Shown here piece by piece: positions 1 through 64,000 of a DNA stretch of 64,000 bases. The notes beneath the pieces are model-generated. The model was not told the origin of the DNA, made no database searches, and saw only the letters and a list, made by a program, of their open reading frames with translations. Numbering within the stretch: the first letter of the stretch is position 1; each line of letters opens with the position of its first letter. Origin of the DNA: Haloarchaeobius sp. HME9146 (GTDB lineage Archaea; Halobacteriota; Halobacteria; Halobacteriales; Natrialbaceae); NCBI RefSeq assembly GCF_025399835.1, contig NZ_JAODVR010000001.1:372001-436000 (forward strand), written 5' to 3'. The translations under genes were made by a program, and so were the position numbers.

Positions 1-966
1 GGTCTCGTCCTCGGCCGGCGTCGCGGCGTCGCTGAAGTGCGCGCCGCCGACGAGCACGTCGTCGTCCTGGGTGAGGACCTTCGTCTGGAGCGTGTCATAG
101 AGCTGCTTTGCGGCGTCGGGTGCGCCCTCGTCGCCCTCTTCGAGGTCGGGGCGTGCGACGCTCTCGGTGAACAGCCCGTCACCGGTCGCGAGCAGGCTTC
201 CGCCGACGAGGTAGGAGGTCATCCCGCTCGTGTGGCCGGGCGTGTGGATGGTCTCGATCTCGGCCGCGCCGACCTCGAAGACCTGGCCGTCCTCGGCCGT
301 CTCCACGTCGTCCGCGTAGGTGACACCGCGGGGGACCGCGGCGGCCGGGATGACGCCTGTGACGCCCTCGGCATCGAGGTTCCGGACGCCGCTGATGTGG
401 TCGGCGTGGATGTGCGTGTCGATGGCGTAGCGGAGGTCCGCGTCGAGCTCGTCGGCGTCCGCGAGGTAGCGGTCGGTGAACTCCCGGAGGGGGTCGATGA
501 CCGCGGCCTCGCCGACGGAGACGAGCATGTACGCGAGACAGCCACTGGACGGGCGCTGGTACTGGTAGAGCTTGCCCGGGCCGTCGTAGCGCGTGACTTC
601 GACGCGCTCGTAGATGCGGGCCCAGCCGTTCATCCCGTCCGCGAGGTGAGCCACGTCGCGGCCGTTCTCGGCCAGCTTCGCGGCGACGTACTCGCTCGCG
701 CCGCCCTTCGCGCACAGGACGACGAGCGGCTCGCCCTCGGGGACGCGGTCGAGCACCTCCTCCGGAACCTCGTCGTCGAGGAACTCGAAGTACGGAACGT
801 TGGCGATCTCGACGTTCTCGCCCTCGATGTGCCACTCGGAGAAGTCGCTCTCCATGCGGGCGTCGAGGATGGTCACGTCCTCGCCCGCGTCGATGCGGGA
901 CTTCAGTTCGGTCGGGTTCAACTCTTCGACGTCGATGTCTATCGTGGGTAACGCGTCAGGGTCCAT
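1..966 (-). CDS. Rhodanese / MBL-fold metallohydrolase fusion (3' end outside window)
   Basis: The 322 visible residues hold an N-terminal rhodanese domain (about residues 8-120, active-site Cys85 in LCAKGGAS) followed by a metallo-beta-lactamase fold (from about 130) with the metal motif THIHADH at 184-190, HTPGH at 241-245 and the bridging Asp in TGDG near 263. This domain pair is typical of persulfide dioxygenase / sulfurtransferase-like enzymes that move or oxidise sulfane sulfur, probably in the cytoplasm. The exact substrate is inferred from family and from neighbours: a TauE exporter, a YeeE/YedE pair, TusA and DsrE. The ATG at 966 is chosen because it starts the rhodanese fold and a TATA-like ATACTTATT lies about 30 bases before it. 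The C-terminus is lost at the window edge, so total length is unknown. Confidence 0.88.
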   Translation of the reverse strand, partial: MDPDALPTIDIDVEELNPTELKSRIDAGEDVTILDARMESDFSEWHIEGENVEIANVPYFEFLDDEVPEEVLDRVPEGEPLVVLCAKGGASEYVAAKLAENGRDVAHLADGMNGWARIYERVEVTRYDGPGKLYQYQRPSSGCLAYMLVSVGEAAVIDPLREFTDRYLADADELDADLRYAIDTHIHADHISGVRNLDAEGVTGVIPAAAVPRGVTYADDVETAEDGQVFEVGAAEIETIHTPGHTSGMTSYLVGGSLLATGDGLFTESVARPDLEEGDEGAPDAAKQLYDTLQTKVLTQDDDVLVGGAHFSDAATPAEDET

Positions 967-1217
967 GCGTCACTCCACGCTTGGGGATGGCCTGCAATAA
1001 GTATTGTGGATATTGCGCAAGACACTCAGAAATATCTTCATCAGGCGATGTCCAGCACAGCAACAACCAGCTATACAGCCGCCCTATGCCTTCTATCGGC
1101 GTTTGGCAGGAATCCAGGGATGGAGACCAGAAGAGCTTTATTGGACAATTTGTCCAATACACACAATTCTGTCTGCGATGTGGGTACAACCGAAAATAGA
1201 CGCTCCAGGAAAGTCCG
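967..1217. promoter_or_regulatory. Promoter region of the rhodanese/MBL gene with palindrome
   Basis: This 251-base AT-richer gap has no convincing gene. It contains the TATA-like ATACTTATT (996-1004, minus strand), the shared motif TTGCGCAAGACA (1013-1024), a TATTGTGGA copy (1002-1010) also seen before tusA, and a 19-base palindrome (1140-1158, arms ATTGGACAA/TTGTCCAAT around one T). Confidence 0.6.
1140..1158. promoter_or_regulatory. Perfect 9+1+9 palindrome, operator-like
   Basis: ATTGGACAA-T-TTGTCCAAT is an exact inverted repeat with a one-base centre, too tightly spaced for an RNA hairpin and typical of a dimeric helix-turn-helix operator. It lies 174 bases upstream of the rhodanese/MBL start and 60 bases past the TauE stop. 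On the minus strand it is followed by AATAAAG, a possible TATA element. Confidence 0.5.
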
Positions 1218-2249
1218 TCAGTCCGCGGCGGCGTGGCTGGTTCCCGACTCCGCGCGCAGCTCTTTGATGCTGCTGTAGACGACCGCACCGCTGACGAGCA
1301 GGGCTGCGCCGAGGATGATGGCGAGGCTGACCGTGTCCGCGACGGGAACCTCGAAGACGTTGCCGAGCTTGCGGATGGCGACGGCGATGGCCCCGAGCAG
1401 GAGCATCACGCCGAAGTACACCTTGATCTCGGCCTCGTCGACCAGGCTGGTCGAGGCCGCGCCCATGCGGGCCCCGAGCGCGCTACCCGCGAGGAGCGGG
1501 ACGACGATGCTCAGGTCCACCGCGCCGGACTGGGCGTAGAGGAAGCTCCCGATACCGCCCGAGAAGACGATCTCGAACAGGTCGGTCCCGACCGCGACGG
1601 GGACCGGCACGCCGATGAGGTAGAACAGCGCGGGCATCCGGATGAATCCGCCACCGACGCCGAGGAATCCCGATAAGAGGCCCGTGAGGAACGCGACGAG
1701 CAGTATCATCCACAGGGAGACGCTGACGCCCCCGCGGAGGGATATCATCGGCGGGACGCGGTAGGACTGTATCTTCTTCGCGATGTCGGGGATGTCGTCG
1801 GCCGACAGTTCGGCGTCCTCGTCGACGTCGTGGCTGATGCCACCGTCACCGCCTTTCAGAGCAGTGTAGGTGACGAACACACCGATGCCGCCGAGCAGGA
1901 AGACGTAGGCGACGCTGACCACGCTGTCCGCGTAGCCCATGTGCTGGAGCCACTCCAGGCCGAGCTTCCCGACCTCGATGCCGGCGGTCGTCCCGGCGAT
2001 CATCAGGATGCCAAGCTTGTAGTCGACCTGCCCCAGGTCGCGGTGTTTCAGCGTCGCGATGACGGAGGTCCCGAAGACGAACGCGAGGCCGGACGCGACC
2101 GCAACGTCGGTCTTGTACCCCATCACGAGCAACGCGGGCGTGACGAGGAACGAGCCGCCCATGCCGAAGAACCCGAACAGGATGCCGATGAGCACCCCGA
2201 AGCCCGCGAACGTCGCGAGCAGGAGGACGCTCATGCCGAGTACCTCCAT
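1218..2249 (-). CDS. Sulfite exporter TauE/SafE family membrane protein
   Basis: A 343-residue membrane protein with two homologous sets of hydrophobic helices. The two halves carry the related glycine-rich segments GFFGMGGSFLVTPALL (about 26-41) and GFLGVGGGFIRMPALF (about 194-209), the internal repeat signature of the TauE/SafE family (usually 250-350 residues). A charged loop around 135-170 separates the halves. Members export or import sulfite, sulfoacetate or other sulfur-containing anions across the cytoplasmic membrane. The gene starts 3 bases after the stop of a 49-residue ORF, so the two are probably one transcript. The sulfur genes on both sides make a sulfur anion the most likely substrate, but this is inferred from context. 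Confidence 0.9.
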   Translation of the reverse strand: MEVLGMSVLLLATFAGFGVLIGILFGFFGMGGSFLVTPALLVMGYKTDVAVASGLAFVFGTSVIATLKHRDLGQVDYKLGILMIAGTTAGIEVGKLGLEWLQHMGYADSVVSVAYVFLLGGIGVFVTYTALKGGDGGISHDVDEDAELSADDIPDIAKKIQSYRVPPMISLRGGVSVSLWMILLVAFLTGLLSGFLGVGGGFIRMPALFYLIGVPVPVAVGTDLFEIVFSGGIGSFLYAQSGAVDLSIVVPLLAGSALGARMGAASTSLVDEAEIKVYFGVMLLLGAIAVAIRKLGNVFEVPVADTVSLAIILGAALLVSGAVVYSSIKELRAESGTSHAAAD

Positions 2250-2252
2250 GGT

Positions 2253-2402
2253 TCAGGCACCCCGCAGGGCGTCTCTGATGGCTGGTCCGAGGACGCGCTC
2301 CAGAAGGCCGTAGCCGACGTAGAGGACCCCGGCCTCAGCGAGCACGATCCCGATCAGTACCGCCGCCTGTGCGTTGCCGCTGAGGGATTCAATCCCGAAC
2401 AT
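2253..2402 (-). CDS. 49-residue single-helix membrane protein preceding TauE
   Basis: An ATG-started 49-residue ORF beginning MFGIESLSGN, with one hydrophobic stretch (about 10-34, AVLIGIVLAEAGVLYVGYG) and a short basic/acidic tail. Its stop lies 3 bases before the TauE start, implying co-transcription and possibly a role as a small subunit or stabiliser of the exporter. From memory it resembles a small haloarchaeal family (I believe DUF7512) found beside TauE-type transporters; I cannot verify the number. A TATA-like AATACTAAC sits about 25 bases before the ATG. Confidence 0.75.
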   Translation of the reverse strand: MFGIESLSGNAQAAVLIGIVLAEAGVLYVGYGLLERVLGPAIRDALRGA

Positions 2403-2776
2403 CGTGCACCTCGAACGTTAGTATTGTACACTTCATGAGTTTCTGTACACGACACCGTAGCCGACAGGGTGTAATAACGGTTTTGGGAACACCGTGCAAG
2501 ACTATATCCCCATACCTCACACATGGTGATGCATAAGTTATGGGTAGCTACAGCGTCGATTGTAGTCAGTTCACAGACAGTTCAGGCGAGGAGCGTTGGT
2601 GCCGACTCCGCGCGCCAGCAGGGTGAAGAAGGTTGATGCGCGAAAACAGGTCTGGAAGCCGAGAGAATGGAATCATCGGGCGCGACGCTGTGTCGAACGG
2701 GACGGGGGGTCGAGGAAAGAGCGGTCGAAACCGGTGAATCGAGTCGAGAACGAGCCGCAGGAGCAGCGAGTCAGCG
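2403..2776. promoter_or_regulatory. Intergenic promoter region, no gene seen
   Basis: A 374-base gap between the YeeE/YedE pair and the TauE unit, both on the minus strand. It holds two TGTACAC copies (2425-2431 and 2444-2450, 19 bases apart) next to the TauE-unit promoter, and the shared motif ACCGTGCAAGACT at 2491-2503. The part from about 2580 to 2776 shows only open frames with unlikely composition. Confidence 0.55.
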
Positions 2777-3238
2777 TCAGTCCGCAGAACTCGGCGTCGT
2801 GCTCGGCTCGTCGTCACGAGAGCGCCAGACGCCCTGGACGTACGCGCCGAGGAACATCCCGCCGATGCCCCAGAGGATGGTGAGGTTCCCGACCCCGAGG
2901 CTGGCGTAGGCCGCGCCCGGGCAGATGCCCGAGAGGCCCCAGCCGACGCCGAAGATGGTGCCGCCCACGAGGACGTTGCTGTCGTAGTCCTTCAGTCGGC
3001 GGGCGTACTCTGCCCCGGTGAGGGGCGCACGCCTCCCGGAACGACTCATCGTCCAGAAGGCGATGCCGGCGGTGACGCTGGCCCCGCCCATCACGAGGAG
3101 CAGGCCGAAGTCCTCCAGCTGGAGGAACCGCAGGACGACCTCGGGGTGGGCCATCTCACTGAGCGCGAGGCCGACCCCGAATATCAGGCCACCCAGCAGG
3201 ACGAGGCCGTAGAACGCGAGGCCGCGGTCCTGGCTCAT
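2777..3238 (-). CDS. YeeE/YedE-type transporter, second half (DUF6691-like)
   Basis: A roughly 153-residue protein with about four transmembrane segments. It carries the YeeE/YedE hallmark GWGLSGICPGAAYASLG near residues 100-116, including the conserved Cys used by thiosulfate transporters of this superfamily, and GLIFGVGLALSEMAHPEVVL near the N-terminus. In full-length YeeE (about 350 residues) two such units are fused; here they are separate genes overlapping by a few bases, so they probably form a heterodimer importing a sulfur compound such as thiosulfate. I chose the ATG at 3238 (MSQDRG); an ATG nine bases upstream at 3247 is also possible. The family name is from memory; the substrate is inferred. 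Confidence 0.85.
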   Translation of the reverse strand: MSQDRGLAFYGLVLLGGLIFGVGLALSEMAHPEVVLRFLQLEDFGLLLVMGGASVTAGIAFWTMSRSGRRAPLTGAEYARRLKDYDSNVLVGGTIFGVGWGLSGICPGAAYASLGVGNLTILWGIGGMFLGAYVQGVWRSRDDEPSTTPSSAD

Positions 3239-3702
3239 ATGCCCCACCCCATGGCAGCGATGACGTTCGCCGTCCCGATGGCGACGATGACGAAGGTCGC
3301 GACGTTCACCAGCGAGGTCTCAGAGAGCGACCCGACACCACAGACGCCGTGGCCGGACGTACAGCCCTTCCCGACGCGGGTGCCGATACCGACGAGGAAG
3401 CCGCCCAGGAGCAGCCGCCACGGGGCGACCTGTGTGGTGAACCAGTCGGCACCGGTGGCGACCGTGTAGCCCGCGGCACCCAACACGATGCCGACGGTGA
3501 AGACGACGCGCCAGTCGCGCGAACTGGTGAAGCGGTACTGCTGGAAGCGCGAACGGTCGGAGACGTACGACCACGTCGACTCGAGGAACGTGCTCGCCCC
3601 GGCGATGATGCCGGTACCCAGGTAGATGAGTACCGTCCCGAGGCCGATGAGGACGCCCCCGAGGGCGTAGTGCGCCACGCCGTTGGGGAAGAGTTCGATC
3701 AT
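3235..3702 (-). CDS. YeeE/YedE-type transporter, first half
   Basis: A 155-residue membrane protein with four hydrophobic segments and the superfamily motif GKGCTSGHGVCGVGSLS (about 115-131) containing conserved cysteines of the thiosulfate-conducting pathway. It overlaps the start of the companion YeeE/YedE gene, so translation is probably coupled. Upstream on the minus strand lie a TATA-like CTTAAG about 34 bases before the ATG and the motif AGTCTTGCAC also found before the two other sulfur units. Divergent tusA lies 196 bases away. The role is likely import of thiosulfate or a related sulfur donor, from family and context. Confidence 0.87.
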   Translation of the reverse strand: MIELFPNGVAHYALGGVLIGLGTVLIYLGTGIIAGASTFLESTWSYVSDRSRFQQYRFTSSRDWRVVFTVGIVLGAAGYTVATGADWFTTQVAPWRLLLGGFLVGIGTRVGKGCTSGHGVCGVGSLSETSLVNVATFVIVAIGTANVIAAMGWGI

Positions 3703-3898
3703 CAGTGGCAGAAGCTATCTGCCGGGCGCACTTAAGCGTTCGGATAGAATATCGTGTTTTGTGCAAGACTGTTGCAGTTACTATCTGGTTACTTCGTCGG
3801 GATTCGCGCACGAATAGGAGATATGGGCCGCAAGAACCAGTCCGAACACAGCGATAGATATTTATTGTATAGCCCAATATTGTGGAGTACACGCAACA
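3703..3898. promoter_or_regulatory. Divergent promoter region between YeeE/YedE and tusA
   Basis: Holds the minus-strand TATA CTTAAG near 3731, the shared motif TTTGTGCAAGACT (3758-3770), and for tusA a TTTATTGTA box (3861-3869) about 30 bases before the ATG, followed by TATTGTGGA (3878-3886), which also occurs beside the rhodanese/MBL promoter. Confidence 0.6.
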
Positions 3899-4144
3899 AT
3901 GAGCACAGACATCAGCGTTACCGAGACCCTCGACGTGAAAGGAGAGAACTGCCCGATGCCCGTCGTCAAGACCAAGCAGGCCATCGACGACCTCGAAGCC
4001 GACGACGTGCTCGAAGTGGTCGCGACCGACTCCGGCAGCATGAGCGACATCGCTGGCTGGGCCGACACCACCCCCGGCGTCGAACTGGTCGCCCAGGAGG
4101 AAGGCGACGGCATCTACACGCACTACGTGCGCAAGACCGAGTGA
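3899..4144 (+). CDS. tusA: TusA-family sulfurtransferase
   Basis: An 81-residue protein with the TusA/SirA signature. ENCPMP near residues 17-22 carries the single conserved Cys that accepts a persulfide and the CPxP motif at the start of the first helix. The usual length is 75-85 residues. TusA proteins relay sulfane sulfur in the cytoplasm from a rhodanese or cysteine desulfurase to DsrE-type carriers, tRNA thiolation or sulfur oxidation. A DsrE-like gene follows 4 bases after its stop, and YeeE/YedE proteins diverge from it, matching a transporter - TusA - DsrE sulfur relay. The ATG directly follows a TATA box by about 30 bases, so a short or absent leader is likely. Confidence 0.92.
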   Translation: MSTDISVTETLDVKGENCPMPVVKTKQAIDDLEADDVLEVVATDSGSMSDIAGWADTTPGVELVAQEEGDGIYTHYVRKTE

Positions 4145-4148
4145 ACCC

Positions 4149-4739
4149 ATGAGCACCGACACTCCCGCATCACAGGAGGCCGACGCCGCCGTCGACGGTG
4201 ACGACGCGGCGGCCCTGCTGGCCCGCGTCGACGAGCTGGAACAGCAGCTCGCCGACCTCGAGAGCGAGGTGGCCGACGACCAGCGAAAGATGGTCATCAT
4301 CGCCACGAAGGGCACCCTCGACATGGCGTACCCGCCGCTCATCCTCGCGAGCACGGCGGCCGCCTTCGGCTGGGACGTGACCGTCTTCCACACGTTCTGG
4401 GGGCTGGACATCCTGCACAAGGAGCACTCCCAGAACCTCGGCCTGAGTGCGGTCGGCAACCCCAACATGCCGATGCCGAACGCCATCGCGGCGCTCCCCG
4501 GCATGGACCGCATGGCCACGAAGATGATGGAGAAGAAGATCGCGGACAACGACACAGCGACCATCCAGGAGCTCATCGACACGAGTCTGGACATGGGTGT
4601 GGAGTTCCAGGCCTGCCAGATGACCATCGACCTGATGGACTACGACGAGGACGACTTCTTCGACGGGGTCACCACCGGTGTGGGTGCCGCGAGTGCCCTC
4701 AGCGAGATGGGCGACGCGGACGTCCAGCTGCTGGTTTGA
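4149..4739 (+). CDS. DsrE/DsrF/DrsH-like sulfur carrier protein
   Basis: A 196-residue protein with a charged N-terminal segment (about 1-48, coiled-coil-like LLARVDELEQQLADLESEV) followed by a DsrE fold starting at KMVIIATKGTLDMAYPPLILASTAAAFGWDVTVFHTFWG. One conserved Cys lies in EFQACQMTIDLM (about residue 157), the expected persulfide-carrying position. Such proteins accept sulfur from TusA. The gene is 4 bases downstream of tusA and surely co-transcribed. The N-terminal helix may mediate oligomerisation. Which sulfur-oxidising or assimilating enzyme it feeds is not visible. Confidence 0.9.
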   Translation: MSTDTPASQEADAAVDGDDAAALLARVDELEQQLADLESEVADDQRKMVIIATKGTLDMAYPPLILASTAAAFGWDVTVFHTFWGLDILHKEHSQNLGLSAVGNPNMPMPNAIAALPGMDRMATKMMEKKIADNDTATIQELIDTSLDMGVEFQACQMTIDLMDYDEDDFFDGVTTGVGAASALSEMGDADVQLLV

Positions 4740-4790
4740 ACCGCCTTTCGGACCGTCGACCCACTTTTGTGTGACCCACTCCCCGAGTGG

Positions 4791-5036
4791 TCACTCGCGC
4801 AGTACCGACCCGACAGCCAGCGCGACCCCGAGGAGCACGAACCCCGCCTGCAGCGTCTCGGTGAACGCCCGGAGCAGCGGGCTGCCGACGAGTGACCGGA
4901 GGAACAGGGTGTAGGCGACGGCCGCGGCACAGCCCAGGGACAGCAGCGCGCGCGAGCCGAATCGGCTCCGGTAGCCGACGTATAGCAGGCCCGTGAGGAA
5001 CAGGGAGAGCCCGGCTTCGGGGAGGGGAAACGACAT
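4791..5036 (-). CDS. Small hypothetical membrane protein
   Basis: An 81-residue protein starting MSFPLPEAGL, with about three hydrophobic segments (LSLFLTGLLYVGY, ALLSLGCAAAVAYTLFL and GFVLLGVALAVGSVL). I chose the ATG at 5036, which begins the first helix; an upstream start at 5072 would add 12 polar residues. It stands alone, convergent with the DsrE-like gene (51-base gap) and in the same direction as the TetR gene upstream. I do not recognise a family. Confidence 0.65.
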   Translation of the reverse strand: MSFPLPEAGLSLFLTGLLYVGYRSRFGSRALLSLGCAAAVAYTLFLRSLVGSPLLRAFTETLQAGFVLLGVALAVGSVLRE

Positions 5037-5192
5037 CGTCTCGTGTGCTCGTTCGGTCGCCACAGGTTTCAATCAATTGACCGACTCACGGCTCGATACG
5101 TGCCACCACGGCGCAGTGGCTGTCGAACTCTCACCCTCGACGGTGACCGAACACCTATAAAAACTGGAGCGGGCGGTGCTGACGCGGCTCTG

Positions 5193-5873
5193 CTACTCCT
5201 GGGTCGCGCCGTCGGGGAGCAACCGGTGTTCGATGTAGGACTCGGCCTCGGCGATGGCGGCGTCCCGGTCGAACGTCGCGGTCGCGCCCCGGAAGATGGT
5301 CCCCATCCCGATGGTCACCAGCATGTCCGCGACCCGGGTGGCGTCCACCTCGCGGAAGACGCCCTCCTCGATGCCGCGCTCGATGATGGCCGCGAACGTG
5401 CCGCGGAACGCCCCGTCCATCTCGGTGAAGCGCTCCCGGAAGGCGGGTTCGTTGACGCCCTGGGCCCGGACTTCCACGAGTGGGCCACGCTCTAGCGCGT
5501 TGTTCTCTCGAATCGGCGCGTCGGGTGGGACCTCGCCCGGGATCGTCTCGAGTATCTCGCCGGCGATGTCCTCGTCCATCGGGCCAGCCACCATCAACTG
5601 GACGTGGAGGCGCAGGTCCTCGACCGGGTCGTCGCTGAACCGGATGTCGAAGCCCGTCCCGAACTGCCCGAACATGAACTCCATGAACGAGAGCAACAGG
5701 TCGTCCTTCCCGTCGTAGAAGTGGTAGCAAGAGGACTTGCTCAGGCCGGCTTCGTCGGCGATACGCTGGATGGAGAGACCGGCGTAGCCGTGCTCGCGGA
5801 GCGCCCGGAACGTCGCGTGCATGATCTTCTCGCGGGTGTCGGTCGGTTCGGCGGTGAAGGACCCGTCGCTCAT
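5193..5873 (-). CDS. TetR/AcrR family transcriptional regulator
   Basis: A 226-residue repressor-type protein. The N-terminal HTH (about 12-60: TREKIMHATFRALREHGYAGLSIQRIADEAGLSKSSCYHFYDGKDDLL in outline) is canonical TetR_N, followed by a variable helical ligand domain. It is transcribed divergently from a large RND/MMPL exporter, the standard arrangement for an efflux pump repressed by its own regulator. A 22-base perfect palindrome (5874-5895) ends one base before its ATG, downstream of a TATA-like CTTTTACGG, so autorepression is likely. Two further related sites lie before the exporter. The inducing ligand is unknown. Confidence 0.92.
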   Translation of the reverse strand: MSDGSFTAEPTDTREKIMHATFRALREHGYAGLSIQRIADEAGLSKSSCYHFYDGKDDLLLSFMEFMFGQFGTGFDIRFSDDPVEDLRLHVQLMVAGPMDEDIAGEILETIPGEVPPDAPIRENNALERGPLVEVRAQGVNEPAFRERFTEMDGAFRGTFAAIIERGIEEGVFREVDATRVADMLVTIGMGTIFRGATATFDRDAAIAEAESYIEHRLLPDGATQE

Positions 5874-5895
5874 ACCGACCGAATATTCGGTCGGT
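5874..5895. promoter_or_regulatory. 22-base palindromic TetR operator
   Basis: The half-site ACCGACCGAAT is followed directly by its exact reverse complement ATTCGGTCGGT. It covers the region between the tetR TATA box and its start codon, so a bound dimer would block transcription initiation. Confidence 0.75.
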
Positions 5896-5953
5896 CCGTA
5901 AAAGCGTGCCGTGAGCGTCCCTCCCGCGGGGAGAGCCGAAAGATTGATTACTT

Positions 5954-5995
5954 ACCGAACGTTCGTTCGACGCATGCCTACCGAACGTTCGTTCA
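5954..5995 (+). promoter_or_regulatory. Two direct copies of a TetR-type operator before the RND gene
   Basis: TACCGAACGTTCGTTC occurs at 5954-5969 and again at 5980-5995, 26 bases apart. Each has the palindromic core CGAACGTTCG and shares the ACCGA...TTCG ends with the operator at the tetR start. They lie 29-70 bases before the exporter ATG, over or just downstream of its core promoter. Confidence 0.7.
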
Positions 5996-6023
5996 GTAAC
6001 CGGTCGGGAGGGAGGGTCGACAG

Positions 6024-9000
6024 ATGAGCCGACCCAGCCTCCCCGGCCACATCACCGAGTACAGCAGACACGCCATCGCGGTCGTGCTCATCCTGACGCT
6101 GGTCGTCGGGGCGGGCGTCCCCGCCATGGAGCAGTCGACCTCGCTGGAGCAGTACCAGGGTGGAACGGCCGAGAACGATGCGCTCGACTACCTCGACGCG
6201 AACTTCTCGGCGGGCGACGGGAACACGACGGTGGCCCAGATAATCGTCGAAGGAGACGACGTGCTCTCGAAGGAGAGCCTCGTGGAGACGCTCTCGTACC
6301 AGCAGGCCCTCCGGGCGAACGAGACGGTGAACGGGACCGTCGGCGAGGACGGTATCCGGAGCGTCGCCGGTGTGGTCGCCACGACCGCCATCGCCGAAGA
6401 GCGCGCGGCCGACCTGCAGGAACGCCAGCAGGAACTGAACGAGACCAACAGCGCGCTCCGGGAAGAACTCGCCAAACTCGAGGCGAATCCCAACGCGAGC
6501 GCGAGCGCCGCGTTCGCGTCGGTCGATGCGAACAGTTCGGTGAACCTGACCGCCACGGACCAGGAGACGTTCGAGAACGCGACCCGGCAGCTCCGCAACG
6601 CCTCGAACGAGAGCCAGCGACAGGCCGCCTACCAGCTCGGAACGCAGGGCGTGCTCGCCGACGAGTACGACGCTCTGCGAGAGGACCGGGCGTCACTCGA
6701 ATCAGGTATCGACCCGACGCTGGCCGAGCAGCAGACCCAGCTCGAATCGATGAACGAGAGTTCGGTCGAGGACGTGGTGTCGCAGGTCCTCGGCGGCGAT
6801 ACGGGCGGCGACGGGAGCCCCACGAATGCCCCGAGCACCGCCCAGATGCTCCGGTTCATGCCCGCGGAGTACGAGCCGGGGAGCACGGAGGCCAACGGGA
6901 CGCTCCTGCTCGTGAGCCAGCAGACAGACGTCGCCTCGTTCGCGCCGGGTGACGCACCCGCAGAGATCGTCGACTCCGAGCTGGCGATGCAGGAACTCGC
7001 CGACTCCCAGGGCGGCGACCTGACGTATCTCGTCTTCGGGGACGGCATCGTCGCCCACGAGGTGTCGGCCTCGATGGACGACAGCATCGCCATCGTCGGC
7101 CCGCTGGCGTTCCTGTTCGTCCTGGTCGTGCTGACCATCACCTACCGGGACCTGCTCGACGTGGTGCTCGGGCTGGGGGGCGTCGTCACCGTCCTCGTCT
7201 GGACGTTCGGCGTGATGGGCTGGACCGGCATCGCGTTCAACCAGATGTTCATCATGATACTGGTGTTGCTCATTGGCCTCTCCATCGACTACGCCATCCA
7301 CGTGGTGATGCGCTACCGCGAGGAGTTGGGCGACGACCCCGACGCCGGGCCACTCGGTGCGATGCGGACCAGTCTGGCGACCGTCGGTGGCGCGCTCGTG
7401 CTCGTGACGACGACGACCGTCGTCGGCTTCCTCTCGAACCTCACCAGCCCCATCGGGACCTTTCGAACGGTCGGCGTGGTCGCCGCGGTCGGCATCGCCT
7501 CGGCCCTGCTCGTCTTCGGCGTACTGGTGCCCGCGGTGAAGCTCGAACTCGACACCTGGCTTGAATCCCGGGGCTGGAACCGCCAGCTGCCCGCCTTCGG
7601 CACCGGCGGCGGCCGCTTCACCGAGGCCCTTCGCGTCGGCGAGCTGGCGGCCCGGCGAGCCCCCGTGGTCATCCTCGCCGTTGCGCTCCTCCTCACTGCG
7701 GCCGGTGCCTACGGCGGCACGCAGGTCGAGACGAGCTTCAGTCAGGAGGACTTCCTCGCGGACGACCCTGCCGAGTGGATGCAGGACCTGCCCGACGCGC
7801 TGGCCCCGGGCGACTACCAGGCCCAGGAAGCCATGTCCGTCCTCAACGACCGCTTCGTCCGCGAGGACTCGAAGGCACAGATACTCGTTACCGACGACGT
7901 CACGAATCCCGAAACGCTCGATCGGTTGGCCGACGCCGCCGACGCCGCCGCCGAGAAGGACACCACGAGCAGGCTCTCGAACGGCGAGGCGGCCATCGAC
8001 TCCCCCGTTAGCACGTTCGAGCGCGTCGCCGCGGAGAACGAGTCGTTCGCGGCGACGCTCAACGCCGCCGACACCGACGACGACGGCCTGCCCGACGAGA
8101 ACGTCAGTCTCGTCTACGACCAGCTCTACCGGGTCGCCCCTGACCAGGCCGGCGACACCGTCTACCGGACCGACTCTGGCGAGTACGAGGCGCTCCGGCT
8201 GGTCGTCTCCGTCGACGGCGACGCCGACGGCGAGACGGTGATGGAGCAGATGCGCGACGTGGCCGACATCGTCGATGGCGACGGTGCCGAGGCGGTCGCG
8301 ACCGGGCAGGTCATCGTCGACCAGCTCACCCAGGAACAGCTCCTGACGACCGTCCTCCGGGGACTGGTCATCTCGCTCGTGGTCGTCACCATCATCCTGA
8401 TGCTCGCGTACCGCCTCACCGAGGGCAGCGCCTCGCTGGGCGCGGTCACCGTCCTCCCGGTCGCGTTCACCCTGGCGTGGATTCTCGGGACGATGCACCT
8501 GCTCGACATACCGTTCAACGTCGTCACCGGGCTGATAACCAGCCTGACCATCGGCATGGGCGTCGACTACAGCGTCCACGTCAGCGAGCGCTACAACCAC
8601 GAACTCGCCGAACTCGGGTCGGCGCGGGAGGCGCTCGACGCCGCCGTCACCGGGACCGGCGGTGCCCTGGCGAGCAGTGCCGCGACGACCGCCGGCGGTT
8701 TCGGCGTCCTCACGGTCGCCATCCTCCCGTTCCTCCAGCAGTTCGGGTTCATCACGGCGCTGACCATCGTCTACGCGTTCGTCGCGAGCGTCGTCGTGCT
8801 CCCGAGCCTGCTCGTGCTCTGGACGCGCTTCGCCCACCCCGAGACGCTCGGAAGCGAAGCCAACGATGCCGAGCAGTCGGAATCCGAAGAGCCGGCGGTG
8901 GCGACGGCGACCGGTCTGGAGACGGTCGACGCAGAGAGGACTGCCAGTCACCCTGAACCGCTGGCGACTCGCAGCCTCGACCAGACCCACGTCCGGCCGG

Positions 9001-9497
9001 GACAGACGCTTCGCGTTCACCTCGCGGTCGAGGCCACCGACGACCAGCGCCTCGTCCTCCGTGACCGCGTCGTCGGGACCGAGACGGCCCTGGTGGACGT
9101 CTCGCCCGAACCCACCCAGGCGATGGCCCACGATGGCGTCGTGTTCGTGGCGTGGGACGGTGCAGGGGATGGGGAGCGTCGCTGCACCTACGAGACGACC
9201 ATTCCCCAGACCGCGAGCGATGGTGACACCGCCCGGTTCGTCGGTGCAATCGAGACGGCTGCCGGCGAGACGCACGTTGCGGGCGACGACAGCGTCCACG
9301 TCGTCTCGGACCTGTTCGAACGCGTGGTGTCGCAGGGCCACGCTACTGATGCAGACCTGGCGGTCGCCGCGACCGCGTACGAGCAGGGGCAACTCACCGC
9401 GGCGCAGTTCGAGCGCCTCACCCACGCATGGCTCCGGGTCGAAGGCGGGATGGACGAAGACGAACAACCGGCACGACTTCGGTCGTCGGCCGACTGA
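6024..9497 (+). CDS. RND superfamily / MMPL-type exporter
   Basis: A 1157-residue membrane transporter with the two-fold RND layout: TM1 (about 13-32), a large external loop (about 33-345), TM2-6 (about 350-515), TM7 (about 550-570), a second loop (575-770) and TM8-12 (about 775-935). Conserved GLSIDYAIHVVMRYREE (about 420) and GMGVDYSVHVSERYNHE (about 846) mark TM4 and TM10 and carry the Asp used for proton or ion coupling. A soluble tail of about 220 residues (938-1157), with a beta-rich part and a helical end, extends beyond the core. It probably exports lipids or hydrophobic toxins. The divergent TetR regulator and operators imply induction by substrate. The ATG at 6024 follows a GGGAGGG purine stretch. 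Confidence 0.9.
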   Translation: MSRPSLPGHITEYSRHAIAVVLILTLVVGAGVPAMEQSTSLEQYQGGTAENDALDYLDANFSAGDGNTTVAQIIVEGDDVLSKESLVETLSYQQALRANETVNGTVGEDGIRSVAGVVATTAIAEERAADLQERQQELNETNSALREELAKLEANPNASASAAFASVDANSSVNLTATDQETFENATRQLRNASNESQRQAAYQLGTQGVLADEYDALREDRASLESGIDPTLAEQQTQLESMNESSVEDVVSQVLGGDTGGDGSPTNAPSTAQMLRFMPAEYEPGSTEANGTLLLVSQQTDVASFAPGDAPAEIVDSELAMQELADSQGGDLTYLVFGDGIVAHEVSASMDDSIAIVGPLAFLFVLVVLTITYRDLLDVVLGLGGVVTVLVWTFGVMGWTGIAFNQMFIMILVLLIGLSIDYAIHVVMRYREELGDDPDAGPLGAMRTSLATVGGALVLVTTTTVVGFLSNLTSPIGTFRTVGVVAAVGIASALLVFGVLVPAVKLELDTWLESRGWNRQLPAFGTGGGRFTEALRVGELAARRAPVVILAVALLLTAAGAYGGTQVETSFSQEDFLADDPAEWMQDLPDALAPGDYQAQEAMSVLNDRFVREDSKAQILVTDDVTNPETLDRLADAADAAAEKDTTSRLSNGEAAIDSPVSTFERVAAENESFAATLNAADTDDDGLPDENVSLVYDQLYRVAPDQAGDTVYRTDSGEYEALRLVVSVDGDADGETVMEQMRDVADIVDGDGAEAVATGQVIVDQLTQEQLLTTVLRGLVISLVVVTIILMLAYRLTEGSASLGAVTVLPVAFTLAWILGTMHLLDIPFNVVTGLITSLTIGMGVDYSVHVSERYNHELAELGSAREALDAAVTGTGGALASSAATTAGGFGVLTVAILPFLQQFGFITALTIVYAFVASVVVLPSLLVLWTRFAHPETLGSEANDAEQSESEEPAVATATGLETVDAERTASHPEPLATRSLDQTHVRPGQTLRVHLAVEATDDQRLVLRDRVVGTETALVDVSPEPTQAMAHDGVVFVAWDGAGDGERRCTYETTIPQTASDGDTARFVGAIETAAGETHVAGDDSVHVVSDLFERVVSQGHATDADLAVAATAYEQGQLTAAQFERLTHAWLRVEGGMDEDEQPARLRSSAD

Positions 9498-10106
9498 GGC
9501 CCGGAACCTGCTTCGGACGCGGGTTCGTCGCGGAGCCGGTTCGACGAGTCGTGGCCGCCTTCGCAGGTCGGGTGTTCCTCGCGAACCCCGATTTGGTATC
9601 GTTGTATGTGGTTTATCGAGTCGGCTGGTGTGGTCTTCACCGACCATCGGAAGAGGCCTATACCTGCGTCTGGCGGTCCATCGAACCCGAAAACAGCCGG
9701 TATCGGTGTTCCAGGTCGAAGCGGCGAGAACGGGCACCGGCCGAGGCGGTTCGGTGGTCCTCGCGGTCGACGCAGGGGACTCGACCGCCACCGCCCCCTC
9801 GACCATCGATGTGGTTCCGCCAGTCGCCAGACCCAAGCCGCGCCCCACTGGCACTCGCGCGCGCGGGCAGAACCGGTAATTGCTCAGGGCGAACCAGACC
9901 AGTACCCTCGAACTCGACCGAGAGTGGTCCTCTCTGCAGACACGGTCCAATCCCGTTCTCGTGGATCCACAGCCCGGACAGCCTCCTGGGGCTGGCAGCA
10001 CTCGCCCACCACTGCTGCTGGACGAGCGTGGTGACGGACGTCGAACAGAGGATGTGGATGGGTGCCAGTGCACCATACATATCATCTTTCCCGCACAACT
10101 GGGCGT
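9498..10106. other. 609-base region without a recognisable gene
   Basis: Open frames exist on both strands but all are rich in Arg, Pro and Ser, lack the acidic bias of the neighbours, and show no domain. A weak TATA-like ATACATATC lies near 10075, before the small gene that follows. Confidence 0.5.
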
Positions 10107-10337
10107 ATGGCATTCCCGCTCGGGACATCCTCACCCCTCCTGGAGGCCCTTCGAGACGTGTTTCGCGATGTGTTCGAACACCAGTACGACGACGTGGTCG
10201 TGTATGCCGACCGCGAGAGCGAGGTCGTCCTCCACGAGGGGTCCGTCAGAATGCGTGGTGACGGCTGGCTCGAACTGCCGACTGGTCGGCTCATCTCCCC
10301 GGACGCAGTCCACCACATCGACATCCGGTCGGCGTGA
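10107..10337 (+). CDS. Small hypothetical protein
   Basis: A 76-residue soluble, acidic protein starting MAFPLGTSSP. A short amphipathic helix (LLEALRDVFRDVFEH) is followed by predicted beta strands (DVVVYADRESEVVLHEGSVRM, GWLELPTGRLISPDAVHHIDI). The ATG at 10107 is preferred because the upstream in-frame part has unlikely composition. It is isolated between two gene-poor gaps. I do not recognise the family; coding is supported by composition and the strand pattern. Confidence 0.6.
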   Translation: MAFPLGTSSPLLEALRDVFRDVFEHQYDDVVVYADRESEVVLHEGSVRMRGDGWLELPTGRLISPDAVHHIDIRSA

Positions 10338-10749
10338 TCGACCGGGGGGAGTAACAGCGTTCTTTCCGCCGGAAGCGAGACCCGGGAGTCCACAACAACG
10401 GTGCAGCAAGCATCGGTCGATCTGGAGAGGACACGTCCTGTCGCCGACGACCCCCGGAGTAGTGCCCACAACACCCGGTCGTCCCGTCGTGCCCGCGACT
10501 CCAATCTAGACGTTCACCCAAGGTCGAGACCGACTGCCAGCCACGCCGACAGTCACGAAGGTCAGCGCCGACTTCAATCGATGACGGTGCTCCTGCGGAG
10601 CCGGTTCGGGGTGGAGAGAAGCCAGTGCGCGTCGAATCGGTAGTTCCCTCGATTCGCCCCCAAACGACCGATGAACCCCATTCCACTATACAGAATCATG
10701 GCTGGTCTGCAGAAGCAGTGCGACGAAGCGCTGCTCTTCGACGACCACA
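10338..10749. other. 412-base region without a recognisable gene
   Basis: No open frame with plausible haloarchaeal protein composition, no RNA gene and no strong repeat seen. It separates a plus-strand small gene from a minus-strand membrane protein gene and probably contains their 3' ends. Confidence 0.45.
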
Positions 10750-11349
10750 CTAGCTTGTGTCTTCGCGGCCAGCGTCGTCGTGTCCACCCACTCGGAACAG
10801 CCCGACACGGTCGTCGAACGCCGCCACGAGCCACCCGGTCAGTACCCCAGCAGGCAGCGTCAGCCAGGCTCCGACCACGAGGCTGTACGAGCTCGCGACC
10901 CCCGAGACCAGAAAGACCGCGACGAGCGCGTCGAGAACTCCCGTAACCGTGAGGAGCCCACTGGGGAGGGAACCGCCGGTGAGGTAGTGTGCGGCCGAGG
11001 ACCAGAGAGAGAAGCCCGGGCCGAACAGCAGGTGTGCCAGCAACACGGTCGCCCCACCAAGTCCGGCACCGCTGTATCTCGCGCCGGGGGCGGGGTCGAA
11101 ACTGTACCAGAGCCACGAGCCGACGACGAAGGTCGACACCGCACTGATCACGACCGTCGTCGTGAGGTCGACGGTCCTGATGACCTCCAGGTACAGTGAG
11201 AGAACGTCCACCAGTGCAGATCGTTCCGGCGCAGATTCGAGAGCGGCCAGCAGCGACAGAAGCAGTCCGAGACAGCCGACCGCGGCGATGGCGAACGCGA
11301 GGCCTGCACTCGCGGCCCGCCTGCCTCGTGTACTCGGCCAGTCGACCAT
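10750..11349 (-). CDS. Hypothetical membrane protein, about 5 helices
   Basis: A 199-residue protein starting MVDWPSTRGR, with hydrophobic segments near 15-35, 52-75 (TTVVISAVSTFVVGSWLWY), 90-110 (LGGATVLLAHLLFG), 125-150 and 150-170 and a short acidic tail. The ATG at 11349 is chosen over one 39 bases upstream, whose added residues contain unlikely cysteines. No conserved catalytic motif is visible and I do not recognise the family. Neighbours give no functional hint. Confidence 0.62.
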   Translation of the reverse strand: MVDWPSTRGRRAASAGLAFAIAAVGCLGLLLSLLAALESAPERSALVDVLSLYLEVIRTVDLTTTVVISAVSTFVVGSWLWYSFDPAPGARYSGAGLGGATVLLAHLLFGPGFSLWSSAAHYLTGGSLPSGLLTVTGVLDALVAVFLVSGVASSYSLVVGAWLTLPAGVLTGWLVAAFDDRVGLFRVGGHDDAGREDTS

Positions 11350-11487
11350 ACAAGGGCCGATACGGAGACAGACATTAGTTATTTTCAAACACGTTCGGCG
11401 CGTCTTCTGGAAGCCGGAAGGGGAATCGACTACCGGAGTGGAGGGGGCGAACCGTGAGTGGGACGAACCCGGTTCGCTCGCGAAACG

Positions 11488-13275
11488 CTACGAGCGCGAC
11501 CGCGGTGACAGCACCTGGAACAGCCGGGCGGCCGCCGACTCACCCGCCAGCTTCCGTAACACGTCGAGTTCCTGTTGCAGTGCGTCGTCGCCGAGGGCGG
11601 TCATCTCAGTCTCGAAGTAGTCCGAAAACGTGGCGAAGCGCTGGCGGTATTCGGTGGAGACGGTGAGCGGGTCGGACTGGCGCTCCCACTCCCCGAGTTC
11701 GTATTCGGGGACCTCGATGCCCTCTGCGGGTGGGTCGCCACCCGACTCGCGTTCGGCGACCATCCAGTTCTTCATCAGGTCGGCGTACCGGGTGAGGAGG
11801 ACGGCCTTCCTGACTCCCGAGTTCGCGAACTGTTCGGGCCCGCCGTCGGGGAACTGGATGGTCGTCTCGGTGTTCCCCGATTTGCCGGTCCGGTCCTCCC
11901 AGCTCGCCCGGAGGCGGAGCTGGCCCGCATCGCCGGTCTTCTTCACCTTCACGAGCACGACCCCACCCTTGGTCTTACCCTCGGACGTGGGCGAGGCGAA
12001 CAGCGTGTTCACCTGCATGAGTTCGCCGGTCGCCTCCTCGGCGGCGCTGGAGCCGTACACCTTCTCGATGTCGTACCCGTCGGCGTCGAGTTCGAGCGAG
12101 AGGTCGAACACGAGCGGCGTGACCATGTACTCGAAGCCGTCCGTGACCCGTTCCTCGAACTGTTTCGCGGAGTGGACGGAGTAGTAGTTCGCTCCGCGGA
12201 CGCTGGTTATCTGGTCGATTATCTCGGAGTTGAAGTCGACCCCGATGCCCACGAAGGTGCTGTGGACGTTGTTCTCGGCCTCGCGCGCGAGACGGTCTTC
12301 GAGGCTGTCCGCGCTGGTTTCGCCGATGTTCGGCATCGCGTCGGTGAGGACGATCATCCGGTTCTCGTAGGTCGTCTGGTCGGCATCGCGGTACTCCTCG
12401 AGGAGTTTCGACGCGTCGCTGAGGCCGGCCGAGAGGTTGGTCCCGCCGGTGGCCCTGATGTCCTCTTTGATGTGGCCGCGGATGGCCTCCATGTCGGTCT
12501 GTTCGACCGGATTCATCGGCTTTGCGACGGCGGCGGTGCCGTTGTAGAGGACGACCCCGAAGCGGTCGCCGGGGCGGAGCTGTTCGGTGAGGGAAGCGAG
12601 GGCATCCTTCGCGACCTCGATCTTCGGGCGGTCACCCGCGTCCTCGACCTCCTGCTTGTTCCCGTACTGGTCGTAGTAGTACTGGCTGAACGGCGACCCC
12701 ATCGACCCGGAGATGTCGAGGACGACCACGAGGTTCAGGCGCTTGCGGTCGAAGTCGCTCGCGTCCAGCCCGGAGTTCAGGCCGACCGAGAGGTAGCGCT
12801 CGGTCTCGCCCGAGAGCGGGTCGGCGGTGACGGCCGGCGAGTAGGAGGGACAGAACAGCGACTCGCAGGGCTTCGAGGAGCCGGTGTCGAAGTAGTAGTC
12901 GTAGAACAGTCCTTCGTACGAGAGGTCCGACGGGATGGGCAGGTAGCCCTCCTCGACGTTCTGCCGGAAGTTGTTCACGTCCTTCGCGCCGCCGGCTGCG
13001 AGCCCGACCGACCCGCCGCTCTGGGTCGAGGTGGCCATCGCGGTCGCACTGCCACCTGAGCTGCCGGACGCGTTGCCGCCCGAGTCGCCCTGTGCCTGGC
13101 TCGGGTCGTACTGCCAGTCGTCGACGAGACTGCCGGGCGGGGCGGTCGTCGGCAGGTCGTCATCGTCGTCGGTTCGCGGGCCGGTACCCGGGAAGACCTG
13201 CGAACAGCCGGCGATGGAGGTTGCGGCTGCGGTCGTGGCGAGCGAGAGGAACGCTCTGCGATTTCGCGGGGACAT
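11488..13275 (-). CDS. Tat-exported lipoprotein with von Willebrand factor A domain
   Basis: A 595-residue protein. The N-terminus has a twin-arginine motif (NRRAFLSL) and a lipobox ending IAGC with Cys24 as probable lipid anchor, so it should sit on the outer face of the membrane. A low-complexity Ser/Gly/Asp region follows. The vWA domain (about 180-365) has the metal site motif DISGSMGS (DxSxS) and VLTDAMPN. The C-terminal part (about 370-595) is a beta-rich domain plus helices, as in haloarchaeal and bacterial YfbK-like vWA proteins. It probably binds a protein or ligand through a divalent metal. It appears monocistronic. Confidence 0.88.
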   Translation of the reverse strand: MSPRNRRAFLSLATTAAATSIAGCSQVFPGTGPRTDDDDDLPTTAPPGSLVDDWQYDPSQAQGDSGGNASGSSGGSATAMATSTQSGGSVGLAAGGAKDVNNFRQNVEEGYLPIPSDLSYEGLFYDYYFDTGSSKPCESLFCPSYSPAVTADPLSGETERYLSVGLNSGLDASDFDRKRLNLVVVLDISGSMGSPFSQYYYDQYGNKQEVEDAGDRPKIEVAKDALASLTEQLRPGDRFGVVLYNGTAAVAKPMNPVEQTDMEAIRGHIKEDIRATGGTNLSAGLSDASKLLEEYRDADQTTYENRMIVLTDAMPNIGETSADSLEDRLAREAENNVHSTFVGIGVDFNSEIIDQITSVRGANYYSVHSAKQFEERVTDGFEYMVTPLVFDLSLELDADGYDIEKVYGSSAAEEATGELMQVNTLFASPTSEGKTKGGVVLVKVKKTGDAGQLRLRASWEDRTGKSGNTETTIQFPDGGPEQFANSGVRKAVLLTRYADLMKNWMVAERESGGDPPAEGIEVPEYELGEWERQSDPLTVSTEYRQRFATFSDYFETEMTALGDDALQQELDVLRKLAGESAAARLFQVLSPRSRS

Positions 13276-13386
13276 AGGGGACTAGAGGCGAACAAACCGC
13301 ATAACGTGTGGGCTAGCTGAAACGAGGGTTTCACCGTGACGCGCCGAAACGTCCCACTTTTGTCGGGGGTGACCATTCTCCCGAGT

Positions 13387-13707
13387 ATGCAAGACCTCGA
13401 CCCCGAGACCTTCGAGGAGGAGAAGTACGTCGAGTACTTCCCGCGCCTCCAGCAGGCGTACAAGAACGCGTTCAACACGTTCAACGAGAAGTACGACTCA
13501 CAGCTCATCCACGGCATCGACCAGCAGGTGCTCAACGAGTCCGAACCGCACTACGAGGGCGACGGCGAGTTCACCATCGAACTCCCCGAGGACCCGTACG
13601 ACCGGCTCACGGCCGTCGTGGTCGACGAGGAGAAGTTCGATGCCGTCCTCGAGGAGTACTGTGACGAGATAGAGTCAGAACTGCGTCGGGTCTTCAACAT
13701 CCGTTAG
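13387..13707 (+). CDS. Conserved haloarchaeal protein (DUF5783-like)
   Basis: A 106-residue acidic soluble protein beginning MQDLDPETFEEEKYVEYFPR, with helices followed by beta strands (GEFTIELPEDPYDRLTAVVV). From memory it matches a conserved haloarchaeal family of unknown function (I believe DUF5783). The ATG at 13387 is preferred because the upstream in-frame residues are basic and hydrophobic without similarity. It is divergent from the vWA lipoprotein and convergent with a 39-residue ORF. Confidence 0.75.
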   Translation: MQDLDPETFEEEKYVEYFPRLQQAYKNAFNTFNEKYDSQLIHGIDQQVLNESEPHYEGDGEFTIELPEDPYDRLTAVVVDEEKFDAVLEEYCDEIESELRRVFNIR

Positions 13708-13747
13708 AAGCGCGGTCGAATCGGCGGTTCCGGTCTGGACCAGACCG

Positions 13748-13867
13748 TCAGAAGTCCCGCCCGGTGGCTTCCTCCGCGACCTCTTCGACACCCTCGGAGA
13801 GGGCCTCCTCGGTGCCGCCCTCGATGTATCCCTCTACCATCTCCATCAGTACGTTGAGCAGTCCCAT
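13748..13867 (-). CDS. 39-residue acidic small protein
   Basis: An ORF starting MGLLNVLMEMVEGYIEGGTE and ending ATGRDF, with an amphipathic N-terminal helix and a strongly acidic C-terminal half (EEALSEGVEEVAEE). A TATA-like CTTAAG lies about 30 bases before the ATG, supporting expression from its own promoter. It is convergent with the preceding gene (40-base gap). Function unknown; the composition and promoter argue for a real small protein. Confidence 0.55.
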   Translation of the reverse strand: MGLLNVLMEMVEGYIEGGTEEALSEGVEEVAEEATGRDF

Positions 13868-14028
13868 AGTTATCCTGTAGTCAACCCACTATCGCTTAAG
13901 TTTTCGGTGTTCGTGAACGTCCTGCACGGTGTAAGGTCGTGGGGCCGGGGCTGACGGGGGCGAGCGCCGGGGACCCGAGACGACCCGGGTGCGCAAGGTT
14001 TAGGGACAGTGACTCCCAAGCCCTATCC

Positions 14029-14397
14029 ATGAGTACCGACGCTCAGAAGGGCGACGACCTCGAGGAACGAGTCACCAACTTCCTCCGTCGCAACTTCCCA
14101 CAGATCCAGATGCACGGGGGTAGCGCGGCCATCCAGGACCTCGACCGGGAATCCGGTGAGGTCACCATCCTGCTCGGCGGAGCCTGCTCCGGGTGTGGCA
14201 TCTCGCCGATGACCATCCAGGCAATCAAGTCCCGCATGGTCAAGGAGATTCCCGAGATCACCGCGGTCCACGCCGAGACCGGCATGGGCGGCGAGGGCGG
14301 CCACGGCGGCGGCGGTGGCGGCATGTCGCCGTCGTTCCCCGGCGAGACCGTCGACGACGACGCAGAGGACGACGAAGGCCCGCAGGCCCCGTTCTAA
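14029..14397 (+). CDS. NifU C-terminal-domain Fe-S scaffold protein
   Basis: A 122-residue protein with the NifU/Nfu domain (about 10-85) containing LLGGACSGCGISPMTIQ, the CxxC that holds a transient [4Fe-4S] cluster for delivery to apoproteins. A Gly/His-rich segment (GGEGGHGGGGGGM) and an acidic tail follow and are probably disordered. The ATG at 14029 begins the domain; a TATA-like GGTTTAGG is about 30 bases upstream. A general Fe-S assembly role is expected, serving the ferredoxins and Fe-S reductases elsewhere in the window. Confidence 0.9.
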   Translation: MSTDAQKGDDLEERVTNFLRRNFPQIQMHGGSAAIQDLDRESGEVTILLGGACSGCGISPMTIQAIKSRMVKEIPEITAVHAETGMGGEGGHGGGGGGMSPSFPGETVDDDAEDDEGPQAPF

Positions 14398-14469
14398 ACT
14401 CGTTCTTCCCCGTTTGCATCTGCTCGGCAAAAACAACAGTACTTAGTCTCCGGTCCCCCGAGCACCAGT

Positions 14470-15999
14470 ATGGAACGCACCGACACGGCCGGACAGAACG
14501 TCCTCTTCGTCGTGATGGACACGGTGCGGAAGGACCACCTGTCCGTCTACGGGTACGACCGCCCGACGACGCCAGGACTGGAGGCGTTCGCCGAGGAGGC
14601 AGCCGTCTACGAGCAGGCCGTCGCGCCCGCCCCGTGGACGCTGCCGGTTCACGCCTCGCTGTTCACCGGCCTGTACCCGAGTCAGCACGGTGCCAGCCAG
14701 GAGAACCCGTACCTCGAGGGGGCGACGACGCTCGCCCAGACGCTCTCGGACACGCACCAGAGCGCCTGTTACTCCTCGAACGCCTGGATCACGCCTTACA
14801 CGCACCTGACCGACGGTTTCGACAATCAGGATAACTTCTTCGAGGTCATGCCCGGCGACTTCCTCTCCGGGCCGATGGCGAAGGCCTGGAAGACGATGAA
14901 CGACAACGACAAGCTCCGCAAGATCGCGGACTGGCTCGTCTCGGTGGGCAACATGGCCCACGAGTACCTCGCGTCGGGTGAGGGTGCCGACTCGAAGACC
15001 CCACAGGTCATCGACCAGTCCAAGGAGTTCATCGATTCCGCCGACGGCAACTGGTTCCAGTTCGTCAACCTGATGGACGCCCACCTGCCGTACCACCCAC
15101 CGGAGAAGTACCGCGAGGAGTTCGCTCCCGGCGCGGACCCACAGGAGGTCTGCCAGAACTCCAAGGAGTACAACTGCGGGGCCCGCGACATCGACGACGA
15201 CGAATGGGACGACATCCAGGGCCTCTACGACGCCGAGATTCGCCACATAGACGCCGAACTCCAGCGCCTGTTCGACTGGATGAAGGCCGAAGGCCACTGG
15301 GAGGACACCCTCGTCGTGGTCTGTGCCGACCACGGCGAACTGTTCGGCGAGCACGACCTGTACGGCCACGAGTTCTGTATCTACGACCCGCTCGTGAACG
15401 TCCCGTGCATGGTCAAGCACCCGGACATCGAGCCCGGTCGCTACGACCAGCAACTCGAACTCGTCGACCTCTACCACACCGTCCTCGACCACGCAGGCGT
15501 CGAGCACGGCGACGAGCAGGCGGTCGACCTCGACCCCGCCCGGTCGCTGCTCTCGGACTCACACCGCGAGGGCGTCGTGCCGCCACGGACCGACGCGGCC
15601 GACACCGCGGACGTGGACTTCGGCGAGTACGCGTTCGTGGAGTACTACCGTCCCGTCGTCGAGCTCAAACAGCTCGAACAGAAGGCCAGCGGTGCGGGTA
15701 TCACGCTCGATACTGACTCGCGGTTCTACTCGCGGATGCGCGCCGCCCGTCGGCTCGACGGGAAGTACATCCGGAACGAACGCATCACCGACGAGTTCTA
15801 CCGCATCGACGAGGACCCCGGCGAGACCGACGACCGCATCGCTGCCGACGACCCCGTCAAGGACGAGGTCGAAGCGACCCTCTCCGAGTTCGAGGAACTG
15901 GTCGGCGGCGAGTGGAAGGAGGTCGACGACGACGACGTCCTCGGCGACATGAGCGACGACGCGAAAGACAGACTGCAGGACCTCGGGTACATCGAATAA
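14470..15999 (+). CDS. Sulfatase-superfamily (alkaline-phosphatase fold) hydrolase
   Basis: A 509-residue soluble protein of the sulfatase superfamily. It has the N-terminal metal motif VLFVVMDTVRKDHLSVYGYDR (VxxDTxRxD), APWTLPVHASLFTGLYPSQHG and the second metal site VVVCADHGELFGEHDLYGHE. The nucleophile position, normally Cys or Ser in CxPSR, is Thr within WTLPVH, so it may act on phosphate or phospholipid head groups rather than sulfate esters. No signal peptide is visible. The next gene, a flippase-like membrane protein, starts 1 base after the stop, suggesting a joint role in cell-surface lipid or glycan modification. Confidence 0.88.
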   Translation: MERTDTAGQNVLFVVMDTVRKDHLSVYGYDRPTTPGLEAFAEEAAVYEQAVAPAPWTLPVHASLFTGLYPSQHGASQENPYLEGATTLAQTLSDTHQSACYSSNAWITPYTHLTDGFDNQDNFFEVMPGDFLSGPMAKAWKTMNDNDKLRKIADWLVSVGNMAHEYLASGEGADSKTPQVIDQSKEFIDSADGNWFQFVNLMDAHLPYHPPEKYREEFAPGADPQEVCQNSKEYNCGARDIDDDEWDDIQGLYDAEIRHIDAELQRLFDWMKAEGHWEDTLVVVCADHGELFGEHDLYGHEFCIYDPLVNVPCMVKHPDIEPGRYDQQLELVDLYHTVLDHAGVEHGDEQAVDLDPARSLLSDSHREGVVPPRTDAADTADVDFGEYAFVEYYRPVVELKQLEQKASGAGITLDTDSRFYSRMRAARRLDGKYIRNERITDEFYRIDEDPGETDDRIAADDPVKDEVEATLSEFEELVGGEWKEVDDDDVLGDMSDDAKDRLQDLGYIE

Positions 16000-16000
16000 C

Positions 16001-17038
16001 GTGACGGACCAGAAGGGCGGGTCGTTTGCCGAGATGTTCGGCCGCCAGACCCTCGTGAAGATGGGGGTGGGCTTCGTCATCGCCCTCGTCCTCGTCTACC
16101 TGCTCGGCACCGTCGTCGGGTGGGAGGAGACCATCACGGAGGTCCGGGAGGCCGACCCGGCGTGGATCGCCCTCGGCTGTCTCTCGACCCTGCTCTGCCT
16201 GATGATGTGGGGTCGTGCCTGGCAGATCGTCCTGGGCGTCGGCGGCATCAAGGTGCCGTACCACAAGCTCGTCGTGACGTACTTCGCGGCGACGTTCGCC
16301 AACTACGTCACCCCCCTCGGGCAGGCCGGCGGTGAGCCGTTCATCGCGTACGTCCTCTCGCGGGACACCGACGCGGACTACGAGCAGAGCCTCGCGAGCG
16401 TCGTCACCGCGGACCTGCTGAACCTGCTCCCCTTCTTCAACTTCGCCGCCGTCGGCGTCGCGTACCTCGTGTTCCAGTCGTCGTTCCAGGGGTCCGAGAC
16501 CGTCGACAACCTCGTTCTCGGCCTCGGTGCGCTGGCGGTCGGCGTCCCGGCCATCGTCTGGGCGGGCTGGCGACACCGGAACGGGGTCGAGGAGGCCGTG
16601 GTCAGAATCATCACCCCACTCTCCCGGCTCACCAGTCGCATCAGCGCCGACGGCATCCGGCACCGCATCGAGCGCTTCTACACGGCCATCGAGCGCATCG
16701 CCGCCGAGCCGCGGGCACTGGCCCGTGCACTCGGCTACGCCTACCTCGGCTGGTTCTTCTTCACCGTCCCGATGTACACCGCGGTCCGGGCCACCGGCGC
16801 GGACATGAACGCCATCCTCGTGTTCTTCATCGTGCCTGCCTCGACCATCGCCGGGCTGGTGCCAACGCCGGGCGGCCTGGGCGCGGTCGAAGGCGCGCTC
16901 ACGGTGTTGCTCTCGCAGGTGGGAGGGCTCTCACAGAGCAGCGGGCTGGCCGTCGCGACCCTCTACCGCGTCGAGAGCTACCTGTTCGCGCTGCTCGTCG
17001 GCGGTATCGCGGCGCTGTGGGTGACGATTCGCGCCTGA
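16001..17038 (+). CDS. LPG synthase transmembrane-domain / UPF0104 family protein
   Basis: A 345-residue integral membrane protein with about eight helices. It carries the UPF0104 (AglD/MprF flippase-like) hallmarks: YFAATFANYVTPLGQAGGEPF around 90-110 and VPASTIAGLVPTPGGLGAVEGAL around 285-310. It starts with GTG, one base after the sulfatase-like stop, so the two form an operon. Family members flip lipids or lipid-linked sugars or modify glycans (AglD in Haloferax is related). The substrate is unknown; pairing with a sulfatase-fold enzyme suggests envelope lipid or S-layer glycan work. Confidence 0.88.
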   Translation: MTDQKGGSFAEMFGRQTLVKMGVGFVIALVLVYLLGTVVGWEETITEVREADPAWIALGCLSTLLCLMMWGRAWQIVLGVGGIKVPYHKLVVTYFAATFANYVTPLGQAGGEPFIAYVLSRDTDADYEQSLASVVTADLLNLLPFFNFAAVGVAYLVFQSSFQGSETVDNLVLGLGALAVGVPAIVWAGWRHRNGVEEAVVRIITPLSRLTSRISADGIRHRIERFYTAIERIAAEPRALARALGYAYLGWFFFTVPMYTAVRATGADMNAILVFFIVPASTIAGLVPTPGGLGAVEGALTVLLSQVGGLSQSSGLAVATLYRVESYLFALLVGGIAALWVTIRA

Positions 17039-17053
17039 AAAGCGTCGTCGAAC

Positions 17054-17974
17054 TCAGTCCGGGCGCAGTCCGCGTCCTTCCTCCCACGCCCGGAGCAGTC
17101 GGGTCGTCGTCTCACAGACCGGGACCGAGACGTGTGCGTCCGGAATCTGTGCAGCCTGCTCGACCACGTACCCGGTGATCGCGTCGACCTCGGTCCGCTT
17201 CACGTCGTGGATGTCCTGGCGCATCGAGGAGGTGTTCGCAGCCGTGGCCTCGGCGACGGTCTCGACCGCCGCAACCGCGTCCCGGTTGGAAAGGGACACG
17301 TCGTGGCCGCGGGCAACCCGGGCGGTCTCTTTCGCCGCGGTCGTCGCGAGGCCGTGTGCCTCGCCGCCGAGGAGGTCACCGTTGTCCACGTCGGCGAGTG
17401 CGGTCACCGTGTTGATGCCCGCGTTCACCGCCAGTTTCTCCCAGAGGCGGCGGGGCATGTCGGCCGCGAGTTCCGCGACCAGGCCGCCGTCGGTGAAGGC
17501 GGTCTCGAGGTCGGTGTCGAGGGGGCCCTCACCGCCCTCGTATGGCCCGAAGACGACCTCGCCGACCCCGGTGCATTCGACGACGCCGGGCTCGCGCAGG
17601 ACCGCGCCGTAGGTGACCGTGCCGGCGTAGACGGGACAGTCGAGGTGGCGGGCGAGCGTCGCCTCGTTGCCCATCCCGTTCTGGAACGAACAGACCGAAC
17701 CGAGGTCGCAGTCGGCGAGGTCGCGGGCCGCATCGGCGGTGTCGAACGCTTTCACCGTGACGATGGCGAGGTCGGCCGACAGGTCCGCTGCGTCGGTGGT
17801 CGCTCCCACGTCGACGGTGAACTCGTCGTCGGGCATGACCACCTGGAGCCCCGACTCGCGGACCGCCGAGATGTGCGGATCGCGGCCGACGAGCGTCACG
17901 TCGTGACCGTGGTGGCCGAGGATGCCCCCGACGAGGCTCCCGAGGCTCCCCGCCCCGTAGATACAGATACGCAT
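17054..17974 (-). CDS. panE: Ketopantoate (2-dehydropantoate) 2-reductase
   Basis: A 306-residue NADP-dependent enzyme that reduces 2-dehydropantoate to pantoate for coenzyme A synthesis. The N-terminal Rossmann motif is GAGSLGSLVGG (about 7-17), followed by TVKAFDTADAA and SFQNGMGNE, the conserved Asn-containing motif. The C-terminal helical domain has KLAVNAGINTVTAL with the catalytic Lys region. The ATG at 17974 (MRICIYGAG) fits the fold exactly. It is convergent with the UPF0104 gene (15-base gap) and lies downstream of the rubredoxin-like gene on the same strand. Confidence 0.88.
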   Translation of the reverse strand: MRICIYGAGSLGSLVGGILGHHGHDVTLVGRDPHISAVRESGLQVVMPDDEFTVDVGATTDAADLSADLAIVTVKAFDTADAARDLADCDLGSVCSFQNGMGNEATLARHLDCPVYAGTVTYGAVLREPGVVECTGVGEVVFGPYEGGEGPLDTDLETAFTDGGLVAELAADMPRRLWEKLAVNAGINTVTALADVDNGDLLGGEAHGLATTAAKETARVARGHDVSLSNRDAVAAVETVAEATAANTSSMRQDIHDVKRTEVDAITGYVVEQAAQIPDAHVSVPVCETTTRLLRAWEEGRGLRPD

Positions 17975-18007
17975 ACCGGCCCCTCCGCGGGGCGACGGCA
18001 AAAACAG

Positions 18008-18304
18008 CTAGTCTTCCGTCCAGTAGTAGATGTCCTCCCGGCCGGTGCCGCAGTCCGGGCAGGTGTCCGGGATGTCGTTGTTCAACCGGCCCATCTCGCC
18101 ACACTCCCAGCAGCGCCACATCAGCTCGCCTTCACCGAACTCGTGGCCCGCCCGGATGTGCTCGATGCTCATCCCCTCGATACCCTCGTCCGCGGTGACG
18201 TAGAAGCCGTGCTCGTCGAACCCGCGGATGGTGCCGACCTTCGTGCCGTCCTCTGTGTAGATGTCGGTGCCGAACCGGAGCTTCGTCTGCTGGCTCTCGC
18301 TCAT
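18008..18304 (-). CDS. Rubredoxin-like zinc-ribbon protein (DUF7130-like)
   Basis: A 98-residue protein. The N-terminal half resembles a PRC-barrel-like beta domain (GTDIYTEDGTKVGTIRGFDEHGFYVT). The C-terminal half is a rubredoxin-type ribbon: CWECGEMGRLNNDIPDTCPDC with two CxxC pairs, binding one Fe or Zn. From memory it matches a haloarchaeal DUF7130 rubredoxin-like family. A TATA-like GTTTTAAG lies about 30 bases before the ATG. It may carry electrons or act as a nucleic-acid or protein adaptor; not determinable here. Confidence 0.8.
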   Translation of the reverse strand: MSESQQTKLRFGTDIYTEDGTKVGTIRGFDEHGFYVTADEGIEGMSIEHIRAGHEFGEGELMWRCWECGEMGRLNNDIPDTCPDCGTGREDIYYWTED

Positions 18305-18433
18305 ACTGTGGTAGACGGTCGCAAGGGGCTTAAAACAGCGTGCTTACATTGATTGGATTCGACGCAAGCGGGTGGTTGGCGACCGTTCCACCCTGATTTC
18401 TAAAGGGATTCACAACTCGAGAACCCCGTAGCG

Positions 18434-18475
18434 TCACATGAAGTCCGCAATACCCAACTTGTTCTTGACCTCCTG
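18434..18475 (-). pseudogene. Remnant copy of the DNA polymerase D large-subunit C-terminal tail
   Basis: On the minus strand this stretch reads ...QEVKNKLGIADFM followed by a TGA stop and closely matches the true C-terminus ...NKQSGIADFM (18562-18600). About 28 of the first 31 aligned bases are identical, after which similarity fades. The upstream frame is not a continued polymerase gene. It looks like the leftover of a partial duplication or 3'-end replacement. Confidence 0.6.
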
Positions 18476-18561
18476 CGACCACCTTTTTCCGCGTCAGGGT
18501 CGCTCCCCATGGTCGCGACCCCTCCGGCAAAAAGCTGGACCAAAAACTCGCTCGCGGACGA

Positions 18562-21500
18562 CTACATGAAGTCCGCGATACCCGACTGCTTGTTCTTGTC
18601 GTTCTCGAATATCGAGTTCAACGCCTTCTCCAGCTTCTCGAGGCGCTGTTTCGTGTAGTTCCGACAGCCGAAGTCGTCGGCGACGTTGATGGCCGTCTGC
18701 ATGTACTTGTTCACCGAGCCCTGGTGGACCGTGAGGTTCACCCGGCCACCGCACTCCCGGCAGTCACCCGTCAGGGGCATCCGCCGGTACTTCTCGCCGC
18801 AGTCGAGACACCGCGTCTCCTGTCGACTGAACGCTCGCAGGTTCCCGATGAGGTCCGGCAGGAAGTGCCCCTCGATGATGCGCTCTGCCACGTCGGTCTC
18901 GTCGACCGACCGGAGCTTGCGCGAGAGCAGGAGCTGGGCGTCCATCTTGTCCTGCATCGACCCGAGCGTCTTGTACGCCGACAGCGCCGGCCCGAGGTGG
19001 ATGTTGGTCGTGTCGTGGGTGTGTGCGAACTCGGTGTACTCGCGGTCCGTGCCGAGTGTCTCCTCGGCTATCTTCATGATGTCCTCGACGTCGTCCGGGT
19101 CCGCCATCTCCCGGGTCGCCTCGTAGAACTCCCGCGGGTACTCCCACATGATGTCCATGTTGTGCGCCTCGTCGTCGATCTCCGAGGGGTCGATGCGGCT
19201 GGACATGACGAGCGGCGCGTCCATCTTGCCGCCGCGCTTGTCAGGGAGGAAGGACTTGCTGAAGTTCAGCAGGCCGTCGAGCAGGAGCATGACGCAGTCT
19301 TCGTCGCCGTCGCACTGCGCTGCCGCAACGCCATTCGCGAACAACGAATGGGTGTCAGCGACCGTGAGACAATAGACGTGGTCCGTCTCACCTGCAACTG
19401 GTCCGGCCGATTCGACGGTATCGAGTTCAGTAAGACCACCGTCGGCAGCGAGTGATTCCGCACTCGCGACCTCCGGCGTGTCGTTCGTGATGATGAGCGA
19501 CTCGCCACCATCGAGGTCCCGTGCTTCGACCCGGACCACGCCGCCCGAATCCCAGCAAAGGACCTCGTGGTCCGGCGTCACGGTCAACTCTCGACCGAGT
19601 CGCGTCTCGATGTGGACCATGTGGTCGGGTGCGACGTGCTTCGACACAGCCTCGACCGGTTTCCTGACGACATTCCCGTCGTCATCCACACTGGGAACGA
19701 ACACGTCGCCATCGAGTTCCTGCACGAGCGTCCCGAAGTCGTCCTCGTCGGCGGTCTCGGGGTCGAGACGCTCCTCGACGAAGCTCTGAATCTCGTCGTA
19801 GTGCGTCTCGCCCGACTCGTCCTCGAACCAGACCTTAGTCTCGGGGTGGAAGCAGTTCCGGCGCTTCGCGGCGTGGAAGTACGGATGCGCGTACCCAACT
19901 GCTGCACTCGTGAACCCGACGACCCGGCCCACGGTCGCGGCAGAGGTGTGGGGTGCCATCCCGAAGACGAGTTCGCCGATGAGTTCCTCGCGTTCGTCCA
20001 TCTCGTAGAACGGTTCGACGCCGTAGTAGGATTCGAGGAGGTCGTCGACGAAGTCGGCCGTCTTGAGCATGTGTTCGGCCGCGCCGTCGGAGAGGACGAT
20101 GTCCTGTACCTTGAGTTCGACCAGCTGGTCGTCGTGGCGCAGGGGTTCGCCGTGGATGTCCTCCTCGTAGCCGAGGCCGCGGAACTGGTCCGCGGTGGCG
20201 TCGAGTTCGGCCGGCCGGACCGACGTGACGGGCAGGTCGGTCATGTCGTAGCGGACCGTGCCGTCCTTGAACGAGGTGACGCCGTGTTTCGCGCGGAGGA
20301 CGCCCTTCTCCATGGGTTCGGGGGTCTTGTTCGCCGACATCAGACCCTTGGCACCCTTGAGAATCTGGAAAGCGTTCTCGCGTTCGCCGACCGCGTCGAG
20401 GGCGTCCCAGTACTCGGCCTTGATGTCGATTTCGGTGACGTCGACGCTGGTGCCGTCGCGCTCGCAGCGGTCGCAGTAGACGCGGCCGGCCTCGTCGGGT
20501 TCGAGTTCCTGCTCACAGGAGGGACACCAGTAGTGCGGTTCGGTGCGGGCGTCGCACTCCGGACAGCGGACCTTGAAGCTGTGTTCGCCGCACTGGGTGC
20601 ACTCGCGGTCGCCGACCTGGGCCTCGATGACGCCGGGGGTCGAACGCATGTCGGGGGCGAACTTGGCGGCCTCGGCGACCGAGCGCTGGCTGCCACCGGC
20701 CTCGCCGACCGGGAACAGGGTGTGGACCGCGGGCGAGAGGTCGCGTGACTCCGATTTCTCGGGGCGGCCCATCCGGGTGCCGATGCGGGTCGGGGCACGC
20801 TCCTGGACCTCGAACGGGGCGACCTCGTTGACCGCTTTCACCGCGTTGTCGCCACCGTCCCACTGACGGGCTTCGGGTGAGAGGTCGTCAAGTTCCCACG
20901 GCTTCTCGAGGTCGCGGGTGAGGCCGAGACTCCGGACGAAGGGGACCCAGTCGCGCACGAGGAGTTCCTCGTCGGTCTGGGTGTGCTGGAGGAGAACGTG
21001 TTCTGCGGTCTCACTGAGTTCGTCGGTCTGGGGGATGTGCAGGGTGCCGTCCTCGACGAAGCCGTCGGCGACCGCATCGGCGAGTTCCGCGAACTGTTCG
21101 ACGCCGATGTCGTGCCAGAGGTAGGTGTACTTCGGGTGCAGCGGCGCGTCGTAGGCGTCGGCCCAGTCGAGCGCCTCCTCGGCGCTGGGGTCGGCGAGGT
21201 CGACGTGGGGCGAGTCATCGAGCGCCTGAACGTTGCACTCGGTCGCGGCGAGGTCCTGTCGCCACCACTCGACCGTGTACGAGGAAGGGGCGAGCGGATG
21301 GTTGTTCTCGACGAACTCGCCGAAGTTGACGAGGTACTCGCCGGCGTCGATTATCTTCTCGACGCCGTTTCGGACTTCGAGCGCCTCCTCGGGGTCGTCG
21401 ATGCGGCGGACGTCCCCATTGGCGAGGCGGACCGTGGGCCCCTCGATGCTGTCGACGGGGACGACACCCGCGGCCTTCCCGGGTCGTTCGGTCTTTATCT

Positions 21501-22650
21501 GGGTGCCCGTCGCGAGGAAGTCGTCCACGAGGTGCATCGTCGCGGGGTGGACGCCCGCCGTCGCGAAGCCGTGGTTGCGCGAGCGGCCGTAGCGCAGGCG
21601 GAAGCCGCCGGCGCTGCAGGGGTGGCCGAAGACCGGGCGGCCCGCGATGAGGTCGCGCAGGTACTTCGTCGCGGGCTCGACGCGGGGCGGGCCCGACGGA
21701 CCGGCAGGCTCCGGCTGCTCGGACTCACCGTCTTGTCCCGCGTCGTCGCCGTCTGCCGACTCCTCGTCCTCGTCCTCGGATTCGTCGTCTTCCTTGCCGT
21801 GGTCGTCGTCGTAGTAGGTGCCGTCGATGAGGTCCTGGAGCCACGGCCAGTCGACCTCGTCGAGGTTCTTCGTGTAGCGTTGAATCTTCGGGGCCTTGAG
21901 CGCGATACCTTCCGCCAGGACGAGACACATCCCACCGCGGGCGGAGTTCGTGTCGACGCGTTCGAGGTCCCGGTACCCGGAGACCTCCTCGTCGCCGGTC
22001 GCCTCCCCGTCCAGCATGATGGGCATGTGCTCGGCGATGAACTTCGTCTCCTTGTCCTTCGGCGAGTACTGGAGGCCGGTCTCCTTGTCGTACAGGCCGA
22101 TCTCCTCGGCGTAGCGCTCGACCTCCTCGGTGCGAGCTTTGAACTCGTCGATGTCGAGCAGTGCGCGGGCGTAGTCGGCAACGAGCACGGACAGCGCCTG
22201 GGCGGTCCCACCCGCCGAGCGAATCGGGCCCGCGTAGTAGACGTTGACGAACTCGGTGCCGTCGTCGTTCTGGAGCAGCTCGACGCGGTCGATACCCTCG
22301 ATGGGGGCCGCGACGACACCCTCGGTGAGGAGCGCGACCGCGGTCCGGACCGCGCCCTCGATCTTCCCTTCGCGGGTCTCGTAGTCACCGACTTCGCCCT
22401 CGACGAAGTCCGTGACGAGTTCGAGCGCTGCCTCCTCACGGCTCATCTCGCCTTCGAGTTCGCGCACACGCTCGGCGACACCCTCGATGCCGAGGATGTT
22501 CTCGACGCGGTCCGCCATGTCGCGGGCGGTCGGAATCTCGACCTCGGGCTGGGGGTCGCCGCCGCGCTGTTTGGCGCGCTCGGCGAGCTCGAACGCCTCG
22601 TCGAGGCGGGATTCGATGCGCTCGAAGTAGCGCTCGTCTTCCTCGCGCAT
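18562..22650 (-). CDS. polC: DNA polymerase D large (catalytic) subunit DP2, with intein
   Basis: 1362 residues including a 180-residue intein; about 1182 after splicing, the normal DP2 length. It is the catalytic subunit of the archaeal replicative family D polymerase and pairs with exonuclease subunit DP1 (not in this window). Visible motifs: VNVYYAGPIRSAGGTAQALSVL, a zinc-ribbon array (CTQCGEHSFKVRCPEC then CPSC and CDRC), the catalytic DxD in CDGDED (interrupted by the intein just before the Cys) and a C-terminal CLDCGEKY...CRECGG zinc motif. An acidic insertion (about 320-365) is typical of haloarchaea. The ATG at 22650 is chosen at MREEDERYFE, one base after the stop of the PPC-domain gene, so they are co-transcribed. 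Confidence 0.95.
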   Translation of the reverse strand: MREEDERYFERIESRLDEAFELAERAKQRGGDPQPEVEIPTARDMADRVENILGIEGVAERVRELEGEMSREEAALELVTDFVEGEVGDYETREGKIEGAVRTAVALLTEGVVAAPIEGIDRVELLQNDDGTEFVNVYYAGPIRSAGGTAQALSVLVADYARALLDIDEFKARTEEVERYAEEIGLYDKETGLQYSPKDKETKFIAEHMPIMLDGEATGDEEVSGYRDLERVDTNSARGGMCLVLAEGIALKAPKIQRYTKNLDEVDWPWLQDLIDGTYYDDDHGKEDDESEDEDEESADGDDAGQDGESEQPEPAGPSGPPRVEPATKYLRDLIAGRPVFGHPCSAGGFRLRYGRSRNHGFATAGVHPATMHLVDDFLATGTQIKTERPGKAAGVVPVDSIEGPTVRLANGDVRRIDDPEEALEVRNGVEKIIDAGEYLVNFGEFVENNHPLAPSSYTVEWWRQDLAATECNVQALDDSPHVDLADPSAEEALDWADAYDAPLHPKYTYLWHDIGVEQFAELADAVADGFVEDGTLHIPQTDELSETAEHVLLQHTQTDEELLVRDWVPFVRSLGLTRDLEKPWELDDLSPEARQWDGGDNAVKAVNEVAPFEVQERAPTRIGTRMGRPEKSESRDLSPAVHTLFPVGEAGGSQRSVAEAAKFAPDMRSTPGVIEAQVGDRECTQCGEHSFKVRCPECDARTEPHYWCPSCEQELEPDEAGRVYCDRCERDGTSVDVTEIDIKAEYWDALDAVGERENAFQILKGAKGLMSANKTPEPMEKGVLRAKHGVTSFKDGTVRYDMTDLPVTSVRPAELDATADQFRGLGYEEDIHGEPLRHDDQLVELKVQDIVLSDGAAEHMLKTADFVDDLLESYYGVEPFYEMDEREELIGELVFGMAPHTSAATVGRVVGFTSAAVGYAHPYFHAAKRRNCFHPETKVWFEDESGETHYDEIQSFVEERLDPETADEDDFGTLVQELDGDVFVPSVDDDGNVVRKPVEAVSKHVAPDHMVHIETRLGRELTVTPDHEVLCWDSGGVVRVEARDLDGGESLIITNDTPEVASAESLAADGGLTELDTVESAGPVAGETDHVYCLTVADTHSLFANGVAAAQCDGDEDCVMLLLDGLLNFSKSFLPDKRGGKMDAPLVMSSRIDPSEIDDEAHNMDIMWEYPREFYEATREMADPDDVEDIMKIAEETLGTDREYTEFAHTHDTTNIHLGPALSAYKTLGSMQDKMDAQLLLSRKLRSVDETDVAERIIEGHFLPDLIGNLRAFSRQETRCLDCGEKYRRMPLTGDCRECGGRVNLTVHQGSVNKYMQTAINVADDFGCRNYTKQRLEKLEKALNSIFENDKNKQSGIADFM
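19315..19854 (-). mobile_element. Mini-intein in DNA polymerase D large subunit
   Basis: A 180-residue intein between RRN and CDGDED of DP2. It begins with the nucleophile Cys (CFHPETKVWF, block A), has block B TVTPDHEVLCW with the TxxH motif, block F DHVYCLTVADTHSLFANG, and ends VAAAQ before the +1 Cys. The terminal residue is Gln rather than Asn and the penultimate is Ala rather than His. Gln-ending inteins are known at this same site in archaeal Pol-II genes. No homing-endonuclease (LAGLIDADG) region is present, so it can no longer home by itself. Confidence 0.9.
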
Positions 22651-22651
22651 T

Positions 22652-23071
22652 CTACAACCAGAGGTCGAGGTCGGTGGTCTCGTCGTGTTCGCGCACGAGC
22701 GGCTCCTCGAACTCCCGGACGTACAGTTCGCCGGCCCAGACGGTCGCCGCGTCGAGGTGGCCGGCCAGGGCCTGCCCGCTCGGTCGTGAGAGGACCGCGT
22801 GCGTGTGGGCGAACGGTTCACCGTTCAGCTCGGAGACGTTGCCGACGCAGGCTGCGACCTCGAGGGGTTCGTCGAAGGTCGCGGCGTCGTACTCCTGGCG
22901 CTCCTGGTCGTAGAACCAGACGTCCGCGTCCTGGACTGCGCCGAGCCCGGTGAACCATGCGGCGTCGAGGTCCTCCCGGGCGGCCAGGTCTTCGATCTGC
23001 GCGCGCCAGTCGCCACCCGTCTCGAGCCGAACGACGAACTCACGCGAGGTCGCGACTTCCCGGTAGTGCAT
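22652..23071 (-). CDS. PPC (DUF296) domain DNA-binding-type protein
   Basis: A 139-residue protein with the plants-and-prokaryotes-conserved (PPC/DUF296) fold throughout: FVVRLETGGDWRAQIEDLA, AWFTGLGAVQDADVWFYD and GEPFAHTHAVLSR, whose His pair probably binds a metal. Archaeal members form trimers of uncertain function, sometimes annotated as DNA-binding. I chose the ATG at 23071 (MHYREVATS); a GTG two codons earlier at 23077 is possible. The stop overlaps the spacing to polC by one base, so it is the first gene of the polC transcript. Confidence 0.85.
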   Translation of the reverse strand: MHYREVATSREFVVRLETGGDWRAQIEDLAAREDLDAAWFTGLGAVQDADVWFYDQERQEYDAATFDEPLEVAACVGNVSELNGEPFAHTHAVLSRPSGQALAGHLDAATVWAGELYVREFEEPLVREHDETTDLDLWL

Positions 23072-23135
23072 ACCCACGTGAAAGAGGGTAGATGGGAAAA
23101 AAGTAGTGTCCTCGCGCTGGCACCGTTCGACGTGT

Positions 23136-23185
23136 CACAGCCGGGGGAACGGAAGCACAGCCGTGGGAACGGGAACACAGCCGAG
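23136..23185. repeat. 20-base imperfect tandem repeat, 2.5 copies
   Basis: CACAGCCG[G/T]GGGAACGG[A/G]A[A/G] occurs at 23136-23155 and 23156-23175, and its first half CACAGCCGAG again at 23176-23185. It lies in the leader region upstream of the PPC-domain gene and downstream of the small-protein gene. Confidence 0.65.
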
Positions 23186-23232
23186 CGGTAGCTGTTGCTC
23201 GACGACGAAGAACGACAGAGAACGACCGGCGG

Positions 23233-23403
23233 TTACCGCCAGTCGGGAAGGTCCGGGGCGTCTTCCGCTCGCATCGAGAGCCAGGCTCCATCGTCTGTGA
23301 TGTCCGCGATGACGTACTCCTTCGAGGAACCGTCACCGTCGACAGACGCTACCACATCCCGGTCGTCGGCTGAACCCGACGGGCCTGACTCGGATGCTGC
23401 CAT
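23233..23403 (-). CDS. 56-residue conserved small protein (DUF7556-like)
   Basis: An acidic ORF starting MAASESGPSGSADDRD, with a probable beta-strand core KEYVIADITDDGAWLSM and ending LPDWR. From memory the EYVIADI...AWLSM...WR pattern is a conserved small haloarchaeal family (I believe DUF7556). A minus-strand TATA box (GTTTATACC, about 23428-23436) lies about 25 bases before the ATG, so the transcript may be leaderless. Function unknown. Confidence 0.75.
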   Translation of the reverse strand: MAASESGPSGSADDRDVVASVDGDGSSKEYVIADITDDGAWLSMRAEDAPDLPDWR

Positions 23404-23788
23404 ATGAGTCACTGTCTCATGGTCAGGTATAAACTCATCGACTCGACAGTCGAGTTTCTGAAGTGTATATGTCTAATTTAATATATTTAATCAGAGATTG
23501 TCGGTGTGGAGTGGTATCAACCATCATGAAGGTGCATGCCAAGAGTATATAAACCATCGTTTGTTCAGAAGCCAGCTGCCGTTCATCTATCCACGAAAAC
23601 GAGATGATTGGAATCGGGAATGCAACAACGAATACGGAGTGGGCACCGCACCGGGAGTCCACCGACAAGCGGCACGTCTGGTGGTTTCGGAGCGTACGTA
23701 GTCGCTTCCGGCACCGGCCCAACGTCACCCGAACCAGATAAACAGTTTACAATTTGTTCTCAGTTCTTCGTACATATACCTGCCCCCT

Positions 23789-23805
23789 CATGGTAATTGT
23801 TACCG
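23789..23805 (-). promoter_or_regulatory. Operator-like site 1 before the peptide ABC operon
   Basis: On the minus strand this reads ACGGTAACAATTACCAT; it matches site 2 (23884-23900) at 13 of 17 bases and in the pattern ACGGTAA-N5-ACCAT. The core GGTAATTGTTACC is itself a palindrome. Confidence 0.45.
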
Positions 23806-23883
23806 TCGTAAGCTCGGTATTCTATATATTCATTCCGCGCGCCAATTTAAACGTTTGGGTATGTAAAATAGCTGCAGACCATA

Positions 23884-23900
23884 ACGGTAATTTTAACCAT
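23884..23900 (+). promoter_or_regulatory. Operator-like site 2 before the peptide ABC operon
   Basis: ACGGTAATTTTAACCAT, 25-41 bases before the ATG of the substrate-binding protein; a partner of the inverted site at 23789-23805. Confidence 0.45.
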
Positions 23901-23924
23901 ACCGTCTCCAAAGGGGTGCGTGGG

Positions 23925-25784
23925 ATGACAGACAATACCAGCATCGACCGTCGTCGCTTCCTACAGGCGACTGGCGGCGCAGCATCTGCAGTGGCGGTTG
24001 CGGGATGTCTCGGCGGCGGTGGCGAAGGCGACACCGACACCCCGACGGACGAACCGACGGACGAATCCACGGAAACGGCGACCGAGAAGACGACACGGCC
24101 GCCGGAAGACCGTGAGAAGCTCGACAAGACGTTCGAGCTCATCAACGCGACGATGAGTACGCTCGACCCCATCAAGGCGACCGACACGGCCTCTGGGACG
24201 GTTATCCAGCAGGTCTTCGACGCCCTGATGAACTACCCGAACGGTGAGGTCGAGGTCGAGCCGCTCCTCGCAGAGGACTTCGAGGTCTCGAGCGACTTCC
24301 GTACCTACACGTTCAACCTCAAGGAGGACGTCAAATACCACAACGGTGACACCGTCACCGCACAGGACGTCGTCTACTCCTTCGAGCGCCTCGCAGCGTC
24401 CGAGAACTCGCGGCGTGACTACTTCATCCTCTCGTACGCGATGAACGTCGAGCACGAGACGGACAGCGACGGCAACTACGTCTCCGGCTCCCTCAACATG
24501 GAGGCCGTCGACGACACGACGTTCGAGATGACGCTGACGAAGCCGTTCGCGTCCGCCGTCGAGATGCTCGCATACACCTCGTTCTCCGTGATCCCGGAGG
24601 GCATCGTGGGCGACATCGACGGCTACGACGGCGAGATGTCCCACTCCGAGTTCGCGACGCAGAACCCCGTCGGCGCGGGTCCGTTCGTGTTCGAGAACTG
24701 GGAGACGAACACCCAGGCCTCCGTCACGCGTAACGACGACTACCACGGCCCCGTTCCGTTCGTGGCAGGCGTCCACTGGCAGGTCATCACCGACCCCGAC
24801 GCGGCGTACAACTACGGCCAGAACAAGAACTCCGACCTGGCCTCCATGCCGACGTCGAAGTACGACCCGAGCAAGGTCAGCATCGAGACCGAGGACGACA
24901 AGGGTCGTAAGATCGGTACCTACGGTCCGATGCGGAACGGCGAGACGGCCAACTACCTCCAGTACGCGACCATCAACACGTTCTACATCGGCCTGAACGC
25001 CAAGAACGTCCCCGGTCCGGTCCGGAAGGCCATCGCCTACGCGATGAACCAGAAGGAAGGCGTGGACCAGGTGTTCAAGGGTCGCGGCAAGGCCGCGTAC
25101 CACCTGACGCCGCCGGGTATCTACCCGGGTCAGGGTCCCGCCTACGACAAGCACGCTGAGGAGAAGTACCCCTACGGGTACAACACGACCGACCTCGAGT
25201 CCGCACGCCAGGTCATGGAAGACGCTGGCTACGGCCCGAACAACAAGTACGAGGTCACCTTCACGACCTACCAGTCCGACACCTGGCAGGGTCTCGGGAA
25301 GATCCTCCGCGACAAGCTCAGCAGTGCCCACGTCAACATGAAGCTCGAGGAAGCACCGTTCTCGACGCTTCTCAACCGTGGTCGCTCCGGCAACCTTGCC
25401 GCGTACTCCCTCGGCTGGATCATGGACTGGCCCGCAGCAGACAACTTCCTCGGCCAGATGGTGCCGGAACTCACCGACACCACGGACGGGGCACAGGGCT
25501 TCTACCTGGACTGGGACGACGCAGAGGGCGACGCGTCCGACCGCGCTGCCGAAGCGTGGCAGAAGATCCAGGACAACCCCGAGCCGACCGAGGACGCGCA
25601 GCAGGTCCGTAACGAGGCTTACATCGCGATGGAAGAGGCCATGTGGGAAGACATGATCCTGCTCCCGACGTACCACAGCGTCTCCGAGCGCTTCGCGTAC
25701 GACTGGGTCGACATGCCGCGCACCGGTGCCGCCGGTGGCAGCCGCATGAAGTTCAACAACGTCTACCTGAACGACCGGAGCTAA
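23925..25784 (+). CDS. Peptide ABC transporter substrate-binding lipoprotein
   Basis: A 619-residue family 5 (DppA/OppA) solute-binding protein. The N-terminus carries a Tat motif (DRRRFLQATG) and a lipobox VAVAGC with Cys28, then a Thr/Glu-rich linker to about 62, so it is exported folded and anchored on the outer membrane face. The mature domain has typical features: PLLAEDFEVSSDFRTYTFNLKEDVKYHNGDTVTAQDVVYSFERL. I chose the ATG at 23925 because the in-frame sequence before it is AT-rich promoter. A hairpin with T-runs follows the stop, which would let this gene be expressed above the downstream permeases. Peptide or oligopeptide uptake is inferred from family. Confidence 0.92.
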   Translation: MTDNTSIDRRRFLQATGGAASAVAVAGCLGGGGEGDTDTPTDEPTDESTETATEKTTRPPEDREKLDKTFELINATMSTLDPIKATDTASGTVIQQVFDALMNYPNGEVEVEPLLAEDFEVSSDFRTYTFNLKEDVKYHNGDTVTAQDVVYSFERLAASENSRRDYFILSYAMNVEHETDSDGNYVSGSLNMEAVDDTTFEMTLTKPFASAVEMLAYTSFSVIPEGIVGDIDGYDGEMSHSEFATQNPVGAGPFVFENWETNTQASVTRNDDYHGPVPFVAGVHWQVITDPDAAYNYGQNKNSDLASMPTSKYDPSKVSIETEDDKGRKIGTYGPMRNGETANYLQYATINTFYIGLNAKNVPGPVRKAIAYAMNQKEGVDQVFKGRGKAAYHLTPPGIYPGQGPAYDKHAEEKYPYGYNTTDLESARQVMEDAGYGPNNKYEVTFTTYQSDTWQGLGKILRDKLSSAHVNMKLEEAPFSTLLNRGRSGNLAAYSLGWIMDWPAADNFLGQMVPELTDTTDGAQGFYLDWDDAEGDASDRAAEAWQKIQDNPEPTEDAQQVRNEAYIAMEEAMWEDMILLPTYHSVSERFAYDWVDMPRTGAAGGSRMKFNNVYLNDRS

Positions 25785-25785
25785 C

Positions 25786-25817
25786 CGGGTCTCATCGGAA
25801 CCCGATTTTCCATTTTT
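25786..25817 (+). terminator. Hairpin with T-runs after the substrate-binding gene
   Basis: CGGGT (25786-25790) pairs with ACCCG (25800-25804) around a 9-base loop and is followed by TTTT and TTTTT. It begins just after the stop codon and probably acts as a partial terminator inside the operon. Confidence 0.5.
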
Positions 25818-25942
25818 CGACCGTCTAGCCCCTGCTATAACCTCAATTAACGTAGGAAAAGAACGCAAGACATAACCATGGGTGCAAAATACACTATGAA
25901 TAGAACAATGGTGATGGAAGTGGATCACCGGAGGGACATGTC

Positions 25943-27037
25943 ATGAGCAGGTGGGGATACTTCGTCCGCCGCCTACTGCTGGCTATCCCTGTGGTACTCT
26001 TCGGTACGACAATCACGTTCCTGGTCCTTCGCATGGGTCCACTGGACCCCGTGGCTGCGATTCTCGGGCCGAACGTCCCCGCATCGAAGTACGAACAGAT
26101 AGAACAACAGCTCGGGCTGAACCAACCCTTGTGGGAGCAGTACATCGACTACATGATCGGATTGCTCACATTCGATCTTGGTGAGTCCTACGTCATCAAG
26201 GACGGGACCACCGCCATGACGCTCATCGTCCAACACGCGCCACGGACGCTCTGGCTCGGCTTCTGGTCGGTGCTCATCCCGCTGTTCATCGGTATCCCGC
26301 TCGGTTTCTACGCAGGTCTCAACCCGAACACGTTCAGCGACTACATCGCGTCGTTCGGTGGGATCGTCTGGCGTGCGATGCCGAACTTCTGGCTCGGTGT
26401 CATCCTGCTCTCCGTCCTGAGCCAGTCGAAAGACTACTCCGGGATGTTGACGTTCGGCCTGTTCGAGTTCGAGTGGGCCAAACTCTTCGTCAATACGAAG
26501 ATCATCGGGCAACCGCCGCTCGACTTCTACGACCCGTCAGGGACGACCGCCATCGCGCTCGGCGGGACGACGCTGTTCAACTTCCCGCTGTTCGAGTTCG
26601 ACAGCACGAAGTTCCTGCAGGCCGTCAAGATGGTTCTGCCGCCCGCCATCGTCCTCGGTTCCTCGTCGATGGGGAACGAGATGCGCCTCGGGCGGACCGC
26701 CGTGCTCGAGACGGTGAACTCCAACTACGTCGAGACCGCTCGCGCCAAGGGGCTCTCGAACCGGAAAATCGTCTGGAAGCACGTGTTCCGGAACGCACTG
26801 ATTCCGCTCGTCCCGATCATCCTGAACGAGGCGTTCCTGCTGATCGGCGGGTCGGTCATTCTGGAGACGATCTTCAGCATCAACGGGCTGGGCTACCTGT
26901 TCTTCCAGGCGGCCCTTCAGGGCGACGTGCCGCTGGTCGGCTCGCTGATGTTCATCTTCATCCTCATCATCGTGTTCATGAACATCCTTCAGGACTTCAT
27001 GTACACGATCATCGATCCACGTGTGGGGTACGAATAA
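25943..27037 (+). CDS. Peptide ABC transporter permease (DppB-like)
   Basis: A 364-residue inner-membrane permease. The N-terminus GYFVRRLLLAIPVVLFGTTITFLVLRMGPLDP is classic DppB/OppB. The conserved EAA loop is ETARAKGLSNRKIVWKHVFRNALIPLVPI near 270-298, which contacts the ATPases. About six helices are present. A loop of around 60 residues between helices 3 and 4 (about 155-215) makes it slightly longer than the usual 310-340. It lies 158 bases after the binding protein and 1 base before the second permease. Confidence 0.92.
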   Translation: MSRWGYFVRRLLLAIPVVLFGTTITFLVLRMGPLDPVAAILGPNVPASKYEQIEQQLGLNQPLWEQYIDYMIGLLTFDLGESYVIKDGTTAMTLIVQHAPRTLWLGFWSVLIPLFIGIPLGFYAGLNPNTFSDYIASFGGIVWRAMPNFWLGVILLSVLSQSKDYSGMLTFGLFEFEWAKLFVNTKIIGQPPLDFYDPSGTTAIALGGTTLFNFPLFEFDSTKFLQAVKMVLPPAIVLGSSSMGNEMRLGRTAVLETVNSNYVETARAKGLSNRKIVWKHVFRNALIPLVPIILNEAFLLIGGSVILETIFSINGLGYLFFQAALQGDVPLVGSLMFIFILIIVFMNILQDFMYTIIDPRVGYE

Positions 27038-27038
27038 T

Positions 27039-28829
27039 ATGAGTCAGGTACAGGAGAACGCGACATTACGAGAGCGGATCTTTGCTCACCCCGAACCGGC
27101 ACTCATCTGGCTCGGTGGGGCACTGGTGCTACTCGCCCTGGAGTTCGGGGCGTTCGCCAAGACGATGGTACTCTTTGGCGACCAGTTCAATCCGCTCATC
27201 AACGGGAGTACAGAGATCGGTGGCTGGTACGTCGACCAGATGTTCAAGACGTTCGGTACCGCCGGCGGCATCGTCATGTCCGCCCTCGGTGCCATCATCG
27301 TCCTGGCCGTCATGTCGGTGTTCGTCAAGGCCATCTTCATACCGTTCAATCTGGTCGAGAGACTCGGGCTGGAAGACGTCCCGATGTCCGTCGACCTGCT
27401 CGAACGGCTCATGATCATGAGTGGCCTCGCCGTCATCTGGGCCATACTGATCTACGAACCGCTCGGGATGCTGCTCCCGGCGCTTCCGGTCATCGGTGAG
27501 CCCTCGTTCGCACAGCTGTTCCACGGGTTCGCCCAGACAGCTGCGGGCGTGGGTAACTGGCTCGGGGACACCTTCCCGACGCTGCTCTCGCGGGACCTCA
27601 TCCCGAACAACGGCTTCAAGCCGCCGGCGAGCGCGACGGACCAGTACCCGACCGGGGCCCTCGGCCCGTACCACGGGACGTTCCTCGGCCTCGCACCCGC
27701 CTACGCCTGGGCGATCCGCGTTGGGCTCGTCTACGCCTACGCGTTCATCTGGATGGCGTGGCTCTGGTTCGGCTACAAGACCTTCCGACGACACTACCGC
27801 TACGCCGACTGGACGCCGCGTGACGACATGATCGACCGCCTGAGCAACCACCGCTGGGGCCAGTTCGGGTTCCTGATGGTCTCGATGTTCATCGTGATGG
27901 CGTTGTTCGCGCCCGCACTCGGGCCGGTGACGACCCAGGAGAACATCTACGACCCCTACAGCTACACCTTCAAGTACACCGAGGACGGCCAGGTCAAAGA
28001 GATCAGTCACGGGACCGCCAACCTCGACAGCGTCTCACAGGGTGATCCGAACAGAAACGTCGGTCCGATGAGCTACGACGAACACGGCAGGTTCCATCCG
28101 TTAGGGACCTTGACAACGGGGAAAGACTTGTTCACCTTCATGGCTGATGGGGCGAGGGTGTCACTGTTCATCGGCCTCCTCTCCATCGTCCTCGGCGGGT
28201 TCATCGCGACCGCACTCGCGATGGTGACCGCCTACTACAAGGGGCTCGCAGACCTCCTCGTCGTCATCACCAGTGACTCGATCCAGGCGATGCCAGGGTT
28301 GCTGATCTACATCATGCTCTCGGTCGTCTTCGGGAGTCACCCCATCTCGAACGTGTACAACGGTGGGTTGCTCCTGTCGCTCATCTTCGCAGCGACCGGC
28401 TGGCCGGGACTGTGGCGCGCCATCCGTGGCCCCGCGTTCCAGGTCTCCGAGCAGGAGTGGATCGACGCGGCCCGCTCGTACGGGCAGCGCCCGACCGAGA
28501 CGATGAAGAAGCACATGCTCCCGTACGTGGCAGGCTACCTGCTCGTCTACGGGTCGCTCATCCTCGGTGGCATCATCATCAGTGTCGCCGCACTCTCGTT
28601 CCTCGGACTGGGTGTGTCGCCGCCGACCCCCGAGTGGGGCCGCGCGGTCAACGAGGGTCGGTCGTACGTGACGACCGTCTCCTGGCACATCTCCACGATT
28701 CCGGGCCTGATGGTCGTGTTCGTCGTCACCGGCTTCAACGCGTTCGGTGACGGTATCCGCGACGCCATCGACCCGCAGTCCGGCGGGGCAAGTGCTGACG
28801 AGGCCGCAGCCGCAGGGGGTGGTGGATGA
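27039..28829 (+). CDS. Peptide ABC transporter permease (DppC-like) with long N-terminal extension
   Basis: A 596-residue protein, about twice the usual 290-300 of DppC. The last 300 residues are a normal DppC: LFTFMADGARVSLFIGLLSIVLGG followed by the EAA loop EWIDAARSYGQRPTETMKKHMLPYV and LSFLGLGVSPPTPEWGRAV. The first 290 or so contain about five additional hydrophobic segments and a short loop facing outside. The ATG at 27039 is 1 base after the DppB stop. The function of the extra half is unknown. The stop overlaps the next ATPase gene by 4 bases. Confidence 0.88.
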   Translation: MSQVQENATLRERIFAHPEPALIWLGGALVLLALEFGAFAKTMVLFGDQFNPLINGSTEIGGWYVDQMFKTFGTAGGIVMSALGAIIVLAVMSVFVKAIFIPFNLVERLGLEDVPMSVDLLERLMIMSGLAVIWAILIYEPLGMLLPALPVIGEPSFAQLFHGFAQTAAGVGNWLGDTFPTLLSRDLIPNNGFKPPASATDQYPTGALGPYHGTFLGLAPAYAWAIRVGLVYAYAFIWMAWLWFGYKTFRRHYRYADWTPRDDMIDRLSNHRWGQFGFLMVSMFIVMALFAPALGPVTTQENIYDPYSYTFKYTEDGQVKEISHGTANLDSVSQGDPNRNVGPMSYDEHGRFHPLGTLTTGKDLFTFMADGARVSLFIGLLSIVLGGFIATALAMVTAYYKGLADLLVVITSDSIQAMPGLLIYIMLSVVFGSHPISNVYNGGLLLSLIFAATGWPGLWRAIRGPAFQVSEQEWIDAARSYGQRPTETMKKHMLPYVAGYLLVYGSLILGGIIISVAALSFLGLGVSPPTPEWGRAVNEGRSYVTTVSWHISTIPGLMVVFVVTGFNAFGDGIRDAIDPQSGGASADEAAAAGGGG

Positions 28830-30214
28830 TGTCCCTGCAACAGCAGCGTGAGGAGACCATCCTCACCATCAAGAACCTGCAGACCTCCTTCTTCACGGAC
28901 AAGGAGGTCATCCGCGCCGTCGACGGCGTCGACTTCGACATCCGCGAGGGTGAGACGGTCGGTATCGTCGGCGAGTCCGGGTCCGGGAAGTCGGTGACTG
29001 CCCGGTCCATCATGGGCCTCGTCGAGAGTCCCGGTCGGACCCTGCGCGGGAGTTCCATCCAGTTCCGCGACACCGAGACGGTCGAGCGGTTCGCGAACAC
29101 CTACACGGCTCGCACGGTCGACCTGACGAAGCTCGAGCAGAAACACGACCTCGCGACCGTCGTGGCCGACGCGATGGACCAGTACGGTGCGAAGCCGGGT
29201 GAGCTCACCCAGCACGAGAAGTACGCGAACCTCCCGCCCGAGCGCATCGACCCGACCCAGATGGTCGCAGACGGTGCGGTCCACTGGGACGACCTCATCG
29301 CGTCGGGGTACGCCGACGAGCTCAACCTCATCGACGAGACGGACTTCGTCTTCGTCGAGGAGGGCACCAGCGACTCGAAGGGCATCCGCGTCGACCGCGG
29401 CTTCGTCGAGGTGACGCGCGCACACGAGCGTGGTCTTCGACGCCTCCGCGGCGGGAACATCGCGATGGTGTTCCAGGACCCGCTCACGTCGCTGAACCCG
29501 GTGTATACCGTCGGGAACCAGATCAAAGAGGCACTGCGGCTCCACCAGGGGCTCCGCGGTTCCGACGCGACCGAGGAGGCCGTCGAGCTGCTCGAAGCAG
29601 TCGGTATCCCGGACGCTCGTCGCCGTGTCGGGGAGTACCCCCACCAGTTCTCCGGTGGGATGCGCCAGCGCGCCGTCATCGCGATGGCACTGGCGTGTGA
29701 CCCCGAGCTCCTCATCTGTGACGAGCCGACGACGGCGCTCGACGTGACCATCCAGGCACAGATTCTGGAACTCCTGCAGGAACTGCAGGACGAGCGCGAC
29801 CTCTCGATCATGTTCATCACCCACGACATGGGTGTCATCGCGGACATCGCGGACCGCGTGAACGTGATGTACGCCGGCGAGGTCATCGAGACCGCGCCGG
29901 TCGAAGAACTGTTCGGCAACCCGAAACACCCCTACACCGAGGGGCTGCTCCAGTCGATTCCCGGCCGACAGCAAGGTGACCGCCTCGTCACCATCGAAGG
30001 TGACGTGCCGACACCGAACGAGGAGCCGACGTACTGTCGGTTCGCGCCACGGTGTCCGAAGGCGTTCGACGAGTGCCAGGCCGTCCACCCCGAACTGGTC
30101 AAGGCCAACGACGAGGCCGAGGACCACCGGGCCGCCTGTCTCCTCTACCCCGAGGACCAGTCGCAGACGGAGGCCATCGAACTTCATAAGGCCAAAGGAG
30201 GGAGCAAAGAATGA
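28826..30214 (+). CDS. Peptide ABC transporter ATPase (DppD-like) with internal insertion
   Basis: A 462-residue ATPase (usual length about 330). Walker A is GESGSGKS (49-56), Q-loop VFQDP with Gln217, signature FSGGMRQ near 275, Walker B LLICDEP near 295, H-loop ITHD, then the oligopeptide-transporter C-terminal motif with CRFAPRCPKAFDEC, which may bind an Fe-S cluster or zinc. The Walker A to Q-loop distance is about 162 residues instead of about 55, so an extra segment of about 105 residues is inserted in the nucleotide-binding domain, also present in the partner ATPase. Overlaps both neighbours by 4 bases. Confidence 0.9.
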   Translation: MMSLQQQREETILTIKNLQTSFFTDKEVIRAVDGVDFDIREGETVGIVGESGSGKSVTARSIMGLVESPGRTLRGSSIQFRDTETVERFANTYTARTVDLTKLEQKHDLATVVADAMDQYGAKPGELTQHEKYANLPPERIDPTQMVADGAVHWDDLIASGYADELNLIDETDFVFVEEGTSDSKGIRVDRGFVEVTRAHERGLRRLRGGNIAMVFQDPLTSLNPVYTVGNQIKEALRLHQGLRGSDATEEAVELLEAVGIPDARRRVGEYPHQFSGGMRQRAVIAMALACDPELLICDEPTTALDVTIQAQILELLQELQDERDLSIMFITHDMGVIADIADRVNVMYAGEVIETAPVEELFGNPKHPYTEGLLQSIPGRQQGDRLVTIEGDVPTPNEEPTYCRFAPRCPKAFDECQAVHPELVKANDEAEDHRAACLLYPEDQSQTEAIELHKAKGGSKE

Positions 30215-31875
30215 GCAAGCAAGCGATGTCCCACGCCCAGCAGACAGCACAGACCGAGTCGATGATAGAGATCCGCAACCTGAAGACGTACTATCCGGGT
30301 GGCGGCCTCATCAACGACCAACCGGTGAAGGCAGTCGACGGCGTGAGTTTCGACATCAAGAAGGGCGAGACGCTCGGTCTCGTCGGTGAATCCGGGTGTG
30401 GGAAGTCCACGCTGGGCCGGACGCTGGTCCAGCTCGAGGACGCCACCGCCGGCGTCAGTCGCTTCCACAAGCCGGACGTGGTCGAACGGATGGCCAACAC
30501 GTACGGCCGCCGGACGGTCATGCTGGCCGAGATCTACGACTCGAACGACCCGGTCGACCTCGTGACGAAGCTGTTCGCCGACGACGTGCCGCCGAAGGCC
30601 GTCGCCCGCGAGAGCGGCTACGAGAACGTCAGCGCCGACGACATCGACGCCGCACAGTTCGTCAACGAGCAGAACCTCACCGTCCAGGACATCGTCGACG
30701 AAGGCTTCGGTGCCAGACTCGGCCTGTTCGGCGAGAAGGACTTCGTGTTCGTCGAGAACGGCCACCGCGACGGCGACGAGATCCGCGTCGAGGAGGGCTA
30801 CATCGACGTCACGGCCGCGCCCGGCCGGGCACTGAAGAAGCTCCGCGGCCGACAGCTCGGTATCGTCTTCCAGGACCCCGAATCGAGCCTCAACGACCGT
30901 ATGACGGTCGGAGAGATCATCCGCGAGCCGCTCGACGTCCATGGCTGGGGCGACCCCCAAGAACGACGCCAGCGCGTCCGTGAGCTGCTCGAGACGGTCG
31001 GGCTGCGCCCGGAGCACTACTACCGCTACCCGCACCAGTTCTCCGGTGGGCAGCGCCAGCGTATCGGCATCGCCCGGTCGCTCGCGCTCGAACCGGACTT
31101 CCTGGTGCTGGACGAGCCGGTGTCCGCGCTGGACGTCTCGGTGCAGGCGAAGATCCTGAACCTGCTGGAGGACCTCCAGAAGGAGTTCGGACTCACCTAC
31201 CTGTTCATCGCCCACGACCTCTCGGTCGTCAAGCACATCTGTGACCGTGTCGCGGTGATGTACCTCGGCAACATCATGGAAATCGGGCCGACGGACGGCC
31301 TGTTCGAGAAACCCGGGAACCCGTACACGCACTCGTTGTTGTCGGCCATCCCGGAGCCGGACCCGACCTCGACCAAGGACCGGATCACCCTGCGAGGGAC
31401 GCCGCCGAGTCCGCGCGACCCGCCGGTCGGCTGCCCGTTCAGTACGCGCTGTCCGGTCAAGATCCGCCCCGACGACTACCAGCACCTGGACGACGACGTC
31501 TGGGAGCGCATCGAGGTCTTCCGCGAGGTCGTCCGCGAACGGTCCCGTGCGGATCGGTCGCTCACCGACCGCGCCAAGGAGATGCTCGGCCAGCAGACCA
31601 GGTTCTCCGACATCACGGAGATCACCGACGAGCTGTTCGGGGACGTGGACGTGCCCGCCGAGGTGTCCGAACACCTGCGCGAGGCGTCTGGCCACATCGA
31701 GAAAGGCCACGACAACAAGGCTCGCGAGTACCTGTTCGAGCAGTTCGGGAGCATCTGTGACAGGGACCAGCCCAAGCACCACGTCGTCAGCGACGACGGC
31801 CGGACCAGCTTCTGTCACCGCCACCAGGACCGCTACGACGAACCAGCAGTCGCGTTCGACCAGCTCCACGACTGA
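30211..31875 (+). CDS. Peptide ABC transporter ATPase (DppF-like) with insertion and C-terminal extension
   Basis: A 554-residue ATPase (usual about 330). Walker A GESGCGKS (59-66), Q-loop VFQDP with Gln221, signature FSGGQRQ near 285, Walker B FLVLDEP near 305, H-loop IAHD. The Walker A to Q-loop stretch contains an insertion homologous to that in the DppD-like partner (VERMANTYGRRTV and DFVFVENG...IRVEEG). After the oligopeptide C-terminal motif GCPFSTRCPVKI there is an additional tail of about 145 residues, helical, with a Cys/His end (FCHRHQDR). Last gene of the transporter operon. Confidence 0.9.
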   Translation: MSKQAMSHAQQTAQTESMIEIRNLKTYYPGGGLINDQPVKAVDGVSFDIKKGETLGLVGESGCGKSTLGRTLVQLEDATAGVSRFHKPDVVERMANTYGRRTVMLAEIYDSNDPVDLVTKLFADDVPPKAVARESGYENVSADDIDAAQFVNEQNLTVQDIVDEGFGARLGLFGEKDFVFVENGHRDGDEIRVEEGYIDVTAAPGRALKKLRGRQLGIVFQDPESSLNDRMTVGEIIREPLDVHGWGDPQERRQRVRELLETVGLRPEHYYRYPHQFSGGQRQRIGIARSLALEPDFLVLDEPVSALDVSVQAKILNLLEDLQKEFGLTYLFIAHDLSVVKHICDRVAVMYLGNIMEIGPTDGLFEKPGNPYTHSLLSAIPEPDPTSTKDRITLRGTPPSPRDPPVGCPFSTRCPVKIRPDDYQHLDDDVWERIEVFREVVRERSRADRSLTDRAKEMLGQQTRFSDITEITDELFGDVDVPAEVSEHLREASGHIEKGHDNKAREYLFEQFGSICDRDQPKHHVVSDDGRTSFCHRHQDRYDEPAVAFDQLHD

Positions 31876-31878
31876 TCG

Positions 31879-32388
31879 ATGAGCGACGCTCCGCCCGAAG
31901 TGGTCGCCGCCAAACGGCTGGCACGGAAGACCCTCGAAGCCGTCGTGTACGGCCTCGTCGTCGCCCTGTTCGTCGCGGGCGCGTCGGCCTTCCTCGAACT
32001 CTCCGGGCGGGGGACGCTCTACACCACGAAACACGTCCTGTTCTGGGTCGGATTCGCCCTGCTGGCGTACGCCTCCTTCCAGCTTCGCCCACCGTCGCCG
32101 CGAGGGTCGAACCGACCGGACTCTGACCGGTTCGTCACCTCAGGTGACGACCGCCAGAAGAAGGCTGATACGACGGTCGGGGGGCGTCGCGAGACTCGCC
32201 TCGAACGGTTGGTCTCGTGGCTGCCGCCGGTGCGGTGGTTCGCCATCGCGCCGGACGACCGCTTCTCGGTCCACGCGAAGCTGTTCCTGGCCGCGGTGTT
32301 CATGCTCGCGCTGTCGATGGCGATGGAGTTCGTCTTCGGCATCGCACGGCCCGGGGTCGCCAGCGTGGCAGCTGTATTCATCGGCTGA
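31879..32388 (+). CDS. Hypothetical membrane protein
   Basis: A 169-residue protein with about four hydrophobic segments (around 20-42, 52-67, 117-125, 137-160) and a central hydrophilic loop (about 70-110, Arg/Asp/Ser-rich). It starts 3 bases after the DppF-like stop and may be co-transcribed with the transporter. It resembles haloarchaeal membrane families of unknown function; I cannot assign one with certainty. Confidence 0.7.
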   Translation: MSDAPPEVVAAKRLARKTLEAVVYGLVVALFVAGASAFLELSGRGTLYTTKHVLFWVGFALLAYASFQLRPPSPRGSNRPDSDRFVTSGDDRQKKADTTVGGRRETRLERLVSWLPPVRWFAIAPDDRFSVHAKLFLAAVFMLALSMAMEFVFGIARPGVASVAAVFIG

Positions 32389-32444
32389 GGCGCTGCGAGA
32401 AACAAAGACACCCTTATCAGACTCCACACCATGTGTGTGGACAT

Positions 32445-33029
32445 ATGCCAGACGTGCCCAAGTCCGGTGAGGACATAGATTACGCCGAGCGAATCGCGAG
32501 CAACGCGGACGTCCTCTCGAACGCGTGGGAACAGGCACTCGAGGAGATGGAACTGATGGCCGAACAGCGCCGCGAGGAGGGCTGGGAGGCGGTCACGGTC
32601 ATGGCGGCGAACACCGCGCCCCGGAACCGTCGTGCAGGCGACGACGACGACAACCGGTTCGGCCTGGTGTACGTCGTCCCGTCGAACATGGGTGAGGACT
32701 TCAGCGAGGCCTTCGAGGGCAAGCAGTTCCCGAAGTACGAGGTGTACCGCCGCGAGATGAACGGGAACGTGTTCCTCGTCGCCGAGTACATCGACCCCGA
32801 CACGGAGACAGTCATCTTCATCGCCAGCCAGTACGAGCTCCGCCACGCGGCCGGGATGGTCCACGACGCGGAGGAGGAAGGCGAGTTCTACACGTACGTC
32901 CAGACGCTCCCGGGCGACATCCTCGGCGTGTTCAAGCACGACTCCCACGAGAAGTTCGTCCCGCACGCCGAGCGCATCGACGACTGGAGCCCGTCGGCAC
33001 CCGGCCCGGGCGAGGTCGAGAAGAACTGA
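32445..33029 (+). CDS. Conserved haloarchaeal acidic protein of unknown function
   Basis: A 194-residue soluble, strongly acidic protein starting MPDVPKSGED, with a helical N-terminus (VLSNAWEQALEEMELMAEQ) and alternating strands (WEAVTVMAANTAP, FGLVYVVPSN, NVFLVAEYIDPDTETVIFIASQY). From memory this is a conserved haloarchaeal family (possibly DUF7529). The ATG at 32445 follows a CTTATC box about 30 bases upstream and an inverted repeat CCACAC...GTGTGG at 32424-32440. Isolated promoter, no clear functional context. Confidence 0.75.
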   Translation: MPDVPKSGEDIDYAERIASNADVLSNAWEQALEEMELMAEQRREEGWEAVTVMAANTAPRNRRAGDDDDNRFGLVYVVPSNMGEDFSEAFEGKQFPKYEVYRREMNGNVFLVAEYIDPDTETVIFIASQYELRHAAGMVHDAEEEGEFYTYVQTLPGDILGVFKHDSHEKFVPHAERIDDWSPSAPGPGEVEKN

Positions 33030-33189
33030 CGGCGACCCGAATCGCGGCGCTCGTTCCCGCTACCGGCTGGTTCGTCGTTCGAGCCTGACATACCCGGCAC
33101 TGTTTTATATACGTCGTCGCGAGCGAGGGCGTCACGGTTCCGCACACGAAACAGGGGCTTTATGCGGCGATTGAACCTATAGAGCCGAT

Positions 33190-34041
33190 ATGAAAGTAGC
33201 CGACGCGATGACCCCCCGCTCCGAGCTGGTGACGGTCGAGTTGCCGGGTACCCGTGACGACGTCCTGTCGTACCTGCAGGAGCACGGGTTCTCTTCGGTT
33301 CCAGTGGTAAAGCCGTCCGACGACGGCGAGGAGTACCGCGGTCTCGTCTCCCGAGACAGCCTCATCGAGCGACCCGACGAGGACCAGTTGGCCCTCCTGA
33401 TGGAGGACGTGCCGACGACGACCGACGACACGTCCATCGCGGACGTCGCCCGCCTGATGGTCGAGGAGCGCGCCCGCCGCGTGCCCGTCGTCGACGGCGA
33501 ACTGGAAGGCATCATCACGGTCACCGACGTGGTCCACGCCATCGCCCGCGGGGACGCCGAGACCGACGCCGTGGTCGGCGACCTCGCGACGAAGGACGTC
33601 AACACCACGTACTCGGGCACGCCGCTGCCCGTCGCCGAGCGCGAGCTCTACTACGCGAACGTTCCCTACGCGGTCGTCCTCGACGACGAGGCCGACATGG
33701 CCGGCATGCTGACCGAGGTCGACATCATCGAGGTCGCCCGCATCGTCGAGGGCGAGGACGACACCGGCGACTCCATCGCCAACGAGGACGACGAGTGGAT
33801 GTGGGAAGGCATCAAGGCGGTCGGCGGCCGCTACCTGCCGACCCGGAACGTCGAGATTCCGGCCGAGCCGGTCTCGGAGTTCATGACCGAGGACCTCGTG
33901 ACGGTGTCGACGAAGAAGACCGCCGAGGAGACCGCCCAGCTGCTCATCCGCCACGACATCGAGCAGGTCCCGATGGTGTCGGGCGACCAGCTGGTCGGCA
34001 TCGTGCGGGACCTGAACCTGCTGGAGGCACTGTATGACTGA
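33190..34041 (+). CDS. CBS-domain protein (four CBS motifs)
   Basis: A 283-residue protein made of two CBS pairs: VADAMTPRSELVTV (about 3-16), ADVARLMVEERARRVPVVDGELEGIITVTDVVHAI (about 83-118), a third divergent motif (YANVPYAVVLDDEADMAGMLTEVDIIEVA) and VSEFMTEDLVTVSTKKTAEETAQLLIRHDIEQVPMV (about 230-265). CBS domains sense adenine nucleotides or S-adenosyl compounds. It overlaps the start of glycyl-tRNA synthetase by 8 bases, so the two are translationally coupled; a regulatory role toward translation or energy state is possible but unproven. TATA-like CTTTATG about 30 bases upstream. Confidence 0.9.
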   Translation: MKVADAMTPRSELVTVELPGTRDDVLSYLQEHGFSSVPVVKPSDDGEEYRGLVSRDSLIERPDEDQLALLMEDVPTTTDDTSIADVARLMVEERARRVPVVDGELEGIITVTDVVHAIARGDAETDAVVGDLATKDVNTTYSGTPLPVAERELYYANVPYAVVLDDEADMAGMLTEVDIIEVARIVEGEDDTGDSIANEDDEWMWEGIKAVGGRYLPTRNVEIPAEPVSEFMTEDLVTVSTKKTAEETAQLLIRHDIEQVPMVSGDQLVGIVRDLNLLEALYD

Positions 34042-35764
34042 GACGGCCACCGTCGTCGAACTCGCCAAGCGCCGGGGCTACTTCTTCCAGTCCAGCCGCG
34101 CGTACGGCGGTGTCTCCGGCTTCTACACGTACGGTCCCCAGGGTGCGGCCCTCAAGGAGAACATCGAGGACACCTGGCGCGAGCGCTTCACCCTGAAGGA
34201 GGGTAACTTCGAGGTCGACGCACCCATCGTGATGCCCGAGCCCGTCTTCGAGGCGTCGGGCCACCTCGACGGCTTCGACGACATGCTCGTCGAGTGCCCC
34301 GAATGTCACGCCAGCCACCGCGCCGACCACATCATCGAGGACAACACCGGCATCGAGGAGGCCGAGAGCCTCCCGATTCCGGAGGTCGAGAACCTGCTCG
34401 CCGAGCACGAGCTCACGTGCCCGAACTGCGGCGCGGACCTGGCGGGCCAGGCCATCGAGGAGTTCAACCTGATGTTCCAGACGAGCATCGGCCCGGGCTC
34501 CTCCCAGCCCGGCTACCTCCGCCCCGAGACGGCACAGGGTATCTTCGTGGAGTTCCCCCAGTTGAAAGAGTACGCCCGGAACCAGCTGCCGTTCGGCGTC
34601 ACGCAGATCGGTCCTGCCTATCGAAACGAGATCTCCCCGCGGAAGTCGCTGTTGCGCCTGCGCGAGTTCACGCAGGCCGAGCTCGAACTGTTCATCGACC
34701 CCGAAGAGGACGAGCCGGCACTCGACGTGGTTCGTGACGTGGAAGCGCCGCTGTACTCGGCGGAGATGCAGGAATCGGACGACAGCGAGCCCGTCACGAT
34801 GGCCATCGGCGACGCCGTCGACGAGGGAATCATCTCGGACGCGTGGGTCGCGTACTACCTCGGCCTCGCGAAGCAGTGGTACACCCGCATCGGCATCGAC
34901 ATGGAGAAGTTCCGGTTCCGCCAGCACCTCTCGGGCGAGCTCGCCCACTACGCGGCGGACTGCTGGGACGCCGAGGCGCTGGTCGACGGCGACTGGATCG
35001 AACTCGCCGGCTTCGCCAACCGCGGCGACTACGACCTCTCCAAGCACGGCAGCTACAGCGACGAGGACTTCACGCTGTTCAAGCAGTACGACGAGCCAAA
35101 GCACGTCGAGCGCGCGACGGTCGACCCCGACATGAGCTACCTCGGTCCCGAGTTCGGTGGCGCGGCCGCCGACATCGGCGAGGCGCTGCAGACGCTCGCC
35201 GAGCGCGACCGGAGCGCCTTCGACGGCGACAGCGTCGAGGTCGAGGTCGACGGCGAGGCCTACGAGATCCCGTCCGAGCACGTCAACTTCGAGGTGAGCG
35301 AGGAGACCGAGGCCGGCGAGCACATCGTCCCACACGTCATCGAGCCGTCGTTCGGTGTCGACCGTGCCCTGTACACCGTCGTCCACCACGCCTACCGCGA
35401 GGACGAGGTCGAGGGCGAGGAACGCAGCTACCTCGCGCTGAAGCCGGAGGTCGCCCCGACGTTCGTCGGTGTCTTCCCGCTGACGAGCAAGGACGGGCTT
35501 CCCGAGACGGCCCAGTCGGTCGCGACGGAACTGCGCGAGCGTGGCCTCTCGGTCGCCTACGACGACTCCGGCTCTATCGGTCGTCGCTACCGGCGACAGG
35601 ACGAGGTCGGGACACCGTTCTGTGTGACCCTGGACGCCGACCCGGAGGGGACGGCGACCATCCGCGAGCGCGACTCGACCGAGCAGGTCCGCGTCGACCT
35701 CGACGAGCTGGCCGACGTGTTGACCGCGCTCAGAACCGGCGAGCGGACGTTCGACACCCTCTGA
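34034..35764 (+). CDS. glyS: Glycyl-tRNA synthetase
   Basis: A 576-residue class II synthetase of the alpha-2 type that charges tRNA-Gly with glycine. N-terminus LAKRRGYFFQSSRAYGGVSGFYTYGPQGAALKENI, a zinc-binding pair CPECH and CPNCG, motif 2 GPAYRNEISPRKSLLRLREFTQAE, motif 3 PSFGVDRALYTVVHHAY and the C-terminal anticodon-binding domain (VAPTFVGVFPL). Length and motifs are normal. Its start overlaps the CBS-domain gene; dolichol kinase follows 1 base after its stop. Confidence 0.96.
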   Translation: MTETATVVELAKRRGYFFQSSRAYGGVSGFYTYGPQGAALKENIEDTWRERFTLKEGNFEVDAPIVMPEPVFEASGHLDGFDDMLVECPECHASHRADHIIEDNTGIEEAESLPIPEVENLLAEHELTCPNCGADLAGQAIEEFNLMFQTSIGPGSSQPGYLRPETAQGIFVEFPQLKEYARNQLPFGVTQIGPAYRNEISPRKSLLRLREFTQAELELFIDPEEDEPALDVVRDVEAPLYSAEMQESDDSEPVTMAIGDAVDEGIISDAWVAYYLGLAKQWYTRIGIDMEKFRFRQHLSGELAHYAADCWDAEALVDGDWIELAGFANRGDYDLSKHGSYSDEDFTLFKQYDEPKHVERATVDPDMSYLGPEFGGAAADIGEALQTLAERDRSAFDGDSVEVEVDGEAYEIPSEHVNFEVSEETEAGEHIVPHVIEPSFGVDRALYTVVHHAYREDEVEGEERSYLALKPEVAPTFVGVFPLTSKDGLPETAQSVATELRERGLSVAYDDSGSIGRRYRRQDEVGTPFCVTLDADPEGTATIRERDSTEQVRVDLDELADVLTALRTGERTFDTL

Positions 35765-35765
35765 G

Positions 35766-36362
35766 ATGCGCGACGAGGTGGCCCGACGACTGGTGCACGC
35801 GACCGGTGCGGTCCTGCCCACCGCGTACCTCGTGAGCCAGCTCGACGGCGTGCCGACCATCCCCTGGCGGGCGGTCCAGGCGTTCCTGGTCCTCGCGATG
35901 GGGGTCGCACTCGTCCTGGAAGCCGTGCGGCTGTTCGTCGGCCTGGACTGGGCCATCTTCGATAAGCTCACCCGGGAGTACGAACAGGACAACCTCGCGG
36001 GCTACGCGCTGTACATGATCGGCGGGGCGTTCGCCGGCCTGCTGTTCCCGCCGGCGGTCGCCATCCCCGCGATGTACATGCTGACCATCGGCGACCCCAT
36101 CAGCGGGTTGCTCTCGTCGGGCGAGCTGCGGAGCGTCAAGCAGCCGCGGGTGCTCGTGGCGATGTTCCTCGTCAGTCTCGCGTTCGCCCTCCCGTTCCTA
36201 CCGGCGTTCGTGGCCGTCTCGGCGGCCGTCGCGGCGACCCTGGCCGACGGCGTGAAGCCGGTCATCGCCGGCTACGTCATCGACGACAACCTCACCATCC
36301 CCATCGCGGCCACGGTGACGGCGTGGGTGATGCTGGCGCTGACGGGCTCGCTGCCGGTCTGA
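35766..36362 (+). CDS. Dolichol kinase-like membrane protein
   Basis: A 198-residue membrane protein with about six helices: DEVARRLVHATGAVLPTAYLV, a conserved WAIFDKLTREYEQDNLAGYALYMIGGAFA and IGDPISGLL, matching the dolichol kinase / CTP-dependent polyprenol kinase and cytidylyltransferase superfamily. It would phosphorylate dolichol for N-glycosylation lipid carriers. Starts 1 base after glyS; likely the same transcript. Confidence 0.85.
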   Translation: MRDEVARRLVHATGAVLPTAYLVSQLDGVPTIPWRAVQAFLVLAMGVALVLEAVRLFVGLDWAIFDKLTREYEQDNLAGYALYMIGGAFAGLLFPPAVAIPAMYMLTIGDPISGLLSSGELRSVKQPRVLVAMFLVSLAFALPFLPAFVAVSAAVAATLADGVKPVIAGYVIDDNLTIPIAATVTAWVMLALTGSLPV

Positions 36363-36429
36363 GCCGCACCGCCCGCCGTCTAGTTGTGTAGGCCCGACGT
36401 ATTCGATTTTGCAGCGATCAGTCCCTGGT

Positions 36430-36549
36430 ATGACACTGCTCGAACTGCTCGTCGTGGCACTGATCGTCCTCGTACTCCTCGCGATCGTGGCGGCCGTTAT
36501 CGGCGAAGAGGAGCTACTGCTGGAGCTCGTGCTCGAACTCGTTGACTGA
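36430..36549 (+). CDS. 39-residue single-helix membrane peptide
   Basis: An ORF starting MTLLELLVVALIVLVLLAIV, with one transmembrane helix (about 5-24) and an acidic amphipathic C-terminus (GEEELLLELVLELVD). It lies 67 bases after the dolichol kinase gene, with TATTCGATTTT-type AT-rich sequence before it. Regular Leu-rich composition and lack of competitors support coding. Function unknown. Confidence 0.5.
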   Translation: MTLLELLVVALIVLVLLAIVAAVIGEEELLLELVLELVD

Positions 36550-36867
36550 GGGACTCGGCAGATTTATTACGGTACGCGTACTTCCCATTTTTTAGCCACG
36601 ACGACACGCCGATATCTCCGGCGTTCTTGGCGACTTCGTCGCCCAGTCACCGTCGTGGTGAGACGAACGACACCGTGCGGCGGACTCCCCCCAACTCTCC
36701 CCCCAATCCGCCGCCTGTCGTTTCACACGGTTGACCGCGCCGTCTCCACTTTCATCGCGGTCGGCCCTTTCCCGTCGAGGAGCGGCCGGACCGTCATCGG
36801 CGACTCGCGCTTCACTTTCACCCCGGTCGGCGAAGTCTTAAACGGCGGGACGACGAATTTCCCCCCG
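36550..36867. promoter_or_regulatory. Promoter region of hef, with RNA hairpin potential
   Basis: A 318-base gap. GATTTATTACGG near 36563 is AT-rich. GGCGAC-TTC-GTCGCC (36629-36643) forms a perfect 6-base-pair stem with a 3-base loop. The TATA-like TCTTAAAC (36835-36842) lies about 28 bases before the hef ATG. The frame upstream of hef is open but its Arg/Pro/Thr-rich composition does not look coding. Confidence 0.45.
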
Positions 36868-39345
36868 ATGGCTGCCACCGACGAGGCGTCCGTCGAGCAC
36901 CCGCTGCTCGCGCCGAACTTCCTCCAGCGCCGGCTCTACCAGTTACAGCTCGCAGGGACGGCGACCGAGGACCACACCCTCGTCTGCCTGCCGACCGGGC
37001 TCGGGAAGACGACCGTGAGCCTGCTCGTGACCGCCCGCCGGCTCGACGAGGTCGGCGGGAAGTCGCTGATGCTCGCGCCGACGAAACCCCTCGTGCAACA
37101 GCACGCCGAGTTCTACCGCGAGGCCCTCGAGATTCCGGACGAGGAGATCGTCGTGTTCACCGGCGACGTGCGCCCGGACGACCGCGCCGCCCTGTGGGAG
37201 GACGCGACCGTCGTCATGGCGACACCGCAGGTCATCGAGAACGACCTCGTCGGTGGCAGAATCTCGCTGCGCGACGTGACACACATCGTCTTCGACGAGT
37301 GTCACCGCGCGACGGGAGACTACGCATACAACTACATCGCAGAGCGCTACCACCAGGACGCCGCTGACCCGCTGGTGACGGGCATGAGCGCGTCTCCCGG
37401 TGGTGACGAAGAGGAGATTCTGGAGGTGTGTGAGAACCTCGGCCTGCGCGAGGTCGAGGTGATGACCGAGGACGACGCCGACGTCTCGGAGTACACCCAC
37501 GACACCGAGGTCGAGTGGAAGAAGATACAACTTCCAGACGAGGTCATCGAGATTCGCGACGCGCTGAACGAGGTCATCGCGGACCGTCTCGGCAAGCTCA
37601 AAGAGATCGGCGTGACCAAGGCGACCTCGCCGGACCTCTCGGAGACCCAGATAAACAAGATCTCGGCGCAGCTGCGCCAGATGATGGACAACGACCAGTC
37701 GGCGGGCTTCAAGGGCATGAGCCTGCTCGCCGAGATCCGCAAGCTGCGGACCGCGGTCACCTACGTCGAGACCCAGAGCGTGGAGGCCACCCGCAGATAC
37801 TTCGAGCGCCAGCAGAACGCCGCCCGGGCGTCGGGTGCGTCGAAGGCGAGTCAGCGCATGGTGTCCGAGCCGAAGGTCAGAGAGGCGATTCGACGGACCG
37901 AGTCATTCGACGATATCCACCCGAAGTACCGGGAGGCACGCATCCTGCTCGCCCAGACGCTCGGTATCGAGGACGGCGAGCGCATCATCGTGTTCACCGA
38001 GTCCAGAGACACCGCCGAAGCCCTCACGGAGTTCCTCTCGAACCACTTCGAAACGCGGCGGTTCGTCGGCCAGGGCGACAAGGAGGGCTCGGACGGGATG
38101 ACCCAGAAGCAGCAACAGGAGACCCTCGAGCAGTTCAAGGCGGGCGAGTTCGAGGTGCTCGTCTCGACCTCGGTCGCCGAGGAGGGGCTGGACGTGCCCG
38201 AGGTCGACCTCGTGCTGTTCTACGAGCCGGTCCCGACGGCCATCCGGTCCATCCAGCGCAAGGGGCGGACCGGCCGCCAGGACGAGGGGCGCGTGGTCGT
38301 GCTGATGGCCGAAGACACCCGCGACGAGGCCTACTTCTGGATCTCCCGGCGGAAGGAGAAGCAGATGGAGAACGAGCTTCGCAAGCTCAAGGGCGTCGCG
38401 AAGAACGTCGAGGAGCAACTCGACGACTCCCAGCAGAGCCTCGCCGCGTTCGCCGGTGGTGAGTCCGACGGGGGCGACGCGGAAGCCGGGGGCGGGGCAG
38501 CCGCCGACGGTGGCGCGAGCGCGGATACCCAGCCCGGCCTGCAGGAGTTCGGGGCGGGCGACGACGCGGACGGCGACGAGGAGGCCGACGCCGACGCGGG
38601 CGCAAACGACGGCGAACAGGCGACAGAGACGGCCGCCCAGTCAACCGCCGACGACGGTGTGGTCGCCGCCGCCGAACCGCAGGACGACGACACCGTCGAG
38701 ATCGTCATCGACCAGCGCGAGATGGACTCCTCGATTCCGCGGGACCTCTCGACGCGCGAGGGCGTGACGACCCGGCTCGAGACGCTCGCCGTGGGCGACT
38801 ACGTCCTCTCGGACCGCGTCGCCGTCGAGCGAAAGTCGGTCTCCGACTTCCTCGATACCCTCACCGGAAGCGACCGCTCGGTGTTCGAGCAGGTGCGCGA
38901 CATGGCCGGCCACTACGCCCGCCCAATCCTCGTCATCGAGGGCGACGACAGCCTGCTCGGGTCGCGGGACATCCACCCGAACGCCATCCGGGGCGCACTC
39001 GCCTCCCTCGCCGTCGACTTCGGCGTGAGCGTCCTGCGGACCGAGGGCGAGGCCGACACCCGCGACCTGCTCGCCGTCATCGCGAAACGCGAACAGGAAG
39101 CGAGCGGCCGCGAGGTGTCCGTCCACGGCGAGAAGTCGAAGAAGACGCTGTCCGAACAGCAGGAGTACGTCGTCTCTGCCATCGCGGACATCGGCCCGGT
39201 CACGGCCCGGTCGCTGCTGGCACACTTCGGCACCGTCGAGGAGGTCATGTGCGCGAACGAGGACGACCTCCTCGAAGTGGACGGCGTCGGTCAGGTGACC
39301 GCCGAGCGCATCCGGGAGGTCATCGGGAGCCAGTACGAGCCGTGA
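36868..39345 (+). CDS. hef: Hef-type helicase/nuclease (DNA repair)
   Basis: An 825-residue archaeal FANCM/XPF relative that processes stalled replication forks. The N-terminal SF2 helicase has Walker A LPTGLGKTT, motif II FDECHRATG and motif VI QRKGRTGRQDEG. An acidic low-complexity linker (about 530-610) follows. The C-terminal ERCC4 nuclease has IDQREMDSS and ERKSVSDFLDTL (ERKxxxD), followed by a helix-hairpin-helix (IGPVTARSLLAHFGTVEEVM). The start at 36868 is selected on a TATA box and domain onset. The following small gene overlaps by 4 bases. Confidence 0.93.
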   Translation: MAATDEASVEHPLLAPNFLQRRLYQLQLAGTATEDHTLVCLPTGLGKTTVSLLVTARRLDEVGGKSLMLAPTKPLVQQHAEFYREALEIPDEEIVVFTGDVRPDDRAALWEDATVVMATPQVIENDLVGGRISLRDVTHIVFDECHRATGDYAYNYIAERYHQDAADPLVTGMSASPGGDEEEILEVCENLGLREVEVMTEDDADVSEYTHDTEVEWKKIQLPDEVIEIRDALNEVIADRLGKLKEIGVTKATSPDLSETQINKISAQLRQMMDNDQSAGFKGMSLLAEIRKLRTAVTYVETQSVEATRRYFERQQNAARASGASKASQRMVSEPKVREAIRRTESFDDIHPKYREARILLAQTLGIEDGERIIVFTESRDTAEALTEFLSNHFETRRFVGQGDKEGSDGMTQKQQQETLEQFKAGEFEVLVSTSVAEEGLDVPEVDLVLFYEPVPTAIRSIQRKGRTGRQDEGRVVVLMAEDTRDEAYFWISRRKEKQMENELRKLKGVAKNVEEQLDDSQQSLAAFAGGESDGGDAEAGGGAAADGGASADTQPGLQEFGAGDDADGDEEADADAGANDGEQATETAAQSTADDGVVAAAEPQDDDTVEIVIDQREMDSSIPRDLSTREGVTTRLETLAVGDYVLSDRVAVERKSVSDFLDTLTGSDRSVFEQVRDMAGHYARPILVIEGDDSLLGSRDIHPNAIRGALASLAVDFGVSVLRTEGEADTRDLLAVIAKREQEASGREVSVHGEKSKKTLSEQQEYVVSAIADIGPVTARSLLAHFGTVEEVMCANEDDLLEVDGVGQVTAERIREVIGSQYEP

Positions 39346-39539
39346 GCGACGCGTTGCGCGCCGCCGTCCGGAAGACCTTCCCCGGGCTGGTGGTCACGCT
39401 GCTCGTCCTGCTCGCGGGGCAGGTGTTCGACCTGCACTGGAGCATCGGCTACGGCGCGGCGCTCGTCGCGTTCACGCTCTGGATGGTCTGGTTCGTCGTG
39501 ACGTTCGTGCGCTGGTTCGAGTGGGGCGAAGAGAACTGA
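39342..39539 (+). CDS. Small two-helix membrane protein
   Basis: A 65-residue protein starting with GTG inside the hef stop (GTGA overlap), with hydrophobic segments FPGLVVTLLVLLAGQVF and ALVAFTLWMVWFVVTFVRWF, then EWGEEN. Translational coupling to hef is likely, but no functional tie is known to me. Family not recognised. Confidence 0.68.
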   Translation: MSDALRAAVRKTFPGLVVTLLVLLAGQVFDLHWSIGYGAALVAFTLWMVWFVVTFVRWFEWGEEN

Positions 39540-39543
39540 GGAC

Positions 39544-40131
39544 CTACCGCCGGAGCGCGCCGAGCGCTTCTGCCGCCTCCTTCACCGCGGCGAGGCACTC
39601 GCGAGCGCGGGCAGGGTCGTCCGTGTTCGCGGCGGCGTCGCTGAAGTAACGGATGGTCTCGGCGATGGAGGCCTCGGCGTCGCCGAACTCGCCGGCGAGG
39701 GCGGGACGTGACGCCTGTCTGCTGGGGGCTCGCGACGGGGTGTGGCTCTGGACCTGCGAGCTGAAATCGTCGCCGGACTGTGACTGCGAGACGCCCTGGG
39801 CCTCGACGTCGGCGACCGACTGGGACGGCGTGGACTGGTCCGGGGAGTCTGCCTGCTGGTTCTGGGCCTCCTGCGCCTGCTGTTGTTGCTGCGCTTGCTG
39901 GGCCTGCTGCTGGCGCTGTGCCTCCTGTCCTGCGGCCTGGCAGCTCGGGCAGAACTGCTGGCCCTTGTGGCGGAAGATGGGGTCGCCACAGGTGTCGCAG
40001 TGCTGGTTCGTCATCGTCGCACCCTGCAGGAGCAGTTCGCTCATCCGCTGTGTCGTCTTGCGGTCTTCCTCGTCCTTCGCGAACTTCTCTCGCAACTTCT
40101 CGCGCTCTGCCTCCTTGTCGAACTCGCTCAT
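39544..40131 (-). CDS. Autoantigen p27 / Sjogren's syndrome antigen 1-like zinc protein
   Basis: A 195-residue protein. The N-terminal half ([24 protein letters not shown], then [35 protein letters not shown]) has the CxxC...CxxC ribbon of the autoantigen p27 family found in archaea and eukaryotes. A Gln/Ala-rich low-complexity stretch (about 65-130) and a helical C-terminal domain (about 135-195, [33 protein letters not shown]) follow. Function uncertain. Convergent with the small hef-linked gene. Confidence 0.85.
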
Positions 40132-40341
40132 GTCGGGATAGACGACTTTGGGAGAGGAAAGTCCTGCGGGACCGGTCAGTGGTGGCGGAGGGGGTGCCGA
40201 ACTGTGGAGTTCTCCGTCAGATATGGCTCTGAGACTGCCCGAACGTCAGGGTCGAATGGGCCGTGGAACCGGTATCGGTGCCCAAGCCGTACTGCCGACT
40301 TCGACACGTTTAACCCGGAATCGGGAGCAGTTTCGAGTGTT

Positions 40342-41256
40342 ATGGCGAAAGTTAGCGTAGTCGGCGCGGCCGGCACCGTCGGGGCCGCCGCAGGCTACAA
40401 CCTCGCGCTTCGTGACGTGGTCGACGAACTCGTCTACGTGGACATCCCGGACCAGGAGGACGTGACAGTCGGCCAGGCCGCGGACGCCAACCACGGCATC
40501 GCGTACGACTCGAACACGACCGTCCGTCAGGGCACCTACGCCGACACGGCGGGCTCTGACGTCGTCGTCATCACGGCCGGCATCCCGCGCCAGCCCGGCC
40601 AGACCCGCATCGACCTCGCGGGCGACAACGCGCCCATCATGGAGGACATCGGCTCCTCGCTCGCCGAGCACAACGACGACTTCATCACGGTGACGACGTC
40701 GAACCCGGTCGACCTGCTCAACCGTCACCTGTACGAGGCCGGCGACCGCGACCGGAACAAGGTCATCGGCTTCGGCGGCCGACTGGACTCCGCGCGCTTC
40801 CGCTACGTCCTCTCCGAGCGCTTCGACACGCAGGTCCAGAACGTCGAGGCGACCATCCTGGGCGAGCACGGCGACGCACAGGTCCCCGTGTTCTCGAAGG
40901 TTCGCGTCGACGGCGCAGACCCCGAGTTCTCCGACGACGAGAAGGAGGAGATCCTCGGTGACCTGAAAGAGTCCGCGATGAACGTCATCGAGCGCAAGGG
41001 CGCGACCGAGTGGGGTCCGGCGACGGGCGTCGCCCACATGGTCGAGGCCATCCTGCGCGACACCGGCGAGGTCCTGCCGGCGTCGGTCAAGCTCGAGGGC
41101 GAGTTCGGTCACGACGACGTCGGCCTGGGCGTCCCGGTCAAGCTCGGCTCGAACGGCGTCGAAGAGGTCGTCGAGTGGGACCTCTCCGAACTGGAGCGCG
41201 ACCAGCTCGGCGAGGCCGCCGACAAGCTCTCCGAGCAGTACGACAAGATCTCGTAA
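40342..41256 (+). CDS. mdh: Malate dehydrogenase
   Basis: A 304-residue LDH-like malate dehydrogenase (L-malate + NAD to oxaloacetate). The Rossmann motif is [18 protein letters not shown], then [21 protein letters not shown] carrying substrate-binding Arg, [15 protein letters not shown], and the catalytic His in [14 protein letters not shown]. Length and motifs match haloarchaeal Mdh, a tetrameric halophilic enzyme of the citrate cycle. The ATG at 40342 begins MAKVSVVGA. Divergent from the p27-like gene. Confidence 0.95.
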
Positions 41257-41270
41257 GCACTACAGCGGTC

Positions 41271-41414
41271 TCAGTTCTCGCGGTCGCCGGGCCGCCGTGG
41301 CTCGGCGGTACTGCCGTTCGCACGAGTATCGATAGCGTCCGGAACCTGTTCCCCTATCAGTTCCGCCCACTCCCGAATACGGGACGTGCGGTCGTTTCCC
41401 GACATGGTAGTCAT
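41271..41414 (-). CDS. 47-residue small hypothetical protein
   Basis: An ORF starting MTTMSGNDRTSRIREWAELI, with a short helix followed by a polar, Arg/Pro-rich tail ending RPGDREN. A minus-strand TATA box GTTATAC (41434-41442) preceded by AAAAA lies about 26 bases before the ATG at 41414, so a leaderless transcript fits well. A second ATG at 41405 is possible. Convergent with mdh. Function unknown. Confidence 0.55.
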   Translation of the reverse strand: MTTMSGNDRTSRIREWAELIGEQVPDAIDTRANGSTAEPRRPGDREN

Positions 41415-41497
41415 GGGATACGTCAACACGGACGTGTATAACTTTTTTCTCGACGTTCCTACAGCTCTGGCGACGTGAACGGGGGCACTCGGCGTGG

Positions 41498-42514
41498 CTA
41501 CCAGACGCCCTGCCGGCGGTCCAACAGCGTGACGACGACGACGTGCGGGAGCGTCAGCACCGCCAGCAGGACGAGGTAGATGGCGACGAGACCGATGAGT
41601 CCGGCCGGGGTCTGCGGGACCGTGATGGCGAGGCCGGCGAGGACGACGAGAGAGATGGCCGTCGTCGGGGTGGCGTCACGGGCGAAGCCTCGGACTGCGC
41701 CGACGAGGTCGCCCCGGGCGAGCGCCGCGACCGAGGGCTCGTCGAGGCCGACGACGCGGACGATGTGGCGCAGCGAGTGCCAGACGCAGAAGTACACCCC
41801 GATGGCGAGGACGGGCGGGACGACCGCGAAGAAGAACGAGAGCAGCCCGACCTCGGTCGCATCGCGCTTCCAGGTCGCCGGGTCGGGCGAGCGTGCCCCG
41901 AGCACGAGCGAGCCGGTGACGAGCACGGCGAAGCCGACCGCGACCGCGATTCTGGTTCCTGGCGTGAACGCCCACGCGACCGTGGCCGGGTCGGCCCCGA
42001 AGAGGCCGACCGTGGCCGCGAGAACCGACTCGTACGCGCCCGGAAACGCGACCAGCGGGACCAACATGGGAAGCGCCCCCCGGACCGCGACCGTCAGGAG
42101 CCGGTGGACTGGCGTCGTCGGGTACCGACCGTCCGAGAGCACGTGTAGGCAGTAGAGGTCGCCCTGGCCCCAGTGGGCCCACGTGAGCAGGATGAAGAAG
42201 GCGAACGCGGCGACCGGCGCGAGGAACCATCCCAGGAGGTAGATGCCCCCGAGCAGGGCGTAGAGCCCGCTCACGAGGACGACGGACCGGCGGACCGACG
42301 TGCCGGAATCGACCCGGGCCGGGACGAGGTGGTCGACCGCGCCGTGGGGAAGCCCGAGGACGAGGATGCTGACGAGCAACGGGAGGTACTCGGCCCACGC
42401 TGGGACCGAGAGCCCGAGCGCGAACGGGAGGGCCACCACCCCGAGCAAGAGCCACTCCGGGCGCAGGAGCCGGTCGACCGCGTGTCGGACCGGACGGGGA
42501 ACGGCTACTGCCAT
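41498..42514 (-). CDS. blh: Brp/Blh family beta-carotene 15,15'-dioxygenase
   Basis: A 338-residue membrane enzyme that cleaves beta-carotene into two retinal molecules. About nine hydrophobic segments. The family's iron-binding histidines are visible in GLPHGAVDHLVPAR (about 47-60), LTWAHWGQGDLYCLHVL (about 113-130), YFCVWHSLRHIVRV (about 248-262) and LPHVVVVTLL near the end. The ATG at 42514 overlaps the end of the lycopene cyclase gene by 10 bases. An open frame continues upstream but is the antiphase of crtY. Retinal would feed rhodopsins encoded elsewhere. Confidence 0.92.
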   Translation of the reverse strand: MAVAVPRPVRHAVDRLLRPEWLLLGVVALPFALGLSVPAWAEYLPLLVSILVLGLPHGAVDHLVPARVDSGTSVRRSVVLVSGLYALLGGIYLLGWFLAPVAAFAFFILLTWAHWGQGDLYCLHVLSDGRYPTTPVHRLLTVAVRGALPMLVPLVAFPGAYESVLAATVGLFGADPATVAWAFTPGTRIAVAVGFAVLVTGSLVLGARSPDPATWKRDATEVGLLSFFFAVVPPVLAIGVYFCVWHSLRHIVRVVGLDEPSVAALARGDLVGAVRGFARDATPTTAISLVVLAGLAITVPQTPAGLIGLVAIYLVLLAVLTLPHVVVVTLLDRRQGVW

Positions 42515-43230
42515 CGGTCCACCACCCAATGATAGAGGACGATACCCTGGACGACGAGCAGGGTCGTGACGAGGAAGAACACCATCTCCTCGACGGGGAG
42601 CCCGAACAGCCCGATGCCGGTCGTGTGGTCGGCCGAGATGGTCCAGATACCGAGCTCGATGGCGTACCAGTCGACCGCCCAGAGGTACGCCACGGGGAGG
42701 ACGACGACGGGCGCGAGCGAGCGCCGGGCCGCCCAGAGGTAGTGGCCGCCGACGGCCCACTGCAGGGCGACGACGGGACAGGCCCACGCCAGGATGGCAC
42801 CGAGGTAGTACGTCGACGGGTCGGTCAGGAACCAGACGCCGAATAGGGAGACGAGGAGCCAGCCGACGGTCCCGACGAGGCGCGCTCGCCCGGGCAGCGG
42901 CCCCTCGGGGTGGACCGGCGGCCAGCGGAGCGTGTAGAACCACAGGGCCGCGAGCACCGGCTGGAAGGCCATGAAGAGGTACTCCTCGAGTGGGGCGAGG
43001 CCGACGGTGAGCGCGACGGTGTCGGGGCCGTACCACCAGACGCCCTGGCCGATGAGGTAGTTGTCCCACGGGGTCGTGTACGCGAGGGCGACGACGACCA
43101 TGAGCCCGGTCGGGAGCAGGCCCTCACGGGGAAGCGGGAGGCCCTGTCGCTGTGCCGCGACCGAGAGCCCGAAGATGGGTGCCACTACGAACAGCACCAG
43201 GAAGGTCGCGTAGGTCAGGGTCGTCGACAT
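42505..43230 (-). CDS. crtY: Lycopene beta-cyclase (heterodimer-fused, CrtYcd-like)
   Basis: A 241-residue membrane protein with about seven helices made of two tandem lycopene-cyclase domains. Each carries the characteristic PxE(E/Y) motif: GLAPLEEYLFMAFQPVLAALW (about 77-97) and GLPVEEMVFFLVTTLLVVQG (about 208-227). It turns lycopene into beta-carotene, the substrate of the next gene blh. Its stop overlaps the blh start. The Bat regulator gene ends 87 bases upstream. Confidence 0.92.
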   Translation of the reverse strand: MSTTLTYATFLVLFVVAPIFGLSVAAQRQGLPLPREGLLPTGLMVVVALAYTTPWDNYLIGQGVWWYGPDTVALTVGLAPLEEYLFMAFQPVLAALWFYTLRWPPVHPEGPLPGRARLVGTVGWLLVSLFGVWFLTDPSTYYLGAILAWACPVVALQWAVGGHYLWAARRSLAPVVVLPVAYLWAVDWYAIELGIWTISADHTTGIGLFGLPVEEMVFFLVTTLLVVQGIVLYHWVVDRWQ

Positions 43231-43317
43231 CTACCCCGCTCTAGGGGATGCAGAGAGATGGCATAGACGGCGGAGCCCTCAGCGAGCCGGAACGACGGCG
43301 ACCCGTCGGGCCAGCGC

Positions 43318-45291
43318 TCAGGGCCGGTCGAAGAACTCGCCGACGAGCTTGCGTTCTGCCGCCCGGAGGTGCTGGTGGTACGTCGACCGGGCGATACCCA
43401 TCGAGTCCGCGAGGTCGTCCCCGCTGGTCGGGCGGGGCCACTCGAAGAAATCGCCGAAGTACGCCCGCTGGAGCGCCGTCAGCTGGCGCTCGGTGAGCTG
43501 GTCCTCGAGCGCCGCGATGAACTCCTGTTTGGTCGTCGCGGGGCGCTCGCGCTCGCGGTACGCCGTGAGGTCGATGCCGTCGAACTCGGCCTCGATGGTC
43601 TCGACGATGGTCCGGGCGTTCGCGTCACGCGGGAGTTCGACCTCCACGCTCGCCGTGCCGGGTTTCGCCGTGATGGCCTTCACGTCCGCGCCGTAGGCCG
43701 CGAGCGTCGAGAGCAGCCCCTCGTTGGCGACGGTGAACTCGATGAGGCTCATGCCCTCGTTCCGGGTGATTATCTTCGTGTCGAGGACGGTGTCGGACTC
43801 GCTCGCGATGTCGGCGACCTCGTCGGGGTCCTCCGCTTCGACCGTGAAGAACATCCCCAGCGAGTCGTCGTCGCGGTAGACGGAGCCGGCGTACGTGAGC
43901 GTCGCGTTCGCGCGTTCGGCCACGTCCACGAAGAACACCGACCGGTCCGTGACGGTGAAGGAGAGCTGGACGATGTTGTCCGCGGTGAGGGTGCGCCGGG
44001 TCTCGGCGGCCGAGATTGCCGTCGCGACCATGCGCCCCAGTGCGGCGAGGATGGTCGCCTCGCGCTCGTCCAGCGCCGCCGGGTCGTCGGTGTAGACCGT
44101 CAGCACGCCGTAGCGGGCGTCCCGGTACACCAGCGGGATGACCGCGACCGTCGAGAACGGCTCGTCGGTCCGCGCCTCGTGCCACTCGCGGTCCGTGAGG
44201 TCGTCTGCGGCGACGACCTGCACCTCGCCGGTCTCGACCGCCTGCTCGACCACGCCACCGCTCCCGTCGAGCACCATCGCCTCACCCTCCGCGGAGCCGC
44301 CGACGATGGCGTTCGGGCGGACGGTGTTGTCCGCGAGGTCGGGTTCGCCCGTCCAGGCACAGGTGAACGGGTCGGTCTCGGCGAGCAGCTCGCACATGTT
44401 CGTCTCGATCTCGTTCCGGCTGGTCGCCTCGACCAGCGCGCCCATCGTCTCCTGGATGAGTCCGTCGATACGTTCGAGCAGGTGTTCGAGCCCCTCGCGC
44501 TCGGCGGCGAGCTGGGCGGCGCGCTGTTCCGCGGTTCGCTCGGCCTGCACCCGGTCCGTCACGTCGGTCTGGAAGCCCACGTAGTGCGACACCTCGCCGG
44601 ACTCGGCCCGGATGGGGGCGATGTCGACCTTGTTCCAGAAGCGCTCGCCCGACTTCGTGTAGTTCACCAGTTCGACCGACACCGGCTCCTCGGCCTCGAT
44701 GGCCTCACGCATCTGCCGAACCGCGTCGGGGTCGGAGTCCTCGCCCTGCAGGAACCGGCAGTTCCGCCCGATGACGTCCTCGCGCTCGTAGCCGGTGAGG
44801 CGCTCGAACGCGTCGTTCGTGTAGATGAGCGGCATGTCCGGCGCGTTCGCGTCCGCGATGGTGATGCCGACCGGTGCCTCGTCGAGCGCACGCTCTTTCA
44901 GTTGCTGGTCGGTCGGCCGGACCGACTGCGACTCGCACACCCGTTCCAGCAACCGGTCCTTCCAGTCGCTTCCCTCCCGCCGGACGTACCCGTCGACGTC
45001 GGCGGCGACCGCCCGCTCTGCAATCGCTTCGCTCCCGTCTGCCGTGCACAGCACGAACGGCACGCCACCGTGGACCGCCCGGACCGTCCGGAGGAGTTCG
45101 ACACCCGTCACGTCGCCGACGTCGAACTCGCAGACGACACAGTGGGGCAGCGCCCGGCCCATGGCCGAGAGCGCCTCGTCAGCGTCTGCGACGACGTCGA
45201 CGGCGAATCCTTCGGTCACGAGCACGTCGGCCGTCTCACCAACACGGCCGTCGTCCCCGTCGACCAGCAGGACCCGCGTCTCTGAATCCAT
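43318..45291 (-). CDS. bat: Bacterio-opsin activator (Bat) with pseudo-receiver, LOV and GAF domains
   Basis: A 657-residue regulator. Residues 1-115 are receiver-like, but the phospho-acceptor Asp is Glu55 (CVVCEFDVGDVTG) and the conserved Lys is Arg, so it is probably not phosphorylated. Residues about 132-245 are a PAS domain of LOV type with GRNCRFLQGED (photoactive Cys178) and LVNYTKSGERFWNKVDIAPI, consistent with flavin-based blue-light sensing. A coiled coil (about 245-280), GAF-like domain (about 285-430), bacterioopsin-activator domain and C-terminal HTH_10 (about 585-645, LTALQRAYFGDFFEWPRPTSGDDLADSMGIARSTYHQHLR in outline) follow. It sits upstream of crtY and blh and is likely to control them and bop in response to light or oxygen. 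Confidence 0.92.
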   Translation of the reverse strand: MDSETRVLLVDGDDGRVGETADVLVTEGFAVDVVADADEALSAMGRALPHCVVCEFDVGDVTGVELLRTVRAVHGGVPFVLCTADGSEAIAERAVAADVDGYVRREGSDWKDRLLERVCESQSVRPTDQQLKERALDEAPVGITIADANAPDMPLIYTNDAFERLTGYEREDVIGRNCRFLQGEDSDPDAVRQMREAIEAEEPVSVELVNYTKSGERFWNKVDIAPIRAESGEVSHYVGFQTDVTDRVQAERTAEQRAAQLAAEREGLEHLLERIDGLIQETMGALVEATSRNEIETNMCELLAETDPFTCAWTGEPDLADNTVRPNAIVGGSAEGEAMVLDGSGGVVEQAVETGEVQVVAADDLTDREWHEARTDEPFSTVAVIPLVYRDARYGVLTVYTDDPAALDEREATILAALGRMVATAISAAETRRTLTADNIVQLSFTVTDRSVFFVDVAERANATLTYAGSVYRDDDSLGMFFTVEAEDPDEVADIASESDTVLDTKIITRNEGMSLIEFTVANEGLLSTLAAYGADVKAITAKPGTASVEVELPRDANARTIVETIEAEFDGIDLTAYRERERPATTKQEFIAALEDQLTERQLTALQRAYFGDFFEWPRPTSGDDLADSMGIARSTYHQHLRAAERKLVGEFFDRP

Positions 45292-45381
45292 GGCTACTGA
45301 TATTGACTGACAGGGTAAAGAGGTTCCCTCAAACAGGGGGGTGGTTCAACAGGGAGTATCAGGTTCGGTATTTAATCTATC

Positions 45382-45630
45382 TCAGGGGATGAGCTGTTCG
45401 CCGTCGTCGTCGTACACCCGAATCGCGTCGACCGGGCAGACCCGGGCGGCGAACTTCGCGTCGAACTCGGCGTCCTCGGGAATCTCGCGGACGAACAGGT
45501 CGTCGTCGGTCTCCTCCCCGTCGACGAGGACGGCCTTGCCGGCGTCGCGGTCGGCCTCGAAGCCCTCCTCCCACTCGGCCACGCACTGGAACATCCCGAT
45601 GCAGGTGTCGCGGTCGTACTCTATCTTCAT
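45382..45630 (-). CDS. Ferredoxin (3Fe-4S/4Fe-4S type)
   Basis: An 82-residue acidic ferredoxin. Cluster ligands are DTCIGMFQC (C-x5-C) and RVCPVDAIRV near the C-terminus. Only three such Cys are visible, and the position between them that is normally the third Cys of CxxCxxC is Met/Phe, so a [3Fe-4S] cluster is more likely. It lies upstream of bat on the same strand (90-base gap with a TTTAAATACC box), so bat may have its own promoter. Electron transfer partner unknown. Confidence 0.85.
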   Translation of the reverse strand: MKIEYDRDTCIGMFQCVAEWEEGFEADRDAGKAVLVDGEETDDDLFVREIPEDAEFDAKFAARVCPVDAIRVYDDDGEQLIP

Positions 45631-45912
45631 GTAGCGGGGGTTCGCTCGTGGGGTGTAAATCGTTGACGGACGGTGGTGTCGTGGGTTGTGGCGCGAACTC
45701 GTGTTGGTTCGGGTGCGTTCAGGACCGGTGATGGTGACCTGTCAGCGGACGATTTGGCTCCATCGAAACCCTCCGTATTTGTGCCCGAGGGGGCCCTGAT
45801 ACTCCGTGACAAACACCTATCTCAGTGGCGAACAAAATATACGGAGCATGTCTTAGCCCGATGGACCATCTGGGTCGAACGGTGTCGGCTACGGTATGCA
45901 AGAGGTACTCCG

Positions 45913-46209
45913 ATGCCGACGTACATCATGCTCGTTACGCTCAACCAGAAGGGCGCAGAGAACATCGAACAGAGTCCTGACCGGCTCGAGATGGTGAAGG
46001 AGCGGACCAGATCGTTGGGTGGCGAACCGAAGGAGTTCTACATGACCTTCGGACGATACGACTTCGTATACGTCGCCGACCTGCCCGACGATGAAGCAGC
46101 TGCACACCTCGCGCTCACGTACGAGAGGGGTGGTGCTGGTAAATTCGAGACGGTGAAAGCCTTCACAGAAGACGAATATCGCGAGGTCATCAGAAATCTC
46201 CCCGAGTAG
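45913..46209 (+). CDS. GYD-domain protein
   Basis: A 98-residue alpha/beta protein with MPTYIMLVTLNQKGAENIEQSPDRLEMVKE and EFYMTFGRYDFVYVADLPDDEAAAHLAL, the GYD-type ferredoxin-like fold (here GRYD). Such small proteins are common in archaea and soil bacteria; function not established. The ATG at 45913 starts the fold. The upstream 280 bases contain no clear gene. Confidence 0.85.
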   Translation: MPTYIMLVTLNQKGAENIEQSPDRLEMVKERTRSLGGEPKEFYMTFGRYDFVYVADLPDDEAAAHLALTYERGGAGKFETVKAFTEDEYREVIRNLPE

Positions 46210-46575
46210 ACTGAACACTTGCAGAGACGCTCCACCATTGCCGCGCTGTTTTGCTCTGACTGAGAGATACGCCCTCTGTATGCAGCACACTCCCTGGGAC
46301 CACTCACCGATTGAGCAGTTCAACGAAGCCGATGATTTCGATATGCGATTGGCGACTGGTGTCAGCGACGACAGGTGGCGAACTCGCGCTGGTGGCAATG
46401 GGACCGCACCGCTCCGCACCGCACCTCGGCCTCCCCAGCCGACTCTCTCCGTTCTGCTTCGCTTCACTCCGGTCGTCCCTCGCGCGTTTCCGCCGTCGCG
46501 GTCTCGCTGTCGCTCGACACGCCCGACCGCACGCGCCGTGGTGATTTATCGGGGTTCTGGTCGTATCCCGAGACG
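46210..46575. other. 366-base gap with GC-rich repeat-like segment
   Basis: The stretch 46401-46515 is C/T-rich with repeated CCGCACCGC/CTCCGC-type units and lacks coding character. From memory, similar pyrimidine-rich segments recur between genes in haloarchaeal genomes. GTGATTTATCGG near 46539 contains a TATA-like box about 30 bases before the next gene. Confidence 0.4.
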
Positions 46576-47040
46576 ATGCCCTCCGAAACCGACGCCGGTC
46601 CCGGTCTCGCAGAACGCTACTTCTGGGCGGGCCACGCCAACCCCTGGAGCGTCTGGACGTTCGTCGCGACCTACCCACTGCTGGTGCTGGCCATCTACCG
46701 GCGCGAACAGCGCCTGCTGGCCGCGATCCTCGTGTTCGTCGCGGTGAACCCGCTCCTGTCGCCGGAACCCGAGGACGACTCGGCGTGGGCGACGCGGGTC
46801 GTGTTGGGGGAGCGCGTCTGGCTCGACGAGGGGCTGCTGTCGTCGGTGTCGAACCTGCTGTTCGTGGGTATTTGCGCTCCGGTCCAACTATACACGCTCC
46901 GCGCCGCGATGAAGCGTCAACCCGCCAGAACGGCGGCCGGGACCGCCTGCTCGCTCGTCCTGATGTTCGTCTTCTTCGGGCGGATGGCCCGGCTGTACGA
47001 GGAACGCGCGACCGGGTCGCGGGAGATGACGACAGTTTAA
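46576..47040 (+). CDS. Membrane protein (DUF6653-like)
   Basis: A 154-residue membrane protein starting [10 protein letters not shown], then [30 protein letters not shown], a pattern I recall for DUF6653-type haloarchaeal proteins. About four hydrophobic segments. A conserved [25 protein letters not shown] loop lies in the middle. The ATG at 46576 follows the TTTATCG box by about 30 bases. Ends 26 bases before hel308; co-transcription is possible. Function unknown. Confidence 0.8.
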
Positions 47041-47066
47041 ACCAGAGCAGGCACCACTCTCCGTCA

Positions 47067-49472
47067 ATGAACACGGCGGACGTGCCCGGCATCCCTGCAC
47101 CCTTCGTCGAGCACCTGCAGGGCCAGGGCATCGAGGAGCTGTACCCGCCACAGGCGCAGGCGGTCGAGGCGGGCGTCACCGAGGGCCAGAGCGTCGTCGC
47201 CTCCATCCCGACGGCGAGTGGGAAGACGCTCATCGCGACGCTGGCGATGCTCTCGGCGGTCGAGCGGGGCGGGAAGGCGCTCTACATCGTGCCCCTGCGG
47301 GCGCTGGCCTCCGAGAAGAAGGCTGAGTTCGAGCAGTTCGAGGAGTTCGGCGTGAGCGTCGGCGTCTCGACGGGGAACTACGAGTCCGAGGGCGGCTGGC
47401 TCGGCCAGAAGGACATCATCGTCGCAACCTCCGAGAAGGTCGACTCGCTCGTCAGGAACGGCGCGCCCTGGATAGACGACCTGACCTGTGTGGTCGCCGA
47501 CGAGGTCCACCTCATCGACGACCGGAGCCGGGGGCCTACACTGGAAGTGACCCTCGCCAAGCTCCGGCAGGTCAACCCGAAACTCCAGGTCGTCGCGCTC
47601 TCGGCGACGGTCGGGAACGCGGACGACCTCGCGGACTGGCTGGACGCGGAACTCGTCGACGACGACTGGCGACCCATCGAGTTGCGCAAGGGCGTCCACT
47701 TCGGGAACGCGCTGTCGTTCGACGACGGCTCGCAGAAAGAGGTCCCGGTGCGAGGCAGCGAGAAGCAGGAGGCTGCACTGGTCCGGGACGTGCTCGAAGA
47801 CGGCGGGGCCTCGCTCGTCTTCGTCAACTCCCGGCGGAACGCCGAGGCCGCGGCGCGACGGCTCGCCGAGGTGGTCGAACCGTTCCTCACGCCCGCCGAG
47901 AAGGACGACCTCGCGGACCTCGCCGAGGAGGTCCGGGGCGTCAGCGACTCCGAGACCAGCGACGATCTGGCCGACGTGGTCGCCAAGGGTGGCGCGTTCC
48001 ACCACGCCGGCCTCGCCAGAGAGCACCGTTCGCTGGTCGAGGACGCCTTCCGCGACCGGAAACTCCGGGTCATCTGCGCGACGCCGACCCTGGCGGCGGG
48101 TGTGAACACGCCGAGTCGCCGCGTCATCGTCCGCGACTGGCAGCGCTACGACGGCAGCGGGATGGCCCCCCTGTCGGTGCTCGAAGTCCACCAGATGATG
48201 GGCCGGGCGGGTCGGCCGGGCCGGGACCCCTACGGCGAAGCGGTCCTACTGGCCTCGAACCACGACGACCGCGAGGAGCTGTTCGACCGGTACGTCTACG
48301 CCGAGCCCGAGCCGGTCCGGTCGAAACTGGCTGCCGAACCCGCGATGCGGACCCACGTCCTGGCGACCATCGCGTCCGGGTTCGCCCGCACGCGGAGCGG
48401 CCTACAGGCGTTCCTCGAGGAGACCCTCTATGCCGCCCAGTCGACCGAGGAGGGGCGGCTGGAGCAGGTCATGGACTCGATGCTGGACTACCTCGAACAC
48501 AACGGCTTCATCGAGGTCGACGGCGAGGAACTGTCGGCAACTGCAATCGGCCACACCGTCTCGCAGCTCTACCTCGACCCGATGAGCGCGGCGACGGTCA
48601 TCGATGGCCTGCGGGCCTGGGCCGGGCAAACCCCTGGAACGAGCAGTTCGGCGAGCAGTTTCGATGCCAGCGACAGCAGTGCCGGGTTCCAGACGTACAG
48701 CATCGGTGACGACGACAGTGAGGACGGCGAGCGTGACGAGGCCGACGACGAACCCGCGAAAGTCGAGAAACCGACCGCCCTCGGCCTCTACCACCTCGTC
48801 TCCAGAACGCCGGACATGTACGAACTCTACCTCAAGTCGGGCGACCGCGACGAGTACTCCGAGGTGTACTACGAGCGCGAAGAGGAACTCCTCGGCAGTG
48901 CCCCCTCGGAGTACGAGGAGCACCGCTGGGAGGACTGGCTCTCGGCGCTGAAGACCGCCCGCCTGCTCGAGGACTGGGCGAGCGAGGTCGACGAGGACCG
49001 CATCACGGCCGACTACCAGGTCGGGCCGGGCGACCTGCGCGGGAAGGTCGAGACCGCCCAGTGGCTGCTCGGGGCGGCCGAGCGCATCTCGGGCGAACTC
49101 GACTTGCCTGGAAGCGTCACCCGCGGGGTGCGGGACGCGAAGAAGCGGGTCGAAGACGGCGTCAACGAGGAACTCCTCGAACTGGTCGGGGTGCGCGGCA
49201 TCGGGCGGAAACGCGCCAGACAGCTGTTCGAGGCCGGAATCGAGACGCCCGCGGACATCCGCGACGCGGACAAGAGCGTCGTGCTCGCTGCCCTGAATGG
49301 CCGGCGCAAGACCGCCGAGAACATCCTGGAGAACGCGGGCAGAGAAGACCCCTCGATGGACGGGGTCGACGCCGACCCCGAGACCGAGGCGGTGTTCGAG
49401 CGGGCGAGTGAGGACGAGACCGAACCGGACGACGAGACGGAAGAGAGCCAGACGAGCCTGGGTGATTTCTGA
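47067..49472 (+). CDS. hel308: Hel308-type ATP-dependent DNA helicase
   Basis: An 801-residue SF2 helicase that unwinds lagging strands at stalled forks. Q-motif [11 protein letters not shown], Walker A TASGKTL, motif [11 protein letters not shown], motif III LSATVGN, motif [14 protein letters not shown]. It carries an acidic insertion (about 525-570, Ser/Asp-rich) and the C-terminal ratchet and helix-hairpin-helix ([26 protein letters not shown]), with a C-terminal QTSLGDF resembling a PCNA-interacting peptide. The stop overlaps the Cgi121 start by one base. Confidence 0.94.
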
Positions 49473-49993
49473 TGCACGTGATAGAAGGGACGGCGACGGT
49501 GGACGACATCGACGACTTCGTCGCACGAATCGGCGAGATCGGAACCGAACACGACTGCGTGGTCCAGGCGTTCGACGCCCGGTACGTGGTGGACCGCGCA
49601 CATCTCGAGGCAGCGGTCAGGCAGGCCGCCCGGGCGTGGCTGCGCGACGAGGCTGTCGCCCGTGACGCCGCGGTCGAGATTCTGCTGTACGCGGCGGGTC
49701 GCCGCCAGATATCGGAGGCGCTGACGATGGGTGTCGGCGAAGGGGAGACGCCCGTCGTGGCCGTCGTCGTCTCCGATTTCCCCGATGCGCCGTTCGGGAC
49801 CGACGACGCAGAGATGGCCGCCGCCGAAGCCCTCGCAGGGCTGTTGGAACCGGCGGAGACCCTCGGGGACGCCGCCGACGAGGCCCGCATCTGCGAGTTC
49901 TTCGAGGTGGGTGGGGCGGAACGGGCAGCCACCGACGCGACGCTCTCGGAACTGGTCCGTGAGCGAACCGTGTTGCTGACCGTGAACAAGTAG
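49472..49993 (+). CDS. cgi121: KEOPS complex subunit Cgi121
   Basis: A 173-residue protein of the Cgi121/TPRKB family: VQAFDARYVVDRAHLEAAVRQAARAW, then EILLYAAGRRQISEALTMGVGEGETPVVAVVV, the central conserved block. In KEOPS it recruits tRNA for N6-threonylcarbamoyladenosine synthesis at position 37. It starts on the last base of hel308 (ATG overlap with TGA), an arrangement conserved in many archaea as I recall. Length normal. Confidence 0.92.
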   Translation: MHVIEGTATVDDIDDFVARIGEIGTEHDCVVQAFDARYVVDRAHLEAAVRQAARAWLRDEAVARDAAVEILLYAAGRRQISEALTMGVGEGETPVVAVVVSDFPDAPFGTDDAEMAAAEALAGLLEPAETLGDAADEARICEFFEVGGAERAATDATLSELVRERTVLLTVNK

Positions 49994-50200
49994 GTCGCCT
50001 CGCCGGGAGATGCAGAGATATTTGCCAGATAGTATGACAATATTCCCGCATTAGCTTGCAAGTACCCCACATTTCGCTTGAGGAAGCAGTTCCTTACCCC
50101 GAGTTTTCGAACTGGGTTTCGATTCTGATGTGTCACAGATACCGGTAGTCGAGAGACCCAACCCGACGAGTTGACCCCTGTGCATGATATACTCTATCAC

Positions 50201-51637
50201 ATGAGCAACGCCCACCAGCCCGACGACGAGACCCACGCCGACCACGAACACCACGCTGGCCACGGTGACCACGCCCATCACGAGCATCACGAACACCACG
50301 GGCCCGGATATGCCACACCGCAGGCCGCCATCGAGGAGGGCGACCGCGAGAAACTCGCGTACGTCATGGGCCTGTACGTCGGGACCGACGTGGACGCGCC
50401 GGACTTCCTCGCCGTCGTCGACCTCGACCCCGACTCCGACACCTACCAGCAGGTCGTAAACCGGGTCGAGATGCCGAACAAGGGCGACGAACTCCACCAC
50501 TTCGGGTGGAACGCCTGCTCCTCGTCGTGTCACATGGAGGGACTGGCCCGGAGCCACCTCCTCGTCCCCGGCCAGCGCTCCTCGCGCCTGCACGTGATCG
50601 ACGCCACCGACCGCCTGAACCCCGAGCTGGCGAAGGTCATCGAGCCCGAGGAGGTGTTCGCACACGACCTCTCGGCCCCACACACCGTCCACTGCGTGCC
50701 CGAGGGGAAGATCCTCGTGAGCATGCTGGGGAACGCCGACGGCGACCTCCCGGGCGGGTTCCTCGAACTGGACCACGACTTCGAGGTCGCGGGCCGGTGG
50801 GACGCCCCGGGCGACATCGGCATGAACTACGACTACTGGTACCAGCCCCGTCAGAACGTGATGATCTCGACCGAGTGGGCCGCCCCGAAGACGTACTACC
50901 CCGGCTTCGACCTGGAGGACGTCGAGGCCGGAAAGTACGGCCACAAGATCAACGTCTGGGACTGGACCGAACGTGAGGTTCTCCAGACCATCGACCTGGG
51001 CGAGGAGGGCCAGATTCCCCTCGAAGTCCGGTTCCTGCACTCCCCGGTGTCGACCCACGGGTTCCTCGGGGCGGCGCTGTCGTCCAATGTCTTCCACTTC
51101 TACGAACAGGGAGGCGAGTACCGCGCCGACAAGGTCATCGACGTCGAACCCCGCGAGCACGACGACTGGGACTTCCCGATGCCCGGCCTCGTCACCGACC
51201 TGCTGGTTTCGATGGACGACCGCTACCTGTTCTTCTCGAACTGGCTCCACGGCGAGGTCCGGATGTACGACATCTCTGACCCGGCGAATCCGCGCCACGT
51301 CGACAGCGTCTGGGCGGGCGGGAACTTCGGCCCGCGCCGCCCCACCGGCGAGGACGACCGCCCCGTCTTCGGCGGCCCGCAGATGCTCCAGCTCAGCCTC
51401 GACGGCGAGCGCCTCTACTGGACCACCTCGCTGTTCTCCTCGTGGGACAACCAGTTCTTCCCCGACGAGGGCACGCAGGGCTCGGTGATGCTGAAGGCCG
51501 ACGTGAACCCACGGAAAGGGACGATGGAACTCGACACCGACTTCATGGTCGACTTCGGCGACATGCCCCACGGTCCCGCGAGGGCGCACGAGATTCGCTG
51601 GCCCGACGGCGACTGTACCAGCGACGTGTGGTCGTGA
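50201..51637 (+). CDS. Selenium-binding protein / methanethiol oxidase family
   Basis: A 478-residue cytosolic beta-propeller protein of the SBP56/methanethiol oxidase family (methanethiol + O2 + H2O to H2S, formaldehyde and H2O2). Conserved family segments include [22 protein letters not shown] with the key Cys, [57 protein letters not shown]-like and the C-terminal [20 protein letters not shown]. Before GPGY an extra His-rich stretch (about 12-35, [20 protein letters not shown]) is added. The ATG at 50201 starts this tract. The [2Fe-2S] ferredoxin gene overlaps the stop. Copper dependence is known for bacterial homologues; here only inferred. Confidence 0.92.
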   Translation: [478 protein letters not shown]

Positions 51638-51960
51638 GCCGGCAGCGGTTCACCGTCACGTTCGAGTGGGAGTCTGGCCGAAGCGAAACCTGTGTACTCC
51701 CGGACGAGACGGACCTGATTTCGGCGAGTGAGGAACAGGGCCTCGGCCTGCCCTTCGGCTGCCGGACCGGGGCGTGTGCGACCTGTGCTGCGGAGCTGTT
51801 GGAGGGTGAGCTCGAACACGTCAGGCCACCCCGCGGGCTGAAAGACAGGCATCTCGATTCGGGGTACGTGTTGCCCTGCATCGCCCAGCCCCGGAGCGAC
51901 TGCACGCTTCGGGTCGGCAGCGCGGTGCAGGCCGAACTCGTCTCGAACCCCTGGAAGTAA
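51634..51960 (+). CDS. [2Fe-2S] plant-type ferredoxin
   Basis: A 108-residue ferredoxin. Ligands are GCRTGACATC (C-x4-C-x2-C) and the fourth Cys in VLPCIAQP, in a beta-grasp fold with a lead-in RFTVTFEWESGRSETCVLPDETDLISASEEQGL. It begins with GTG at 51634 in a GTGA overlap with the methanethiol-oxidase stop, so coupled expression suggests it shuttles electrons for that pathway. A GTG at 51628 is an alternative start. Confidence 0.9.
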   Translation: MSRQRFTVTFEWESGRSETCVLPDETDLISASEEQGLGLPFGCRTGACATCAAELLEGELEHVRPPRGLKDRHLDSGYVLPCIAQPRSDCTLRVGSAVQAELVSNPWK

Positions 51961-52036
51961 CGACGAGGGACCATCCCCCGGGCGCCGAAACGCACAGCCC
52001 CAGAGTGCTTTTATCGAGCAGTCGTCTGCACCACGT

Positions 52037-52621
52037 ATGGCCAAGTTCCAGAACACGGGACAGCCGGACCGCGACTGGTGGAGCGCGCTCTGGCCCGACC
52101 CCGCCGGCACGCTTCGCGACCTCGGTCTCGAAGCAGGTGACAGCGTCGCCGACGTGGCCTCGGGGAACGGCTACTTCACGCTCCCGGCGGCCCGCATCAC
52201 CGGTGAGCCGGTGTACGCGGTCGACATCGATTCGGACCTCCTCGGTGAACTCGCCGACCGGGCGGCCGATGCCGGCCTCGACCGTATCGAGACCATCGAG
52301 GGCGACGCCAGGGCCCTGCCCGAACTCCTACCAGAACCGGTCGACGTGGTGCTGTTCGCGAACACCCTCCACGGGGTGCCCGAACCAGAATCTTTCCTTC
52401 AGAGCGCCCGCGAGGTCCTGACTGACTCGGGACGGCTCGTCGTCGTGAACTGGCACGACCTGCCCCGCGAGGAGACGACGGTGCTCGAGGCGGTGCGTGG
52501 CCCGCCGACCGACCTGCGGCTGTGCGAGGCCGACTGCATCGACCTCGTCCGCGAGGCTGGCTTCGACGAGATTCGGACGGTCGACCTGCCGCCGTACCAC
52601 TACGGTCTGGTCTGCCAGTAA
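52037..52621 (+). CDS. Class I SAM-dependent methyltransferase
   Basis: A 194-residue methyltransferase. Motif I is VADVASGNGYFTLPAARI, followed by VYAVDIDSDLLGEL (acidic ribose-binding residue), a motif II-like ETIEGDARALPELLPEPVDVVLFANTLHGV and a C-terminal beta-hairpin. A TATA-like TTTTATCG lies about 28 bases before the ATG at 52037. Starts 77 bases after the ferredoxin. The neighbourhood (methanethiol oxidase) suggests a thiol or small-molecule methyltransferase, but this is inference. Confidence 0.87.
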   Translation: MAKFQNTGQPDRDWWSALWPDPAGTLRDLGLEAGDSVADVASGNGYFTLPAARITGEPVYAVDIDSDLLGELADRAADAGLDRIETIEGDARALPELLPEPVDVVLFANTLHGVPEPESFLQSAREVLTDSGRLVVVNWHDLPREETTVLEAVRGPPTDLRLCEADCIDLVREAGFDEIRTVDLPPYHYGLVCQ

Positions 52622-52672
52622 CCGCCGCCCGTCGGTGACAGCTTCTTGGCCGTCCCGCGCGAACCCTCTCAC

Positions 52673-53974
52673 ATGCCGCGGCTGGACGACCCCGTCACCA
52701 TCGGCCCCCTTGAGGTACCGAACCGGCTGTATCGCGCGCCACTGCTCGAATGTGCCGGGAACGGCGAGGACGCCGTCGACATCCTCGTCGCGGACCTCGA
52801 ACCGGCCGCCGAGTCGGGTGTCGGACTGGTCTTCCAGGGGGCGACCATCGTCACCGAGGACGGGGGGTGTGCCGCCCCGGGGATGACCCGGGTCCACGAC
52901 CCCGAGTTCGTCTCTCGCCTGTCGAACCTCACCGACGCCATCCACGACCACGGCGGGACGATCTTCGTCCAGCTCGAACACGGCGGCCTGCGGAGCATGG
53001 AAACCTGGCACGCCGGCTACCGCGAGCAACATCCCGGCGAGCAGCAACTCGCCGTCTCGCGCCCGCCCTGGCAACTCCGACTGCTGGACCGGCTGGGATT
53101 CCTCGATTTCGACCCACACGTCATGAGTACGGAGGAGGTGTACGACCTCGCCGAAGCCTTCGGGAACGCCGGCGAGCGCTGCGTCGAGGCGGGCTACGAC
53201 GGCATCCACCTCGCTGGCGCGAACATGGGCATCATCCAGCAGTTTCTCTCGCCCTTCTACAACCGCCGCGACGACGAGTTCGGCGACGGCGTCCGGTTCC
53301 TCGAAGTCGTCCACGACGAGTTGCGCGAGCGGGTCGGCGACACACCCATCGTCACGAAGGTCCCCTCGGAGGCCCCGGCCCCGCCCGTCGTTCGGAGAAA
53401 GCTGGGTGACGACGACGCCGTCGACATCGCCCACCGGCTCGCCGACATCGGCTACGACGCCATCGTCCCGGTCCGGACCTCCGTGGTCTGGGACATGAGC
53501 ATCGTCCGCGGGGAGTACCCAAAGCGGGCGTGGCGCGACGAGTCCTTCCAGGGTGGCTACGCCGAGGCGTTCGGCGGCCGCCTGCGAACCAGGGGCGTCC
53601 GGTTCATGAACTGGCTCGAATCGTTCCAGTTCGACTTCGAGCCCGCCTGGAACGCCGACCTGGCCCGGCGGATTCGCGACGTGGTCGACGTCCCGGTCCT
53701 GCTCGAAGGCGGGGTCCGCGAACGCGGCCAGATGAACCGCCTGTTGGGGGAGTCGTGCGACATGGTCGGGATGGCCCGCCCGTTCTACGCCGAACCGAAG
53801 CTTGCGGCCCGGCTGCTCGCCGACGAGGCGGGCGACGGTACCCGCGTCGTCTGCGAGAACTGCAACAACTGCACCGTCCCGCAGGTCACCGGCGCGGTCG
53901 GCCAGTGCCGAACCCCCTCGGTGTTGCGAAGACGCGGGAAATTCGAGGAATCAGGCGCCTACGACCGGGATTGA
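52673..53974 (+). CDS. NADH:flavin oxidoreductase (Fe-S OYE family)
   Basis: A 433-residue flavoenzyme: an OYE TIM barrel (about 1-345; NRLYRAPLLECAGNG, FVQLEHGG, GYDGIHLAGANMGIIQQFLSPFYNRRDDEFG, VLLEGGV, DMVGMARPFYAEPKL) plus the Fe-S motif CENCNNCTVPQ...GQC near the C-terminus. Unlike full 2,4-dienoyl-CoA reductase types it stops after the Fe-S motif and has no NADPH-binding domain, so it needs an external electron donor such as a ferredoxin (one lies two genes upstream). ATG at 52673. Confidence 0.88.
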   Translation: MPRLDDPVTIGPLEVPNRLYRAPLLECAGNGEDAVDILVADLEPAAESGVGLVFQGATIVTEDGGCAAPGMTRVHDPEFVSRLSNLTDAIHDHGGTIFVQLEHGGLRSMETWHAGYREQHPGEQQLAVSRPPWQLRLLDRLGFLDFDPHVMSTEEVYDLAEAFGNAGERCVEAGYDGIHLAGANMGIIQQFLSPFYNRRDDEFGDGVRFLEVVHDELRERVGDTPIVTKVPSEAPAPPVVRRKLGDDDAVDIAHRLADIGYDAIVPVRTSVVWDMSIVRGEYPKRAWRDESFQGGYAEAFGGRLRTRGVRFMNWLESFQFDFEPAWNADLARRIRDVVDVPVLLEGGVRERGQMNRLLGESCDMVGMARPFYAEPKLAARLLADEAGDGTRVVCENCNNCTVPQVTGAVGQCRTPSVLRRRGKFEESGAYDRD

Positions 53975-54105
53975 ACGGTCTCGAACCAGTCTGAACGGCC
54001 GACAGTTCAATAATCATTGAAGACCCAGTTCCGTGTGACCACGGCTCATGGCCGGCGATGGGTCGCCTGCCTGCGGCCCCGGGGGTCACCAGGGTGACAC
54101 AAAAC

Positions 54106-54258
54106 ATGCCACAATGTAACGTCTGCATGGACGACATCGACGAGGAGGAAGACACCCACATCGAGGTGGTCAAGCCGATGGAGTTCAAGGGCGCGAAACA
54201 GGAGATACGACACTACTACTGCACGATATCGTGCCTGCTCGACCAGGCACGCGAGTAG
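54106..54258 (+). CDS. 50-residue zinc-finger-like small protein
   Basis: An acidic small protein starting MPQCNVCMDDIDEEEDTHIE, with CNVC near the N-terminus and HYYCTISCLLDQ near the end, so two cysteine pairs that probably bind one zinc ion. Similar tiny zinc proteins abound in haloarchaea, often with regulatory roles. The ATG at 54106 begins the first CxxC; a start farther upstream is possible. No partner gene evident. Confidence 0.72.
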   Translation: MPQCNVCMDDIDEEEDTHIEVVKPMEFKGAKQEIRHYYCTISCLLDQARE

Positions 54259-54379
54259 CGGTACGGTACCGACACGACGAGCACAGCAGGGGCACTTCTT
54301 CGGGGAGACCACCACGGAGCGGCTGGTATCGGCGTGTCGCAGCCTCCCTCGAGATGGAGTGTGCAGCGTAAGCGAGGTG

Positions 54380-56596
54380 CTACCGGCCGCGTCCCGGCGC
54401 GAGCAGTTCGACCGGGTGGAGCGGCCGTTCCCCGAACAGGTCGTCTATCTGGTCGGTACAGGAGGTGCCCGAGGCGACGACGTGGTCGCCGTCAGCCTCC
54501 CTGAGCTGCCCCGCAAGGTCCTCACCGAGGTCGACCGAGAGGTCGTAGTACTGTTCCTTGTAGCCGAAGCTGCCGGCCATGCCACAGCACTCGACCTCGC
54601 TGGTGGTCACGTCGTAGCCGCACTCCTCCAGCACCGCGATGGTGTGCGCTTCGAGCCCCATGCTTCGCTGCTGGCAGTGACTGTGGTAGGCGACCGTCTC
54701 GTCGCCCGTCGCGGTCGACAGGACCTCGGCGTCGGCCCCGTTCGCCAGCATCCCGAAGGCGTACTCCAGCACCTCGTAGCTGTTCTCTGCGAGGGGTTCG
54801 AACGCCGGGTCGGGCAGCAGGTGGTCGTAGTCCTCGCGGAACATCGCGAGGTCGCTCGGCTCGATGACGACCACGTCCCAGCCGTCGTCGAGGTAGGGCG
54901 CGAGCGTGGCCGTGACGCGTTCGGCCTTCTCGGTCGCGGTGTCGATCATCCCCTGCGAGAGCGGGGCGCGACCGGCACCTGGGACCGAGGGCACCGCGAC
55001 CTCGACGCCGAGCGCTTCGAGCAGGTGGACCGCGGCCTTCCCGCGCTCGACCAGCATGAAGTTCGTGTAGACGTCCGGGTAGAGGACGGCCTTGCGGTCG
55101 GTGTGGTTCGGGGCCTGCGAGTCCCGGTTCGCGAACCACTCGACCAGCGTCTCGCGCTCGAAGCTGGGGAACTCGCGGCGGCGGTCCACGCCCGCGGTCC
55201 GCTCCAGCAGTGCCTTCGCCGGCGACGAGTTCGCGACCCAGTTCGAGAGGGGGGCGAACGTGCTGCCCGTCTTCGCCAGGGTCTCGAAGTTGCCGAACAG
55301 GCGCTTCTGGAGCTCCGGGCCGTCGTCGCCCTCGGCGTCCGGGCTCAGGCCGTCGACGAGGAAGTCGAACTTTTCAGACTCGCCCTCGCGGTTGATGCGG
55401 TCGCGGACGACCGTGTTTATCCAGGGGATGTCGATCTCGACCGGGCAGGCGGGTTTACACCGCGAGCAGCCGGTACAGAGGTCGTTGAACTCGGCGGCGG
55501 TGTCGAGGCCCTCGATGCCGGCTTCCCAGCCGGTGGCGATTCCTCCCGAATAGGTCTCGCCGCCGAAGCCGTGCCCACCGATGCCCTGGAAGTTCGCACA
55601 CGTGTTCGAGCAGGCCGAACACCGGATGCAGTACAGGGTCTCGCGGAGGTGCTCGTCCTCGCGCATGTCGAGGCGGCCGTTGTCGATGAGGACGAGGTGG
55701 AACTCCCTGTCCGACTCGCCCGCCGTGATGGGCGTCTCCGGGTCGTCGAAGTCGACCGGCGGGGAGTCCACCGGCGGCGTGAGCAGGGAGATGTAGCTCG
55801 TGATGTCCTGACCGGTGCCGGAGCGCCCGATGAGTTCGACGAACGGCTGGAGGTCCTCGACGCTGGGAATCACCTTCTCGACGCCGGCGACGGCTATCTG
55901 CGTGTCGGGGACCGTCACCGACTTCCGGGCGTTGCCCTCGCTGGTGACCAGCGCCATCGTCCCCGAGTCGGCCGCGAGGAAGTTCGCGCCGGTCATGCCC
56001 ACGTCGGCCGCCTTGATGTGCGCCAGCAGCTTCTCGCGGGCGAACATCGTCAGCTCCTCGGCGGTCTCTAACTCCTCCTCGGGCTCGAAGACCGCGTTGA
56101 ACAGGTCGGCTATCTCGGCCCTCGATTTGTGGATAGCGGGCGCGACGATGTGGCTCGGGGCCTCGTCGGCGACCTGCAGAACCCACTCGCCGAGGTCGGT
56201 CTCGGTGACGCCGACGTCCCGGGATTCGAGGTGCTCGTTGACCTCGATCTCCTCGCTGGTCATCGACTTCGACTTGACGACGCGCTCTGCGTCCTGGTCG
56301 GCACAGACCTCGGCGATGTACTCGTTAGCGTCCGCGGCGTCGTCGGCGATGTAGACCGTGCCACCGTTCTCCTCGACCGCCTCGGTGAGCTGGTCGATGA
56401 GCTCGGGGAGGCGCTCGATGGCGTCCTCCTTGATGGCCCGGGCCTCCGATTTGAGGTCCTCGTAGTCGTCGAGTTTACCGACGGAGTCGTACCGGCCCTG
56501 GTTGAAGCCGCGGGCGTTCTCGCCGACGGCGGTCCCCTCGGTGTCGAGCAGCTGGCGGATGCGGGCGGCCTTCGCCTCGCGCGACTCCGAACTCAT
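54380..56596 (-). CDS. LutB-LutA fusion: LUD / Fe-S / CCG-domain lactate oxidation protein
   Basis: A 738-residue fusion. The N-terminal part (about 1-300) is a LUD domain (VVKSKSMTSEEIEVNEHLE, FLAADSGTMALVTSEGNARK). Two [4Fe-4S] motifs follow: CIRCSACSNTCANFQ and CTGCSRCKPACPVE (about 345-430). The C-terminal 300 residues have a Cys-rich CCG-like region (ending SHCQQRSMG, ECCGMAGSFG and TSCTDQI). Equivalent functions are split in LutA and LutB of Bacillus; the enzyme converts lactate to pyruvate. ATG at 56596 overlaps the LutC-like stop, so the proteins should form one complex. Confidence 0.9.
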   Translation of the reverse strand: MSSESREAKAARIRQLLDTEGTAVGENARGFNQGRYDSVGKLDDYEDLKSEARAIKEDAIERLPELIDQLTEAVEENGGTVYIADDAADANEYIAEVCADQDAERVVKSKSMTSEEIEVNEHLESRDVGVTETDLGEWVLQVADEAPSHIVAPAIHKSRAEIADLFNAVFEPEEELETAEELTMFAREKLLAHIKAADVGMTGANFLAADSGTMALVTSEGNARKSVTVPDTQIAVAGVEKVIPSVEDLQPFVELIGRSGTGQDITSYISLLTPPVDSPPVDFDDPETPITAGESDREFHLVLIDNGRLDMREDEHLRETLYCIRCSACSNTCANFQGIGGHGFGGETYSGGIATGWEAGIEGLDTAAEFNDLCTGCSRCKPACPVEIDIPWINTVVRDRINREGESEKFDFLVDGLSPDAEGDDGPELQKRLFGNFETLAKTGSTFAPLSNWVANSSPAKALLERTAGVDRRREFPSFERETLVEWFANRDSQAPNHTDRKAVLYPDVYTNFMLVERGKAAVHLLEALGVEVAVPSVPGAGRAPLSQGMIDTATEKAERVTATLAPYLDDGWDVVVIEPSDLAMFREDYDHLLPDPAFEPLAENSYEVLEYAFGMLANGADAEVLSTATGDETVAYHSHCQQRSMGLEAHTIAVLEECGYDVTTSEVECCGMAGSFGYKEQYYDLSVDLGEDLAGQLREADGDHVVASGTSCTDQIDDLFGERPLHPVELLAPGRGR

Positions 56597-57102
56597 CGAA
56601 TCACCACCACGTGGACCGCCTTCGGGCCGTGGGCCCCCTTGACGAGGGCACCCATGTCGGCCGTGGCCGAGGGGCCGGTCGCGAGGATGGCCGAGTCCCG
56701 CGTCTCGCGGAGCTCGTCGCCGAGCCACTCGAACGCCGCGGCCATGTCGGGGACCACGTCGTCCGCCCGGAGGACCGCCACGTGGAGGTCCGGGAAGACG
56801 CTCGCCGGTTCGCTCCCCTCGGGCGTCTGCCGGAGGACGAGACTGCCGTACTCGGCAACGGCGAGGTCGGCCGCCGTGACGCCCGTCTTGGCGGCATCGA
56901 GCGCGGCTGGTGTCGGGTCGGTCTGGACGCCCTCAGGGAGCGACACGTCGTCCCAGGGCAGCGGCGCACCGACCGCCGGGTCGTCGACGAGGTCGGCGAT
57001 GGCGGCCGTCGCCTCGTCGGCGGTGGTCCAGGTCACCTCGACGCCGAAGTCCCCGGCGCGTGCGGCCCACTGCTCGGCGACGTCGCTCTCGACGCCGGTC
57101 AT
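56593..57102 (-). CDS. lutC: LutC-like LUD-domain protein
   Basis: A 169-residue LUD-domain protein, part of the lactate-oxidising complex. Visible conserved features: TWTTADEATAAIADLVDDPAVG, GVTAADLAVAEYGSLVLRQTPEGSE and GPSATADMGALVKGAHGPKAVHVVVI. Its stop overlaps the ATG of the LutB-LutA fusion (4 bases), and it lies 72 bases after lactate permease. Product complex oxidises L-lactate at the membrane. Assignment to LutC is by family and order. Confidence 0.88.
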   Translation of the reverse strand: MTGVESDVAEQWAARAGDFGVEVTWTTADEATAAIADLVDDPAVGAPLPWDDVSLPEGVQTDPTPAALDAAKTGVTAADLAVAEYGSLVLRQTPEGSEPASVFPDLHVAVLRADDVVPDMAAAFEWLGDELRETRDSAILATGPSATADMGALVKGAHGPKAVHVVVIR

Positions 57103-57174
57103 CGTCTGTCACCCGTGTGAATCGGGTCGTGCATATCGTGTCTCATGGCTGGAAGTACGAAAAAACGGCCTCCG

Positions 57175-58899
57175 TCAGAAGGCCCCGGGTGCGACGACGT
57201 AGGCGAACAGGATGGTCAAGACGCCCGTCATCGCGGCGTAGTACAGCAGCGGAATCAGTTCGAGGCGGATGACGCGACCCTCCTCGCCGACCAGTCCGAC
57301 GACGGCCAGCGCGGCCACGACGTTGTGGATGGCGACGAGGTTCCCGATGGCCCCACCGACGGCCTGTGCGCCGACGAGGATCTGGGTCGGGACGCCGATG
57401 TTCTGTGCGGCGTTGAACTGGAACGTCCCGAACAGGATGTCACTGACCGTGTTCGACCCGGCGATGAACGCGCCGAACGCGCCCACGAGCGCCGAGAAGA
57501 ACGGGTAGACGCCACCCGCGAGGTTCGCCGTGAAGTCCGAGAGGATGACGAGCATGCTGTCGGTGCCCGCCGCCTGCCCGGAGTTGATCATGATCTGGAC
57601 GGTCGCGACCGCGAACCACAGCGCGATGACCGCCGGCAGTATCTTCTGGGTGGTCTCCTGCCAGGAGTTCTTGACCTCCTGCCCGTCCATCCCGTGCAGC
57701 AGGTACGTGATGACGCTGACGAACACGAAGATGGCACCCGGCAGGTACAGCGTGCGGAACGACCCGTCGAGGCCGGTCCCGAGGATGTTGCTCCACGCGA
57801 TGACGAGGTTCTCGTTCAGGAAGCTCTGGAGCGGGGTCCAGACGCGGGTGACCACCAGCAGCGCGGCGGTCATGATGTACGGTGCCCACGCCATGCCCAG
57901 CGACATGTCGCGGCTCTCCTGGACGACGCCGCCATCGGCGGCGACGGTCTGGTCACCACCGCTGACGGACTCGCCGGGTTCGATGTCGCCGACCCAGTGG
58001 CTGGGCCACTGCTCGCGGGGCGCGAAGTCCCACTCCTCGTCGGGGAGCAGGAAGCCCGCCTTGAGCGTCCCGGCCGTGATGAACAGCCCGACCATCGCGC
58101 CGAGCAGCGCGGGGAACGTCGGGCCGAGGAAGTACGCGGTGAGCCAGTACGGAATCGCGAAAGAAGCCCACGCGAAGATGGTGAGCGGGAGCACCTGGAG
58201 CGCCGGCTTGATGGAGCGCTCCTCGCCGAAGAAGCGGGTCATCATCGCGACCCCGATGAACGGGAGCACGATGCCGACGATGGCGTGGATGGAGGCCGCC
58301 CAGACCGCCGCGTCCGCGACGTACTGGGTGACGGTCATGCCCTCCGTGTTGATGGCCTCCTGTATCGCCGTGTTCTTGCTGAAGACGTCCTCCAGCCCGA
58401 TGATGAGCGGCGTCCCGACTGCCCCGAACGTGATGGCCATGATGTTCCCCGTCAGGGCGACCACGACGGCCGCCAGCGGCGGGAAGCCGAGGCCAACGAG
58501 CAGCGGGCCGACGATGGCTGCGGGCGTCCCGAAGCCGGCCGCACCCTCGATGAACGAGCCCATGAGGAATACGAGCAGGACGACCTGCACGCGCCGGTCG
58601 TCGCTGATGGACGAGAAGCCGGCGTTGATGGCGTCGAACGCGCCCGATTCCTTCAGCGTGAACAACAGCAGTATCGCGCCGAACACGATCCACAGAATCT
58701 CCGTGGCGGTGAACACGCCGGCGATGGTCGCCGCCGCGATGAGGTCGGGCGACATGCCCCAGCCGATGAGCCCGACGGCCGCGGCCGTCACCCACGCAAT
58801 GGGCATGGTGGTCGTCGCGGGCTGGTAGAGCCCGACCATCAGGACCGTGATGGCGACCAGCGGCAGCACCGCCAGCAGTATCATCAGCGGGTCAGCCAT
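57175..58899 (-). CDS. lctP: L-lactate permease
   Basis: A 574-residue integral membrane protein with about 13 helices. The family hallmarks are ESGAFDAINAGFSSISDDRRVQVVLLVFLMGSFIEGAAGFGTPAAIVGPLLVGLGFPPLAAV (in outline) and QILVGAQAVGGAIGNLVAIHNVVAA at the C-terminus. It imports lactate or glycolate with protons and is first major gene of the lactate operon. ATG at 58899 overlaps the stop of a 35-residue ORF by 8 bases. Confidence 0.93.
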   Translation of the reverse strand: MADPLMILLAVLPLVAITVLMVGLYQPATTTMPIAWVTAAAVGLIGWGMSPDLIAAATIAGVFTATEILWIVFGAILLLFTLKESGAFDAINAGFSSISDDRRVQVVLLVFLMGSFIEGAAGFGTPAAIVGPLLVGLGFPPLAAVVVALTGNIMAITFGAVGTPLIIGLEDVFSKNTAIQEAINTEGMTVTQYVADAAVWAASIHAIVGIVLPFIGVAMMTRFFGEERSIKPALQVLPLTIFAWASFAIPYWLTAYFLGPTFPALLGAMVGLFITAGTLKAGFLLPDEEWDFAPREQWPSHWVGDIEPGESVSGGDQTVAADGGVVQESRDMSLGMAWAPYIMTAALLVVTRVWTPLQSFLNENLVIAWSNILGTGLDGSFRTLYLPGAIFVFVSVITYLLHGMDGQEVKNSWQETTQKILPAVIALWFAVATVQIMINSGQAAGTDSMLVILSDFTANLAGGVYPFFSALVGAFGAFIAGSNTVSDILFGTFQFNAAQNIGVPTQILVGAQAVGGAIGNLVAIHNVVAALAVVGLVGEEGRVIRLELIPLLYYAAMTGVLTILFAYVVAPGAF

Positions 58900-58999
58900 C
58901 GTGGCTCACCCCCGTGGTTTCGATCTCGCGCAGCTGTTCTACAGCCCCAGTACCAGGGCAGGCCGAGTACCTGCCATCCCGTGTCCATGAATCTGGCAT
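58892..58999 (-). CDS. 35-residue ORF overlapping the lactate permease start
   Basis: An ORF starting MPDSWTRDGRYSACPGTGAV and ending VSHDG. Its stop overlaps the lctP start (ATGGCTGA), typical for translational coupling. A minus-strand TATA-like TTCTTTAACGG (59021-59031) is about 27 bases before its ATG, so this ORF, not lctP, sits at the leaderless start position. It may be a leader peptide or a small transporter partner; no family recognised. Confidence 0.5.
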   Translation of the reverse strand: MPDSWTRDGRYSACPGTGAVEQLREIETTGVSHDG

Positions 59000-59293
59000 G
59001 AGAAAAAGATGATTTTACTCCGTTAAAGAATCACGGTAGGTTGGCAAATCTCTGTGATGGTCGAAACATTCAAATGTGTAGTATCGGATTCAGCGCCCGT
59101 CTTGGGGGTGTTTGACAGCGTACTGGAGGGTTCAGGCCGGTATCATGGCACCTCCAGGGGCCCGGACAGCCTTTGCACACGACTGAAATACCTCTTCACA
59201 CGTGTGCAAAACACCAGTTCACACGTCTGTAAAGGACGTGTTCGAGTGGAAGCGAAGGGGTTCGGGTGGGGCGCGCCGGATGTGCCGGGACCG
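59000..59293. promoter_or_regulatory. Promoter and distal regulatory region of the lactate operon
   Basis: No gene in this 294-base gap. It contains the TTCTTTAACGG box of the lactate unit and, farther upstream, three related palindromic sites at 59172-59188, 59195-59210 and 59218-59233 (consensus TTCACACGTGTGCAAA). Confidence 0.5.
59172..59233. repeat. Three operator-like repeats
   Basis: TTTGCACACGACTGAAA (59172-59188), TTCACACGTGTGCAAA (59195-59210, with exact CACACGTGTG core) and TTCACACGTCTGTAAA (59218-59233) at 23-base spacing. The first is in opposite orientation. They lie 173-234 bases upstream of the lactate operon start and just past the OYE gene. Confidence 0.55.
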
Positions 59294-60406
59294 TCAGTCG
59301 TCCGCCGCCGGAGCCGCCGGTATCTCGTGGTCCGCGAGTTCAGCGGTCGGCGCGAGGAAGCGCGCCGGGTCGAACTGGTCGAGCTCCCGGTCGTCGGCGA
59401 CGCGGGTCGGCCAGTCCGGGTTGGCGAGCGCCCCGGTCCCGAGCGTCAGGAGGTCCGCCCCGGCCTCGGTCGCCTCCCGTGCGGCTTCGGGGTCGCCGAG
59501 GCCGCCGTTGGCGATGACGACCGTGTCGTCGGTGACGTGCTCGACCGCCGCCTCGGCGAGCGTTGGTCCGTCGTCGCCAAACGCGGGCGAGGTGACGTCT
59601 GGTTCGGTGACGTGGACGTAGTCCGCACCGGCCGCCGAGAGTTCCGGGAAGAACACCGCAGCCGCGTCCTCGCCCTCGGGCCACTCGTACTCGGGGTCGG
59701 TCACCTTCGTCTGGGAGACGCGGACGCCGACGACGAAGTCGTCCGGGACCGCCTCGGCGACGGCCGAGACGACCTCGGCGGGGAACCGGACGCGGTTCTC
59801 GGGAGCCCCGCCGTACTCGTCGTCGCGCTGGTTCGCGTCCGCGGCGAGGAACTCGTTGAGGAGGTAGCCGTTCGCGCCGTGGACCTCGACGCCGTCGAAG
59901 CCGGCATCGTGGGCGTTCTTCGCGGCCTCGACGAAGCCCTCGCGGATGTCGTCGAGGTCGTCGTGGGTGGCCGCGTTGGCGACCGCGAACTCCCCGCTCC
60001 CGCCGTACGGTTCGGCCTTCTCGCCCTGCGGCTGCCAGGCCGAGGGCGCGATGGTCTCCTCGCCGTCGACGTGCGGGTTGCCCTGCGTCTGGGCCCCGGC
60101 GTGCATCAGCTGGGCGAAGATGGGAGCCTGGGCGTCGTGGACCGCCTCGGTCACCTGGGTCCAGGCCTCGACCTGCTCGTCGGTGACGAGGCCGGGCTGG
60201 TTCAGGTAGCCCTGGCTGTAGCGGTCGTCGGTGTAGACGCCCTCGGTGACGAGGAAGGAGAACCCGCCCTCGGCGAACCGGGTGTAGTACCGGGCCATCT
60301 CGGCGGTCGCACGCCCATCGTCGGTGGCGCTGACGCGTGTCATCGGCGCGAGGCCGACGCGATTGTCGAGTGCCAGTTCGTTCAGGCTCGTCGTATCGAA
60401 CAACAT
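59294..60406 (-). CDS. NADH:flavin oxidoreductase (Old Yellow Enzyme type)
   Basis: A 370-residue one-domain OYE flavoprotein (FMN TIM barrel): LALDNRVGLAPMTRVSATDDGRAT, PIFAQLMHAGAQT, GFDGVEVHGANGYLLNEFLAADANQRDDEYGG with the active-site His/Asn pair region, GVRVSQTKVTDPEY and NGGLGDPEAAREATEAGADLLTLG. It reduces activated alkenes with NAD(P)H. No Fe-S motif, unlike the other OYE in this window. The ATG at 60406 starts MLFDTTSLNEL. It is divergent from an HTH_10 gene, and a palindrome (60445-60460) lies 39-54 bases before its start. Confidence 0.92.
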   Translation of the reverse strand: MLFDTTSLNELALDNRVGLAPMTRVSATDDGRATAEMARYYTRFAEGGFSFLVTEGVYTDDRYSQGYLNQPGLVTDEQVEAWTQVTEAVHDAQAPIFAQLMHAGAQTQGNPHVDGEETIAPSAWQPQGEKAEPYGGSGEFAVANAATHDDLDDIREGFVEAAKNAHDAGFDGVEVHGANGYLLNEFLAADANQRDDEYGGAPENRVRFPAEVVSAVAEAVPDDFVVGVRVSQTKVTDPEYEWPEGEDAAAVFFPELSAAGADYVHVTEPDVTSPAFGDDGPTLAEAAVEHVTDDTVVIANGGLGDPEAAREATEAGADLLTLGTGALANPDWPTRVADDRELDQFDPARFLAPTAELADHEIPAAPAADD

Positions 60407-60519
60407 GTGGGCCTCGGTATGGCGCAGAGACCGGTAATCCCCAGTTTGCCATATGCCAAACGCTCTGTGGATGGTTCGCACACCAACGAGCTTATTTGGC
60501 GATAGCCAAACTCTGTGCC
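60407..60519. promoter_or_regulatory. Divergent promoter with two related palindromes
   Basis: TTTGCCATATGCCAAA (60445-60460) and TTTGGCGATAGCCAAA (60495-60510). The second covers the region between a TATA-like CTTATTT and the ATG of the HTH_10 gene (10-25 bases upstream), so binding would block initiation. A third copy occurs before the TFB gene. Confidence 0.65.
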
Positions 60520-61287
60520 ATGCGCGAGTTCGCGTTCACCATCGAGTACGACAGGGGGGCGGACCCACTGATGGACGTCTTCATCGAGCACCCGGAGGCC
60601 CACGCCCGGACCATCAACTGCCACGTCTCGCCCAACAGCATGTGGCGCATCGACCGGATCGCTGGCCCCGAGGACGCTCTCGAACGCATCGACGACCTCT
60701 ACACTGCCCCGGAGCACTGCAACGAGTGCATCGGCTCCCGGCACTGCCACACCGACTGGGAGCACGAGTTCCTCGAACGCGCGCCCTCGCGCCGGACCAT
60801 CTACACCTTCCGTCCCTCCCCCGGCGATTGCTACTCCATCCCCCAGCTCGCCTGCATGTACCTCGGCGAAGGGTACCTCTGTGCCGCCGAACGCCGCAAC
60901 AATCGCTACGAGTGGCGCATCCTCATGCGCGACGACGGCGACGCGATGGGCCTCCACGAGGCGTTGAGCGAGGAGTTGCGCGATGGGCTCTCGCTTTCCT
61001 TCCGCCAAATCGGCGGCCCCTCCTACTGGGCGGAGGAGGCAATCACGCTCGCCGAACTCCCCTACGAGCAGCGTGAAGCCATCGAGACCGCGGTTCGGAT
61101 GGGCTACTACCAGACCCCGCGTGGCACCTCGATGGCGGAGGTCGCCCAGGAACTCGAGATTCCGCGGTCGACGCTGCAGTACCGGCTCCAGCAGGCCGAA
61201 TCGTGGATCATCGGCTGTTTCGTCTCCCGGTCGGTGTCGGACATCGGTGAGCAGTGCTCGCGCCAGCCAGCCGCACCCGAGGTCTGA
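60520..61287 (+). CDS. HTH_10 (bacterio-opsin activator-type) regulator
   Basis: A 255-residue transcription factor. The N-terminal part (about 1-185) is a sensory domain with a Cys/His cluster HCNECIGSRHCHTDWEHEF that may bind a metal or sense redox. The C-terminus (about 190-240) is HTH_10: LPYEQREAIETAVRMGYYQTPRGTSMAEVAQELEIPRSTLQYRLQQAE. It is divergent from the OYE gene and may control it; the palindromes between them are candidate binding sites. ATG at 60520. Confidence 0.9.
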   Translation: MREFAFTIEYDRGADPLMDVFIEHPEAHARTINCHVSPNSMWRIDRIAGPEDALERIDDLYTAPEHCNECIGSRHCHTDWEHEFLERAPSRRTIYTFRPSPGDCYSIPQLACMYLGEGYLCAAERRNNRYEWRILMRDDGDAMGLHEALSEELRDGLSLSFRQIGGPSYWAEEAITLAELPYEQREAIETAVRMGYYQTPRGTSMAEVAQELEIPRSTLQYRLQQAESWIIGCFVSRSVSDIGEQCSRQPAAPEV

Positions 61288-61350
61288 AGACGCGCCGCGG
61301 GACGCCAGCCCGGAGTCCAGTTTATGCGTCTGTAGTCCCGAGAGACGCTC

Positions 61351-61518
61351 GTGCTCGGATTGCGATACTTCGCCTGTGCCCGGTGCGAGACCGTCTTTGC
61401 GTTTCCAGAGTCCGAGTCGCGGTGCCCCAGCTGCGACGGTGGGACGCTCGAGGAGATAACGAACCGCCTGCACGACGACGCGTACTTCGCCCCGGCGACC
61501 GAGCCTGGCGCTCGATGA
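61351..61518 (+). CDS. 55-residue zinc-ribbon protein
   Basis: Starts with GTG (MLGLRYFACARCETVFAFPE) and has two CxxC pairs, CARC and CPSC, 15 residues apart, forming a zinc ribbon, then a helix EEITNRLHDDAYF. It lies 63 bases after the HTH_10 gene on the same strand. Function unknown. Confidence 0.62.
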   Translation: MLGLRYFACARCETVFAFPESESRCPSCDGGTLEEITNRLHDDAYFAPATEPGAR

Positions 61519-61548
61519 CGGGTCGACGACACGCGCAAAGAATTCGAA

Positions 61549-61896
61549 TCAGGGCTTGCAGGAACACGTCCGGGTCGACTCGGCCCACCGGGACCGGGTC
61601 ACGCGACCGGTCAGGCGGGCGAGCCGAGCCCTGAGACCCTCGACGGCAGTGCTCGCGCGCTCCTGTCCGTTCTGCTGGGCCGTCTCGCGCAGGTAGAGAT
61701 ACGTCGCCGTCGGCAGCATGAGGCCGCTGTATATCAGCCCGACCGCGACACCGGCCTGGAGGGGATGCCCGGCAGGAACCGCCAGCCACGCCGTCGCGGC
61801 GACGACCAAGAGCGCGAGTCCCGACAGGACGGGGGCTCGCCACTCCGACGGTGTCGATGCCCCGGCCTGCGTCCGGTTCCGGTCCTCAGTCGCCAT
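61549..61896 (-). CDS. Small membrane protein downstream of TFB
   Basis: A 115-residue protein with two hydrophobic segments (about 22-40, VLSGLALLVVAATAWLAV; about 47-67) and a polar basic tail. Its start overlaps the end of the TFB gene by 11 bases, so they are co-transcribed. Family not recognised. Confidence 0.68.
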   Translation of the reverse strand: MATEDRNRTQAGASTPSEWRAPVLSGLALLVVAATAWLAVPAGHPLQAGVAVGLIYSGLMLPTATYLYLRETAQQNGQERASTAVEGLRARLARLTGRVTRSRWAESTRTCSCKP

Positions 61897-62896
61897 CCTC
61901 GACTCGCAGGCTGGAGAGTCGCTTCTGGCCGACGACCTCGAACAGCTCCTGGTAGCGGTTGCGGATGGTGACCTCGCTGATGTCGGTCACCTCGCTCACC
62001 TCGTCCTGGGTCAGTTCCTCGCTCGCGAGCAGGCTCCCGGCGTAGATGGCCGCCGCAGCGAGTCCGACCGGGCTCTTGCCGCTGTGGACGCCCTCCTGCT
62101 TGGCCGCCTGGAGCAGCCTGCGTGCGGGGCGTTCGACGGTGGCCCCGGCGTCGAGCTCCGAGAGGAACCGCGGGAGGTACTGCTCGGGGTCGGCGGGTTC
62201 GACCTTCAGGCCGAGTTCGCGGACGACGTAGCGGTAGGTCCGGCTGAGTTCCTGCTTGTCGACGCGGGACACCTCACCCACCTCGTCGAGGCTGCGGGGC
62301 ACGCCGGCCTGTCTGGCGGCGGCGTACAGGGACGCCGTGGCGACGCCCTCGATGGACCGGCCCGGGAGCAGGTCCTCTTCGAGTGCGCGGCGGTAGACGA
62401 CGCTCCCCGTCTCGCGGACGTTCTTCGGGAGCCCGAGGGCGCTGCCCATCCGCTCTATCTCGCCGAGTGCCTGCTTGAGGTTGCGCTCCTTGGAGTCACG
62501 GGTCCGGAATCGCTCGTTCCAGGTGCGCAGGCGCTGCATCTTCTGGCGCTGGCTCGACGAGAGCGAGTTCCCGTACGCGTCCTTGTTCTGCCAGCCGATG
62601 TTGGTCGACAGCCCGTCGTCGTGCATCAGCTTCGTCGTGGGTGCGCCGACGCGGGACTTCTCGTCCTTCTGTTTCGCGTCGAAGGCGCGCCACTCCGGGC
62701 CACGGTCGATGACTCCCTCGCGGACGACCTCGCCGGTCTCGGGGTCGACCCACTCGCCGTGACGTTCGTCGTAGACGAGGTCCTCCTCGCTGGGCTGGTC
62801 CGACCGCTCGTCGCTCGTCTCGTGCTGTTCCTCTCCGCTGGTCGTCCTGACGCCGGTGGAGGCCGAGCGCCGGGCAGTTCGGGTTGTCTCCGACAT
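61886..62896 (-). CDS. tfb: Transcription initiation factor TFB, zinc-ribbon cysteines lost
   Basis: A 336-residue TFB (TFIIB homologue). The core is canonical: the B-finger/linker DRGPEWRAFDAKQKDEKSRVGAP, then two cyclin folds from LRTWNERFRTRDSKERNLKQAL to ISEVTIRNRYQELFEVV. The N-terminal ribbon region (about 30-60, EEDLVYDERHGEWVDPETGEVV) has no cysteine, although haloarchaeal TFBs usually have CxxC...CxxC there. The ribbon recruits RNA polymerase, so this paralogue may act as a variant or regulatory TFB. ATG at 62896; a palindrome at 62942-62957 lies 46 bases upstream. Confidence 0.92.
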   Translation of the reverse strand: MSETTRTARRSASTGVRTTSGEEQHETSDERSDQPSEEDLVYDERHGEWVDPETGEVVREGVIDRGPEWRAFDAKQKDEKSRVGAPTTKLMHDDGLSTNIGWQNKDAYGNSLSSSQRQKMQRLRTWNERFRTRDSKERNLKQALGEIERMGSALGLPKNVRETGSVVYRRALEEDLLPGRSIEGVATASLYAAARQAGVPRSLDEVGEVSRVDKQELSRTYRYVVRELGLKVEPADPEQYLPRFLSELDAGATVERPARRLLQAAKQEGVHSGKSPVGLAAAAIYAGSLLASEELTQDEVSEVTDISEVTIRNRYQELFEVVGQKRLSSLRVEDGD

Positions 62897-62941
62897 CAAT
62901 CGTATACACAGTCGTTGCGGCGTCTCCCCCTTGGAGCCTCG

Positions 62942-62957
62942 TTTGGCATATGCCAAG
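62942..62957. promoter_or_regulatory. Palindrome before the TFB gene
   Basis: TTTGGCATATGCCAAG: the central 14 bases TTGGCATATGCCAA are a perfect palindrome. It is the third copy of the sites at 60445-60460 and 60495-60510 and its GCATATGC centre may include the core TATA of the tfb promoter. Confidence 0.6.
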
Positions 62958-63193
62958 ACAAGTGTCGCCAGTGGCACGAGTAACGTGTGGATAGGGAGCG
63001 CGAACGCGTCGGTACCCAGTCCCAAAAGGTCGTTTTCTGGACGGAGGACGACGCTACACGACGGTTCGCAGCACCTTCGTCTATCACCAACCAGTGAGAC
63101 GGTAGTGCCGACCACCGCCACCGGCGGTCACTACCAGAACGTGAGAACCAACAATCGAGGTTAACCCCTCCGCAGACGTATCAACAGATACGC

Positions 63194-64000
63194 ATGAGTA
63201 GTCAGGAGCCAGTCACACAGCGAGAGGTACCGCCCGACATCGAAATCGCGCGCGACGCGACGCGCCGACCCATCGAGGCGGTCGCGGGCGACCTGGGCCT
63301 CGACGCCGTGGACCTCGAACCGCGGGGGAACGAGGTGGCGAAGCTGACCTGGGACGCCATCAGCCGGACGCTCGAGCAGCCGGCCGACGGGAAGCTGGTA
63401 CTGGTGACGGCGATGACGCCGACGCGCCGCGGGGCGGGCAAGACCGTCACGACGGTCGGACTCGGCCAGGCGCTCGGGCAGCTCGGCGCGTCAAACGCGG
63501 TCGCGGTCCGGGAGCCGTCGCAGGGGCCGGTGTTCGGCATCAAGGGCGGCGCGGCCGGGGGCGGCTACAGCCAGGTGCTCCCAATGGAGGAGATAAACCT
63601 CCACTTCACGGGCGACATCCACGCCGTCACGTCGGCGCACAACCTCATCGCGGCGATGGTCGACGCGAGCCGGCACCACGGCAATCCGCTGGACATCGAC
63701 CCCGACCGCGTGGTCTGGGGGCGGGCGCTCGACGTGAACGACCGGGCGCTGCGCGAGACTGTCGTCGGCCTCGGTGGGACCACGAACGGCCCACCGCGGG
63801 AGGACTCGTTCTGCATCACCGCCGCATCCGAACTCATGGCGGTGCTCTGTCTCGCCACCGACATCGCGGACCTCAAGGCCAGAGTCGGACGGGTCATCGT
63901 CGCCTACGACACCGACGGCGAGCCGGTCACCGTCGCGGACCTCGACGCCGTCGGGGCCGTGACCGCGCTCCTGAAGGACGCCCTGCGGCCGAACCTCGTC
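63194..64000 (+). CDS. fhs: Formate-tetrahydrofolate ligase (3' end outside window)
   Basis: The first 269 residues of formyltetrahydrofolate synthetase (formate + tetrahydrofolate + ATP to 10-formyl-THF). Visible: PPDIEIARDATRRPIEAVAGDLGL, EVAKLTWDAI, P-loop TPTRRGAGKTVTTVGLGQAL, REPSQGPVFGIKGGAAGGGYSQVLPMEEINLHFTGDIHAVTSAHNLI. All belong to the family. The P-loop has RRGAGKT where bacterial enzymes usually show PAGEGKT. ATG at 63194; the gene continues past the edge (usual length about 560). Confidence 0.94.
   Translation, partial: MSSQEPVTQREVPPDIEIARDATRRPIEAVAGDLGLDAVDLEPRGNEVAKLTWDAISRTLEQPADGKLVLVTAMTPTRRGAGKTVTTVGLGQALGQLGASNAVAVREPSQGPVFGIKGGAAGGGYSQVLPMEEINLHFTGDIHAVTSAHNLIAAMVDASRHHGNPLDIDPDRVVWGRALDVNDRALRETVVGLGGTTNGPPREDSFCITAASELMAVLCLATDIADLKARVGRVIVAYDTDGEPVTVADLDAVGAVTALLKDALRPNLV

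Follow-up and report, generated by a model that had tools for sequence, protein, structure and literature searches.

Few docking modules in archaeal and eukaryotic transcription are as conserved as the zinc ribbon of TFIIB/TFB. TFB ribbons contact the dock domain of the polymerase (PMC7865254). The TFB family is expanded in haloarchaea, and its classes, for example the Halobacterium Tfb classes, have been described in a report whose section on TFB classes does not mention cysteine loss (PMC4230888). In Haloferax volcanii, the ribbon of TFE-alpha is reported to be degenerate, with a single Cys left and zinc bound weakly, and TFE-beta to lack the Fe-S cluster (PMC5861453). The TFS3 and TFS4 proteins of Sulfolobus showed that ribbon paralogues of basal factors can degenerate or become inhibitory; TFS3 lost cysteines, and TFS4 turned into an inhibitor with its cysteines retained (PMC5715097). 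The plant TFIIB-like protein AtBRF5 lacks the N-terminal zinc domain and one cyclin fold (PMC7865254). In this study, we analysed a window of 64,000 nucleotides from Haloarchaeobius sp. HME9146, which encodes a cysteine-less TFB of 336 aa (61886..62896, minus strand). This protein shares with AtBRF5 the loss of the zinc domain, but it keeps the ribbon in a zinc-free form. The Haloferax TFE subunits offer a parallel, in that the metal centre of a haloarchaeal basal factor has degenerated or disappeared; however, TFE is a different factor, and TFE-alpha is the normal copy, whereas the window TFB is a paralogue additional to intact copies. TFS3 and TFS4 belong to the TFIIS family and not to TFIIB. 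No earlier description of a cysteine-less TFB was found among the open papers searched.

The absence of cysteine from the ribbon was the starting point of the original prediction, and translation of the ORF at 61886-62896 (-) bore it out, with no Cys in the whole 336-aa protein. Two TFIIB cyclin repeats (PF00382) were detected with Pfam at 142 bits, well over the cut-off. The ribbon model PF08271 matched residues 38-72 at 20.7 bits, under its cut-off of 29, and the NCBIfam TFB model gave 378.9 against a cut-off of 384. The linker after the ribbon (GPEWRAF...SRVGAPTT...HDxGLST.IGW) was conserved. The BRE helix reads VTIRNRYQEL, compared to VTVRNRYKEL in the solved Pyrococcus TFB; phmmer matched the protein to 1d3u and 1ais, and Foldseek returned known TFIIB structures only. 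The regions that face DNA and TBP show nothing unusual, and the predicted conservation of the linker and both cyclin folds was confirmed by alignment and by these structure-sequence matches. Compared with a canonical haloarchaeal TFB, the window TFB agrees in linker, BRE helix, length and the presence of two cyclin folds, with a core identity of 70-80%, but it has no zinc ligand, carries the signature VYDE-HGEW---ETGE and Glu in place of Leu56, and lies in an HTH_10 module with a palindrome. The C4 zinc ribbon of archaeal TFB/TFIIB is missing, and the skeleton of the fold is retained. Judged by its core and linker, the window protein is a TFB; by its defining zinc ribbon, it is non-canonical.

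Sequencing error was ruled out as the cause of the missing cysteines. The orthologue in the congener G003 is 90% identical, lies in the same place and is also Cys-free, and cysteine-less TFBs occur in species of three further genera. A zinc ribbon hidden upstream in a longer ORF was rejected as well. The in-frame extension crosses the promoter palindrome, its Cys is absent from G003, and most cysteine-less TFBs share the start MSE(T/S)(K/T).

The ribbon corresponds to residues 39-72 (62681..62782, minus strand, computed from the residue numbers). Both zinc knuckles are gone, and the skeleton DLVYDERHGEWVDPETGEVVREGVIDRGPEWRAF is present. VYDE-HGEW---ETGE is invariant in the cysteine-less clade, which, when aligned without gaps backwards from GPEW, keeps LV-D--HGE-V----G-VV-EDEIDRGPEW. 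We compared 10 distinct cysteine-less ribbons with 75 distinct cysteine ribbons. Tyr42, Trp49, Thr54 and Glu56 were present in all 10 of the former and in none of the latter, and no cysteine ribbon had an aromatic residue at 42 or 49. Arg59 was found in 9 of the 10, compared to 0 of the 75, where residue 59 is mostly acidic. Position 51 is Asp or Asn instead of Cys, and position 56, Glu in the cysteine-less ribbons, is Leu in all 75 cysteine TFBs. AlphaFold placed strands at 41-43, 48-50 and 57-58 with moderate block pLDDT (66-74). A Haloarcula cysteine TFB, run as the control with mostly the same rows, had strands at the same alignment positions (pLDDT 81-84). From this register, with a hairpin turn at 44-47, residues 42 and 49 are expected to lie opposite one another on adjacent strands. 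Cross-strand aromatic pairs can stabilise small hairpins. Because the ribbon has an invariant signature of its own that includes Tyr42 and Trp49, it reads as rebuilt and not decayed.

We then examined how widely this ribbon occurs. A ribbon profile searched against 391 Halobacteria genomes picked out 15 genomes at 89-94 bits, all with cysteine-less ribbons (92.7 bits for the window TFB). The next best score was 65 bits, cysteine TFBs did not exceed this value, and cysteines were present in all of the 15 next-best loci read under the gap. The 15 genomes consisted of 11 of the 15 Haloferax genomes, two of the window's genus and two in other genera. Within the window's family (125 genomes), only the window genome and G003 stood out, at 97 and 71 bits compared to at most 43. 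A scan with the HTH_10 neighbour as query showed cysteine-less TFBs beside HTH_10 in eight Haloferax species, Halogranum amylolyticum and Halorientalis salina. In quick trees made without bootstrap from an alignment that excluded the ribbon, the cysteine-less TFBs were monophyletic (SH-aLRT 99 with 76 rows, and 94 in a reduced set of 70 rows). Since they form one clade on a ribbon-free tree, a single loss of the cysteines is most likely, followed by patchy spread or loss of the gene. A scan of viral contigs found no relative, so a viral origin was not supported. A plasmid search, in which only the feature names under matches and not the ribbons were considered, found no place above 80% identity.

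The TFB lies beside a regulator with HVO_2928_N and HTH_10 domains (60520..61287, plus strand), identified as its conserved partner by Pfam, a homologue scan and a tree. A small two-helix membrane protein (61549..61896, minus strand), the start of which overlaps the TFB stop, recurs in related loci. An old-yellow-enzyme (OYE) family oxidoreductase (59294..60406, minus strand), identified with Pfam/NCBIfam, is a local neighbour outside the conserved module. The conserved unit consists of HTH_10, TFB and the small membrane protein, and the HTH_10-TFB pairing recurs in many genera. In Haloferax the membrane protein converges on the TFB; in Haloarcula it is divergent from HTH_10, with the palindrome in between. 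Its family has C-terminal cysteines, has no Pfam match and is recurrent beside the HTH_10/TFB pair. A lactate permease of the LctP family (57175-58899, minus strand) and a formate-tetrahydrofolate ligase-like gene (63194-64000, plus strand) flank the module in both congeners and show no sign of membership. The order in G003 is lctP - HTH_10 - membrane protein - TFB - fhs, with no OYE. Conversely, in the OYE-bearing congeners G004 and G005 there is no cysteine-less TFB and HTH_10 has distant relatives only, and tblastn showed no OYE neighbour at the other HTH_10 loci examined. OYE was therefore rejected as the functional core of the module, as it is not conserved. Its best NCBIfam match was N-ethylmaleimide reductase, far under the cut-off; this resemblance would fit electrophile stress.

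A palindrome was found by pattern search at three places: TTTGGCATATGCCAAG at 62942..62957, 46-61 bases upstream of the TFB start, TTTGGCGATAGCCAAA before HTH_10 at 60495..60510, and TTTGCCATATGCCAAA before OYE at 60445..60460. When one mismatch was allowed, TTTGGCNNNWGCCAAA had three sites in the 4.19-Mb genome, which are the OYE, HTH_10 and TFB promoters. The exact form TTGGCNNNNGCCAA had only two sites in the 4.19 Mb, at the HTH_10 and TFB promoters, compared to 13 for the reversed control pattern. TYGGN6CCRA was located at most 75 bases upstream of HTH_10 at 39 of 61 loci (1.1% in control windows) and close to where the neighbouring TFB begins at 26 of 34 (3.8% in control windows). These counts are descriptive, since related species do not provide independent observations. 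The HTH_10 site of G003 differs by a single change, and a half-site is what remains of the site before its TFB. The palindrome also precedes HTH_10 in Natrialbaceae without a neighbouring TFB (L178, L183). Since it steadily precedes the regulator's own gene, HTH_10 itself is the putative binder, and the palindrome its candidate site. No described binding site for this HTH_10 family was found in the literature searched. The original prediction had linked the TFB by its promoter to an OYE/HTH_10 regulon. The HTH_10 part stands, as the palindrome is unique to this place in the genome and, like the HTH_10-TFB pair, is found again in many genera; the OYE part holds locally, as OYE shares the palindrome in this genome but is not conserved. 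The suggestion of a dedicated factor gained support from the promoter link to the neighbouring HTH_10 gene.

The best explanation of these results, which we hold with moderate confidence, is an active, zinc-independent alternative TFB that is switched on through HTH_10; the activity, the metal content and the regulator binding are what we infer here. The protein would be a genuine, selected paralogue of archaeal TFB whose docking ribbon has been remade into a three-stranded sheet that needs no metal. Of the two zinc knuckles, the first would have been lost and the second replaced by a (D/N)xETGE turn, and the ribbon is probably stabilised by the new Tyr42-Trp49 pair in place of zinc. TBP-promoter DNA is still expected to be bound, because the cyclin folds, the BRE-recognition helix and the linker are kept. 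HTH_10 would bind the palindrome at its own promoter and at that of the TFB and would raise the TFB under a stress, such as an oxidant, electrophile or metal, that damages cysteines or takes away zinc. The zinc-free TFB would then act as an alternative initiation factor and bring polymerase to promoters of its own. Insensitivity of a cysteine-less TFB to zinc or oxidation may fairly be expected. A more specific version is possible but tentative. In it, a stress-dedicated, zinc-independent TFB with a metal-free docking ribbon, switched on by HTH_10, would re-route transcription, by TFB exchange, when cysteine-zinc ribbons fail. Cys34, 67, 76 and 104 of the HTH_10 regulator were present in all 11 aligned homologues. 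These cysteines suggest a thiol or metal signal and make the regulator a candidate sensor, an idea that we hold loosely because the TFB partners come from two HTH_10 subclades and the Haloferax-type homologues lack some of the four cysteines.

The main rival, which we consider rather unlikely, is that the protein is a dedicated repressor that binds TBP and BRE/TATA DNA, cannot dock the polymerase and blocks promoters to other TFBs. The loss of all four zinc ligands beside an intact DNA-binding core would agree with this, and so would the changes of Leu56 to Glu and of acidic 59 to Arg, which together indicate a changed docking surface; this altered surface could weaken polymerase docking. Sulfolobus TFS4, a paralogue of a basal factor that blocks initiation, provides a precedent (PMC5715097). 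However, a ribbon without a partner should drift or vanish, yet the signature is invariant across four genera. This invariance argues against plain loss of function, and it is compatible with a repressor. The substitution rates count against the repressor too, as ribbon dN is about equal to core dN. Eight pairs from different genera or from distant Haloferax gave ribbon dN values of 0.07-0.16, which were not above core dN in seven of the eight. In the closest pair, the window and G003, ribbon dN was 0.106 and core dN 0.041, a comparison that covers 26 codons only.

It is unlikely, and less likely than repression, that the ribbon has been re-targeted, so that the hairpin docks HTH_10, another regulator or a modified polymerase site and serves as a promoter-specific bridge instead of a zinc-free version of the usual TFB function. 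The new invariant surface residues E56, R59 and W49 and the constant company of HTH_10 and the membrane protein would suit such a bridge. However, cysteine TFBs adjoin HTH_10 too. Many HTH_10-neighbour TFBs have intact cysteines, in Haloarcula, Haladaptatus, Halorubellus, Halocatena and several MAGs. The HTH_10-TFB partnership is thus wider than zinc loss, and the altered ribbon is not needed for it. These cysteine TFBs have the same HTH_10 family neighbour and the same palindrome as the window TFB and possibly belong to the same clade, as the TFB tree allows one group of cysteine-less and HTH_10-adjacent TFBs (support 77); they differ in retaining the four ribbon cysteines. The HTH_10 and TFB trees are not congruent, and the regulators partnering TFBs come from two subclades, which also speaks against re-targeting. 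The window HTH_10 groups with the Haladaptatus and Haloarcula regulators, and the Haloferax regulators fall in another subclade. Since this separates the window regulator from the Haloferax partners, simple vertical descent of one HTH_10-TFB pair was rejected, and the discordant trees require partner exchange or repeated linkage. Repeated association of HTH_10 with TFB strengthens the functional link between them.

Neutral or salt-adaptive depletion of cysteine with no special function, as proposed for the metal centres of Haloferax TFE, is improbable. The degenerate ribbon of Haloferax TFE-alpha and the haloarchaeal TFE-beta without Fe-S cluster led the authors of that report to suggest a general trend towards fewer cysteines (PMC5861453). 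However, all nine other full-length TFBs read in the window genome (L055-L063) have the four ribbon cysteines (CxxC...CxxC), and its TFE-alpha keeps the four as well, which rules out general cysteine depletion for these proteins. Only a single TFB clade is affected, and it has gained invariant residues of its own. Two of the other TFBs, L062 (G000:C1:279000-280500) and L063 (G000:C2:286000-287400), are strongly divergent with their ribbon cysteines retained, and L063 lacks the GPEW motif. The same genome has an ORF of 124 aa in which there is only one TFB cyclin repeat (G000:C1:2439121-2439348; L021, L064), possibly a remnant or a mini-TFB. Finally, a decaying or non-functional gene or a sequencing error, to which the sub-threshold score of the curated ribbon model might point, is hardly credible, as the ORF is intact and under purifying selection, many species have orthologues and the promoter is conserved; the existence of a conserved clade already refutes it.

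If the stress-dedicated reading of an active, zinc-independent TFB is true, basal transcription would be re-routed by changing the TFB, an exchange under stress that resembles that of bacterial sigma factors. For the HTH_10 family, the conserved palindrome offers both a candidate binding site and a candidate regulon. A natural clade in which a protein-only core has apparently taken the place of the zinc centre exists beside intact copies in most species of Haloferax, a genus with genetic tools, which makes the metal need of TFB docking directly testable. With the same clade, it can also be tested whether the many TFBs of haloarchaea serve as alternative initiation factors for particular conditions.
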